Shown: one piece after another, positions 1 through 50,896 of the stretch | Layout of the letters: each line of letters starts with the position of its first letter | Numbering within the stretch: position 1 is the stretch's first letter | Origin: an uncultured Geobacter sp. | Lineage (GTDB): Bacteria; Desulfobacterota; Desulfuromonadia; Geobacterales; CAIOGM01 | Assembly: GCA_903857795.1 (NCBI GenBank) | Contig: CAIOGM010000173.1 | Span: forward strand, 1 to 50,896 | Length of the DNA: 50,896 nucleotides | Reading direction: 5' to 3' | Notes under the pieces: generated by a model | Seen by the model: the letters and a program-made list of their open reading frames with translations, nothing else | Told to the model about the DNA's origin: nothing | Database searches by the model: none | Position numbers and translations under genes: made by a program

Positions 1-2
1 AG

Positions 3-65
3 GGGGATGGGGAACTCTTCGGACTAAACCCATCCCCACCCCAGCCCTCCCCTTGAAAGGGAGGG
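3..65. repeat. Tandem-hairpin intergenic repeat element
   Basis: Two hairpins stand side by side downstream of proC. GGGGATGGG (3-11) pairs with CCCATCCCC (29-37), and CCCTCCC (45-51) pairs with GGGAGGG (59-65) around a CTTGAAA loop. This layout resembles dispersed repeat elements found between genes in related genomes, but copy number cannot be judged here. Further along the same 228-bp gap, positions 172-189 hold a tandem 9-mer (ATCCGTGTC, ATCCGTGTG). No gene was seen in 1-228. Confidence 0.5.
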
Positions 66-228
66 AGCTATAACCAACATTAAACAATTCTCCCAAAAAC
101 AATATCTGAAATACTATAGCTGAAGATTATCGCTAATCGGTGAAAAGATTGATCCGCCTTGAACCATCCAGATCCGTGTCATCCGTGTGAAAATTATTTT
201 TCTGAGTACAATAAAAAGGAAAGAGGAG

Positions 229-1062
229 TTAACTGACTGCCCCGCTTCCTGATTTTACCCCCAACTCCATGGAGCGGTGGGTGGCCGCCTCCACGGCGTC
301 CATGACCGCCCCGCGGAAGCCCCGCTGCTCCATGGCATGGAGCCCGGCGATGGTGGTGCCGCCGGGGGAGGTGACCTTTTCCCGGAGCACCGCCGGATGC
401 TCCCGGCTCTCCAGGAGGAGGCGGGTGGTCCCCAGCACCGTCTGAGCCGCCAGCCCCAGAGCCACCTCCCGGGGGAGCCCCTGTTTCACGCCGGCGTCGG
501 AGAGCGCCTCGATGAAGGTGAGGACATAGGCCGGACCGCTCCCCGAGAGGCCGGTGACGGCGTCCAGGAGCTTCTCGTCCAGGACGTAGGCCTTGCCGAT
601 CAGTTCGAAGAGTTTGCGGGAGAGGGGGAGATCGCCGGGGAGCGCGTGCTGGCCGGCGCAGATGGCCGAGGCCCCTTCCAGCACCAGGGCCGGGGTATTG
701 GGCATGACCCGGATGACCCGGATCTTCTCCACAAAGGGGGCCTCGATGGTGGCGGTGGTGACGCCGGCCATGATGGAGATGAAGAGCGTTTTGCGGGAGA
801 CGCTTTCGGCCAGGTAGGGGTGGACCGTCCCCCAGACTTGGGGCTTGACCGCCAGGATCACCACGTCGCTGGTGGTGAGGAGTTCCCGGTTATCGGCTGC
901 CGACCTGACGTTGTAGCGGGTCCTGAGGAACTCGGTCCGTTCGGGAACCGGTTCGGAGACCATGATGGCCGTGGGTGAGACGCCGCCGGCGAGCAGTCCC
1001 CTGATGAGCGCCTCGGCCATGTTGCCGCCGCCGATGAAGCCGAATTTGTTGGTAAGTGGCAT
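229..1062 (-). CDS. proC: Pyrroline-5-carboxylate reductase
   Basis: This 277-residue cytosolic enzyme catalyses the last step of proline synthesis, the NAD(P)H-dependent reduction of 1-pyrroline-5-carboxylate. The N-terminus carries the Rossmann motif FIGGGNMAEALIRG (about residues 8-21). The family signature around residues 165-180 reads TGLSGSGPAYV, and SPGGTTIAGLHAME follows near residue 230. Length matches the family norm of about 270. The chosen ATG has an AGGAGG site just upstream. The gene stands alone and is divergent from the dehydrogenase at 1296. No terminator was recognised behind it, only the hairpin element at 3-65. Confidence 0.96.
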   Translation of the reverse strand: MPLTNKFGFIGGGNMAEALIRGLLAGGVSPTAIMVSEPVPERTEFLRTRYNVRSAADNRELLTTSDVVILAVKPQVWGTVHPYLAESVSRKTLFISIMAGVTTATIEAPFVEKIRVIRVMPNTPALVLEGASAICAGQHALPGDLPLSRKLFELIGKAYVLDEKLLDAVTGLSGSGPAYVLTFIEALSDAGVKQGLPREVALGLAAQTVLGTTRLLLESREHPAVLREKVTSPGGTTIAGLHAMEQRGFRGAVMDAVEAATHRSMELGVKSGSGAVS

Positions 1063-1195
1063 CTGGTTCCCTCCTCTTGGTTTCGCGTGACTTTATGCAG
1101 CCCCTCCCCAAAAGTCAACCGAATTCAGCGATAAAGAGCGGGGGGAGCGACCGCTGCCGGCTGCTATGCGGTCAGGGGGACGAACGGCTTTTTGT

Positions 1196-1224
1196 TTGAC
1201 ATATTACGGGGATTCCATTACAGA
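1196..1224 (+). promoter_or_regulatory. Sigma-70-type promoter for the polyamine gene block
   Basis: TTGACA at 1196-1201 is followed after 17 bp by TACAGA at 1219-1224. The start codon lies about 70 bp downstream, leaving a short leader. The -35 box is perfect and the -10 box matches at 4 of 6 positions. This is a sequence-only prediction. Confidence 0.5.
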
Positions 1225-1295
1225 TACCAATGCTTCTGCTGCCGTTTGTCGGTTGTCGGGGCGTGAAAAAACTCATTAGCAGCGGAGGTAGAGTC

Positions 1296-2492
1296 ATGAG
1301 CAAGGTGCTGATCATCGGGGCTGGCGGGGTAGGGCAGGTCGTTACCCACAAGTGCGCTCAGCGGCGTGATATCTTTACGGAGATTACCCTGGCGTCCCGC
1401 ACCAAGAGCAAGTGCGACGCCATCGCCGCCCAGCTGAGTAACAGCATCGCCACTGCCCAGGTGGATGCCGACAACGTGCCGGAACTGGCGGCGTTGATCC
1501 GGCATATTCAACCTCAGCTGGTCATCAACGTGGCGCTCCCCTATCAGGATCTGCATATCATGGACGCCTGCCTGGAGAGCGGGGTCGACTACCTTGATAC
1601 CGCCAACTACGAGCCACTGGATATCGCCAGGTTTGAGTACTCCTGGCAGTGGGCCTATGAGGAGCGGTTCCGGGAGAAGGGGCTCATGGCGCTCCTCGGT
1701 TCCGGTTTCGATCCCGGCGTCACCAACGTCTACACGGCCCTGGCAGCAAAAAAATACCTGGACGTGGTGGAAGAGATCGACATCATCGACGCCAACGCCG
1801 GGAGTCACGGTCAGCCGTTCGCCACCAACTTCAATCCGGAGATCAATATCCGCGAGGTGACCGCCATCTGCCGCCATTGGGAGAACGGGGAGTTTGTGGA
1901 AACTCCACCTCTTTCCACCAAGCGGGTTTTTGACTTCCCCGATGGGATCGGACCCATGAACGTCTACCGCCTCTACCATGAGGAGATGGAGTCGCTGGTC
2001 AAGCATCTCCCGACCATCAAGAAGGCCCAGTTCTGGATGACCTTCTCCGACAACTATCTCAAGCACCTGGAGGTGCTGCAGAATGTGGGGATGACCCGCA
2101 TCGACGAGGTGGAGTTTCAGGGGCGAAAGATCGTCCCGATCCAGTTTCTGAAGGCGCTCCTTCCCGATCCCGGCTCCCTGGGTCCCCTGACCAAGGGGAA
2201 GACCTGCATCGGGGTCATCGCCCGGGGGATGAAGGATGGCAAGAAAAAGCAGGTCTATATCTACAATATCTGCGATCATGAGGCCTGTTTTCAGGAGGTC
2301 CAGTCCCAGGCCATCAGCTACACCACCGGTGTTCCCGCGGTGGTCGGGGCCATCATGATGCTTACCGGGAAGTGGCACACCCCCGGCGTCTGGAACATGG
2401 AGCAGTTCGATCCGGAACCATTCCTTGATGTTCTTGGGCCCATGGGGCTCCCCACGGTGGTGATGGACGGCGGCGACTGGCCGGAGCTGTGA
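1296..2492 (+). CDS. Saccharopine dehydrogenase family protein, probable carboxynorspermidine dehydrogenase
   Basis: The 398-residue protein begins with a dinucleotide-binding motif, VLIIGAGGVGQVV (about residues 4-16), and shows the full-length saccharopine dehydrogenase fold, including GSGFDPGVTNVYTA near residue 140. The ATG at 1296 is chosen because GGAGG precedes it and the Rossmann strand starts three residues in; an upstream in-frame ATG at 1230 lacks this. Family members encoded beside speA usually reduce the Schiff base of aspartate semialdehyde and a diamine, giving carboxyspermidine or carboxynorspermidine. The speA gene 750 bp downstream supports that role over lysine metabolism. 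The exact diamine substrate cannot be read from sequence, and no carboxynorspermidine decarboxylase lies in the window. Confidence 0.85.
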   Translation: MSKVLIIGAGGVGQVVTHKCAQRRDIFTEITLASRTKSKCDAIAAQLSNSIATAQVDADNVPELAALIRHIQPQLVINVALPYQDLHIMDACLESGVDYLDTANYEPLDIARFEYSWQWAYEERFREKGLMALLGSGFDPGVTNVYTALAAKKYLDVVEEIDIIDANAGSHGQPFATNFNPEINIREVTAICRHWENGEFVETPPLSTKRVFDFPDGIGPMNVYRLYHEEMESLVKHLPTIKKAQFWMTFSDNYLKHLEVLQNVGMTRIDEVEFQGRKIVPIQFLKALLPDPGSLGPLTKGKTCIGVIARGMKDGKKKQVYIYNICDHEACFQEVQSQAISYTTGVPAVVGAIMMLTGKWHTPGVWNMEQFDPEPFLDVLGPMGLPTVVMDGGDWPEL

Positions 2493-2522
2493 CGAAGTTT
2501 CTTCTTGCCGTGCTGTCGGACT

Positions 2523-2544
2523 TATAATAGACTGAATTCGGTCT
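2523..2544 (+). promoter_or_regulatory. Toxin-antitoxin promoter -10 box with adjacent operator-like dyad
   Basis: A perfect TATAAT (2523-2528) is directly followed by the near-palindrome AGACTGAATTCGGTCT (2529-2544, one mismatched pair). It lies 20 bp before the antitoxin start. Antitoxins of the Phd/YefM type normally bind such dyads over their own promoter. No convincing -35 hexamer was found at 16-18 bp. Confidence 0.45.
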
Positions 2545-2563
2545 TTATTGAAAGGAGGTTGCC

Positions 2564-2848
2564 ATGCTGCTCCAGGAATCAGTCAAACCGATCAGTTACG
2601 TCAAGGCTCATGCCGCCGATATCATTCGTGCTCTGGCCGAAACCCGAACTCCCATCATCATCACCCAGAACGGTGAAGCGAAGGCGGTGCTGCAAGACAT
2701 CGCCTCTTACGAGGAAATCCAGGAAAGTCTGGCGCTCTTGAAAATTCTTGCACTCAGTCGCAAGGATGTTGAGGCTGGGCGGTTGGAACCGGCGGAGAAG
2801 GTCCTTGCCGACCTGAGGGAAGAGCTCAGGCAGCGGCGAAAGGGATGA
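2564..2848 (+). CDS. Type II antitoxin, Phd/YefM family
   Basis: The 94-residue protein has the Phd/YefM N-terminal DNA-binding and dimerisation pattern. VKPISYVKAHAADIIRALAE (about residues 7-26) is followed by PIIITQNGEAKAVLQDIASY, where the antitoxin fold's NG turn is visible. The charged C-terminal helix is the expected toxin-wrapping tail. AAAGGAGG sits 7 bp before the ATG. The stop overlaps the next start as ATGA at 2845-2848, so antitoxin and toxin are translationally coupled. It should neutralise the downstream RelE/ParE-type toxin and repress its own promoter through the dyad at 2529-2544. Confidence 0.9.
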   Translation: MLLQESVKPISYVKAHAADIIRALAETRTPIIITQNGEAKAVLQDIASYEEIQESLALLKILALSRKDVEAGRLEPAEKVLADLREELRQRRKG

Positions 2849-3168
2849 ACTTTCATATTCTCCTTACCGTTGCGGCAAAGTCGGATCTTCGGGATATTTT
2901 CCGCTACGTTGAGGTGCATGATTCTTCGGAGCGCACCGACCATCTGCTGGGAGGTATAGAGGAGATCATCACCTCTCTGACTACGATGCCGGAGCGTGGG
3001 CACTGTCCTCAAGAACTTGAACTGATTGGTGTCCGTGATTTTCGGGAGGTTTGCATCAAGCCTTACCGGATCATCTATTCCCTGCACGAAGATGAAGTCG
3101 TTGTGCAGTGTGTCCTCGACGGTAGACGCGATATGCAGACCCTGCTGCAACAACGGCTGTTGCAGTAG
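2845..3168 (+). CDS. Type II toxin, RelE/ParE superfamily
   Basis: This is a 107-residue RelE/ParE fold protein. An N-terminal strand (FHILLTVAAKSDLRDIF) leads into two helices, then VRDFREVCIKPYRIIYSLHE (about residues 61-80) and VVQCVLDGRRDMQTLL, the usual core strands and C-terminal arginine-rich segment. It is either a ribosome-dependent mRNA interferase (RelE-like) or a gyrase poison (ParE-like); the spacing of basic residues (GRRD near the end) leans towards ParE. Start overlaps the antitoxin stop by 4 bp. The pair sits between two polyamine genes, apparently inserted into an older operon. Its 3' end abuts the hexamer repeat. Confidence 0.87.
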   Translation: MNFHILLTVAAKSDLRDIFRYVEVHDSSERTDHLLGGIEEIITSLTTMPERGHCPQELELIGVRDFREVCIKPYRIIYSLHEDEVVVQCVLDGRRDMQTLLQQRLLQ

Positions 3169-3170
3169 CG

Positions 3171-3224
3171 CTCAACCTCAACCTCAACCTCAACCTCTAC
3201 CTCTACCTCTACCTCAACCTTAAC
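3171..3224 (+). repeat. Hexanucleotide tandem repeat in the speA leader
   Basis: Nine consecutive 6-bp units follow the toxin stop codon: CTCAAC four times, CTCTAC three times, then CTCAAC and CTTAAC. The array ends 17 bp before the speA ATG and directly upstream of its ribosome site (GAGG at 3234-3237). Transcribed as the mRNA sense strand, it would form an unstructured pyrimidine/A-rich leader. Simple repeats of this type can change copy number by replication slippage, which would alter the leader length but not the reading frame. Confidence 0.9.
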
Positions 3225-3241
3225 CTGCTAAACGAGGCGCC

Positions 3242-5149
3242 ATGGAACGCTGGACTATTGCCGACTCCGCCAAGATCTATAACCTGGACAACTGGGGGGC
3301 CGACCTCTTCTCCATCAACAAGAAGGGGAATGTCTGCGTTCACCCCTCGTCCTCGTCGAAATATTCCATCGACATCAGGGAGCTGGTGGACGACCTCATC
3401 AAGCGGAAGATCAAACCCCCCATCCTGATCCGGTTCATGGACGTGCTCCAGGGGCGGATCGCCAGCATCAACCGGGTCTTCAAGAACGCCATCGAAGAGA
3501 ATGACTACCCGGCCAGGTACCAGACCTTCTACCCCATCAAGGTGAACCAGCAGCGTCAGGTGGTGGCGGCCATCGCCCGCTTCGGCAAGCGGTACAATAT
3601 CGGGCTGGAGGTCGGCTCCAAGCCGGAACTGGTGGCGGCCATCTCCTTCTCCACGGGGAACGGCATTCCCATCATCTGCAACGGCTATAAGGATTCCGAA
3701 TACATCGAGACGGTCCTCTACGCCAGCCGCATCGGCTTCGACATCACCATCGTCATCGAGAAGCTCTTCGAGCTGGAAAAGATCATCGCCCTCTCCAAGA
3801 GCACCGGAATCAGCCCCAAGCTGGGGATCAGGGTCAAGCTTTCCTCCAAGGGGACCGGCAAGTGGGCCACCTCCGGCGGAGAGGACGCCAAGTTCGGCCT
3901 GAGGATGTCCGAGATCATCGCCGCCATCCAGACCCTGGAGAAGAACGGGATGGTGGAGTGCGTCAAGCTCCTGCACTTCCATATCGGGAGCCAGATCACC
4001 AAGATCGACAAGATCAAGAGCGCCCTCATCGAGGGGACCCGGATCTACACGGAGTTGCGGAAGATGGGGGTGGGGATCGAGTTTCTGGACATCGGCGGCG
4101 GGTTGGGGGTGGATTATGACGGCTCCAAGTCCAGCTACTTCTCATCGGTCAACTACTCCATCGACGAATACGCCAACGACGTCATCTACCAGATCAAGAA
4201 CATCTGTGACGACGCCGGGGTGGAGTGCCCCAACATCATCTCCGAGTCGGGACGGGCCACGGTGGCTCACTATTCGGTGCTGGTGACCAACGTCCTCAAC
4301 ACCGACACCTCCAGCTTGATGCCCGACTTCGAGGAGACCCTCAACGGCGCGGAGAAGCTGGCCACCACGGTGAAGAAGCTGGTGGACATCCACAAGAGCA
4401 TCGACCGGTACTCCCTCCGGGAGGATTACCACGACACCATGCAGCTCATTCAGGAGGCGGTGAGCCTCTTCAACCTGGGTTATCTGACCCTCAACGACCG
4501 GGCCATGGCCGAGTGGCTCTACGGCAAGATCATCAGGAAGATCAACGTTATCGTGGAAAAGATCAAGCCGATCCCCGAGGAGTTGCAGAATTTCCAGCTG
4601 GCTCTCCGCCAGACCTATTTCGCCAACTTCTCCCTTTTCCAGTCGGTTCCCGACTCCTGGGCCATCGACCAGCTCTTCCCCATCATCCCGCTGCAGCGGC
4701 TGGACCAGAAGCCCGGGGTCATGGCCTCCATCGCCGACATCACGTGCGATTCCGATGGCGAGATCACCAGCTTCGTCGGCCAGAACGGCCGGACCAAGTA
4801 CCTCCCGCTGCACAAGCTGAGAAAAGACGAGGATTACTTCATCGGCTTCTTCCTCATCGGCGCCTACCAGGAGATCCTGGGGGATATGCACAACCTCTTC
4901 GGCGACACCAACGCGGTGCACGTCACCTTCAACAAAAAGACCGGCTACCAGATCGACACGGTCATTAACGGCGACGTCACCTGGGAGAGTCTCAAATATG
5001 TCCAGTACAAGGGGCCGGAGATCCTGAAGCAGGTTCGGGACAACCTGGAGAAGGACGTGGCCCTCAAGAAGGTCACCATCGAGGAGAGCAGCCATTTCAT
5101 CGAACTGCTGGACCGGACTCTCCTGGGGTATACATATCTGGGGGAGTAG
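3242..5149 (+). CDS. speA: Biosynthetic arginine decarboxylase
   Basis: This 635-residue PLP enzyme of the alanine-racemase-fold group converts arginine to agmatine, the entry to putrescine and spermidine synthesis. The PLP lysine lies in FYPIKVNQQRQVV (about residues 97-109). Other family landmarks are FHIGSQI near 246, GGGLGVDYDG near 283, ESGRATVAHYSVL near 337 and the catalytic-cysteine region DITCDSDGEI near 503. Length matches E. coli SpeA (about 658). The ATG at 3242 follows GAGG. It is paired functionally with the dehydrogenase at 1296; no agmatinase or agmatine deiminase gene lies in the window, so the next step must be encoded elsewhere. Confidence 0.95.
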   Translation: MERWTIADSAKIYNLDNWGADLFSINKKGNVCVHPSSSSKYSIDIRELVDDLIKRKIKPPILIRFMDVLQGRIASINRVFKNAIEENDYPARYQTFYPIKVNQQRQVVAAIARFGKRYNIGLEVGSKPELVAAISFSTGNGIPIICNGYKDSEYIETVLYASRIGFDITIVIEKLFELEKIIALSKSTGISPKLGIRVKLSSKGTGKWATSGGEDAKFGLRMSEIIAAIQTLEKNGMVECVKLLHFHIGSQITKIDKIKSALIEGTRIYTELRKMGVGIEFLDIGGGLGVDYDGSKSSYFSSVNYSIDEYANDVIYQIKNICDDAGVECPNIISESGRATVAHYSVLVTNVLNTDTSSLMPDFEETLNGAEKLATTVKKLVDIHKSIDRYSLREDYHDTMQLIQEAVSLFNLGYLTLNDRAMAEWLYGKIIRKINVIVEKIKPIPEELQNFQLALRQTYFANFSLFQSVPDSWAIDQLFPIIPLQRLDQKPGVMASIADITCDSDGEITSFVGQNGRTKYLPLHKLRKDEDYFIGFFLIGAYQEILGDMHNLFGDTNAVHVTFNKKTGYQIDTVINGDVTWESLKYVQYKGPEILKQVRDNLEKDVALKKVTIEESSHFIELLDRTLLGYTYLGE

Positions 5150-5206
5150 TGCGACATCCTACCGAAACGACGATGGTACATTAACCAAAGAAAGGGAGTT
5201 TCTCTT

Positions 5207-5704
5207 ATGAATCGACTGCTACTCGTCCTCTGTCTCCTCATTATCCCCGTTTCAGCCTTCCCGTTCCAGAACGAGCCCGATGGGTTCCGGGGCGTCCCTT
5301 GGGATTCATCCATGGACAGGATCGCCGGGATACGCCCTCTGGGGAAACCTGCCGGCAGTATGCAGGGTTACATGAAGATGGACGAGAACTTTCTGCAGGA
5401 TGGGATCACTCTTTCGGATATCACCTATCGGGCGGATTCCGGCAGGTTCGTGGAGGCTGTCAACCAATTTGATTGCGCCCAGTACGGCGCCCTCAGGGAG
5501 TCGCTGACGAAAAATTTCGGTGCAGCGTCCGCCAGGGCGCATAACGTGAAGAGTATGATCTGGCGGGGAACGGTGACCACCATCATCCTGGCTCCTGCTC
5601 CCGCCGCAACCGGAAAGAGTCCAGCGCCCAACGGGGAGCCTCTTCTCTGCACCCTCACCTACTCCTCAACCGCCTCACTCAAAAAAAGCGCTCCCCGGCA
5701 GTAA
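5207..5704 (+). CDS. Small exported protein of unknown function
   Basis: The 165-residue product starts with a clear Sec signal peptide (MNRLLLVLCLLIIPVSAFPF, cleavage probably after about residue 18). The mature part contains FRGVPWDSSMDRI, a tryptophan/glycine strand motif recurring in small periplasmic or lipoprotein-like proteins of delta-proteobacteria. One cysteine near residue 87 and another near 148 could pair. The ribosome site is AAAGGGAG. It lies 57 bp after speA on the same strand and ends 18 bp from the converging formate dehydrogenase operon. No function can be assigned. Confidence 0.7.
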   Translation: MNRLLLVLCLLIIPVSAFPFQNEPDGFRGVPWDSSMDRIAGIRPLGKPAGSMQGYMKMDENFLQDGITLSDITYRADSGRFVEAVNQFDCAQYGALRESLTKNFGAASARAHNVKSMIWRGTVTTIILAPAPAATGKSPAPNGEPLLCTLTYSSTASLKKSAPRQ

Positions 5705-5722
5705 CTTCGCCTCGGGCGCCGG

Positions 5723-6700
5723 CTAAAAACGCGCAACCATCTCCCGCATCACCGCGACGATGCCGATACCGGTGGGACAGACGGCGTCACACCGGCCGCA
5801 GAGGAAACAGCTGATCTCTCCCCACTTTTCCCGGTCGGCGGCGAGCTTGTGATGGATGCGTCGCCGGGTGCGCAGCGCCTCGCTCCCCAGAGGGTTGTGA
5901 CCGCTTGCCTCCCGCATGAACCCCTCCAGTTGGCAGGAGTCCCAGAGCCGGTTCCGCTCCACCACTTCACTAAAGCGCCAGTCCTTTATCCCGAAGCAGC
6001 TGCAGGTGGGGCAGACCAGATTGCAGCCGGTGCAGGCGATGCAGCGGTCGCCGATCTCCGCCCAGAAGGAGTCGGGGACCCGCTCCAGTCGGAGGAGTTC
6101 AGCTGCCCGGCGGAGCAACCGCTGGTCGCTGTCGTCCAGGAGCGCCGCCTCCTCCCGGAGCCGCGCCACCCGCTCCTCCCCGTCCCCCTCCGGAAGTTCC
6201 GCCGTCACCCGTGCCCCCTCTTGGCTGTAGGGGAGGAGCAGCCAGCCGCATTCATCCAGGACCATCTCCAGATCGCACCCGCCACCGGCCAGGGGGAGCA
6301 GCGCCCCTCCTGGACCGCAGCGGCCGGAGAGGCCGACAATGAGCGCCCCCTGGCGGCGGTTGAAGTAGAGGTCGTCCCGTGGGGGGGCGGAGAAGAACCG
6401 GTCCATGAAGCCGAGGCAGGCCAGATCGCGGGGGGGGAGCCCTGCCACCAGGAGCGGCCGGTCGGGGGGAGAGGGGGAGTGCATCCCCTGGTCGGTGGCC
6501 GTGAAAAGCGGTTCCTCCTGAGGGAAGAAGAGTGCGGTCGGTTTGGCGGGGAGGGGGCCCCCCTGGAGGGAAGGGGGGCCGTCGGCCAGAGAGCCCAGGG
6601 CGCGGCTCCCGTCGGGGAGCCGGATCGGCAGGCGGACATCCCACTCCTCCTCCAGGGAGGCGAAGAACCCCATGAGCCGGTGAAAGGTGAGGAGCTTCAT
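5723..6700 (-). CDS. Iron-sulfur electron-transfer subunit of the formate dehydrogenase operon (sulfhydrogenase beta / AsrA-like)
   Basis: The 325-residue protein has an N-terminal globular domain and two 4Fe-4S motifs near the C-terminus: CIACTGCNLVCPTCSC (about residue 215) and CFLCGRCDAVCPTG (about residue 294). This layout is that of sulfhydrogenase beta (HydB) and anaerobic sulfite reductase A subunits. They relay electrons between a catalytic subunit and a flavin subunit. The ATG at 6700 overlaps the catalytic gene's TGA (ATGA), and AGGAGG lies upstream of it, so it is translated with that gene. The frame stays open far upstream of this ATG, but that stretch is antisense-like noise over fdhA. 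Partners are the subunits encoded at 6697-8732 and 8729-9562. Confidence 0.85.
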   Translation of the reverse strand: MKLLTFHRLMGFFASLEEEWDVRLPIRLPDGSRALGSLADGPPSLQGGPLPAKPTALFFPQEEPLFTATDQGMHSPSPPDRPLLVAGLPPRDLACLGFMDRFFSAPPRDDLYFNRRQGALIVGLSGRCGPGGALLPLAGGGCDLEMVLDECGWLLLPYSQEGARVTAELPEGDGEERVARLREEAALLDDSDQRLLRRAAELLRLERVPDSFWAEIGDRCIACTGCNLVCPTCSCFGIKDWRFSEVVERNRLWDSCQLEGFMREASGHNPLGSEALRTRRRIHHKLAADREKWGEISCFLCGRCDAVCPTGIGIVAVMREMVARF

Positions 6701-8732
6701 TGGTTCCTCCTGAGTCTCACCGCGCAGACCTTGAATTCGGGGATGGCCGACTCGGGATCCAGGACGTTGTTGGTGAGGGCGTTGGCCGCCCCTTCGGCGA
6801 AGTGGAACGGGATGAAGAGCACGCCGGGGAGCACCATCTCCGTGACCCGGGCAGCCAGCGTGATCTCTCCACGGCGGCTGGTGACCGCCACCCGGACCCG
6901 ATCGGGGATGGCGAGCCGGGCGGCATCCACCGGGTTGATCTCCACGAAGGGACCCCGCTCCTCCCTCTCCAGGAGATGGCTCCGACGGGTCATGCTGCCG
7001 GTGTGCCAGTGGAACGCGGTCCGGCCGGTGGTGAGGACGAAGGGGTAGTCGCTGTCGGGGAGTTCGGCCGGCGGCCGGTACTGTACCGGGGCGAACGCCG
7101 CCACTCCCCGGGTGAAGCGCTCCAGGTGGAGAACCGGGGTGCCGGGGTGACTCCGGTCGGGGCAGGGCCACTGGAGGCCGTGATGATCGAGCCGGTGATA
7201 GGTGATGCCGCCGTATGCGGGGGTGAGTGAGGCGATCTCATCCATGATCTCTTCCGCCCCTCCATAGCGCATCCCGCCGTACCCTGCGGCCTTTGCCAGG
7301 GCGCAGAGTATCTGCCAGTCAGGCCGTGCCTCGCCCGGCGGTTCCACTGCTTTTCGCACCCGCTGCACCCGCCGTTCAGTGCTGGTGAAGGTCCCCTCCT
7401 TCTCGGCGTAGCAGGCGGCGGGGAGCACCACATGGGCTAGTCTGGCGCTCTCGGTGAGGAAGATATCCTGCAGCACGAGGAACTCCAGGCTCTCCAGGGC
7501 TCGGCGGGCGTGGGCCTGATCCGGGTCCGACAGCATGGGGTTCTCCCCCATGATGAACATACCGTGGAGGAGCCCCGAGGCCGCGGCGTCCATGGCCCGG
7601 GTGAGCGGCAGGCCGGGGGTGTCCGGGAGCCGCTCCACCCCCCAGGCACGGGCGAACTTCTGTCGCACTTGGGGCGCTCCAGCCTTCTGATAGCCGCTGT
7701 AATATTCGGGGAGCGCCCCCATGTCACACCCCCCCTGCACGTTGTTCTGTCCCCGCAGGGGATTGACGCCGGCGCCGGGGCGCCCCACGTTGCCGGTGAG
7801 GAGCGCCAGGTCGGCGCAGCAGCGGACGTTGTCCACACCGTGGCTATGCTGGGTGATCCCCATGGCGTAGACGAGCATCGCCGAGTCGGCCCGGCGTAGA
7901 GGCGGGCCGCGGTCACGATCTCCCCGGGGGTGAGGCCGGTGACTGCCGCGCCCCGCTCCGGAGTCCAGTCGGCCACCGCCGCCGCCAGGGCGGCGTAGTT
8001 TTCCGTGCGGTTCTGGACGAACCCCCGGTCGGCCAGCCCTTCGGAAATGATAATCTGCATCATGGCGTTCAGGAGCGCCACGTCGCTGCCGTTGTTGTGG
8101 CGCAGATGGAGGTCGGCGTGGCGAGCCAGGCGGATGAGGCGGTTGTCGGCCACCATGAGCCTCGTCCCCTTTCGGGCCGCGGTGAGGATCCGGCTGCCGA
8201 TCAGGGGGTGCTGCTCGGTGCAGTTAGCGCCGATGACGAAGATCAGTCCTGTATTGTCCAGGCAGTCGATGCTGTTGGTCATGGCCCCGCAGCCGAGGGT
8301 CTCGGTCAGCCCCACCACCGTGGAGGAGTGGCAGAGCCGAGCGCAGTGGTCGATGTTGTTAGTGTTGAAGGCCGCTCTCGCCAGTTTCATGAGGAGGTAG
8401 TTCTCCTCGTTGGTCGCCTTGGCCGAGGAGGCGAACATGAGCGCGTCGCTGCCGTGTCGCTCCTGAACTCTCCTGAGGCCGGCCGCAACTGTGCTGAGCG
8501 CCTCTTCCCAGGTCGCCGGTTGAAGCCGACCATTGCGGCGGATGAGCGGGGTAGTGAGCCGGTCGGGGTGCTGTACGAAGGCGTGGGCGTTCCATCCCTT
8601 GACGCAGAGCCCTCCCCGGCTCACCGGGTGGGTGCTGCTCGGCTCCACCCCGATCAGGCGTCCCCGGTCGCTGACCAGGTAAAACATACAGCCGGCGCCG
8701 CAGTAGGGGCAGACGGTCAGGGTCCGTTTCAC
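6697..8732 (-). pseudogene. fdhA: Formate dehydrogenase catalytic (molybdopterin) subunit, interrupted by a one-base frameshift
   Basis: Restoring one base gives a 678-residue Mo/W-bis-MGD oxidoreductase. CPYCGAGC plus a cysteine in GGLCVKGW bind the N-terminal 4Fe-4S cluster. CARLCHSSTV supplies cysteine, not selenocysteine, as metal ligand, and MGITQHSHGVDNV and the C-terminal MGD-binding domain are present. Near 7891-7893 the coding strand reads TACGCCGGGCC where TACGCCNGGGCC would keep frame (LYA-RADSAMLVYAMG). Everything before the break is in one frame and everything after in another, with no other lesion. The GTG at 8732 overlaps the upstream TGA (GTGA). The single clean lesion means either a recent mutation or a sequencing error in a C/G run. 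If real, the operon lacks an active catalytic subunit. Confidence 0.88.
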
Positions 8733-9562
8733 AGCGCCCCTCGTAGCTGTTCGATCTCGCTGAGCAGAAAGACCGGTCCGTCCTGGCAGCAGGAGAGCTG
8801 TTCGATGGCGCAGTGGCCGCACTTGCCGACCCCGCACTGCATATGGCGTTCCAGGGAGACCAGAATCCTTGAGGAGGGGAGTTGCTTCTTGTGCAGTTCG
8901 GCGATGACGGCGCGGTACATGACCGGCGGCCCGACGATTACCGCCACGGTTCGCCCGGGGTCCAGCGGCAGGGAGGGGATGAGGTGGGTGACGAGCCCCA
9001 CGTTGCCGTCATAGCATCCCCCTTCGGGTGCGTTGTCAACGGTCACGCCGCAGGCGAACCGGCCGGAAGCCTCCCACTGTGTTACCTCCTCCCTGAACAT
9101 GAGGTGGTCAGGGCTTTTGGCGCCGTAGAGGATGGTGACGCCGCCAAACTCTGCGGGCCGGTCCTCACAGTACTGGATCAGCGAGCGGAGCGGGGCCAGT
9201 CCGCAGCCGCCGGAGATGAGGAGCAGCTCCTCTTCCCGTAACAGGGAGAGATCGAAAGGATGGCCGAAAGGGCCGCGGATGCCGATGCTGTCGCCTGCGG
9301 TGAGCCCGTGCAGGGCGGTGGTGAGGCTCCCGGCCTGTCGGACTCCCAACTCGAAGCTGACGCCCCGGGTCGGCGACGAGGCCACCGAGATGGGGGCCTC
9401 GCCCCAGCCGAGGAGTGAAACCTGGACGAACTGGCCGGGGAGGTGGCCCAGCGGTGTCCCGTCACACTTCCTCACGCGGAACAACTTCTCTTCGGGGGTC
9501 AGGTTGCTGACCGAGAGCAGTTCGCACTGCTGCGGCAGATAGAGTGAGGGGGGATCCGGCAT
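8729..9562 (-). CDS. FAD/NAD(P)-binding electron-transfer subunit of the formate dehydrogenase operon (sulfhydrogenase gamma / AsrB-like)
   Basis: The 277-residue protein is a ferredoxin-NADP reductase-type module. A flavin-binding barrel contains PISVASSP (about residues 56-63), a nucleotide-binding half starts at LLISGGCGLAPLRSL (about 115-129), and a C-terminal 2Fe-2S motif reads CGVGKCGHCAIEQLSCC (about 243-259). These features define sulfhydrogenase gamma, AsrB and PyrK-like subunits, which pass electrons to or from NAD(P). It is the first gene of a three-gene operon (gamma, catalytic, beta), coupled by GTGA and ATGA overlaps, so the complex is probably a soluble NAD(P)-linked formate dehydrogenase. 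The ribosome site GGAG precedes the ATG. Confidence 0.87.
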   Translation of the reverse strand: MPDPPSLYLPQQCELLSVSNLTPEEKLFRVRKCDGTPLGHLPGQFVQVSLLGWGEAPISVASSPTRGVSFELGVRQAGSLTTALHGLTAGDSIGIRGPFGHPFDLSLLREEELLLISGGCGLAPLRSLIQYCEDRPAEFGGVTILYGAKSPDHLMFREEVTQWEASGRFACGVTVDNAPEGGCYDGNVGLVTHLIPSLPLDPGRTVAVIVGPPVMYRAVIAELHKKQLPSSRILVSLERHMQCGVGKCGHCAIEQLSCCQDGPVFLLSEIEQLRGAL

Positions 9563-9710
9563 AGACCAACTCCATGGTCGATTACTGTTTGACTGGTTTG
9601 CGTGATGAGGCTATCATGCTCCCCGCTGAATGATCAACCGGAATATCTTGTCCGACCCAGGTAATGTATCATAACGCTCCCCTGATCCGGGTAACGGTGG
9701 TCTACGACAT

Positions 9711-11018
9711 ATGGACAGATTCACGAGATGGGGCCTTTCCGGCCTGATATGCGCTTCGGCTTTCATCGCCTTCATCGGCGGAGTCTCTGCCCTCGATCAC
9801 CGTTTCGAGCTGAACACCAGGGAGCTGGACAAGAAAAGGGGATCAGTCGCGGAGCGGAAGAGGAGGCTGCCTGGCCGGAGACCTCTTCCGCTGAAGAGCT
9901 CCACGCCCTTATCGGCGTCCACCGCCGAGACAGAGTCTCTCTACCGTCTCCCCCCGCTGACGGTGGCGGCGTCAGATCGCGCGGCCATGATCACCCTCCG
10001 CACACTCTGGAAGCGGCTTGTCCCTGGACTGGAGCCCGAGGGAGCGCTGGAGCTCCGGGCGGAGAGCTTCACCCTGAGCCTCGACCCGCAGGCGCTTCCG
10101 GTTCTTCCGGCTGCCGATGGGGGAAAGATCATCATCGACGCCAACCGGGCTCTCTCACCTCCCATAATAAGCCTCATTCAGAAGCAGGAGCCCTTTTCCC
10201 GGGTCATCTCCGAACACCCCTCTTCGGGGGACCGCTTTTATGCAAAACTGCTCAAAGCCGGGGGGTTCTACTCTGTAGAGCCGGAGTTTCCCCTGGAGTT
10301 CGGTGATGACCCCCGCCTGTTACTGCGGGCGGAGTACCGCATCGAGCGGACAGCGGACTCTCTCTTCAATAATGACACGGTGCTCCTCTACACCGCCGCG
10401 GGTCGTCTCCCTCTCCCCCGGTCACTCACGGTTTTTCTGGCTGGCGCCGGCTTCCGGGTCGTCGAGCCCGGCCTGCCGGGCCAAGCTCCTCTCCCCCCAC
10501 GGGATCGCTTCGTCCAAATCCTTCCCGGAGACCGTTTCCAGGTAGCGGATGCGCTGCTTCGCACACTGGGGGTGGTAACGAATGCCGGCGCGAACATGGA
10601 GTTCACCGGGCTGCTGCCTCAAGGGGTCGCGCTCACTGTTCGGGTAGAGCGCGCCTTTGTCTATAACGGCAAACGGTACGCCCTGGTTCCCGCAGATGCC
10701 GGCCAGCTAGCCTCTTCTCTCAGAGGAGTGCTAGAGAGCCAGGGGGTAACGGTGGTCCTCCTCGCCAAAGAGGATGACTTCCGCATTGTCACCGGGAAAC
10801 TCCTGCAGGCCCTCTCCCTTCCGGTCCGTTTCGACCGGTACCGGCTCTGGCCGCTGGGTGAGAGCCCCTATACGGTAGAGATGAGTGGATTTCTCCTCCG
10901 TGATCCGGCCACCGGTCATGACCTCTTTCTCACCGACCGTGAGGTCACCCCTCTCCTCCTCGACCTCATCGCCGGTCACGGCTATGCCGTGACCGGGGCG
11001 ACCCTCCAGAGACTGTGA
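9711..11018 (+). CDS. Unknown protein with N-terminal membrane segment, coupled to a PilB-like ATPase
   Basis: The 435-residue product has a hydrophobic N-terminus (WGLSGLICASAFIAFIGGVSA, about residues 7-27), either a signal peptide or membrane anchor, then a basic linker and a large soluble region. At least three parts look like related alpha/beta modules (around VSQEPFSRVIS-like helices and the strand LRAEYRIERTAD). No catalytic motif is recognisable. The start is uncertain because no strong ribosome site is visible. Its stop at 11018 lies 2 bp before the ATPase ATG, so the two are co-translated and probably work together, possibly at the cell envelope. I could not assign a family. Confidence 0.65.
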   Translation: MDRFTRWGLSGLICASAFIAFIGGVSALDHRFELNTRELDKKRGSVAERKRRLPGRRPLPLKSSTPLSASTAETESLYRLPPLTVAASDRAAMITLRTLWKRLVPGLEPEGALELRAESFTLSLDPQALPVLPAADGGKIIIDANRALSPPIISLIQKQEPFSRVISEHPSSGDRFYAKLLKAGGFYSVEPEFPLEFGDDPRLLLRAEYRIERTADSLFNNDTVLLYTAAGRLPLPRSLTVFLAGAGFRVVEPGLPGQAPLPPRDRFVQILPGDRFQVADALLRTLGVVTNAGANMEFTGLLPQGVALTVRVERAFVYNGKRYALVPADAGQLASSLRGVLESQGVTVVLLAKEDDFRIVTGKLLQALSLPVRFDRYRLWPLGESPYTVEMSGFLLRDPATGHDLFLTDREVTPLLLDLIAGHGYAVTGATLQRL

Positions 11019-11020
11019 CC

Positions 11021-12940
11021 ATGAAAAAGAAACTCGGCGAGATACTTCTCAAGGAGCGGCTCATTACCGAGGAGCAGCTCAATGAGGCGCTGGAGCTGCA
11101 GCGCCTCTTTCCCGATCAGACCATCGGACAGCTCCTTTGTCGCCTCGAGTTCATCAATGACGGGGTTCTCGGCGCCATCCTCGACCAGAAGGGGACTCGC
11201 CAAGAGCTTTCCGAGATTCTCATCCAGAAAAAATTCCTTCCCAAGGAGCAGGTGCTCCAGGCCGTGGCCCAGAGCGACCGGGAGGGGATTCCGCTCACCT
11301 CACTGCTCCTTAAACTCCAGCTACTGGATGAGGAGGGGGTCGCCCGGGCAATCTCTCTGCAGTACGATCTCCCCTACGTCCACCTGGACGGGATCAGCAT
11401 CACCGCGGACATGAGCCGCCTGATCAGCGCCAGTTACGCCCAGAAACGGCGGATCATCCCGGTGACGAAGATCGGCAACACCCTCACCCTGGCCATGGCG
11501 CTTCCCCTGAATGTGTACGAGATCAATGATCTCTCCTCATCTCTGCGGCTCAAGGTCATTCCGGTGGTGGCCAGCGAGAGCGAGATCGTCCTGGCCCAGC
11601 AGCGGCTCTACAAGGGGAGCGCGCCGCTCCCGGGGGTCTCGAGAGCCGAGCTGGAGGAGGTCCCGGACAGCATCCTGGAGATACTCACCGGGGGTGGTGA
11701 TGAACCGGAGATGGAGGAGGAGCTCAAGAAGGTCACCGAGAAGGACAGTGTCATCGTCAAGTTGGTGAACAAGATCATCTATGACGCCTTCCAACAGCGC
11801 GCCTCGGATATCCATATCGAGCCGTATCCGGGCAAGAGCGACATCGTCGTCCGGATCCGGATCGACGGCCGCTGCAAGATCTACCAGAAGATCCCCTACC
11901 GATACAAATACGCCATCCCCTCGCGGATCAAGATCATGGCGGAGCTGGACATCGCCGAGCGGCGCAAGCCCCAGGACGGCAAGATCGACTTCAAGAACTT
12001 CGGGCCGGTTGATGTGGAGCTCCGGGTGGCCACCATGCCCACTGCGGGGCAGCTGGAGGATGTGGTGCTCCGGCTCCTGCGCCATGAGGATGCACGCCCC
12101 TTCGACGCACTGGGGATGAGGGAGCGGGATCGTCACGAATTCGAGAACGCCCTGGCGCAGCCCTACGGCATGATCCTGGTGGTGGGCCCCACCGGTTCGG
12201 GGAAGACGACCACCCTTCACTCGGGGATCGCCCTCATCAATCACCCCGAGCTCAAGATCTGGACCATTGAGGATCCGGTGGAGATCACCCAGAGGGGGCT
12301 GCGCCAGGTCCAGGTGAACCCGAAGATCGGCTTCACCTTTGCCACGGCGCTCCGGTCGTTTCTCCGTCTCGACCCGGACGTGATCATGGTGGGGGAGATG
12401 CGGGATCAGGAGACGGCGTCCATCGCCGTGGAGGCGTCGCTCACCGGTCACCTGGTCCTCTCCACCCTGCATACCAACTCGGCGGCGGAGACGGTGACCC
12501 GGCTCCTGGACATGGGGCTCGACCCCTACAGCTTCTCTGACTCCCTCCTCTGCATCCTGGCCCAGCGGCTGGCCCGGTCGCTCTGTGGGAGCTGTCGGGA
12601 GGAGTATGTCCCCGGCGAAGAGGAGCTGAACGAGATCATCGAGGAGTTCGGGGCGGAGAGCTTTCGGACGGCGGGGATTGTCGGTAAGGAGCTGCGGCTG
12701 AGTCGTGCCGTCGGTTGCCCCAGCTGTCTCAACACCGGTTACCACGGGCGAGTAGGGATCTACGAACTCCTCACCTGTACCGACGAGATCAAGGTGCTCA
12801 TCAAAAAACGGGCTCAGAGTGACGCCATTAGCCGCCAATCGGCAATGGACGGCACGCGCACCCTCAAGCAGGACGGCATGCTCAAGGTCTTCCAGGGGAT
12901 CACCGACATGCACGAGGTCCGTCGGGTCTGCATCAGGTAA
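11021..12940 (+). CDS. PilB/GspE-family secretion or pilus assembly ATPase
   Basis: The 639-residue protein starts with two MshEN/GspE N-terminal modules (about residues 2-60 and 60-160; LGEILLKERLITEEQLNEAL and LSEILIQKKFLPKEQVLQAV). The ATPase core has Walker A GPTGSGKTTTLHSG (near 390), the Asp/Walker B region LRLDPDVIMVGEMRD (near 447), the His box LSTLHTNSAAET (near 484) and a zinc site from CGSC and CPSC. It would power pilus or type II secretion assembly at the inner membrane. No pilin, PilC/GspF or secretin gene is nearby, so its partner is elsewhere or it is an orphan. ATG is preferred over an in-frame GTG at 11015. It may pair with the 9711 product. Confidence 0.9.
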   Translation: MKKKLGEILLKERLITEEQLNEALELQRLFPDQTIGQLLCRLEFINDGVLGAILDQKGTRQELSEILIQKKFLPKEQVLQAVAQSDREGIPLTSLLLKLQLLDEEGVARAISLQYDLPYVHLDGISITADMSRLISASYAQKRRIIPVTKIGNTLTLAMALPLNVYEINDLSSSLRLKVIPVVASESEIVLAQQRLYKGSAPLPGVSRAELEEVPDSILEILTGGGDEPEMEEELKKVTEKDSVIVKLVNKIIYDAFQQRASDIHIEPYPGKSDIVVRIRIDGRCKIYQKIPYRYKYAIPSRIKIMAELDIAERRKPQDGKIDFKNFGPVDVELRVATMPTAGQLEDVVLRLLRHEDARPFDALGMRERDRHEFENALAQPYGMILVVGPTGSGKTTTLHSGIALINHPELKIWTIEDPVEITQRGLRQVQVNPKIGFTFATALRSFLRLDPDVIMVGEMRDQETASIAVEASLTGHLVLSTLHTNSAAETVTRLLDMGLDPYSFSDSLLCILAQRLARSLCGSCREEYVPGEEELNEIIEEFGAESFRTAGIVGKELRLSRAVGCPSCLNTGYHGRVGIYELLTCTDEIKVLIKKRAQSDAISRQSAMDGTRTLKQDGMLKVFQGITDMHEVRRVCIR

Positions 12941-12946
12941 CCCCCT

Positions 12947-13969
12947 TCATTCCTCTCGCAGGAAATTCAGCAGTGTCTCGTTAAACTTGTATTTCGATTC
13001 AAGGTGGGGAATATGCCCGACATTGGCTAGCTCCACCAGCCGGCTCCCCGGAATCAGCGCGGCGGTCCTGCGTCCCAGTTCGGGATACTGGCCGACGGTG
13101 GACAACAGCTCCTTTTTGACCCGCGACTTACCGACCACGGTCCGGTCCGCCTGCCCGATCACCAGGAGCGTCCTGGCCCTGATCCCTGGGAATTCATGGC
13201 AGACCGGCTGTTCATAGATCATCTCATAGGTGAGGGCCGACGCCATGGCCAAGCGGGGGTACTCTCCGCTCCCCGTCTGGCGGATGGCCACCTCGGCATA
13301 CTCCCCGTACTCCGGCAGCCAGGTGACGAAATAGCTCTTGTGGTAGGCGCGGATCTTCTCCGGGGAGGAGTTCAGCTCAGCGCGGTACTGCTCGTCAATG
13401 GCGACATAGGGGACGATGCCGCGGTACTCTTCGAGCCCGATGGGGTTTTCCAGGACGAGCCGGGTGGCGACTTCCGGGTACATCAAGGCGAAACGGGTCG
13501 CCAGCATCCCCCCCATGGAGTGCCCGACCACCGTCACCTCCTTGACCCCCAGGCTCTCCAGCAACCTCTTCGTGGTGGCGGCCAGCAGGTGAAAACTGTA
13601 GTGGATGTTGGGCTTGGATGATCTGCCGAACCCGATCTGATCCGGGACGATGACCCTGTAGCCGTTCTCAGAAAGGATGGCGATGGTCTCCTTCCAGTAG
13701 GCGCCGAAGAAATTCTTGCCGTGCAGCAGCATGACGCTCTTGCCGTTCCCGCCCCCTTTGGGGAGGACGTCCATGTAGGCCATCCTGAGCTCTTCTCCCT
13801 CAATGACCAGCGGGAGAGTGCTGACCGGGTAGGGATATTCATACCCCTCCAGGGTTATTGAGAGAGGCGCAGCCTCGGTGGCTGCCGCGGGTAGTGACGA
13901 GGTAACGGCTGTGGCGGCGGCAAGCACGATCAGGAGGAGCAGTCGGGACAGAGTTCGCACGGTTTTCAT
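12947..13969 (-). CDS. Exported alpha/beta hydrolase
   Basis: The 340-residue protein carries a signal peptide (LSRLLLLIVLAAATAVTSSLPAAA, about residues 6-29). The hydrolase core has oxyanion motif LLHGKNFFGAYW (near 80), nucleophile elbow VVGHSMGGML (near 150, Ser), a candidate Asp in IGQADRTVV (near 275) and His in VGHIPHLE (near 323). Hence the catalytic triad is complete. Substrate is unknown; it resembles periplasmic esterase/epoxide-hydrolase-like enzymes. The ATG at 13969 is chosen because GGAG sits about 10 bp before it and the signal peptide follows at once. Upstream on the same strand lies the pirin relic at 14004-14174. It converges with the ATPase gene, 6 bp apart. Confidence 0.88.
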   Translation of the reverse strand: MKTVRTLSRLLLLIVLAAATAVTSSLPAAATEAAPLSITLEGYEYPYPVSTLPLVIEGEELRMAYMDVLPKGGGNGKSVMLLHGKNFFGAYWKETIAILSENGYRVIVPDQIGFGRSSKPNIHYSFHLLAATTKRLLESLGVKEVTVVGHSMGGMLATRFALMYPEVATRLVLENPIGLEEYRGIVPYVAIDEQYRAELNSSPEKIRAYHKSYFVTWLPEYGEYAEVAIRQTGSGEYPRLAMASALTYEMIYEQPVCHEFPGIRARTLLVIGQADRTVVGKSRVKKELLSTVGQYPELGRRTAALIPGSRLVELANVGHIPHLESKYKFNETLLNFLREE

Positions 13970-14003
13970 GGTGGTGATCTCCGAAAAGGAAGGAGGCATG
14001 TCA

Positions 14004-14174
14004 TTACTCGATAAAGGTGCCTGAGTGGAACTCTTCAAAGGCGATTCGCAACTCTTCACGGCTGTCCCCCCCCTCCAGTAACACCTCAGGAATGTCGGCC
14101 CCCTTGAGGTGGACTCCTGCCCCCCCGACGGTGGGGACACTCCTGAAAACCTGTGCAATCCGGCGTGTTGTCAT
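14004..14174 (-). pseudogene. Internally deleted pirin relic (56 codons)
   Basis: A start codon with an AGGAGAG ribosome site opens a 56-codon frame. Residues 3-24 (RRIAQVFRSVPTVGGAGVHL) match the pirin N-terminus, where family members read RRI...S.PT.EGAGV.L. Residues 38-56 (SREELRIAFEEFHSGTFIE) match the pirin C-terminus (typically EELRQAFEEYRNGTF). About 200 residues forming the two metal-binding cupin barrels are missing, with the reading frame kept. It could be a decayed gene or a retained mini-protein. It lies 34 bp upstream of the exported hydrolase and shares its strand. Recognition is from memory of the family, not an alignment. Confidence 0.7.
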
Positions 14175-14256
14175 GACGCTCTCCTGGCGTTGATGTCAGC
14201 GACTGCTGTTGCGGCATGATAGCTTAATCGTCGTGAAAATCAACAGCTCCGTACAG

Positions 14257-14292
14257 AAAAAGGAGTCAGCCGATGGCAGCTGACTCCTTTTT
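14257..14292. terminator. Bidirectional intrinsic terminator
   Basis: AAAAAGGAGTCAGC (14257-14270) pairs perfectly with GCTGACTCCTTTTT (14279-14292) around an 8-base loop. The T run is present on either strand, so it can end the coiled-coil gene at 14323 on the minus strand and block reading from the other side. Confidence 0.85.
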
Positions 14293-14322
14293 TTGGCTTA
14301 CTCCACTGGTCGAAACAGCAGG

Positions 14323-14610
14323 CTACTTGAATTTGGCGATGGTCTGCTCCAGGGCACTCTTCATCTCGGTTATCGCCGCCTCTGCCTTTTTCCTGAGCAG
14401 TTCCCAGGTCTCGTCTCCGCTATGGCGCATCTCGTTGACTCGCTCCTGCACGGTCTCTCTCTTTATCTTCAGGATTTCGACTGCTTCGAGCAGTTCGCTT
14501 CGCGCCAAGGCAGAGGTTCTCTTTGCCTTCTCTTCCATCTGATCGATGATCATCTTCCACTCGTTAATCAGGGTCTCCAGTTTTCGCCGGTACTCGTCAC
14601 TCTTGGTCAT
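14323..14610 (-). CDS. Small coiled-coil protein
   Basis: The 95-residue product is almost wholly helical and highly charged, with heptad patterns through DEYRRKLETLINEW, VEILKIKRETVQERV and KKAEAAITEMKSALEQTI. It has no signal peptide, no cysteine and no recognised domain. Such short proteins in Geobacter relatives are annotated only as coiled-coil. GGAG lies upstream of the ATG and the terminator at 14257-14292 lies downstream, so it is a monocistronic gene. The 236-bp upstream gap (14611-14846) is very AT-rich, unlike its surroundings, and should hold its promoter, but no clear box pair was found. Confidence 0.75.
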   Translation of the reverse strand: MTKSDEYRRKLETLINEWKMIIDQMEEKAKRTSALARSELLEAVEILKIKRETVQERVNEMRHSGDETWELLRKKAEAAITEMKSALEQTIAKFK

Positions 14611-14846
14611 GGCTGCTCCTTTGTGAATGCAGGCTGGTGTTTTTAATTGGTTTAAAAAATAAAATTAATATATGCTTGGTTAAATAAATTGTACAGGTGT
14701 TTCTTCGCTTGAGGTCGGAGGCCGGTTTTCTTGCCGATTTCTGGTTAATAATGTCGGGGATTTAATGCGCATTCAACAATTGCTCGACAAAGTTTCATCC
14801 CCCCTGGCTGGGATATTTTTTCACATCGCGAGAAAGAGAGGATACC

Positions 14847-16109
14847 ATGTCCAGACTATCTGCACTCGGCGTCTCATCCAGGATTAGTAACGGCAAGGGG
14901 GATTCGTGCCCCACGGTTCATGGCATGGACCGATGGCTGTTGCGAATGTTTCTCCGAAGTATCGGGGATCCGCCTTTGCGTGCGAAACTGTGGGATGGGG
15001 CGGACTCCGGCCTGCACGGAGCACTGCCTGTGGTCGGCATGGTGATCCATGACCGGACAACGCTCTGGAGACTCTTGACCAATCCGCTGCTCAACTTCGG
15101 CGACGATTACAGCGCCGGCCGGATCGAGATAGAAGGGGGGGTGGTGCCATTTATGGAGACGGTCTACCGGGCCATGACCGGAAAGGAACGGAGAGAACCC
15201 TCACTTCGCCGGCACCGTAACTCTCCTGATGGCAACTCCGTCGCCGCCGCGCGTGGCAATATCCATCACCACTACGACATCGGCAACGACTTCTACCGCC
15301 TCTGGCTCGACAGGGAGATGCTCTATACCTGCGCCTACTTCCCGCACCCTGCAGCGTCACTGGAGGAGGCCCAGATCGCCAAGATGGAGCTGGTCTGCCG
15401 TAAGCTGCGGCTGAAATCCGGCCAGAGAGTGGTGGAGGCGGGATGCGGCTGGGGAGCGTTGGCGCGTCACATGGCCAGGGAGTATGGGGTCACCGTCAGG
15501 TCGTTCAATATCTCCCGCGAACAGATCGTCCATGCCCGCGAAGCGGCCAAGGCCGAGGGGCTCGGGAAGGTGATCGAATATGTGGAAGATGATTACCGCA
15601 ATATTTCGGGACGCCACGATGTCTTTGTCTCTGTGGGGATGTTGGAGCATGTGGGCCCGGAGCATTACCGGGAGTTGGGGAGGGTCATTGATCGCTCTCT
15701 GACTGGCGACGGGATCGGCCTGATCCACACCATCGGACAAAACAGCCCGCAGCCGATGAGCCCCTGGCTACTGAGCCGCATCTTCCCCGGCAGTTACCCC
15801 CCCACTCTGGGGGAGATGATGGAGATCTTCGGACCGTGTGATTTCTCCGTTCTCGATGTTGAAAACCTCCGGCTGCACTACGCCAGGACCCTGGAGCAGT
15901 GGCTCCACCGCTTCGAAGAGAACAGAGAGAGGATCACGGAGATGTTCGATGCCACCTTCGTTCGGAGCTGGCGGCTCTACCTCTCCGGCGCCATTGCCAA
16001 TTTTAATCTAGGCAACCTGCAGCTCTTTCAGGTCGTCTTCAGCCGGGCCGCCAACAACCTGATCCCGTCGCGTCCCTCCCCACTGGCCCTTGTCAGTGAC
16101 CCGCTCTGA
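14847..16109 (+). CDS. cfa: Cyclopropane-fatty-acyl-phospholipid synthase family methyltransferase
   Basis: The 420-residue protein matches CFA synthase, a SAM-dependent enzyme that adds a methylene bridge to unsaturated acyl chains of membrane phospholipids. Seen are HHHYDIGNDFYRLWLD (near 131), YTCAYFPH with the conserved cysteine (near 152), the SAM motif VVEAGCGWGALARHM (near 195), MLEHVGPEHY with the active-site glutamate (near 268), IHTIGQN (near 293) and LHYARTLEQW (near 345). All bicarbonate-pocket residues known from E. coli Cfa appear present. It overlaps the next gene by 1 bp (TGATG), so methylation and the following FAD enzyme are coupled. Confidence 0.92.
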   Translation: MSRLSALGVSSRISNGKGDSCPTVHGMDRWLLRMFLRSIGDPPLRAKLWDGADSGLHGALPVVGMVIHDRTTLWRLLTNPLLNFGDDYSAGRIEIEGGVVPFMETVYRAMTGKERREPSLRRHRNSPDGNSVAAARGNIHHHYDIGNDFYRLWLDREMLYTCAYFPHPAASLEEAQIAKMELVCRKLRLKSGQRVVEAGCGWGALARHMAREYGVTVRSFNISREQIVHAREAAKAEGLGKVIEYVEDDYRNISGRHDVFVSVGMLEHVGPEHYRELGRVIDRSLTGDGIGLIHTIGQNSPQPMSPWLLSRIFPGSYPPTLGEMMEIFGPCDFSVLDVENLRLHYARTLEQWLHRFEENRERITEMFDATFVRSWRLYLSGAIANFNLGNLQLFQVVFSRAANNLIPSRPSPLALVSDPL

Positions 16110-17218
16110 TGGAATCCTGTGAAGTGCTGATCGTCGGTGGAGGACCGGCCGGATCGACCTGCGCCCGCCAGTTACAACGGGCGGGGGTCGATGTGTTGCT
16201 GCTGGATTCCCGCCTCTTTCCCCGAGAAAAAACGTGTGCGGGGTGGATCACTCCTGCGGTGCTGGCACTGTTGGAGCTGGCGCCTGACGAGTACGGAGAC
16301 GGGCGACTGCTCCAGGAGATTCGCGGCTTCCGGACTTCATTCATGCACGGGGCCGAGATCGTTACCCGTTATGACGATATCGTGAGTTATGGCATCCGGC
16401 GCCTTGAATTCGACCATTTTCTCCTGGAGCGTAGCGGCGTCCGCCGGATTGTTGGCGCCCCGGTGAGGGTGCTGGAGCAAAGAGATGGCTGCTGGGTTGT
16501 CGACGGCCGCTATCGGGCGCGGCTCATCGTGGGGGCCGGAGGTCATTTCTGCCCGGTGGCGCGCCTCCTGGGGGCGAAGATTGGTGCGGAACGGATAATC
16601 GTCGCCCAATCGGCGGAGGTTGCCCTGGAGAGCGGGTCGGAGAGGGACTGTCCCATCCGGGGTGAGCTGGCGGAGTTGCTCTTCAGCCGGGACCTCCAGG
16701 GATACGGCTGGCTCTTGCGGAAGGGGAGCTTTCTGAATGTCGGTTTCGGCAGCATGAACCGGGTTGATTTCGTAAGGCAGATGGCGGAGTTCCGTACTCT
16801 TCTCGCCCGGCGCGCTCTGCCCGTTGCCACCCTGCGGTTTCGGGGCCACCCCTATCTCACCTATCAGCGGGACGGGCGAAGACGGGTCGGCGATGCACTG
16901 CTGCTCATTGGGGATTCGGCCGGGCTTGCCTCACCGCAGAGCGGTGAAGGAATCCTCCCGGCGGTGGAGTCGGCGCTCCTGGCGGCAGAGACCATCCTCG
17001 GGGCAGGGGGGGAATACCAGCGGGAAAACCTAGAACCCTATGAGGAACGATTATCCCGCCGTTTCGGCTGCCGCGAACTGCCGTTCCCGATCCCTTTCCG
17101 GCTCGTCCCCCCCCTCGGAGCAGCGCTCCTCTCCAGCCCCACCCTTGTCCGCCATCTGCTCCTGAATCGCTGTTTTCTCCGGAGAAACCAACGCACTCTC
17201 CCTCGGGAATCCCCGTAG
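16109..17218 (+). CDS. FAD-dependent oxidoreductase, geranylgeranyl reductase-like family
   Basis: The 369-residue flavoprotein opens with the dinucleotide-binding motif VLIVGGGPAGSTCARQL (about residues 5-21) followed by an acidic-ended strand DVLLLDS. It contains the second FAD motif LLIGDSAGLASPQSGEG (about 262-278). KTCAGWITP near residue 41 is typical of geranylgeranyl reductase relatives, which saturate isoprenoid or acyl double bonds. The start overlaps the cfa stop, so it may act on the same membrane lipids, for instance reducing or oxidising a methylated acyl chain. Substrate is inferred only from this coupling. Confidence 0.82.
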   Translation: MESCEVLIVGGGPAGSTCARQLQRAGVDVLLLDSRLFPREKTCAGWITPAVLALLELAPDEYGDGRLLQEIRGFRTSFMHGAEIVTRYDDIVSYGIRRLEFDHFLLERSGVRRIVGAPVRVLEQRDGCWVVDGRYRARLIVGAGGHFCPVARLLGAKIGAERIIVAQSAEVALESGSERDCPIRGELAELLFSRDLQGYGWLLRKGSFLNVGFGSMNRVDFVRQMAEFRTLLARRALPVATLRFRGHPYLTYQRDGRRRVGDALLLIGDSAGLASPQSGEGILPAVESALLAAETILGAGGEYQRENLEPYEERLSRRFGCRELPFPIPFRLVPPLGAALLSSPTLVRHLLLNRCFLRRNQRTLPRESP

Positions 17219-17284
17219 CCTGAATTTTATCCTCACTCCTCGTACTGCTGCAGCTGTCACTTCCCGGATAAAACTGTTTCTCCG

Positions 17285-17313
17285 TTGTCATGAGAGCTGT
17301 TCTGTGTCATAAA
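17285..17313 (+). promoter_or_regulatory. Sigma-70-type promoter for malQ
   Basis: TTGTCA (17285-17290), a 17-bp spacer and CATAAA (17308-17313) lie 27 bp before the malQ start, close to an ideal arrangement. Confidence 0.5.
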
Positions 17314-17339
17314 AGGGGCAAAATTTTCCGGAGGCACTC

Positions 17340-18836
17340 ATGCGTAGCACTCGTAAAAGCGGCATTCTGCTCCACCCCACCTCCCTCCCCGGGAGCGGCG
17401 GGATCGGTTCTTTGGGGGCCGAGGCCCGCTCATTTATCGATTTTCTCGTGGCTGCGGGGCAGTCGCTCTGGCAACTCCTGCCACTGGGGCCGACGGGGTA
17501 CGGCAATTCCCCCTACTCCTGTTACTCCGCTTTTGCCGGCAACCCGCTCCTCATCAACGCTGAGCTCCTGGCCCAGGAGGGGGATCTTGCCGTTGAGGAG
17601 TGTCTCGACCCTCAAGGGGCGCTCCGGGTAGAGTACCCGGAGGTGGAACGCCGCAAGCTGAGCCTCCTCAGGCAGGGGGCCGAGAGCTTCCTCGGCAGGC
17701 AGGAGTCGGGAGCTCAGAGGGAGTTCCTCCGGTTCAAGGAGGAGACGCCGTGGCTCCTGGATTTCGCGCTCTTCATGACCCTCAAGGAGCAGTTCGGCGG
17801 CGCCTGCTGGAACGACTGGCCGGCCGAGATTCGTGACCGCTCTCCCCAGGCTCTCACGGAGTCCGCCGTGCGACTGGCCCACGACGTGAATGTTCACTGC
17901 TACCTCCAGTGGCAGTTCTTCCGCCAGTGGCGCAGCCTCAAGAGCTACGCCACGGAGAAGGGGATCGCCATCGTCGGCGATATTCCGATCTTTGTCGCCT
18001 ATGACTCCGCCGAGGTCTGGGCAAACCCGCAGCTGTTCAAGCTGGACGTCGGGGGGCGCCCTCTGGTGGTGACAGGGGTTCCTCCAGATTACTTCAGCCC
18101 CACCGGTCAACTCTGGGGAAACCCCCACTATGACTGGGACGCCCTGGCGAAGAGCGGCTACGGTTGGTGGATCGAGCGGATGCGGTGCTCCCTGGAGCTC
18201 TACCACATCATCAGGATCGACCATTTTCGGGGTTTTGCCGCCAGCTGGGAGGTTCCCGCAGGTGATGAGACGGCCATCAACGGACAGTGGGCGCCCGGTC
18301 CGGGGAGTGCGCTCTTCGACGCCCTGGAGGGGGCACTGGGGAAGCTGCCGGTCATCGCCGAAGACCTGGGAATCATAACCCCCGATGTGGAGGAGCTGCG
18401 GGACCGGTTCTCCTTCCCCGGCATGAAGATCCTCCATTTTGCCTTCGATTCCGGGCCGGACAACCCGTATCTCCCCCATAACCATCTGCAGAAGTCGGTG
18501 GTCTATACCGGAACCCATGACAACGATACCTCGGCGGGCTGGTTTGCAGGACTCCCGGGGCAGGAGCAGCGGCAGGTTCGGCGTTACCTCCATTATCACG
18601 GCCAAGACATGGTCTGGGAGCTGATCAGGACGGCGCTAGCCTCGGTGGCTGAGACCGCTATAATTCCCCTCCAGGATCTCCTCTCCCTGGGAAGCGACTG
18701 CCGGATGAACATGCCGGGAACCGTGGTAAGCAACTGGTCCTGGCGGTACGGCGAGGGGGAGTTGACGGCTGACCTGGCGCTCCGTATGGGAGAGCTGACC
18801 GAGCTCTATGGCCGTAAACGAAAAACCCGGCATTAA
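17340..18836 (+). CDS. malQ: 4-alpha-glucanotransferase (amylomaltase)
   Basis: The 498-residue cytosolic GH77 enzyme transfers alpha-1,4-glucan segments between maltooligosaccharides or glycogen fragments. Signatures are GILLHPTSLPGSGGIGSLG (about residues 7-25), LPLGPTGYGNSPY (near 52), RIDHFRGFAASWEVP with the nucleophile Asp (near 295), VIAEDLGIITPDVE with the acid/base Glu (near 339) and YTGTHDNDTSAGW with the third acidic residue (near 390). Length is normal. GGAGG precedes the ATG. No other glycogen or maltose gene is adjacent, so it is an isolated gene with its own promoter at 17285-17313. Confidence 0.96.
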   Translation: MRSTRKSGILLHPTSLPGSGGIGSLGAEARSFIDFLVAAGQSLWQLLPLGPTGYGNSPYSCYSAFAGNPLLINAELLAQEGDLAVEECLDPQGALRVEYPEVERRKLSLLRQGAESFLGRQESGAQREFLRFKEETPWLLDFALFMTLKEQFGGACWNDWPAEIRDRSPQALTESAVRLAHDVNVHCYLQWQFFRQWRSLKSYATEKGIAIVGDIPIFVAYDSAEVWANPQLFKLDVGGRPLVVTGVPPDYFSPTGQLWGNPHYDWDALAKSGYGWWIERMRCSLELYHIIRIDHFRGFAASWEVPAGDETAINGQWAPGPGSALFDALEGALGKLPVIAEDLGIITPDVEELRDRFSFPGMKILHFAFDSGPDNPYLPHNHLQKSVVYTGTHDNDTSAGWFAGLPGQEQRQVRRYLHYHGQDMVWELIRTALASVAETAIIPLQDLLSLGSDCRMNMPGTVVSNWSWRYGEGELTADLALRMGELTELYGRKRKTRH

Positions 18837-18841
18837 TCATG

Positions 18842-18870
18842 TTGACAGACCGGATATTCTGTATAAAAAT
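18842..18870 (+). promoter_or_regulatory. Possible promoter for the sulfhydrylase gene
   Basis: A perfect TTGACA (18842-18847) is followed after 17 bp by AAAAAT (18865-18870), with TATAAA overlapping at 18862-18867 but only 14 bp away. The start codon is 51 bp downstream. The -10 choice is uncertain. Confidence 0.35.
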
Positions 18871-18908
18871 AGTCAACAAATAACATTGGTCAAATAACCT
18901 CTCTATGA

Positions 18909-20204
<1,296 letters not shown>

Positions 20205-20210
20205 AAAGTG

Positions 20211-20229
20211 GTAACCGGTGACCGGTTAC
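20211..20229. promoter_or_regulatory. Perfect 19-bp palindrome
   Basis: GTAACCGGT (20211-20219) and ACCGGTTAC (20221-20229) form perfect arms around a single base, 7 bp after the sulfhydrylase stop. This could be a protein-binding dyad or part of the downstream terminator region. The 315-bp gene-free stretch 20205-20519 also holds the terminator at 20245-20284, the promoter at 20381-20408 and two copies of the 10-mer TGAAAAGTGG (20202 and 20352). Confidence 0.5.
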
Positions 20230-20244
20230 ACGTAGATTCGTGGA

Positions 20245-20284
20245 TTGAAAAAGCCGCTTCCCTGTAGGGGGGCGGCTTTTTCAA
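20245..20284 (+). terminator. Intrinsic terminator after the sulfhydrylase gene
   Basis: TTGAAAAAGCCGC (20245-20257) pairs with GCGGCTTTTTCAA (20272-20284), a 13-bp perfect stem with a 14-base loop that can extend through CCCT/AGGG pairing. The T tract inside the right arm suits termination on the plus strand and, by symmetry, on the minus strand. Confidence 0.8.
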
Positions 20285-20380
20285 TTTCCTGCGAACTACC
20301 CCGTTGCTGCCGGACGGCACTCATTGGTTTTATCCGGTGTTGACGTACGACTGAAAAGTGGCGTCCATGCTGTTTTTTGG

Positions 20381-20412
20381 TTGACACTTTGTAATTTTAT
20401 ATTATAAATTAC
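20381..20412 (+). promoter_or_regulatory. Strong promoter with overlapping operator-like dyad
   Basis: TTGACA (20381-20386), 16 bp, then TATAAA (20403-20408). Superimposed is a dyad, GTAATTT (20391-20397) and AAATTAC (20406-20412), with an 8-base spacer that covers the spacer and -10 box. A repressor binding there would block the promoter. The leader to the first gene is about 105 bp. Confidence 0.6.
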
Positions 20413-20519
20413 GACAATGTCATTTCTGTTGAGCTGTTGGAGTCTGTCAATGATCACCATATGTCAGGAGATGAGGCTGGATCGGAACTCCGAGAGCTAA
20501 CCGAAGGAGGACGTCAACT

Positions 20520-20879
20520 GTGAATCAACGTGCGCATGAGTCGTGGTTTAAAGTTGTCGCCGTCCAGCAAGTCATCCGCAACGGGTTGGACCTGCCCGGT
20601 GTAGCTCGGGAACTTGGTGTCGGTGACGAACTGCTGAAGAGTTGGCTCCGCCGTTATGCAACTACAAACGGCGGCATGTTACCTGAAAAGTGGCAGCTCA
20701 AGACGCAGGCGACTGAGATCTTGGCTCTGAGCCAGGAGCTCAGAGAGATTCACCAGGAGAAGGGGCGAAGAACCTGCATATCACCGGCCCTGCAGGCCAT
20801 GCGAGATAAAAGATGCCGGGTAGAGAATCCGGATCATGACGAGCTCTGCTGCGTAGTGAGAGGGGATGAGTCACCATGA
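20520..20879 (+). CDS. HTH protein derived from IS3/IS911-type transposase OrfA
   Basis: The 119-residue product begins at GTG behind an AAGGAGG site. Residues 9-45 (WFKVVAVQQVIRNGLDLPG, then VARELGVGDELLKSWLRRY) form the helix-turn-helix of transposase OrfA proteins. A charged helix follows (LSQELREIHQEKGR), but the usual leucine-zipper tail is replaced by an unrelated cysteine-containing end. No OrfB integrase core or terminal repeats flank it, so it is not a working insertion sequence. As first gene of a four-gene operon it may be a domesticated DNA-binding regulator, perhaps of the dyad at 20391-20412. Stop overlaps the next start (ATGA). Confidence 0.7.
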   Translation: MNQRAHESWFKVVAVQQVIRNGLDLPGVARELGVGDELLKSWLRRYATTNGGMLPEKWQLKTQATEILALSQELREIHQEKGRRTCISPALQAMRDKRCRVENPDHDELCCVVRGDESP

Positions 20880-21193
20880 ACGGTAAGCCATTGCCCATTG
20901 AGGAGCACGTCCTGATCGGTCTGGAGTTGTGTGCCATGCGAGAGCGCCTCTGTATGCTGGGGATCATTACCTCTAATACCTATGGCCACACCATGGGAAG
21001 CTCCGCGCGGTATGCAGCTTGTGCCATTGACAGGTTGCGTGAACTATTGAATGAACACATTGTCGCTACGCTTCCCCAAGCACACGCCATTGTTGCATCG
21101 CGTATCTACAACTGCACAGAGCATCTCCATTATCTCCGCGAGATCGATGATGCCGCGCGTATCGGGTATCGAATACTGGGAATTAATCGGTAA
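20876..21193 (+). CDS. Small helical protein of unknown function
   Basis: The 105-residue protein is predicted mostly helical, with four cysteines (LELCAMRERLCML, AACAIDRL, YNCTEHL) and several histidines. No family was recognised. Its ATG overlaps the HTH gene's stop by 4 bp and the next gene starts 12 bp after it, so it belongs to the 20520-22667 operon. It has no signal peptide. Possible roles are partner protein of the HTH or of the ferritin-like product, but nothing in the sequence decides this. Confidence 0.6.
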   Translation: MNGKPLPIEEHVLIGLELCAMRERLCMLGIITSNTYGHTMGSSARYAACAIDRLRELLNEHIVATLPQAHAIVASRIYNCTEHLHYLREIDDAARIGYRILGINR

Positions 21194-21205
21194 AGGGAGC
21201 CCATC

Positions 21206-21679
21206 ATGAAACAATTATTGGGGGAAACTCTTCGATCGGCGATTATCGACAAGAAGAACAGCTTCGATCTCTATAGCTGTGCAGCCGAACTGGTGTCTGA
21301 TTCCCAGATCAGAGAGATATTCGTGTATCTTGCTCAATCAACGGCACAGGAGCTGGAGCGGTTTCTTTCCATATACCCTGGTGACGAGTTCGGCGAATTT
21401 TCTGCATTACTCACCTGTCCTTCGAGTATGGCGAGTCCCGTACGCAGGGGGCTATTGATGAATAATGCCGATTCAATAGCAACAAAGGACGTTCTCGGAC
21501 TGCTGCTTCGAGAGGAGGGGGCTTTTTTTTTGAGATATTCGGCGATGGTGGAGAGCATCAGGGAGCCGCTGCTGAATAAACTGTTTCTGCAGCTCCTGGG
21601 GAACACGACCCAGCGTTGTCGACTCATCAGGGCCGAGTGCCTGAGGATTAAGGGGAATGACTCGATGACGCCGCAATAA
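21206..21679 (+). CDS. Ferritin-like/rubrerythrin-fold protein lacking most metal ligands
   Basis: The 157-residue product has the helical spacing of a rubrerythrin-type four-helix bundle. LRSAIIDKKNSFDLYSCAAE (about residues 10-29) and IREIFVYLAQSTAQELERFL occupy the first two helices, and LLLREEGAFFLRYSAMVESI and NTTQRCRLIRAECLRI the last two. The usual ExxxxY/ExxH iron ligands are only partly kept, because the expected helix-1 Glu is replaced by Lys. It may be a structural or sensory derivative of the ferritin-like fold rather than an iron oxidase. It is third in the operon, with AAAGGGAG upstream of the ATG and the diguanylate cyclase 13 bp downstream. Confidence 0.6.
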   Translation: MKQLLGETLRSAIIDKKNSFDLYSCAAELVSDSQIREIFVYLAQSTAQELERFLSIYPGDEFGEFSALLTCPSSMASPVRRGLLMNNADSIATKDVLGLLLREEGAFFLRYSAMVESIREPLLNKLFLQLLGNTTQRCRLIRAECLRIKGNDSMTPQ

Positions 21680-21692
21680 CAGGATAAATCCG

Positions 21693-22667
21693 ATGAAACC
21701 TATTGAAAACAGTCCAAGGCGCCAGAAAATACTGATAGTCGATGACGAACTCTCCAATCTCATGGTTCTCAATGAGGCGCTCAGAGTCGATTATCATGTC
21801 ATTGCCGTGGATAACGGCAGAGATGCGCTGCGTGCCGCTCTTCGTATCAGACCGGATCTGATACTCCTGGATATTCTTATGCCTGACATGGATGGGTATG
21901 AGCTCTGCAAGGCGATGAAGGCGGATCCGGTGTTACGCGAGATTCCCCTTATTTTTGTCTCCGGGAAAACGAGCGAGGATGATGAGAGCGTGGGACTGGG
22001 GCTGGGGGCGGTCGATTACCTGACCAAACCGTTGAACCTTGCCATTGTAAGGAGGAGGGTAGCCATACATCTTGAATTGAAGCGGCAGAATGACCTGTTG
22101 AGTCGGTTGGCGCTGGTGGATGGTCTGACAGGAATTCCCAATCGTCGGGCGTTCGATGATCGTCTCTCCGAGGAGTGGCGCAGGGCGGTAAGGATCGGCT
22201 CATATCTTTCACTGGTTATGATCGATATCGACTGGTTCAAGCAGTACAACGATATTTACGGGCATTTGGCCGGTGATATCTGCCTGCGCCGTATAGCTCG
22301 GTCGTTGACCACAGCCTTTACTCGTGCGGGGGATTTTGTGGCGAGATATGGCGGCGAGGAGTTTTCCTGTATTCTTCCGGGGGTTGATGAGAGAGGGCTT
22401 GCCTCCGAAACCTCGGTGCTTGGATTCAGAGTGGAAAGTCTGAAAATACCCCACTCGGGATCGCTGATTTCCCGCTATGTGACCATAAGTAGCGGTGCAA
22501 TCTGTTGCATTCCTGTTCAGAGTGACACTCCCGAGACACTACTTCACCTTGCCGATGTGCAGTTGTATCGTTCAAAGGATCAGGGGCGCAACCGGAGTAA
22601 CGTCAGCAGCGTCAATCTCGATGAAGTGCCGCATCAGGTGATGAGAAAAAGCTCAAATGATCAGTAA
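21693..22667 (+). CDS. Response regulator with diguanylate cyclase output (REC-GGDEF)
   Basis: The 324-residue protein has a receiver domain (about residues 10-125) with phospho-acceptor Asp in DLILLDILMPDMDG and the lysine in DYLTKPLN. A GGDEF domain (about 145-300) follows, with LTGIPNRRAFDDRL and the active-site loop RYGGEEF. RAGD four residues before that loop is an inhibitory I-site, so the enzyme should make cyclic di-GMP and be product-inhibited. Phosphorylation by an unlinked histidine kinase presumably controls it. It is last in the operon begun by the HTH protein. The HD-GYP gene 114 bp later would oppose it if active. Confidence 0.93.
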   Translation: MKPIENSPRRQKILIVDDELSNLMVLNEALRVDYHVIAVDNGRDALRAALRIRPDLILLDILMPDMDGYELCKAMKADPVLREIPLIFVSGKTSEDDESVGLGLGAVDYLTKPLNLAIVRRRVAIHLELKRQNDLLSRLALVDGLTGIPNRRAFDDRLSEEWRRAVRIGSYLSLVMIDIDWFKQYNDIYGHLAGDICLRRIARSLTTAFTRAGDFVARYGGEEFSCILPGVDERGLASETSVLGFRVESLKIPHSGSLISRYVTISSGAICCIPVQSDTPETLLHLADVQLYRSKDQGRNRSNVSSVNLDEVPHQVMRKSSNDQ

Positions 22668-22781
22668 TTCCGGGAAAACCCGGCCAGCCACGACATAACC
22701 TTCCCCCTCTATCAGTTGCAGTAGTTCAGGTTTGGAGCGCGATGTAACGGTCGGGCTTTCCCCGGGCCAGGAGACGCTGTT

Positions 22782-24161
22782 ATGGACAGTAGTCAGGAGA
22801 TCACGCAGGGCGTCGGCGCGGAAAAGACGCAGCTCATGGTTCTCTGTGTTGATGATGAGAAGAATATCCTCAGGGCATTGACCCGCGTCTTTCGAACGGA
22901 ATCTTTCGGGGTGCTGACGGCTACTTCGGGAATGGAGGGGCTGGCCATCTTGCAGAAAACCGGGAATATCGGCTTGATCTTGAGCGATCAGCGGATGCCG
23001 GAGATGAGCGGTTCGGCCTTTCTGAAAGCCGCCAAGGCGCTTTCTCCGGATATCCCCCGGATAATTCTGACTGGTTACACTGACGCCACCGACGCCATAG
23101 ATGCCATTAACCAGGGGGGGGCGGAGCGCTACCTGAAAAAGCCATGGGATGAAGAAGAGTTGCGGCTGGTCGTGCGCGACGGGCTGCAGCGTTATCAGCT
23201 TACCCAGGAAAACCTCCGCCTTGCGGAGGTGGTGAACCGTCAGAAGGGAGAGTTGGAGGAGTGGAATACCAATCTGAAGAGCCGGGTCCTCCAGCAGACG
23301 GCAGTGATTCGCAGGCAGATCGCCGAGGCGAATCAGAAAAATGTTCATCTTGCCGAGGCACAGCAGCAACAGGAACATCCACAGAAATTTGTTGATTCAA
23401 TCGTCCAGCTGTTCGCCGGGATGATGGACCAGCGCCACTCCCGGTTCAGTAAGCACTCCCGTAAAGTGGCTGCGCTGGCGGAGGCGATGGCCGGGAAACT
23501 CAATGTGGCTCAGCCCCAGTGTGAAGAGATCAGATATGCGGCGCTCCTCCATAATATCGGGTTGATCTGCGTCTCTGACCGTCTGCTCTCAAAAGCGCCG
23601 GAGCTGCTGAGCACCGATGAGTTGTCCGAATACCGGACACACGCTGTCAAGGGACAGGAGTTGGTGGATGGCTTCGAAGAGTTGCAGGGGATCGGGGTTC
23701 TCATCCGCCATCATCACGAAGAGTTTGACGGCGGCGGTTTCCCCGACGGGCTGGTGGGGGAGCGCATCCCTCTCGGGGCGCGGATCATCTCTCTGGCCAA
23801 TTTCATCGACCACGCATTTACTGCCGAAACCGGGATAGACGCCAAGTACCAGGTAACCAGAAAAATTGCGGCAGGAATGGGGACGCTCTTTGATCCGGAC
23901 CTGTCGGCTGCCGCCAATCTGGCGGTGAAAGAGATTCTGGTGGATCACCCGGTGCCGCGGGTCGAAATCGAACAGGAACTCCAGCTGAAGGATCTGCGGA
24001 TCGGGATGGTATTGACCCGTGATATCTATAATCTGCTCGGGCTTCTTATCGTGGAGCGAGGGACGGTTACTGCAGATGCACTGGAATATGTTAAGAAAAA
24101 CCGGCTTACCATCTCGCCCAGTAGAGTCGTGTATGTGCAAAAATCGAGAATCGTCGGCTGA
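22782..24161 (+). CDS. Response regulator with degenerate HD-GYP domain
   Basis: The 459-residue protein has a receiver (about residues 17-135; LILSDQRMPEMSG, phospho-Asp present), a coiled-coil linker (about 140-205), an HD-GYP domain (about 205-385) and a C-terminal strand-rich module (DLRIGMVLTRDIYN). In active cyclic di-GMP phosphodiesterases the metal site reads HDxGK and later xxAD. Here the positions read LLHNIGLI and SLANFID, so two metal-binding aspartates are asparagine. HHHEEFDGGGFPDG is kept. It may therefore bind but not cleave cyclic di-GMP. Paralogues are at 31901 and 33296. An AGGAG site precedes the ATG. Confidence 0.9.
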   Translation: MDSSQEITQGVGAEKTQLMVLCVDDEKNILRALTRVFRTESFGVLTATSGMEGLAILQKTGNIGLILSDQRMPEMSGSAFLKAAKALSPDIPRIILTGYTDATDAIDAINQGGAERYLKKPWDEEELRLVVRDGLQRYQLTQENLRLAEVVNRQKGELEEWNTNLKSRVLQQTAVIRRQIAEANQKNVHLAEAQQQQEHPQKFVDSIVQLFAGMMDQRHSRFSKHSRKVAALAEAMAGKLNVAQPQCEEIRYAALLHNIGLICVSDRLLSKAPELLSTDELSEYRTHAVKGQELVDGFEELQGIGVLIRHHHEEFDGGGFPDGLVGERIPLGARIISLANFIDHAFTAETGIDAKYQVTRKIAAGMGTLFDPDLSAAANLAVKEILVDHPVPRVEIEQELQLKDLRIGMVLTRDIYNLLGLLIVERGTVTADALEYVKKNRLTISPSRVVYVQKSRIVG

Positions 24162-24223
24162 CTCCGGATTGCCCCGCAGAACAGATTTTCGTGAGGAGAG
24201 CTGTTCCGTGCCGTAAATTATCC

Positions 24224-24250
24224 TAAAGTTCCCCGTCACACACCCGATAC
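24224..24250 (+). promoter_or_regulatory. Sigma-28 (FliA) flagellar-type promoter
   Basis: TAAAGTTC (24224-24231), 11 bp, then CCCGATAC (24243-24250). The enterobacterial sigma-28 consensus is TAAAGTTT-N11-GCCGATAA, so 7 of 8 and 6 of 8 positions match with exact spacing. It lies 88 bp before the ATG of the gene at 24339, and nothing else is in between. Confidence 0.75.
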
Positions 24251-24338
24251 AGTTAATAAGCGGTAGGTTTTTTTGTTCTGCCGGGCGGTGTCGTTGCCTT
24301 GAAAGCACTCCCGCTTTCCGGGTGCTGAAGGAGGAACT

Positions 24339-25130
24339 ATGAAGATCACCGATTCTACCATCGTGCTGCATCATGCCGCCCTTATGAGTGCTGAACAGTC
24401 CCCGTCCAGGGAGTTGCAGAAGGCTCTTTCCGCGGCTCACCATAACGATGTGAAAAACAGCAGCTCGCGAACCCTGGCCGCTACGGATGTGGTCAGTCTG
24501 ACCGTGCAGGCCAAATCGAACAGCGTGCAGGGTCCTTCCGCCGCTGATGCAGGTTCCGGCGGTCAGTCCGGAACGGACGGTGAGGCCAACGGAAATGAGG
24601 CGGTCATTCAGCTCATCGAGATGCTTACCGGCATGAAGGTCAAGATGCTGACTCAGGCGGATTTGATGGAAGATTTCACAAAGAAGAATAAGGATGCAGC
24701 CGCGAAGAGCGAGGCCTTGCAACAGCAGGAGTCCCCCTCACCGGAAGCCGCGTCCCTTCAGAGCGGAGCAGAGAGCCCCGGTGAGGCAACCGCGGTCGCC
24801 GATGGCAAGGAGGCGACGACCGGACCGGGCACGGTTCTGCCAAAGGCGGATGCTGCCCCGGCTTCCCATGAGGCAGGGGTAACCGGAAATGAACCGCCCG
24901 TTGCGGCAAAATTCGCCGGAAAGGGTGCGCGCACCACCGGTACCGGTGGCTATGCCCCGGCTACCTCTCAACAGAGGAGTGACTCAGGAATCAAATCGTC
25001 GGACCATGACTCGAAAGATACTGCTCCGGTGAAGGGAACAGAGTCCGGGAGCAGAAACAAGATGATCGGTCAGCCGTATCTGGATTCTACTCAGGGAACC
25101 ATCGGTAAACAGTATGTCATTGCGGTCTAG
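24339..25130 (+). CDS. Low-complexity protein of unknown function, probably in the flagellar regulon
   Basis: The 263-residue product is rich in Ala, Gly, Ser and Pro with no signal peptide or membrane segment. Two parts look ordered: the N-terminus MKITDSTIVLHHAALMS, and VIQLIEMLTGMKVKMLTQAD (about residues 88-107). A similar start and a LTG-K helix occur in unannotated proteins of Geobacter relatives. AAGGAGG precedes the ATG and the sigma-28 promoter at 24224-24250 suggests late flagellar or chemotaxis expression. Composition recalls hook-length or filament-associated proteins, but no such domain is recognised. It overlaps the converging PLP gene by 14 bp. Confidence 0.7.
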   Translation: MKITDSTIVLHHAALMSAEQSPSRELQKALSAAHHNDVKNSSSRTLAATDVVSLTVQAKSNSVQGPSAADAGSGGQSGTDGEANGNEAVIQLIEMLTGMKVKMLTQADLMEDFTKKNKDAAAKSEALQQQESPSPEAASLQSGAESPGEATAVADGKEATTGPGTVLPKADAAPASHEAGVTGNEPPVAAKFAGKGARTTGTGGYAPATSQQRSDSGIKSSDHDSKDTAPVKGTESGSRNKMIGQPYLDSTQGTIGKQYVIAV

Positions 25131-26694
25131 GAACGGTGACAACCGGCTGGTCTGACGTTTTCTTCGCACCAGCGCCATTCCCGGCGTCTATCAGCAGCGC
25201 CACCCTGTCGAGAGTGGCGCCAACTCTGCCAATTATCTCCGCCGTCCCCCCCAGAGCCGCAGCTTCCACAACCAGGCGAGAACTCGAACAGATTCGTAGC
25301 GCGGTCAGCGTGATCTCATCGCGTTGCCCGTAGGTGACCGGTTGTCCTAGGAGGGAGCGAACTCCGGTCCCGGGCAGATCGATCTGCAGCAGGCGATAGA
25401 TCTCCGAGGTCTCATCGCTGTCCAGAGGAACTCGCGCCCCGCCGTCCCGGGTTGGGCGGCAGAGTGAAAATGTAAAAATGCTGGGAATGTTGTCCCAGCT
25501 CGCCGGGTCGCCCAGCGAGCCTCTGTCGATTCGTGTTATCGGCACCGGATCGAAGTGAGGATCAACCGCCAGTCGATCCTGCACCGCGGTTGCAAATTCC
25601 TGAAGGCATTGCCTGATAGTTTCTTCCGGCACCGAGCGGAATGCCCGCAGTTCGGCCAATGCCGCTTCCCACCGGAGCAACAGCCCGAAATTGGCCACGT
25701 CATGGAGGAGTGATGCCGCGCTCCAATCCGGTGGCCACTCGGCGCGCGCCGAATAGGCGGAGAGCGCGGCGGGAAGCCTGCATCTGCTGAGTCTGGGGGT
25801 CAGTTCCGCAGGGATGAATAACGCACCGGAGAAGGCCGGGCCGGTCAGGAATTTGGAACCGGTCAAGGCCACCATGAAGCCACGCTCCAGATACCCCCTC
25901 ATGGTCGAAGGGGCCAGGCGGAATTGACATGCGTCCACCAGGAGGTCGATCATCCCCGGCAGACGACTCTTAAGCGATGCGGCGTACTCCGGAGTCGGTG
26001 CGATTAATCCTGTCTTGGATTGATCGAGCAGGAACAGAAGCACGCGTTGTCCGCGTTTGACCGCAGCCAGAGCCAGCGACTCGACGTCACTGTCGATGGA
26101 GTCGCTCCGCCTCGGTGTGCCGTCGGCCGAGCGGATCGGCACCGAGGCGACTTCCAGGAGTCCGGCCCCTGCAACCGGTTCCCCCTCGGAAAATGTCGAG
26201 CCGAGCGCCGAACGGCTGCTGAAGTGGCGACCGTTCACGGCGGTGGGGACCCCTTTACCGGTTTCGTCCGCCTGCATCATGATCACCAAGGGAGGAATCG
26301 TCTCCTCGCCGGCGGCGAGTTGCGTTGCTATGAGGTGTGCGTCGGTGCCGGATGCGCAAAAAACGGTCTCCACTCCGGCCAAGCCGGTCACGCCGCTCAA
26401 CTGGGCCAGCTCGTTTCTGACCCGGTTCAACTCATGGGCATAGATGGTTTGAGCGGATAACTCTCCCAGGCTCGCTTCGATCCGCCGGCGAAGTCGGTCC
26501 GCCGCCTCGAAACCGATGGCCGAGATCGAAGTCGCGGTGGATGAGCTGAAAGAGGCTACCTCCGGTTCGGGGAGCGGCGAACAGTGGTACTTGTTTCTGT
26601 TGAGGCGCGGCTCCAGAAGGATCCGGGCGTCGCCGCCCGTCAGGAGGAGCTCTTCTGTCCTGGCGATACGTGGTCTGGATATCACTTTAGACAC
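25117..26694 (-). CDS. PLP-dependent enzyme, fold type I (class V aminotransferase-like)
   Basis: The 525-residue protein has the fold type I layout: a substrate/cofactor loop VFCASGTDAHL (about residues 108-118), the cofactor Asp in IDLLVDACQFRLAP (near 246-259) and a probable PLP lysine in MVALTGSKFLTGPAFSG (near 280). It resembles cysteine-desulfurase/aminotransferase class V proteins but is longer and divergent. Start is GTG at 26694, which overlaps the ATP-grasp stop by 8 bp, so it is last in an operon of kinase, decarboxylase, ATP-grasp and this enzyme. Reaction is unknown. It could transaminate, cleave a side chain or decarboxylate an amino-acid intermediate made by its neighbours. Confidence 0.75.
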   Translation of the reverse strand: MSKVISRPRIARTEELLLTGGDARILLEPRLNRNKYHCSPLPEPEVASFSSSTATSISAIGFEAADRLRRRIEASLGELSAQTIYAHELNRVRNELAQLSGVTGLAGVETVFCASGTDAHLIATQLAAGEETIPPLVIMMQADETGKGVPTAVNGRHFSSRSALGSTFSEGEPVAGAGLLEVASVPIRSADGTPRRSDSIDSDVESLALAAVKRGQRVLLFLLDQSKTGLIAPTPEYAASLKSRLPGMIDLLVDACQFRLAPSTMRGYLERGFMVALTGSKFLTGPAFSGALFIPAELTPRLSRCRLPAALSAYSARAEWPPDWSAASLLHDVANFGLLLRWEAALAELRAFRSVPEETIRQCLQEFATAVQDRLAVDPHFDPVPITRIDRGSLGDPASWDNIPSIFTFSLCRPTRDGGARVPLDSDETSEIYRLLQIDLPGTGVRSLLGQPVTYGQRDEITLTALRICSSSRLVVEAAALGGTAEIIGRVGATLDRVALLIDAGNGAGAKKTSDQPVVTVPRPQ

Positions 26695-27961
26695 GACTCT
26701 GCTCCGCTTCGTTGCGCCGGGACTGCTCGTGCTCTCCGCTCATCCGGTTGACCAACAGCTGCCGAAAGGCTCGGAACAGCTTGTCCATCTGCGGTTTCTT
26801 GTAGGGGAAGAGGTCGACCGGGTCCATGGCGTGCACCACCATGCTGTTGTCTATTTCGAAGATGAGTAACTCCCCTGCGGCCGTCTCCGCGCAGTCGATG
26901 CAGAGATAGTCGAGAGCGGTGCGCTGGGTGATCGCCTGGAACGCCGCAGCATGGCGGCGGGCAAACTGAGCGTCGAAGCCGGCCATGAAGCGCGCCTCCT
27001 CGTCCCGGTTGGCGCTGTTTTCCAGCATATCCGCATTCAGATAGTGCACCATCCAGCGCGGCGATACCGCCATATGGCAGACATAGGAGTTCCCCTCGAT
27101 CAGGGCGACCCGACATTTGCGGAATAGTCCGTCCGGGCTGCTGTAGTCGATGAACCGCGAAATATAGAACTCCTGCTCCCCGGCAGTGGTGAGGTAGCGG
27201 ATCACGTCGGCCGGATCATCCAGCTTGGCGAGACCGTGTCCTGCGTGGGAATCCACCGGCCGGACGATGACCGGAAAGCCGCCGTCGGTCAGGATTTCGG
27301 CGACAGGGAGCTGGTTGTGGCCGAGACGTCCCAGATTGTGGCGGTCGATGCGCGTGGTGACCGGAATTACCACCCCCGGCAGCCCCTGCAGCAGTTCACA
27401 GGCGCCATTGCGTGAGAGATGGACGATCCGGTCGGGGGGATTGAGTACCGGACGCGGCCATCCCCGCAGCTGTCTGTCGATCTGCAGGAGCAGCTGATGA
27501 TTGTGATCCGATTCGGCAAGGGCGACAAAGAGCAGATCGTGTTCGGGGAGTCCGGACGGCAACGGTTCACCCGGTTGAACGTAGAGCAGAAACAGCGCCA
27601 CATCCGAGCCTTCCACCAGGAATTCGATGGGCATATTCGCCATCAGGTCTCCCTGACCCATCACCACCAGGACCCGGATTTGCCCTTCATGATGGTTGCC
27701 GAAGCGGAAGAGCCGTTGGACCTTCAGCGCTTCCCCTTGCACGGAGAGCGCGACCTCATGCTCCCCCCGCAGGTGGAGGACGGTGGAGAGATCCATCAGG
27801 GCGTTGGCGTCGCTGGCGTCGCGTTGGGCCCGCTCCAGCAGCGCGGTTCCCATGGGGGTCAGATCAATATCTCGAACTGCCATGGTCATCAGCGTCGGCA
27901 GGCCGATCAGGTGTTCGTGCTGTTCGCCTTGACTGCTCGTTTGCAGGGGTTCCTGGTTCAT
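26687..27961 (-). CDS. TPR-linked ATP-grasp (RimK-like) protein
   Basis: The 424-residue protein has a TPR-like helical pair (about residues 35-80; ALMDLSTVLHLRGEHEVALS), a middle alpha/beta region, and a C-terminal ATP-grasp region. GGFPVIVRPVDSHAGHGLA (near 230) resembles the ATP-grasp lysine/glycine loop, though the usual Lys is Arg. YLCIDCAETAAGELLIFEIDN (split: LCIDCAE, LIFEIDN; near 355-375) gives the Mg-binding acidic and Asn residues. ATP-grasp ligases join a carboxylate to an amine via an acyl phosphate. Its genetic neighbours are two PLP enzymes, so it may ligate an amino acid or amine made by them. It starts 9 bp after the decarboxylase. Confidence 0.78.
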   Translation of the reverse strand: MNQEPLQTSSQGEQHEHLIGLPTLMTMAVRDIDLTPMGTALLERAQRDASDANALMDLSTVLHLRGEHEVALSVQGEALKVQRLFRFGNHHEGQIRVLVVMGQGDLMANMPIEFLVEGSDVALFLLYVQPGEPLPSGLPEHDLLFVALAESDHNHQLLLQIDRQLRGWPRPVLNPPDRIVHLSRNGACELLQGLPGVVIPVTTRIDRHNLGRLGHNQLPVAEILTDGGFPVIVRPVDSHAGHGLAKLDDPADVIRYLTTAGEQEFYISRFIDYSSPDGLFRKCRVALIEGNSYVCHMAVSPRWMVHYLNADMLENSANRDEEARFMAGFDAQFARRHAAAFQAITQRTALDYLCIDCAETAAGELLIFEIDNSMVVHAMDPVDLFPYKKPQMDKLFRAFRQLLVNRMSGEHEQSRRNEAEQSRV

Positions 27962-27970
27962 TTCAGTGCC

Positions 27971-29404
27971 TCATCCTCGTGCGGTAATGGAGTCGCCCAG
28001 CGAGAGTGTCGCGCGCAGCAAGGCATCGATGTCAGCCTCGGTGGTGCGGTGATTGACGAGGGCTGCGCGAATCGCCAGGCAGCCGTTGACGGTGGTGGTC
28101 GAGGGGGCGGCGATCCCCGATTCGTGCAGCGCCATGACGATTTCGGCGTTCACCCGGTCGCTGTCAGGGCTGCGGTAGCGGAAACAGACGATGTTCAGCG
28201 TGACCGGCGCCAACAGCTCCAGCCTCGGGTCCAGCTCAATCTGCCGCTGCAGATAGCGGGCCAGGTCGCAGGAGCTGGCGATGCTCTCTCCCAGCTGCTC
28301 GGTGCCGTACGCTTTGATGGTGAACCAGCTCTTCAGCGCCCTGAACCCACGGGAGAGGTCCGGCCCGAAATCGCATGGCCAGGGGGAGCCGGCGGCCATG
28401 CCGCGTGTTTCCCGTCTCAGGTAGGCGGTCGGCGAGGCGAACGTATCATAGTGAAGGGCGCCGTCCCTGACCAGGATGAATCCCGCATCGTACTGCACCT
28501 GACCCCATTTGTGAAAGTCGAAGGCGACGGAGTCGGCGCGCTGGATACCGGTGAGCAGCGGAGCGATCCTCGGCGAAAGAAGCGCCAGCGCGCCATAGGC
28601 GCCATCCACGTGAAACCAGAGCCGCTCCTTTTGAGCTATGTGGGCAACGGCCGATAAATCGTCGATGGCCCCGACGTCAACCGTGCCGGCGGAGGCTGCG
28701 ATGAAGAACGGCGTCAATCCGGCCTCCTTGTCGGCGGCAATCGCCTGTTCCAGGGCAGCGGTATCGATTTGAAACTGCCGGTTCATGGGAATGACCCGCA
28801 GTGCGTCGATTCCTACTCCTGCCAGGTCCATGGCCTGGGCGATGCAGCCGTGGGCGCCGGCCGAAGTATAGGCGACCAGGGGCGTTCCGCCGACGCCGCT
28901 GCGGCGCACCTGGACCCCCAGCGCGGCGGTCCGGGCGATCACCACCGCGATGAAATTGGCGATGGAGGTGCCGGTTACGAACAGCCCGCTGGCGCTGTCG
29001 GGAAACCCGAACAGTTCGCGCACCCAGCGGACGACCTGACGCTCGACCTCCACCGGAATCTGATCGCGCCCCCCAAGGTTTGCATTGAGCCCGGCGGCCA
29101 GCAGCTCGGCCAGCATCCCCACTGCTGTTCCCCCCCCCTGAACCCATCCCATGAATCCCGGGTGAGCATTACTCACCGTATAGGGGAGGATGTCGCGCAT
29201 GAAGCGATCATGGAGTGTCGCCAGATCGGTGGGGTGCGCGGGGAGCGGTTCGCGGAAGGTCTGTCGCAGCTCTTCCGGAATCGGCTGCCACACCGGACGT
29301 TCCCGTAACAGTCGGGTGTACTCCAGCATATCGTCAAGCATCCGGTGCGCCTGAGCGCGGAAGGCGGGCCACTCCTCAGGGTCAAGTACAGGTCGAGATG
29401 TCAT
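27971..29404 (-). CDS. Pyridoxal-phosphate-dependent amino acid decarboxylase (group II, DDC-like)
   Basis: The 477-residue protein matches the aromatic-amino-acid/glutamate decarboxylase group II family. YTVSNAHPGFMGWVQGGGT is near residue 76, GLFVTGTSIANFIAV near 142, WFHVDGAYGALALLSP with the cofactor Asp near 260, and the PLP lysine in VAFDFHKWGQVQYD near 300. Substrate (aromatic, aspartate, glutamate or other) cannot be told from motifs. Its ATG overlaps the upstream kinase's TGA (ATGA), coupling sensor and enzyme. The ATP-grasp gene follows 9 bp later. Arrangement suggests its product amine is used by the ATP-grasp protein. Confidence 0.88.
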   Translation of the reverse strand: MTSRPVLDPEEWPAFRAQAHRMLDDMLEYTRLLRERPVWQPIPEELRQTFREPLPAHPTDLATLHDRFMRDILPYTVSNAHPGFMGWVQGGGTAVGMLAELLAAGLNANLGGRDQIPVEVERQVVRWVRELFGFPDSASGLFVTGTSIANFIAVVIARTAALGVQVRRSGVGGTPLVAYTSAGAHGCIAQAMDLAGVGIDALRVIPMNRQFQIDTAALEQAIAADKEAGLTPFFIAASAGTVDVGAIDDLSAVAHIAQKERLWFHVDGAYGALALLSPRIAPLLTGIQRADSVAFDFHKWGQVQYDAGFILVRDGALHYDTFASPTAYLRRETRGMAAGSPWPCDFGPDLSRGFRALKSWFTIKAYGTEQLGESIASSCDLARYLQRQIELDPRLELLAPVTLNIVCFRYRSPDSDRVNAEIVMALHESGIAAPSTTTVNGCLAIRAALVNHRTTEADIDALLRATLSLGDSITARG

Positions 29405-31818
29405 GCGGAACCCTCAATGGGGAGTCTGACCGTAAACGTGGTGCCGATGCCGATAGTGCTTTCCACCAGAAGCTCTCCCCGGTGTTTTTTTACGATTTCG
29501 TAGGAGATACTTAAGCCCAGACCGGTTCCTTTCCCCACCTCCTTGGTGGTGAAGAACGGATCGAAGATCCGCTCTCTGATCGCCTCGGGAATCCCCTTGC
29601 CGGTGTCGCTCACCGAGGCATAGACGGAAGAGGCGTCGTGCCAGCACCTCAACACGATTTCGCCGGGCGGGTCGATGGCCTGGCCGGCGTTGACCAGCAG
29701 ATTCATGAACACCTGGTTCAGTTGGCCCGGATGGCAGAGGATCTCCGGTACCGACTCGTACTCCTTCCTGATGGTGGCTGCATATTTCAATTCGTTGTAC
29801 ACGATGGTGAGGGCGCTCTCCATGCATGAGCTCAGCAGCACCTGCTCAGACTCCAGCGCATCCACCCGGGAGAAGCTCTTCAGATCCTGAACGATCCTGG
29901 TGACCCGCTCGGCGCCGTTAAGTGACTCGCTGATCAGGTCGGTGCCGTCATCGAGGATCTGCTCAACCTCCAGTGACTCCCTGCTGACGGTGATGGCCTC
30001 CAGGAGGAGAGGGGAGAGCTCGCCCCGGTTCTCCTGAAGGAAGCGGTCATACCGGATCAGCTGGTCAAAATATTCGGAGAGAGCATGGAGGTTGCTGGTG
30101 ATGTATCCCATGGGATTGTTGATCTCGTGGGCGACGCCGGCCGCCAGTTGGCCGAGAGAGGCCATTTTCTCATTATGCATGAGCGTCTGGTCCTTTTCCC
30201 GGTTCTTCTTCACCTCATGGGCTACCCGCTGTTCCAGCCGGCTGTTGAGCAGCTCAAGCTCCTGTTGCTGTAGCCGCAGGAGCTCCTCCCCCTTGCGCCG
30301 TTCGGCAATCTCTTCCCTCAGTCGCTCCGCCTGCTCCTGCAGGGCCGCCTCGCTCCGCTTGCGGGTGGTGATATCGGTGAAGGTCACCACCGCTCCGATG
30401 ACCTCCCCCTCCTTGTGCTGGGGCACCGACCAGTACTCCACGGGGAGGCTCGCGCCGTCTCCACGCCAGAACACCTGACCCTCCACATGGCAGCCGGTAT
30501 TGTTGGTAAACGCCTTGAATATTTCGCAGTTCTCCACGGGGAAGTGGCTGGAGTCCTCATGGGAATGATGAATAAGGTCGTGCATGTTCTTTCCCAGCAG
30601 CTCTTCCTGGGAATGGTACCCGAGTATCTGGAGAGCGGCGGGGTTGCAGAAAGTGCAGTGACCGTTGGTGTCGATGCCGTAGACCCCCTCGCCGATGGTA
30701 TTCAGGAGGAGCCGCAGTTTCTCCTCACCGTCGCGCAGCTCCTTGGTCATGTTTTGGGCCAGGGTCAGCGCCGTGTCCCGGGTCGACCGGAGCGTAAAGG
30801 TGATGACAGAGAGGAGGATGCTGACCAGGATTCCCCCCACCAGGGTCGTCACGGAACTGGTCCGGTTGAATTCCCGGTCAAAGGAGGGGAGGCTCTGGAA
30901 GGAGATGGTCCAACTCCGGCCGTACTCCTCGACCCTGACGCTCTTCTTCATCTTGGGGCGGTAGCCGGCAGGGAGGGTGATCTTCTCGCTGTTGAGGCTG
31001 CTGAACATCAGCTTCTCGGGTGTTGTCGTCTCACCGTCGAAGATCTCGAAGGAGATATCCGTGGGTAACGTCCCCAGGGTGCCGTAGACGAAGTCTTTCA
31101 TCCTGATGGGGCTGTAGACGAACCCCCGGAGGGCCTCCCGGCGGCGCTCCACGCTGTCGGTGGGCGCTCCCCGGCGGTAGACCGGCAGGTACATGAGGAG
31201 CCCGATTTGTTTATCCTTCTCGGACTCCTGCACGAGGATGATCCTGCTGGCGATGGTGGTTATCCCCTCGTCCCGGGCCTTCTCCATGGCGGCCCGGCGG
31301 TTGGGTTCGGTAAACATGTCATAGCCGAAGGCCCGTTCGTTGCGCCAGGTGAACGGCTCCAGGTAGATGATGGAGCTGTAATTGGGACGCCGGCCGGGGG
31401 GGCGGATGGTGTACTCCGGGAACCCCTGGCTGCGGATCTTGCCGACATTCACCTCTTTTTCTTCGGGAGTGAGCCAGATGGAGTAGCCGACCCCCAGGAT
31501 GCCGGGGTGGTTCTGGTCCAGCTGCAGGGAGGAGACGTAGCGCCGCCACTCGTCGCGGCTGGCGTCCCCCACGGCGCTGAGCAGGCCGACTCCCCCCTTG
31601 AGGAGCTGCTCATGTGTGTGGAGCCGTTTGTCCAGTTCAAGGGCGATGCCGCCGGCCTTCTCGTTGAAGAGGTGACGGGCCCCATCGCTGAAGCCGTTAT
31701 GGAGCATGAGCCACATACCGAGGGTCGTCACCAGGCTGATCCCCAGCACCAGGAGCGGCAGCAGTTTTCCTCCTCCCCCCCTAAGCCCGGGGAGCCGGGG
31801 GAGAGCGGCTCTACTCAT
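29401..31818 (-). CDS. CHASE-PAS sensor histidine kinase
   Basis: The roughly 805-residue membrane kinase has TM1 (about residues 18-38), a periplasmic CHASE domain (about 65-260; [26 protein letters not shown]), TM2 (about 325-345), PAS (about 370-490), a coiled coil, and a kinase core. H-box is [13 protein letters not shown]-box is [17 protein letters not shown], and G-boxes are DTGKGIPE and [14 protein letters not shown] domains sense small extracellular molecules. The 4-bp overlap with the PLP decarboxylase is unusual and links sensing to that pathway. Start is ATG 31818; a TTG at 31824 is possible, and the best ribosome site instead serves a 6-codon minicistron (31811-31831). Confidence 0.92.
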
Positions 31819-31831
31819 TTTCAACCGCCAT
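31811..31831 (-). other. Six-codon minicistron overlapping the kinase start
   Basis: AGGAGG lies 7 bp before an ATG at 31831 that encodes MAVENE and stops at TAG. The kinase ATG (31818) lies inside this minicistron in another frame (GAGTAG/ATGAGT). Ribosomes starting at the strong site would finish 7 bases beyond the kinase start, close enough for re-initiation. It may be a coupling device or a chance pattern. Confidence 0.35.
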
Positions 31832-31900
31832 GACGACGCCTCCTGAGAGCGGACTCTATCTGACGAACGGATACATAGGCGCGAGCCCCGTACGGGGAGC

Positions 31901-33256
31901 TCACTCCGGGCGAGAAGCGCCGATGCTCTTCTTCAGCACCATGACCCCCGTGGTCGCATGGTCATTGCTGTAATAGTGGCGCAAGGCCTCCAGCTCGCTG
32001 CTCTCCAGGCGGCATCCCCGTTCCAGGAGCAGGACCCCTGTCCCGCTGAAGATATCCTGGGAGAGGATCATGCCGACGGTGACCTTTTCCAGGGGAAGCT
32101 CCTCCTCGGAGAAGTCCCGGAGCTGTGGCGGGTCGTGCAAAACCTGGGACACGGCGAAGTTGGCGGCGGGTAGCAGCGCCGGATCGAAGAGATGACCCCC
32201 CTGGTTCGCCAGCTTCCTGGTGAGCTCGTACTTGGCGTTGGGAGCATTCTCGTGGGAGAAGGCGTTTTCCAGCCAGTCGGCCAGGGCGATGATCCGCGCC
32301 CCTAGGGGGATCTGCTCGCCGCTGAGGCCGTCAGGAAAGCCGCTCCCGTTGTAGGCCTCATGGTGGTGGCGGATGAACACCCCCACCTCCCGCAGTTCAT
32401 CAATCTTGTCGATGGCGGTCTGTCCCCTGACGGCGTGGGATTGATACTCCCTCACATCGTCGGGAGTCATCAGCCCCTTGGAGAGGAGACGGTCGGGGAG
32501 GCCGATCTTGCCGGTGTCATGGAGGAGCGCCGCCATCCGGATCTCTTCCCGCAGGTGAGGCTCCACCCCCAGCTTCAGGGCGATCTGGTCCGCCAGCGCC
32601 GCCACCGTACGTAAGTGCTTATTGTACCTCGGGTTGCGCAGCCCTAGCATGTCGGAAAATGAGAGAACCACGGCGTCACAGATCTTCTTGCTGCGGCTCT
32701 CCTGAAGGTGGGCCCCCTGCAGCTGCTTGCGCAGCTGCACCGTCTGCTGGAGGAGTCGCTTCTTCATGTTGTCGTTCCACTCGGAGAGCTCCCCGTTCTG
32801 CTTCGTGACCAGCGCGGTGAGACGCTGGTTCTCCCTGGTCAGCTGGTAGCGGTGCAGCCCTTCCCTTACCGCCTGCAGCAGTTCGTGCTCGATCCATGGT
32901 TTGGTCAGGAAGCGATAGGCCCCCCCCTGGTTGATGGCGTCGATGGCGGCGGAGACATCGGAATAGCCGGTCAGGATCATCCGGGAGCTGTCGGGGGAGA
33001 TGAGCGCGGCTGCCTGGAGAAAAGCGGTGCCGGTCATCCCCGGCATTCGCTGATCGCTGAGGATGAGGCCGATGTTCTCGCTGCTCTTCAGGAGCTCCAG
33101 CCCTTCTGCCCCCGAGGCGGCCGTCACCACATGGAACTCCTCCTGCCGGAAGAGGCGATAGAGGGTCCTGAGAACATTCTCTTCATCATCCACGCAGAGT
33201 ATGGTGAGGGGGACGGTTTCGCTCTCTTGCGAGCCCGGTTGCAAAAGCATGGTCAT
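31901..33256 (-). CDS. Response regulator with intact-looking HD-GYP domain
   Basis: The 451-residue protein has a receiver (about residues 17-130; phospho-Asp in LILSDQRMPGMTG), linker, and HD-GYP domain (about 200-380) with LLHDTGKIGLPDR, the HHHEAYNGSGFPDG loop and ALADWLEN. All of the aspartates lost in its paralogue at 22782 are present, so it is the best candidate among the three for real cyclic di-GMP phosphodiesterase activity, although DG is NG in the GYP loop. A C-terminal module (KVTVGMILSQDIFSGTG) is shared by all three. AGGA precedes the ATG. It follows its paralogue by 39 bp, likely a tandem duplication. Confidence 0.92.
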   Translation of the reverse strand: MTMLLQPGSQESETVPLTILCVDDEENVLRTLYRLFRQEEFHVVTAASGAEGLELLKSSENIGLILSDQRMPGMTGTAFLQAAALISPDSSRMILTGYSDVSAAIDAINQGGAYRFLTKPWIEHELLQAVREGLHRYQLTRENQRLTALVTKQNGELSEWNDNMKKRLLQQTVQLRKQLQGAHLQESRSKKICDAVVLSFSDMLGLRNPRYNKHLRTVAALADQIALKLGVEPHLREEIRMAALLHDTGKIGLPDRLLSKGLMTPDDVREYQSHAVRGQTAIDKIDELREVGVFIRHHHEAYNGSGFPDGLSGEQIPLGARIIALADWLENAFSHENAPNAKYELTRKLANQGGHLFDPALLPAANFAVSQVLHDPPQLRDFSEEELPLEKVTVGMILSQDIFSGTGVLLLERGCRLESSELEALRHYYSNDHATTGVMVLKKSIGASRPE

Positions 33257-33295
33257 CTGTTCCTCCCGGCCTTGGCCGGAGCAGTGCGCACTCTC

Positions 33296-34789
33296 TTAGA
33301 CGCTGGATTTCTGGACGTGGGCAATCCTGTTGAGGGGGATGCTCAGCTGATGGCGTTTGATGGATTCCATCGCTTTCGTGTTCAGGGTTCCCCGCTCGAC
33401 GATCAAGAGCCCGTGGGAGTTGTAGATGTCGCGGGTCATGATCATGCCGATCTTCAGATCCTTGAGGAGCACCTCCTGCTCCACGGGGGCCTGCTTGGTG
33501 GCGGACTCGACCAGGACCTCCTGCACCGCCAGATTGGCGGCCACCGCAAGGGCCGGATCGAAGGGCCCCCCCATGCCGGCGGAGAGCTTCCTGGTCAACT
33601 GATACTTGGCGGCTATCCCCAGGTCCGGGGCGTAATTCTGTTCGATGAAGCTGGCCAGGTGAATGATTCTCGCCCCCAGGGGGATCCGCTCTCCCTTCAG
33701 CCCGTCGGGAAAGCCGCTCCCATCGTAATCCTCGTGATGGTGGCGGATCATCCCTCCCATCCCCTTGAGCTCCGGGAAGACCTCCATGACCGCCTCCCCC
33801 CTGACCGTGTGAGCCCGGTATTCGGCCAGATCATCGGCCCCCAACTGCTCGGCGCTCTTGGCGATTACCTTGTCGGAGACGCAGAGCAGCCCGATGTCGT
33901 GGAGGAGCGCCGCATCCCGGATCTCCTCCCGTTGGGCCTGGGGGAGATTCAGCGCCCGGGTCATGACATCCGCAAGGGCCGCCACGGTGCGGGAATGTCT
34001 GCTGAGACGGAAATGGCGCTGATCCAGCAGGTCGGCGAACATATTGATGATGGCGTCGCTGGTGGACTGGGTCTTGACCTTCTGCTGATGCGCCTCCTCC
34101 AGCTGCTTCCGGATCACACCCGTCTGCTGGAGGACCCGGCTCTTGAGATTGCTGTTCCACTCAGCCAGTTCGTCCTTCTGCTTGATCACCAGCGCGCTGA
34201 GGCGGACGTTCTCCCTGATCAGATGGTAGCGCTGCAGGCCGTCGCGCACGGCAAGACGCAGCTCGTTTTCGTTCCACGGTTTCATGAGGAAGCGTTGCGC
34301 TCCCCCCTGATTGATGGCATCGATGGCGGCATGCACATCGGCGTAGCCGGTGAGGATCATCCGCGGGGTGTCGGGGACGATCTCGGCGGCCTCCTTGAGA
34401 AACTCCGTGCCGGTCATCTCCGGCATCCGCTGGTCGCTGAGGATCAGGCCGATATTCCTGGTGCTCCGGATGATCTCCAGACCGGCCTTCCCCGAGGTGG
34501 CCGTCAACACCTTGAACGGTTCCCCCCGAAAGAGGCGGGTCAGGGTCTTCAGAATATTCTCTTCGTCATCCACACAGAGAATATGGAGCGACTCCTCTTC
34601 CGAGAGAGGGGGTGGCCGGGGGGCGTCGCTCACCGGGGCGGCTGCCGGCACGGCGTCACCGGCGCTCCCGCTCTGTTCCGGCAGGGGGGCGGCGTTCGCG
34701 GCAGCTGCGTCGTTGTTCACGTGAGCTGCATCCCTGTTCTCTTCCGTAACCTCGCCGCTCTCTGCGGTAAGCTCGCTGCTCTCCGTCAT
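33296..34789 (-). CDS. Response regulator with partly degenerate HD-GYP domain
   Basis: The 497-residue protein starts at 34789, where AAGGAG precedes the ATG; the frame stays open upstream but that stretch is not protein-like. An acidic, Ala-rich low-complexity tail (about residues 1-60) leads to a receiver (LILSDQRMPEMTG), a coiled-coil linker, and an HD-GYP domain with LLHDIGLLCVSDK and HHHEDYDGSGFPDG. The later metal-site aspartate (ALAD in the active paralogue) reads HLASFIE, so activity is doubtful. Its start overlaps the stop of a kinase-tail relic (34786-34881), which hints that a kinase gene once preceded it. Confidence 0.9.
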   Translation of the reverse strand: MTESSELTAESGEVTEENRDAAHVNNDAAAANAAPLPEQSGSAGDAVPAAAPVSDAPRPPPLSEEESLHILCVDDEENILKTLTRLFRGEPFKVLTATSGKAGLEIIRSTRNIGLILSDQRMPEMTGTEFLKEAAEIVPDTPRMILTGYADVHAAIDAINQGGAQRFLMKPWNENELRLAVRDGLQRYHLIRENVRLSALVIKQKDELAEWNSNLKSRVLQQTGVIRKQLEEAHQQKVKTQSTSDAIINMFADLLDQRHFRLSRHSRTVAALADVMTRALNLPQAQREEIRDAALLHDIGLLCVSDKVIAKSAEQLGADDLAEYRAHTVRGEAVMEVFPELKGMGGMIRHHHEDYDGSGFPDGLKGERIPLGARIIHLASFIEQNYAPDLGIAAKYQLTRKLSAGMGGPFDPALAVAANLAVQEVLVESATKQAPVEQEVLLKDLKIGMIMTRDIYNSHGLLIVERGTLNTKAMESIKRHQLSIPLNRIAHVQKSSV

Positions 34790-34881
34790 GTTCTCTCCTT
34801 GGTCCGAGGGAGTCTCACCGTAACGAGTGCCTCTGCGCCGACACTGTTCTCGATCAGTGCCTCCTGCTGTTGCTCCTGAAT
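34786..34881 (-). pseudogene. Possible relic of a histidine kinase C-terminus
   Basis: In the 97-bp gap, one frame ends with ALIENSVGAEALVTVRLPRT and a TGA that overlaps the next gene's ATG as ATGA. Complete kinases in this window end [18 protein letters not shown] and [17 protein letters not shown], the last ATPase-domain strand. The match of E-x-S-x-G, the T-V-R-L-P strand and the stop/start overlap suggests that a kinase gene was deleted here leaving its tail. Only about 20 residues support this, so chance is not excluded. Confidence 0.45.
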
Positions 34882-34886
34882 CATGA

Positions 34887-36257
34887 TCACTCCTGCCTTC
34901 GGGCAAGCGTGGCCGCCTCCGGGGAGGGCGAGGTCTGGTCCGGTTGGCCGCCGTGGAGCTCAGTCCGGTTACGTCCCCCCCTCTTGGCGCGATAGAGCGC
35001 CTGGTCGGCCTGCTCCAGGACCCGGACCACCTTCCCCTCACCGCCGGCCTCCAGGAGGGCCACCCCGCAGCTGGTGGTGAGGGTCACGAGCTCGGCTCCC
35101 GCCGGCACCTCCAGCTCCGAGACTCTCTGTCGGATCCGTTCCGCCACGATACGCGCCTCGGTCAGGCCGGTCTCGGGGAGGAGCACAACGAACTCCTCAC
35201 CGCCGTAACGGCCCACCACATCCACCTGACGGAGGCTCTGCCTGATGGTCGTCGCCACGGCGACCAGCACCTCATCGCCGGTAGTGTGCCCGTACCGGTC
35301 GTTCACCTGCTTGAAATGGTCAAGATCCAGCATGAGGAGGGAGCTTGTCCCCTGGTAGCGGCTCAGGCGCGCCACTTCGTTCTCCACCCGGGTGAAGAAG
35401 TCGGCGCGGTTACTGACTCCGGTGAGGGGGTCGGTGGTGGCGAGTCGCTCCAATTCGGCCTCGTACCGTTTTCGGGCGGTCACATCCTCGAAGATGACGG
35501 CGATCCTGCCCGGTGTCGGGATGTAGGCGGCGACCTGCAGAAAGAGCCGGTCTGAGTCTATCGGGAGTTCGAACTGACACCCCTCGCCGCTGTCGCGTAC
35601 CTGTTCCAGATAGGGGAACCAGGCCTCACCGGAAATCAACCCGAGACGGCAGACACAGTGACCGAGCAGCGTCTCCGGAGTGACGGCGAAGAGCCGGCCG
35701 AAGGCCGGGTTGATCTCCATAAAGCGGAAGGAGCAGTCGGGACAGGTGCTGTCTGGAGTGCTGTCCAGGAGGACAAACCCATCCAGCATCCGGGTAAAGA
35801 GCAGCCGGTACCGCTCCTCGCTCTTCCGGAGCTCCGCCTCGGCCCGCAGCTTGTCACGCAGGAGCCTGCGCCGGCCGAGAGCCTGGTCGATGACCACCGG
35901 GAAGATCTCCAGATAGACCCCGTCGCTGTCCTTGACGATATAATCGCTGGCCCCGAGCTTCATCGCCTCAACCGCCACCGCTTCGTCTCCGGCGCCGGTC
36001 ACCATGACCACCGGCGGCGCCTCTTCCAGCTCTCCCAGATGACGGATAACCTCCAGCCCTCCCATCATCGGCATCCGATGGTCCACCATGATAAGGTCGA
36101 AAGGGAGCTGTCGGGCCTTCTCCAATCCCTCCATCCCGTTGGCGGCCCCGGTGACCTGGTACCCATGGCGCTCCAGCCGTTTCATGATCCTCCGGAGCAG
36201 AATCGTATCGTCATCGATTACCAATAGACGCGGGGGGGGGAGAGGTGTGTGATCCAT
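34887..36257 (-). CDS. Response regulator with PAS and diguanylate cyclase domains (REC-PAS-GGDEF)
   Basis: The 456-residue protein has a receiver (about residues 9-125; LIMVDHRMPMMGG, phospho-Asp present), a PAS domain (about 148-270; YRLLFTRMLDGFVLLD) and a GGDEF domain (about 285-440) with LTGVSNRADFF and active loop GRYGGEEFVVLLP. RQVD before that loop is an I-site, so it should synthesise cyclic di-GMP under product control. A tail of about 20 residues is low complexity. AGGAGC lies before the ATG. It is 19 bp after the REC-PAS protein and precedes the HD-GYP genes, giving synthesis and breakdown enzymes in one transcript. Confidence 0.93.
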   Translation of the reverse strand: MDHTPLPPPRLLVIDDDTILLRRIMKRLERHGYQVTGAANGMEGLEKARQLPFDLIMVDHRMPMMGGLEVIRHLGELEEAPPVVMVTGAGDEAVAVEAMKLGASDYIVKDSDGVYLEIFPVVIDQALGRRRLLRDKLRAEAELRKSEERYRLLFTRMLDGFVLLDSTPDSTCPDCSFRFMEINPAFGRLFAVTPETLLGHCVCRLGLISGEAWFPYLEQVRDSGEGCQFELPIDSDRLFLQVAAYIPTPGRIAVIFEDVTARKRYEAELERLATTDPLTGVSNRADFFTRVENEVARLSRYQGTSSLLMLDLDHFKQVNDRYGHTTGDEVLVAVATTIRQSLRQVDVVGRYGGEEFVVLLPETGLTEARIVAERIRQRVSELEVPAGAELVTLTTSCGVALLEAGGEGKVVRVLEQADQALYRAKRGGRNRTELHGGQPDQTSPSPEAATLARRQE

Positions 36258-36276
36258 GGGAGCTCCTGTGGTCAGG

Positions 36277-37077
36277 TCAGATGAAGAGTACGGCCGAGCT
36301 CTCTTGACTGTTGTCCTTCAGCCGGACGCCGCGGATGGTCAGATCATTTGAGGTGAAGTAGAGGCTGTCGCTGGTTTCAGCCGCAAGCACCTTCTCGACG
36401 AATGCAGCCAGTTCGGGGGAGAATGCCGTCTCCATCGGCTCCCCGATGAGGCCGTGGCGGGGAGTCTTGAGCCAGGCGGTGGCCGCATCGTTGCAGAGGA
36501 GGATGACCCGGTCCGAACCGACGCAGACGATACCGGGGCCCAGGTTGTCCAGGATCTCCTGGGAACTGATGAGCGCCTTGCTGAAGCGCCGGACAAAGGC
36601 CGTCCGGTCGGCGACGACCTCCTGCAGGCGATCGTTAATGCCGTTCAAGAGGGAGTTCTCAGTCTGCAGCTCCTTGAGCCGGTGGCTCTTCTCCCAGGCG
36701 GAGGTAAACTGCTCGATGCCTTTGGCCACGGTGCTCTTCAGCTGGTCGTCGTCCCACGGTTTGGCGATGTACTTGTAAATCCGGCCGCTCCGCACCGCTT
36801 CCACCAGGACCGGACGGTCCGCGTGTCCCGACAGGATGATCCTGACGGTCTCGGGGCTCCGGGCGTAGACCTCTTTCAGGAAATCAACGCCGTTGAGACC
36901 CGGCATCCGGTAGTCGGAAATCACCACCCGGATCGGCGCCTCCGCCAGCCGCTCCAGCCCCTCTTCTCCGGATTCGGCCATCAGTATTTCATGGGCGCCC
37001 TGCTTGAAGAGTCGCTTCAGTGACCGCAGGATTGCCGGTTCGTCGTCCACCAGGAGGATTGCTCCCTGTCTATCCAT
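36277..37077 (-). CDS. Response regulator with PAS-like output (REC-PAS)
   Basis: The 266-residue protein has a receiver (about residues 6-125; VVISDYRMPGLNG with phospho-Asp, YIAKPWDDDQL with the switch Lys), a coiled-coil segment (RLKELQTENSLLNGINDRL) and a PAS-like domain (about 180-255; LGPGIVCVGSDRVILLCND). There is no enzymatic output, so it likely works by protein interaction or as a phosphate shuttle for the neighbouring kinase. The ATG at 37077 overlaps the kinase stop by 8 bp, with GGAGGA inside the kinase's last codons. The longer in-frame start at 37155 lies within the kinase gene and is rejected. Confidence 0.9.
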   Translation of the reverse strand: MDRQGAILLVDDEPAILRSLKRLFKQGAHEILMAESGEEGLERLAEAPIRVVISDYRMPGLNGVDFLKEVYARSPETVRIILSGHADRPVLVEAVRSGRIYKYIAKPWDDDQLKSTVAKGIEQFTSAWEKSHRLKELQTENSLLNGINDRLQEVVADRTAFVRRFSKALISSQEILDNLGPGIVCVGSDRVILLCNDAATAWLKTPRHGLIGEPMETAFSPELAAFVEKVLAAETSDSLYFTSNDLTIRGVRLKDNSQESSAVLFI

Positions 37078-39040
37078 GATTTTCCTCCGAATGTCTCGGC
37101 AATTTGATGGTGAAGGTCGTGCCACTGCTGGAACTCTCCACGAGAATTTCCCCATGGTGCTTCTTGATGATGTCGTAAGAGATGCTTAAGCCCAGCCCGG
37201 TCCCCTTGCCCACCGCCTTGGTGGTGAAAAACGGTTCGAAGATCCGATCCCGGAGCTCCTGGGGGATGCCGTGCCCGGTGTCGGTGATGGAGACCGAGAC
37301 GGAGGTCTCGTCATGCCAGCTCCGGAGGGTGATGGTCCCCGGCGGAGTAATGGCGTGGCAGGCGTTGAGCAGCAGGTTCATGAAAACCTGGTTCAGCTGT
37401 CCGGGGTGACAGAGTATGGGGGGGAGCGGCTCGAGCTCCCTGACTATGGTCGCCACGTACTTGAGTTCGTTGCTGACGATGTTGAGGGCGCTCTCCAGGC
37501 ACGAGGTGAGGTCGCTCATCTCATACTCCGGGGTATCGATGCGGGAGAAGCTCTTCAGGTCGCGGACGATCTGGGCCACCCGGTTGGCGCCGTCCAGCGA
37601 CTCTTTTATCAGATCGCCACCGTCGTCCAGGATATAGGGCACGTCAAGCTCATTTTCCGTCGCCGCCAGTTCCTGCCGCAGCTCCTCGGACGCCGTCTGC
37701 TCCAGGGCCTTCCGCTGCGCCGAGATGAAGCTTGCCAGGGCGACAAAGTAGCCGGTAAGGGTTCTCAGGTTGCTGGAGATGAACCCCATGGGGTTGTTGA
37801 TCTCATGGGCCACTCCGGCCGCCAATTGGCCGATGGAGGCGAGCTTTTCGTTCTGGAGGATGATCAGCTCTTTTTCCCGGCTCTTCTCGATCTCTTTCTG
37901 GACCCGCTGTTCCAGGGTCCGGTTCAGCTGCGCCAGCACCTCCGACTGCTCAACCAGGGCCGTTTCGGCCTGCTGCCGTACGGCGACTTCATTTTGCAGG
38001 AGCCGGGTCTGCTCCGCCGCTTCCTGTTCCCGGAGGGCGGCCTGTTCCAGGTTAGTCGTGAGGATGGTGTTTCTGGTCATGAGGATGAAGACCAGAAAGA
38101 TTGCGGTCAGGATGGCCACCGCCAGGCCGGCGGTGGCGGCCAGGATCCGGCGGGGATCTCCCACGTCATATTTCCCCCCCGGGATGAACGTGATGATGGA
38201 GAGGGGGGTCTCGGGGATGTCGCTTCGGGCCGCCAGGAGATACCCTTTGGCGCTGCCGCCACTCTTGAGCTGCGTCACCACGCCGGGAGGGAGGCGGGGG
38301 GGGGCAGCACGCAGGGATGGGGAGAGAAGCGCCTGATGTGACGCCGGCAGAAGGAGGTAGCGCTCATCCCTCACCAGGGCGATCAGGTCGGGGGACCCTT
38401 CCCGGTTGCCGATGAAGTGGTCATAGACCAGGGAAAGGGGGATTATCCCGAGGATCTGACCGACGACCTTCTCCTTGAAGATGCAGGGGACCGAGATGAC
38501 GATCCGGGCTGCTCCCTCCTCCGTATCGGTGAGATAGAATGTCTGGGCTTCCCGGCGGACGTAGCGTGACCAGCGGGGGTGGGTGGCGGTGACATCGACG
38601 CCGCTCAGGGCGAGCGGTTTCCCCCGAGGGGGGAGGAACAGTAGCCAGGTATAGACCGGGTGTCGCTCCAGGCGGCTCTTCTGCTGAAACGTGTCAAACC
38701 GGTCCTGGACGGCCGAGAGACTGGCGCTGAGGCCGTACTCAAGAGACATCCCCAGGGCCTGATTCTCGAAATAGATAGCGATCTCACGGGCTTGGGAGAG
38801 CTCCTTGAGGCTGTTCGTCTGGGCGCTGAAAAAAAAGCTGGAGGCGCCGGCCCTCCGGTCGATCTCCTGGGTTATCAGCTGCTGCTGGGATTTCTGGAGC
38901 GCCACCTGCGCCCGGTACTGGGCCACCACCAGATAGCCCACATACCCGATCAGCATGATGCACGCCGCCGTCGCCAGGATCTTGCTTAAGGACGAGATGG
39001 AATTATTGATACGCGGTATCGGCGTCCCTGTCATACTCAT
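37070..39040 (-). CDS. Membrane sensor histidine kinase
   Basis: The roughly 656-residue kinase has TM1 (about residues 18-38; [19 protein letters not shown]), a periplasmic sensor region of about 260 residues that looks like a dCache-type domain, TM2 (about 303-328), a coiled coil, and a kinase core. H-box is [15 protein letters not shown]-box [18 protein letters not shown]-boxes DTGHGIPQ and GTGLGLSIS. The kinase half is closely similar to that at 29401, so the two share recent ancestry while the sensors differ. It overlaps the REC-PAS gene by 8 bp and is its likely partner. The start is uncertain; ATG 39040 is favoured over 39124 because TM1 then sits normally. Confidence 0.9.
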
Positions 39041-39186
39041 GAAAAGTGCCTGGCTGGTTACGGAAAAGTGATTGCTGTGGCGCACTCCCCTCGGGGGAGC
39101 TGTGCCAGACTGGAACAATAACACGATCTGAACAGGCTCGTAAAGCTGATCTTGCCCCGAGAAGGGGGACTTTCACGTTCGGTAGT

Positions 39187-42100
39187 TCAGAACTGCTCGA
39201 AGCACCCCTCCAGAACATCTCCCTCCGGATTGTGCCCCACCAGCTTCCGTGCTCTGCCGGCAGAAGCGTTGGCAAGAGTGGCCGCCGGTTTCCTGCTGCT
39301 CTTGACGGTGAGTCGCGGCGCCCGTCGGGCGGCAACGGGGTGAGAGACGTCGTCGCCGGTCCGGAAGAAGGCCACGGTGGCCTGGAGCTGCTCCGCCTGG
39401 GAGGAGAGCTCCTCGGAGGTGGAGGCCATCTCTTCGGCGGCCGAGGCGTTCTGCTGGATCACCTGGTCCAGCTGCTGGATCGCCTTGTTGATCTGTCCCG
39501 CCCCGGAGTCCTGTTCCCTGCTGGCGGCGTTGATCTCCTGTACCAGCTGTGCCGTCTTTCGGATCTCCGGCAGAATCGAGGCGAGCATCATCCCGGCCCG
39601 TTCCGCCACCTCCACGCTGGAGGTGGAGAGTCCGGAGATCTCCTTGGCCGCTGCCTGGCTCCGTTCCGCCAGTTTGCGAACCTCCGAGGCGACCACGGCG
39701 AACCCCTTGCCGTGCTCTCCGGCCCTGGCCGCCTCGATGGCCGCGTTCAACGCCAGCATATTGGTCTGCCGGGCGATCTCCTCCACGATGGTGATCTTCC
39801 CCGCGATCTCCCGCATGGCGGTCACGGTCTCGGCAACCGCCTTCCCCCCCCCTTGGGCGTCATTCGCCACCTGATTGGCGACCTTGTTGGTCTGTTGGGC
39901 GTTGTCGGCGTTCTGCCGGATATTGGCGGTCATCTGCTCCATGCTGGAGGAGGCCTCTTCGGCGGCTGCAGCCTGTTCCGAGGCGCCGCGGGAGAGCTGC
40001 TCGGCCCCGGAGCTCATCTCCTGGGAGCCGGCGGCCACGTTATCGGCTGCCGACTTGACTTCATTCACCACGGAGGTGAGCTGACGGACCATGGCGATGA
40101 GCGCTTGCATCAGCTCGTCATTGGCGGAGCGCTCCTTCAACTCCACCATCAGGTTGCCGGTGGCCACCTCCTTGGCGATCCCCGTGATGTTCTCCAGTGC
40201 AGCGGTCAGGTGGCCGACCTCGCCGTAGATCGTTTCGTAGTTCGACCGGATGATCGCGGTCTCGGCGTCCCCCTGTTCGGCCCGGGGAGAGAAGGCGGTG
40301 TTCCCCAGCGCCAACTGTTGCAGGCAGTCGGTGAGCTTACCGGATTCGGCGGCCTGATACGCCAGCAGTTTATCGGCGGTTCTGGCCTGCTGCTTGGCCT
40401 GGGTCTGGTCGGTTACCGTCTCAAAGGCGCCGATGACTCTCCCCTCCTGATCCTTGAGGGGGATTCCGGAGTAGGCGATCTCCAGATGGTGGCCGCCGGG
40501 GTGGGCGTCGGTCTCGCTGAAGGCGATCTGCCCTTCCTTGATGGCCCTGGCGCAGGCGCACCGTTCGGTGTGGCAGTCGGAGGTCTTGAAGTGGTCGTAA
40601 CAGTTGGTCCCCAGGAGCGCCTCCGGGGTCGTATCTCCGGCCATGGCGCCGGCCCGATTCATGTAGTTGATCTTCAACTCCCGGTCCACGATCATGACCG
40701 GCTGCGGAAGCGCATCCAGGTGCCCCACCAGGGTGCCGATGGTCGAATTGACCCCGGTGACGATCTTCCTGAAATCGCCGTGATGCCGTTCGGCCGGGGC
40801 GCGGGTCAGGAGTCGCCCTTCCGTGGCCGATTGGGCCAGGAGATTGATATCGGTGATGACCGCCCCCACCGCATCGATGCAGGTGTTGAGGCTGTTCTTG
40901 ATCTCGTTGAAGTCGCCGTGGTACTCCTCGGTGATCCTGGGGGGGATATCCCCCTTGGAGATCCGGTCCATGTACTCGGCGGCGACGGTCATCGGCTGGA
41001 TCAGTTTGTCGACGATGGCGTTGACTCCGGCGATCATCCGGCTGTTGTAGCCTTGATACTTGGAGATATCGGCCCGGACATGGAGCTGCCCCGAGATGGC
41101 GGCGGTGCTGAGCATCTCCAGATCGGCCCCCCGCATCCTGACGGTGGTCAGCACGTTGTTGATCCCCTCTTTGATCCGCTGGAACTCCCCGTGGTACTCG
41201 GCGGTCACATCATCGGGAGCGATGCCGTGACCGAACTTCTCCAGGGCGTCCACGGCCACGTTGAGGGGGTTGATGACCGCATCCAGCGTCTCGTTCATCC
41301 CGGCGACGATGATCCGGAAATCTCCCCGGTGTTTGCCGGCGTCGGCCCTGCTGTTCAGGTCTCCGTCCACGGCCGCTTGGGCCAGCTGACCGGCGTCGGC
41401 GATGAGGAGGTTGATGGCGTCGCTGCAGCCGTTGAGGTTGTTCTTGATGGCGTTGTAATCGCCGTGGTAGACGGCGGTGATGCGGGGGGGGATATCGCCG
41501 TCGGCGATCCGGGCCACGTAGGCGGCGGACATGTTCAGCGGTTCGATGATGGCGTCCAGGGTGTCGTTGATCCCCCGGAGCAGTTTGCGGTAGACCCCGT
41601 TGGTTCGGTCGGGGTGGGACCGCTCGCTGAGTCGTCCGTCACGCCCGGCGTGAATGACCACCCCCACCTCGTCCACCAGGATGGAGATCTGTTCGATGCA
41701 GGTGTTCAGGTTGGTCTTGATCTCGTTGAAATCGCCGTGGTACGTGGCGGTTATCTTGGGGGGGATGTCCCCCTTGGAGATCCGGTCCACGTACTCGGCT
41801 GCCATGTTCAGCGGCCCGGTGACCGCGTCCAGGGTCTCGTTGATGCCGATGATGATGTTTCTGAATTCACCCTTGTGTTTCGTCGGATCGGCCCTGACCG
41901 ACAGATTCCCCAGGGCCACCGCCTGAGCCAGCAGCCTGGTCTCCGCGACCTGGGCGCGGATGGAGTGCTGCATGACCTGCATGGAGCTCAGCATGGTGCT
42001 CAGTTCGTTCTTCCGTTTCACCGTGATCTCCATGTCAAGATCGCCGTCAGCCATGGACTGCAGGTATCTGATGGCCCGTTGAATGGGATGATCGATGGAC

Positions 42101-42288
42101 CAGATGTTCAACGCGCCGAACATGAGCCCCAGGATGATGGAGACGACCATGACGACGGTGTGCAGCCGTGCTATATGGGACGATTCAGCCAGCCCCACGG
42201 CGACGATGCAGAGGCTGTAGCAGATACAGAGCAGGGCGAGGCGGTATTTTACGGAAAAGTCCAGGTAGAAATTGACCAGGGTACTCAT
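39187..42288 (-). CDS. Giant poly-HAMP chemoreceptor with Cys-rich PAS domain
   Basis: The 1033-residue receptor has two N-terminal membrane helices (about residues 14-32 and 42-62) with almost no periplasmic domain, a HAMP, and then four recurring units of about 92 residues. Each unit contains a version of [29 protein letters not shown] and [13 protein letters not shown] domain (about 535-655) carries clustered cysteines ([18 protein letters not shown]). The methyl-accepting core has the tip [20 protein letters not shown] (near 855). The last residues, CFEQF, resemble a CheR/CheB-docking pentapeptide. It probably senses a cytosolic or redox cue. It is third gene of the sigma-54 operon, with AAGGAGA before the ATG. 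Confidence 0.92.
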
Positions 42289-42334
42289 GTTCTCTTCTCC
42301 TTCGTTGAGGGCCGGGGGCTCCGGCAGTCGACGG

Positions 42335-42700
42335 TTAACCGAGTAGTCTCTTTACCACGGCGAGGAGCTGCTCCTGCTGGAACGGCTTCACGATCCATCC
42401 GGTGGCGCCGGCCGCCTTCCCCTCCTGCTTCTTGGCGTCCTGGGACTCGGTGGTCAGCATGACGATGGGGATGAAGCGGCAGGACGGCAGCGCCCGGGCC
42501 CCCTTGATCATACCGATACCGTCCAGAACCGGCATGTTCAGGTCGGTGATGATCATCTCCACCTTCCGGTTTCCCAGCAGTTCCAGGGCTTCTTTGCCGT
42601 CCGCGGCCTCCAGGACATCGTATCCCTGTTGCTGCAGCGTATAGCTCACCAGCTGGCGAACGGATTTGGAATCATCGACGGTCAAGACTGTTTTAGCCAT
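42335..42700 (-). CDS. cheY: CheY-like single-domain response regulator
   Basis: The 121-residue protein is a bare receiver: acidic pair in [11 protein letters not shown], phospho-Asp in [13 protein letters not shown] (near residue 54), Thr in MLTTES (near 84) and Lys in WIVKPFQQ (near 106). It should carry the phosphoryl signal from a CheA kinase not encoded in this window. The ATG at 42700 follows an AGGAGG that lies inside the last codons of the upstream small gene, with an 8-bp overlap. It is followed 46 bp later by the giant receptor gene. The slightly earlier GTG (42709) sits within the ribosome site and is rejected. Confidence 0.94.
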
Positions 42701-42956
42701 GATTACCACCTCCTGACAGTGGATTTCTCGGCGGCTCTCCCTGCAGGCTCATATATCTCTTGATCCCGCCGTCAAGGTTTTCGGCGATGCCGGCAAACTG
42801 TTTCAAATCGACTCCTCCCACCAGACTCAGCTCCTCTTCGCTCAGACCGAAACCCTCTTCCCTGCAGACGGTTCGCAGGGATTTACCTGCCCGCCCGCGA
42901 AACGAATCATCGGTAAGCAGTCGTCCTAGAACTTTTTCCACGGCTTCCTGTGACAT
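42693..42956 (-). CDS. Nitrile-hydratase-leader-like small protein (NHLP clan, Os1348-like)
   Basis: The 87-residue protein has MSQEAVEKVLGRLLTDDSF, the start typical of NHLP/Nif11-type leader proteins. SEEELSLVGGVDLKQFAGIA near residues 38-57 is the expected second helix. Such proteins are usually precursors or leader domains of ribosomally made modified peptides. Here the C-terminus ([15 protein letters not shown]) has no double-glycine/cysteine core and no modifying enzyme is near, so it may be a repurposed helper of the chemosensory system. GGAGG precedes the ATG. It is the first gene after the sigma-54 promoter and overlaps cheY by 8 bp. Family assignment rests on remembered consensus. 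Confidence 0.65.
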   Translation of the reverse strand: MSQEAVEKVLGRLLTDDSFRGRAGKSLRTVCREEGFGLSEEELSLVGGVDLKQFAGIAENLDGGIKRYMSLQGEPPRNPLSGGGNHG

Positions 42957-43012
42957 GGCGACCTCCGTAATGTGCCGTTCGGGTACAGCCTGTTCCCCTA
43001 CTCCTGCTTTAC

Positions 43013-43028
43013 AGCAGGAACCAAGCCA
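43013..43028 (-). promoter_or_regulatory. Sigma-54 promoter (-24/-12) of the small protein-cheY-receptor operon
   Basis: On the minus strand this reads TGGCTTGGTTCCTGCT. The consensus is TGGCAC-N5-TTGCT; GG and GC are exactly 12 bp apart and 9 of 11 informative bases agree. The predicted start is about 45 bp before the first ATG (42956). The gene immediately upstream encodes an NtrC-type sigma-54 activator. Confidence 0.65.
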
Positions 43029-43092
43029 ATCCGGAGAGTCACCAGATAACAGTTAGTTACGTGTAGCCAGGCAGCGGCCGCTGCTCCCTGTG

Positions 43093-43123
43093 GGGACAGA
43101 GTGTCCCTGTCGGGCACACTCTG
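43093..43123. promoter_or_regulatory. Nested dyads, candidate enhancer site for the NtrC-type activator
   Basis: GGGACA-GAG-TGTCCC (43093-43107) overlaps a larger dyad of CAGAGTGT (43097-43104) and ACACTCTG (43116-43123). The centre is about 80 bp upstream of the -24 element, a usual distance for sigma-54 activator binding sites. It lies in the 219-bp gap between the NtrC-type gene and the small protein gene. Confidence 0.55.
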
Positions 43124-43175
43124 CGCGCGTCGGTGGCGGAGATGGTCTTTTCTGCGGGCTAGGGGAGGGGGGGGG

Positions 43176-44555
43176 CTACTCTTCGGCGGAACTGCGGTAG
43201 AAGTGCTTCCTGCCGATCTTGAGAAGTTTGGCTGCCTTGGACTTGTTCCCCAGGCAGCGCTGGAGAGTCATGCCAAGGATCTGTTCGGTAAGCGCCTCAA
43301 GGGAGAGCTCCCCTTCGGAGAGCGACAGGGTGTAGGTCACCATTCCTGCTTTCACTGCTCCCACCTCTCCCGGAGGGGGGCCGCCGGCGTCGATCCCCAG
43401 ATGGGAGGGGCGGATCAGCTCTCCGTCGGAGAGAATTGCCGCCCGTTCCAGGCGGTTGCGGAGCTCCCGCACATTCCCCGGCCATCCGTAGCTCTGCATG
43501 ACCTCCATGGCTTTCAGGGAGATACCGGGAATCCTCTTCCCCAGGTGGCTGCGCAACTGGGCGATGATATGGTCGCAGAGGAGCGGGATGTCCCCTTTCC
43601 GGTCGCGCAGGGGGGGGATCTGCAGCGGGAAGACGTTGATGCGGTGGTACAGGTCCTCGCGGAAGAGTCCCGTGGCGACCATCTCCACCAGGTTGCGGTT
43701 GGTGGCGGCGATGATCCGGCAGTTGGCGGGAATGGGGGTGTTGCTGCCGACCTTCTCGAAGACTCGCTCCTGGAGAACCCGGAGCAGTTTTGCCTGGAGC
43801 GTCAGGGGCATGTCCCCGATCTCATCCAGCAGCAGCGTCCCCCCCCGGGCCAGTCCCAGCTTCCCCTCCCGGTCGTGGTCTGCGCCGGTGAAGGCCCCCC
43901 TGACGTGACCGAACAGCTCGCTCTCCAGCAGATGCTCGGGGATCGCGGCGCAGTTGAGGGCGACAAAACCGGTGGGGAGGCCGTTACCGGCGAAATGGAT
44001 GGCGCGCGCCAGCACCTCCTTGCCGGCGCCGCTCTCGCCGTAGATAATCACGGTGGTCTGGCAGGCGGAGGTCACCTTTGCGGCGCGTTCCAGCAGCTCC
44101 TTCATCTCCGGGTCGACGGTGACGATGCTCTGAAAGGTAAACTGATCCCGCAGGAGTCCGCGGATCTGGGCGTTCTCCCTGATCACCTGGTGATAGTCCA
44201 GGGCGCGCTGCACCGAGAGGCGGATATGGAGGGGGTCGCACGGTTTTTCCAGGTAGTCGTAGGCGCCGTGGCGCATGGCTTCCACCACGCTCTCGATGCT
44301 GCCGTGGGCCGTGACGACGATGATGGGGATCGCGCCGAACTCCTCACGTACCCGTTCCATCAGCTGGATCCCGGTCATCTCCGGCATGAGCAGGTCCGTG
44401 AGGATCAGGTCTACCGGAGTGCTCCTGAGGAGCTCCAGCGCCTGCGGGCCGCCGGACGCGCAGAGCGCCGGGAAACCGAGTTGTTCCAGCCGGCGCTCCA
44501 GCGTCCGGAGAGAGACGGCGTCGTCGTCGACGATGAGTATGGTGGGAAAGGCCAT
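43176..44555 (-). CDS. NtrC-type sigma-54-dependent response regulator
   Basis: The 459-residue protein starts at 44555 and has a receiver (about residues 4-118; LILTDLLMPEMTG), a AAA+ core (about 140-370; Walker A GESGAGKE, sigma-54 contact loop RGAFTGA, Walker B GGTLLLDEIGD, R-finger region LFREDLYHRINVF) and a Fis-type HTH (CLGNKSKAAKLLKIGRKHFY). It should activate sigma-54 promoters when phosphorylated. It is the last gene of the cheW-cheR-cheB operon (40 bp after cheB) and the next promoter downstream is a sigma-54 one with a dyad, so it probably controls the small protein-cheY-receptor operon. Confidence 0.93.
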   Translation of the reverse strand: MAFPTILIVDDDAVSLRTLERRLEQLGFPALCASGGPQALELLRSTPVDLILTDLLMPEMTGIQLMERVREEFGAIPIIVVTAHGSIESVVEAMRHGAYDYLEKPCDPLHIRLSVQRALDYHQVIRENAQIRGLLRDQFTFQSIVTVDPEMKELLERAAKVTSACQTTVIIYGESGAGKEVLARAIHFAGNGLPTGFVALNCAAIPEHLLESELFGHVRGAFTGADHDREGKLGLARGGTLLLDEIGDMPLTLQAKLLRVLQERVFEKVGSNTPIPANCRIIAATNRNLVEMVATGLFREDLYHRINVFPLQIPPLRDRKGDIPLLCDHIIAQLRSHLGKRIPGISLKAMEVMQSYGWPGNVRELRNRLERAAILSDGELIRPSHLGIDAGGPPPGEVGAVKAGMVTYTLSLSEGELSLEALTEQILGMTLQRCLGNKSKAAKLLKIGRKHFYRSSAEE

Positions 44556-44595
44556 GAGAGATGAGTCCTGGAAAGCGGTTATTCGCCGAGACGCC

Positions 44596-46508
<1,913 letters not shown>

Positions 46509-46568
46509 GAGTCTGCCATCCTCTTGATTAATCGTGTTCTGTTGTCAGGAAGCTTCTCCCCGCCGAGC

Positions 46569-47069
46569 TCATTCATGCACTGTTTCCGGCAGCTCCTCGG
46601 CGATGGTGGTCAGCTCGTCCATGGTGAAGAGCTGGTCGATATCGAGGATGATGATGAACTGATCATTGACCTTTCCCATCCCCTTGATGAAGTCGGTCCG
46701 GAGCCGGATGCCGATCTTGGGGGCGGGTTCGATCTGCTCGGGGCCAAGTTCGAGGACCTCTTGCACCGAATCGGCCAGGGAGCCGAGGACCATGGTCTCC
46801 CCGTCGTGGTTGATCTCCATGACGATGATGCAGGTGTTGACGGTCCGCTCCGTAGGGGGAAGACCGAACTTCTGGCGCATATCCATGACCGGGACGACAC
46901 TGCCGCGCAGGTTGATCACCCCCCGCATATAGTCAGGGGTCTGAGGAACCTTGGTGATGGCGATGACGTCCAGGATCTCCCGGACTTTCGCCACATCAAC
47001 GGCAAAGAGCTCCTCCCCGAGTTTGAAGGAGAGATACTGGGTGGTTTCCGTGATGCCGGTTGTGCTCAT
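46569..47069 (-). CDS. cheW: Chemotaxis coupling protein CheW
   Basis: The 166-residue protein has the CheW fold: YLSFKLGEELFAVDVAKV (about residues 12-29), IREILDVIAITKVPQTPDYMRG (split), VINLRGSVVPVMDMRQKFGL (about 52-71) and a C-terminal strand region ending with FIIILDIDQLF. It links receptors to a CheA kinase, none of which is encoded in the window. The gene starts 24 bp after the 1057-residue receptor gene and 60 bp before cheR, with CAGGAGGGC near its ATG. Confidence 0.95.
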   Translation of the reverse strand: MSTTGITETTQYLSFKLGEELFAVDVAKVREILDVIAITKVPQTPDYMRGVINLRGSVVPVMDMRQKFGLPPTERTVNTCIIVMEINHDGETMVLGSLADSVQEVLELGPEQIEPAPKIGIRLRTDFIKGMGKVNDQFIIILDIDQLFTMDELTTIAEELPETVHE

Positions 47070-47093
47070 GTCTGCCCTCCTGAGGCGAACTGG

Positions 47094-50000
47094 TTAGAAC
47101 TTCTCGAAGTGGTTGTCCAGGGGATCATCGCTCTCCATCTTCAGGTCATGCCCGCCGGCTCTCTTCACCCCGGAGTAGCCGATGGGCATGGAGTTGATCG
47201 GAGTGGGGGCCGGTTTCCTTGCAGGTTTCGCCATGATCTGCTTTGACCGGGCCATGGTCCGGCTGGGAAGAGTGGGGGCGCCCATGTCGCCGATCCGGAA
47301 GAAGGCCACGGTGGCCTGGAGCTGCTCGGCCTGGGAGGAGAGCTCCTCGGAGGTGGAGGCCATCTCCTCGGCTGCCGAGGCGTTCTGCTGGATCACCTGA
47401 TCCAGCTGCTGAATCGCCTTGTTGATCTGCTCGGCCCCGCTCTCCTGCTCCCGGCTTGCGGCGTTGATCTCCTGGACCAGCTCCGCGGTCTTCCGGATAT
47501 CCGGGACTATCCGGGCCAGCATCTCCCCGGCCCGCTCGGCAACCTCCACGCTGGAGGCGGAGAGACCGGAGATCTCCCGGGCCGCCGCCTGGCTCCGTTC
47601 CGCCAGCTTGCGCACCTCCGAGGCGACCACGGCGAACCCCTTGCCATGCTCCCCGGCTCGGGCCGCCTCGATGGCCGCGTTCAACGCCAGCATGTTGGTC
47701 TGCCGGGCGATCTCCTCGATGATGGTGATCTTCCCCGCGATCTCCCGCATGGCGGCCACGGTCTCGGCCACCGCCGCTCCGCCGGCGGTGGCGTCTTCCG
47801 CCGCCTTGTTGGCGATCTTGTCGGTCTGTTGGGCGTTGTCGTCGTTCTGCCGGATGTTGGAGGTCATCTGCTCCATGCTGGAGGAGGCCTGTTCGGCGGC
47901 GGCGGCCTGCTCCGAGGCCCCATGGGACATGTTCTCCGATCCGGAACTCATCTGCAGTGATCCGGCGGCTACGCTGTCGGCTGCCGTCTTCACCTCGCTC
48001 ACCACGGAGGTGAGCTGCCGGACCATGGTGATGAGCGCCTGCATCAGCTCGTCGTTGGCGGAGCGCTCCTTGAGATCCACCATCAGATTGCCGCCGGCCA
48101 CCTCCCGGGCGCCGGTGGTGATCCGGTTCAAGGCCCCAATGAGATCGTTGAGGTTGCTCTTGATGATGTTGTATTCGCCGAGGTACTGGACGGTAATGGG
48201 GGGAGGCATATCCCCCTTGGAGATGCGATCCACATAGTTTGCGGTGAGCATGAGCGGATCGACGATGTTGGTGACGGTGTCGTTAATCCCGGTCACCAGG
48301 GTGCGCCACCCCCCCACGAAGCGGTCGGCATCGGCCCTCCGGTCCAGGTCGCCGCTGGCGGCAGCCTTGATTATTGTGTCGCTCTCCGCCAGCAGGTCGG
48401 TCATCGTTTGGACCAGGGCGTTGAGATTGTTCTTGATGACGTTGTACTCGCCCCGGTAGTCGATGGTGATGGCGGGGGGGATGATCCCCTTGGCGACCTT
48501 GTCCACGTAATCGGCGGTGAGCATAAGCGGGGAGACGATGTTGGTGATGATGTCATTAATTCCGGTAACCAGCGTATGCCAGCCGCCGACGAAGAGAGAG
48601 GCGTCGGCCCGGCGATCCAGTTGACCGGCGGCAGCGGCCTTGATGATCGTGTCGGTCTCGACCTGCAGCTCGTTCATCATACTGACCACCGAATTGAGGC
48701 TGTTCTTGATGATGTTGTACTCCCCCTGGTAGTCGGTGCTGATGGCGGGGGGGATGATTCCCTGAGAGATCTTGTTCACATAGTCGGCGGTTACCATGAG
48801 CGGATCGACGATGTTGGTGACGGTAGTATTGATCCCCAGCACCAGCTGTCGCCAGCTCCCTACGAAGAGGTCCGCGTTGGCCCGTTCATCCAGCCGGCCG
48901 TCAGCGGCGGCCCGGACGACCCGGTTGGCCTCGGTCAGGAGGTTGTTCATGATGTCGATGCAGTTGTTCAGGTTGGACTTGATCTCGTTGAAGTCCCCCT
49001 GATAATTTTCGGTGATCCGGGGGGGGATATCCCCCTTGGAGATCCGGTCCACGTAGGTGGCCGCCATGTTGAGCGGTTCGATGACCGCATCCAGGGTCTC
49101 GTTGAAGCCGGTGACGACCTTCTGGTAGTCACCGCGATGTTTGGCGGCGTCGGCCCGTGCGGTCAATTTCCCGGCAATGGCTTGCTGAGCCAGGAGGTTG
49201 GCGTCGGTGACCAGGGCGTTGATGTTGTCGATGCAGTTGTTGAGGTTGAGTTTGATCTCGTTGAAATCCCCCTGGTACTGATCGGTGATCCTGGGGGGGA
49301 GGTCCCCCTTGGAGATCCGGTCCACGTATTCGGCCGCCATGTTCAAGGGGCCGATGACCGCATCCAGCGTCTCGTTGAAACCGACCACGATCTGCCGGAA
49401 GTCCCCCTGATGTCTGGAGACGTCGGCCCGGGTGGCCAGGTGTCCGGCCACGGCGGAGTCGGTGAGCATCCCGGCATCGGCGATGAGCCCCCTGATGGCC
49501 GAGACCATCCGTTCCATGGCCCCCTGGAGGATGCCGGTCTCGTCTTTGGCCGTGGAGTCCAGCAGCACATCCGTATCGCCGGCGGCGATCTTGTTGGCGG
49601 CAGCCACGCAGGCGGCCACCGGCCGGGTGATGCCGCGGGTGAGGATCCAGGCGATGAGCACTACCAGGAGCAGTGCTATTGTCATCAGCCCCAGGATCAG
49701 TTCGACCGCCAGGTCATAGGTGTCGCCGGCCAGCTTCCCCAGCCGCTCCACCTCCTTTACCTGACGGCTGTCCAGCTCTTCCACGGCGTCGAAGTAGGCG
49801 GTCTGAGCCTTCCTCATGTTCGCCAGCAGGTGGGCTGTCGCCTCCTCCTTCTTCCCCGCCTTGATCAGATCAAGGGCGATCTGCTGCTGCTCCCGGTAGG
49901 CGGCCCGCGTGTCGATAATGTTCTTCAGGAGTTTCTTCCCCGCCGGTTGTCTCACGATCTTGGCCAACTCATCCAGGTGTTTGTCGACGATCACTTTCGC

Positions 50001-50267
50001 CTCGCCGATCCGGGCCAGCTCCTTCTCCTTGATGGCCGGATCGTCGAAGAGGATTATGTTGCGCAGGGCGCGCGCCACCACGTTGATCTGTTTGTTGATG
50101 TCGTTGAGCATCAGCGTCTTGGGCCACTTGTCGGTGACCAGGTCTTCCACATCCACATCGATGGCCTTCAACCGGTTCATGGCGAAGAGCCCCAAGGTGA
50201 GCATGAGAATGAGGACAATCCCGAAGCCAAGACTCAAACGTGTGCCAATCTTCATGTTCTTCAGCAT
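47094..50267 (-). CDS. Giant poly-HAMP chemoreceptor with four-helix-bundle sensor
   Basis: The 1057-residue receptor has TM1 (about residues 12-32), a 4HB_MCP-type periplasmic domain (about 34-190), TM2 (about 192-212), HAMP, then five tandem units of about 92 residues (about 290-760). Each has a form of [27 protein letters not shown] and YQG(D/E)(F/Y)N.IK. The methyl-accepting core follows, with tip [20 protein letters not shown]. It ends in HFEKF, a likely CheR/CheB-docking pentapeptide. Units three to five form a subtype ([17 protein letters not shown]). It heads the visible cheW-cheR-cheB operon and follows another receptor gene by 53 bp. Confidence 0.93.
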
Positions 50268-50320
50268 GATTCACTCCATTGCATAGTCAGTCACCAGTTA
50301 CCGGCCCATGTTCCTAGCCT

Positions 50321-50896
50321 CTAAAACTTCTCGAAATTGCTCTCAAGCGGATCGTCAAGCTCCATCTCCAGGTCGTGCCCCACCGCCTTCTTCATCCCGC
50401 CGCGGTCATTGGCGCCGGCCTGGGCAAAATAGGTGACGCCGGGTTTTCTCGCCGCTCTGGAGCCGACCCGTTCCATCTGCCGGGGCCGCGGGGCGCTCCC
50501 CCTGCTGTCGCCGGCCCGGAAGAAGGCCACCGTGGCCTGGAGTTGCTCCGCCTGGGAGGAGAGCTCTTCGGCGGTTGACGCCATCTCCTCGGCCGCCGAG
50601 GCGTTCTGCTGGATCACCTGGTCCAGCTGCTGGATCGCCTTATTGATCTGTTCGGCTCCGCTCTCCTGCTCCCTGCTTGCGGCGTTGATCTCCTGCACCA
50701 GCTCTGCGGTCTTCCGGATGTCCGGCACGATCCTGGCCAGCAGCTCCCCGGCCCGTTCGGCCACCGCAACGCTGGAGGAGGAGAGTCCGGAGATCTCCCG
50801 GGCCGCGGCCTGGCTCCGTTCCGCCAGCTTGCGCACCTCCGAGGCGACCACCGCAAACCCCTTGCCGTGCTCTCCGGCCCGGGCCGCCTCGATGGC
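50321..50896 (-). CDS. Chemoreceptor, C-terminal part (runs past the window edge)
   Basis: Only the last 191 residues are in view. They begin within the methyl-accepting hairpin tip ([18 protein letters not shown]) and continue through [20 protein letters not shown] and [20 protein letters not shown] to a variable tail ending NFEKF. Protein and DNA are nearly identical to the matching parts of the receptors at 47094 and 39187, evidence of recent duplication or gene conversion. The sensor half lies outside the window. Confidence 0.93.

Follow-up and report, generated by a model that had tools for sequence, protein, structure and literature searches.

The window, a stretch of 50,896 nucleotides from an uncultured Geobacter sp. 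(GenBank assembly GCA_903857795.1, contig CAIOGM010000173.1), contains a small gene that the ORF list places on the minus strand, from 42956 down to 42693. Its product is 87 aa long and has the N-terminus MSQEAVEKVLGRLLTD. The features of the locus are as follows:

37070..39124, minus strand: histidine kinase after the receptor (ORF and spacing)
39187..42288, minus strand: methyl-accepting chemotaxis-type receptor, 1033 aa (six HAMP_2 stretches, PAS, MCPsignal)
42335..42700, minus strand: CheY-like stand-alone receiver (Response_reg, 92.9 bits)
42693..42956, minus strand: Os1348-type NHLP-clan protein (ORF; NF038399; AlphaFold2 model; match to 6lk7)
42961..42966, minus strand: ribosome-binding site GGAGGT (sequence)
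42971..42987, minus strand: third dyad TGTACCCGAACGGCACA (10/12), which separates promoter and start codon and lies 25 bp past the -12 box
43013..43028, minus strand: sigma-54 promoter box TGGCTTGGTTCCTGCT, 56 bp before the ATG of the small gene
43082..43098, minus strand: TGTCCCCACAGGGAGCA, the proximal enhancer dyad (10/12), 70 bp upstream of the -24 box
43102..43118, minus strand: TGTGCCCGACAGGGACA, the distal enhancer dyad (11/12), 90 bp upstream of the -24 box
43176..44555, minus strand: NtrC-type sigma-54 response regulator (Pfam REC, Sigma54_activat, HTH_8)
44596..45657, minus strand: CheB, upstream of the regulator (ORF; named from sequence; matches homologues in other loci)
45654..46508, minus strand: CheR (ORF; named from sequence)
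46569..47069, minus strand: CheW (ORF; named from sequence; matches CheW-like genes in other loci)

The small protein consists of a helical domain (residues 1-67) and a disordered 20-residue tail, the coding part of which overlaps the start region of cheY. The cheY ATG lies at 42700 and the stop codon of the small gene ends at 42693, giving an overlap of 8 bp. The original prediction had described a small gene behind a sigma-54 site with an 8-bp overlap into cheY, and ORF, ribosome-binding site, box and coordinates bore out each of these elements; the strand, the role of the upstream regulator and the enhancer dyads were absent from it. No sigma-70 promoters or terminators were found near the small gene. 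In most pairs of close homologues dN/dS was 0.03-0.27, with a single pair at 0.46, and these mostly low values indicate that the protein is under purifying selection.

The regulator possesses a receiver, a sigma-54 AAA+ domain and a Fis-type HTH according to Pfam, as well as a GAFTGA loop in its translation; its start codon is likely the ATG at 44555. The histidine kinase is probably part of the same transcription unit as the receptor. Flanking genes encode CheW, CheR, CheB, the sigma-54 regulator, CheY, an MCP and a kinase; as had been claimed, no maturase, protease-transporter or core peptide was present nearby. The che cluster comprises CheW, CheR and CheB, and no CheA was seen within the window. 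Two receptors of the window are very long (39187-42288, 1033 aa; 47094-50267, 1057 aa) and carry many repeated HAMP-like stretches.

The small protein was assigned to the Os1348 family of the NHLP clan by an NCBIfam scan (NF038399, 57.8 bits, cut-off 40). This was the only match above its cut-off among the three families that the original prediction had named for a profile search: PF14407 (Franean1_4349) scored 41.7 bits in the Pfam scan, under its gathering cut-off of 48, and Nif11 gave no match at E<=10 in the Pfam or NCBIfam scans. Of ten other homologues, nine scored 38.5-90 bits against NF038399, the weak copy on contig C136 being without a score. A profile built from 22 homologues retrieved the Os1348 crystal structure 6lk7 (2.2e-6). 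The AlphaFold2 model, with a pLDDT of 84-90 across residues 1-60, showed four helices and a disordered tail, and resembled 6lk7 in Foldseek (probability 1.0, TMt 0.80) and by structural alignment (Z 9.8, 65 residues, 1.8 A; next family Z 4.5). Profile and fold thus uphold the predicted leader-type nature of the protein. Residues M1, S2, Q3, E7, G11, R12, T15, D16, G35, E42 and R67 were invariant among the homologues, and F19 and R20 were conserved as well. A weak structural likeness to the model was also seen in the C-terminal part of DesB (Z 4.5).

Os1348, or PosA, from Pseudomonas sp. Os17 (PDB 6lk7; NF038399) shares family, helical fold and small size with the window protein. It is a dimer in the crystal and, by analogy, the window protein probably is as well. 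Os1348 is itself a RiPP precursor (PMC7726476, PMC12636437) with modifying enzymes and efflux genes at its locus, whereas at the window locus, a sigma-54 signalling operon, core and maturases are both missing; the window branch therefore shares the fold of its namesake but not its use.

The homologue set comprised 74 proteins (about 75; 76 in some counts), mostly from Desulfuromonadia. Many loci were MAG contigs, and gene calls around the homologues were mechanical. The family was detected in 52 of 277 genomes of the class and in four of 395 genomes sampled across the whole phylum, all four within the class. Further carriers in a scan of species genomes were MAGs with the labels Nitrospirae, Hydrogenedentes and Chloroflexaceae, for which binning errors are possible. 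A culturable relative, Oryzomonas japonica Red96 (L147), has the locus too. The window's own genome carries three further copies, on contigs C115 (70% identical), C150 and C136 (weak). The closest of them, C115 (4710-4964), is flanked by a LuxR-type response regulator and an MCP, and has neither sigma-54 box nor dyads, making it the one clear own-genome exception to the regulon rule described below.

Across the set, an NtrC-type sigma-54 response regulator was recurrently found directly upstream of the homologue. It lay within 3.5 kb in 57 of 75 cases (56 of 74 in the smaller count), and on the same strand at <=700 bp in 49. The promoter signature was present for 51 of 74 homologues, and 69 of 74 had either a nearby regulator or the signature; for 13, including C150, the signature occurred without an adjacent regulator. 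All linked regulators (58 of 58), the window regulator among them, fell into a single clade with a support of 100 in a quick IQ-TREE analysis. Of the 23 further sigma-54 regulators in the window's genome, 21 fell outside it. The two exceptions inside the clade were the C136 regulator (the same gene as the linked one, at 3.3 kb) and C132:13518, a regulator next to which no NHLP gene lies. This latter regulator (C132:13518-14858, locus L180), read with internal stops, has a full promoter nonetheless and precedes a protein with a PEP-CTERM-like end.

The pairing of regulator and small gene was not strict. Clade regulators without the small gene were found at 38 sampled loci, many with the same promoter layout, and with the same kinds of outputs, which rules out a one-to-one relationship and shows that the small gene is not essential to the clade. 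On a FastTree phylogeny of 96 clade members (58 with the small gene, 38 without), presence and absence changed about 17 times, at least 12 of these changes being forced by well-supported branches. Since the same clade drives such genes without the small protein, the latter appears to be an optional accessory that was lost many times. Pairwise distances of NHLP proteins and regulators were correlated (Spearman 0.56, the largest of 1000 permutations reaching 0.16), a value from which species relatedness was not removed; this suggests old co-inheritance with repeated loss. Within the loci with MCP outputs (n = 10), neither the NHLP-regulator nor the NHLP-MCP correlation was significant.

A sigma-54 box scoring >=17 was located within 180 bp of the start codon in 83% of 76 homologues, compared to 8% of shuffles. 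Dyad analysis of these promoters yielded the enhancer consensus TGTCCC-N4/5-GGGACA, which we take to resemble an NtrC-type site, so that the adjacent regulator is the natural candidate for its binder. Two dyads occupy positions 86-92 and 66-73 bp before the -24 box, and a third lies 23-38 bp after the -12 box. With the offsets taken from these same promoters beforehand, all three dyads matched at >=9/12 in 59% of 63 promoters and in none of 1890 shuffles. The window matches all four positions, that is, the two upstream dyads, the sigma-54 box and the third dyad. The third dyad is not a mark of the small gene, as it was also present in promoters lacking it. A scan of the window's genome for perfect dyads returned the C136 promoter alone, this criterion being too strict for listing the regulon. 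Taken together, these patterns are very probably those of a regulon, as judged from sequence: a regulator clade, a three-dyad sigma-54 promoter, the small gene as the usual first gene, and variable sensory or surface genes after it.

Comparable arrangements have been described. PEP-CTERM genes are known to be preceded by a dedicated regulator box together with a sigma-54 site (PMC1569441); there, as here, an NtrC-type regulator, in that case of the PrsK/PrsR pair, is associated with a sigma-54 promoter before many targets. PrsR belongs to a different regulator family, the window regulator scoring 355.2 bits against its model TIGR02915 (cut-off 502.6), and the PrsK/PrsR account describes no NHLP protein (PMC1569441). 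In a 2008 account, sigma-54 promoters were predicted before Geobacter receptor genes (PMC2577667). The che/mcp operons treated there share the bacterial group and the sigma-54 control of receptor genes with the window; no regulator, dyad box or small NHLP protein is identified in the passages on them (PMC2577667).

The genes that follow the small gene were diverse. Among about 70 first downstream genes, about 18 encoded MCPs and 15 other two-component or chemotaxis proteins, the latter in one cluster. Further first genes encoded CheX, HD-GYP, SpoIIE-type (PP2C-type) phosphatase regulators, a XylR-like activator, TAT metallophosphoesterases, DUF3089 and lipase/esterase lipoproteins, TPS/ESPR adhesins, collagen-like proteins and DUF4347 proteins; kinases, too, were among the genes that follow. 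The original prediction had proposed a chemosensory accessory protein and a survey of cheY and receptor flanks. About half of the first downstream genes were indeed chemosensory or two-component; the rest encoded unrelated products such as exported enzymes, lipoproteins and adhesins. The small gene does head a sigma-54 operon with cheY and a receptor, but its constant partner is the regulator with its promoter. A chemosensory-only role was ruled out as too narrow, many outputs being non-chemosensory; receptors of the same kind are also found after this promoter at loci that lack the small protein.

We consider that the locus is best explained by an intracellular, core-less Os1348/NHLP protein in the operon of a dedicated NtrC-type regulator, with a putative feedback or adaptor role (probability about 0.5). 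That the small protein acts by feedback or as an adaptor on the regulator circuit is a tentative proposal, made because the regulator and the promoter are its sole constant partners while the outputs vary. The phosphorylated regulator would bind the two upstream TGTCCC-N4/5-GGGACA dyads and fire sigma-54 RNA polymerase. The dyad just past the start site may lower expression once occupancy is high and thus be autorepressive. The small protein, helical and probably dimeric as Os1348 is, would stay in the cytoplasm as a feedback element or adaptor on the regulator or its kinase and would not be processed into a peptide product; it may thereby tune how strongly the downstream output (here CheY, receptor and kinase) is made or used. 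Counter to a feedback role are the C115 paralogue, which lacks a sigma-54 site, and the many loci without the small gene.

Of the alternatives, the one that survives best is that the small protein works with the downstream products (receptor, CheY, kinase or exported enzymes), an adaptor or a chaperone being examples of such a role; in the window, this reading takes the form of a chemosensory accessory protein. We regard it as unlikely. Co-transcription, overlaps of 4-8 bp with the next gene in several loci, and the share of MCPs and other signalling proteins among the first downstream genes are in its favor. For the C115 paralogue, which retains an MCP neighbor without a sigma-54 regulator, a role linked to receptor or output is no less fitting than a feedback role. 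Against this, the downstream products share neither family nor compartment, and MCP and response-regulator genes of these kinds also stand behind this promoter where the small gene is absent.

Chance insertion, behind the promoter, of a neutral gene that spreads horizontally could account for the patchy distribution on the regulator tree (17 changes, 12 forced), but the small protein's distances are congruent with those of the regulator, it is under purifying selection, and the signature is retained at orphan loci. We therefore hold this explanation to be improbable.

By none of the criteria tested does the small protein qualify as a RiPP precursor. The tail after the domain was <=5 residues long in 43 of 76 homologues, and the median protein length was 71.5 aa, most family members ending at 68-73 residues. 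Tails were variable and often absent, cysteines were not conserved (the tail of the window copy has no Cys), and a GG within residues 41-70 occurred in just 3 of 76 homologues, leaving no conserved double-glycine cleavage site. The genome-wide search covered YcaO, MNIO, the NHLM ABC transporter and C39 peptidase: YcaO and MNIO were both counted at zero, and no NHLM transporter scored over the cut-off. Two weak C39 peptidase matches lay elsewhere in the genome, neither at an NHLP locus, and the downstream genes read at homologue loci included no maturase. A RiPP precursor was thus ruled out by the absent core, the absent cleavage site and the lack of YcaO, MNIO and NHLM. A precursor served by maturases in trans, or by maturases still unrecognized, would be in keeping with the precedent of Os1348, the 20-residue tail and LVGG (residues 45-48) of the window copy, and the two C39 matches; given the homologues' mostly short or missing, unconserved tails and the enzyme counts above, we judge it very improbable. 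The NHLP precursors of Haft et al. 2010 (PMC2887384) share the leader-domain homology with the window protein, but have a variable Cys/Ser/Thr-rich core after a GG, with maturases and transporters near, none of which were found here. NHLPs in species without known modifying enzymes had already been noted in that study. A missing profile match, or homologues confined to the vicinity of RiPP maturases with a conserved core, would have spoken against the original prediction; neither was observed.

Least probable of all is a translational or regulatory leader ORF in which ribosome passage couples the next gene and the protein itself is irrelevant: the 8-bp overlap with cheY and comparable overlaps elsewhere would suit it, but the protein is conserved across phyla with mostly low dN/dS, and the gap to the next gene spans -79 to over +200 bp.

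Returning to the small protein as a partner of the regulator, its history might be one of exaptation, a RiPP-leader fold having been taken over as the dedicated feedback regulator or adaptor of one NtrC-type regulator family. The corresponding signalling cassette could then combine the regulator and its three-dyad sigma-54 promoter with the leader-fold protein and an output gene that can be exchanged, a picture we put forward with reserve. If true, this would be the first non-biosynthetic role of the NHLP leader fold within the literature searched. In that literature, which left most subscription papers outside, we found neither NHLP proteins tied to sigma-54 regulators nor the terms 'NHLP clan', 'Os1348 family' and 'Franean1_4349'. 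Automatic annotation labels these proteins as RiPP peptides; in genome mining, every one of them would end up among the orphan natural-product precursors. The evidence points instead to a coherent signalling regulon, whose operator can be tested, whose regulator clade is defined and whose outputs can be swapped. Partner recognition by leader domains also becomes testable, as the fold bound by RiPP enzymes may bind a response regulator or kinase.

Two further loci were recorded among the homologues. A Chloroflexaceae MAG (L149:891-1109) encodes a core-less Os1348-type protein adjoining a TPR-like protein (90 bits to NF038399), a setting that suggests further non-RiPP contexts of the family. On one short contig (G259:C412:7-813), four partial NHLP matches follow one another in tandem; the domain may be repeated there, or the arrangement may be an artefact of assembly.
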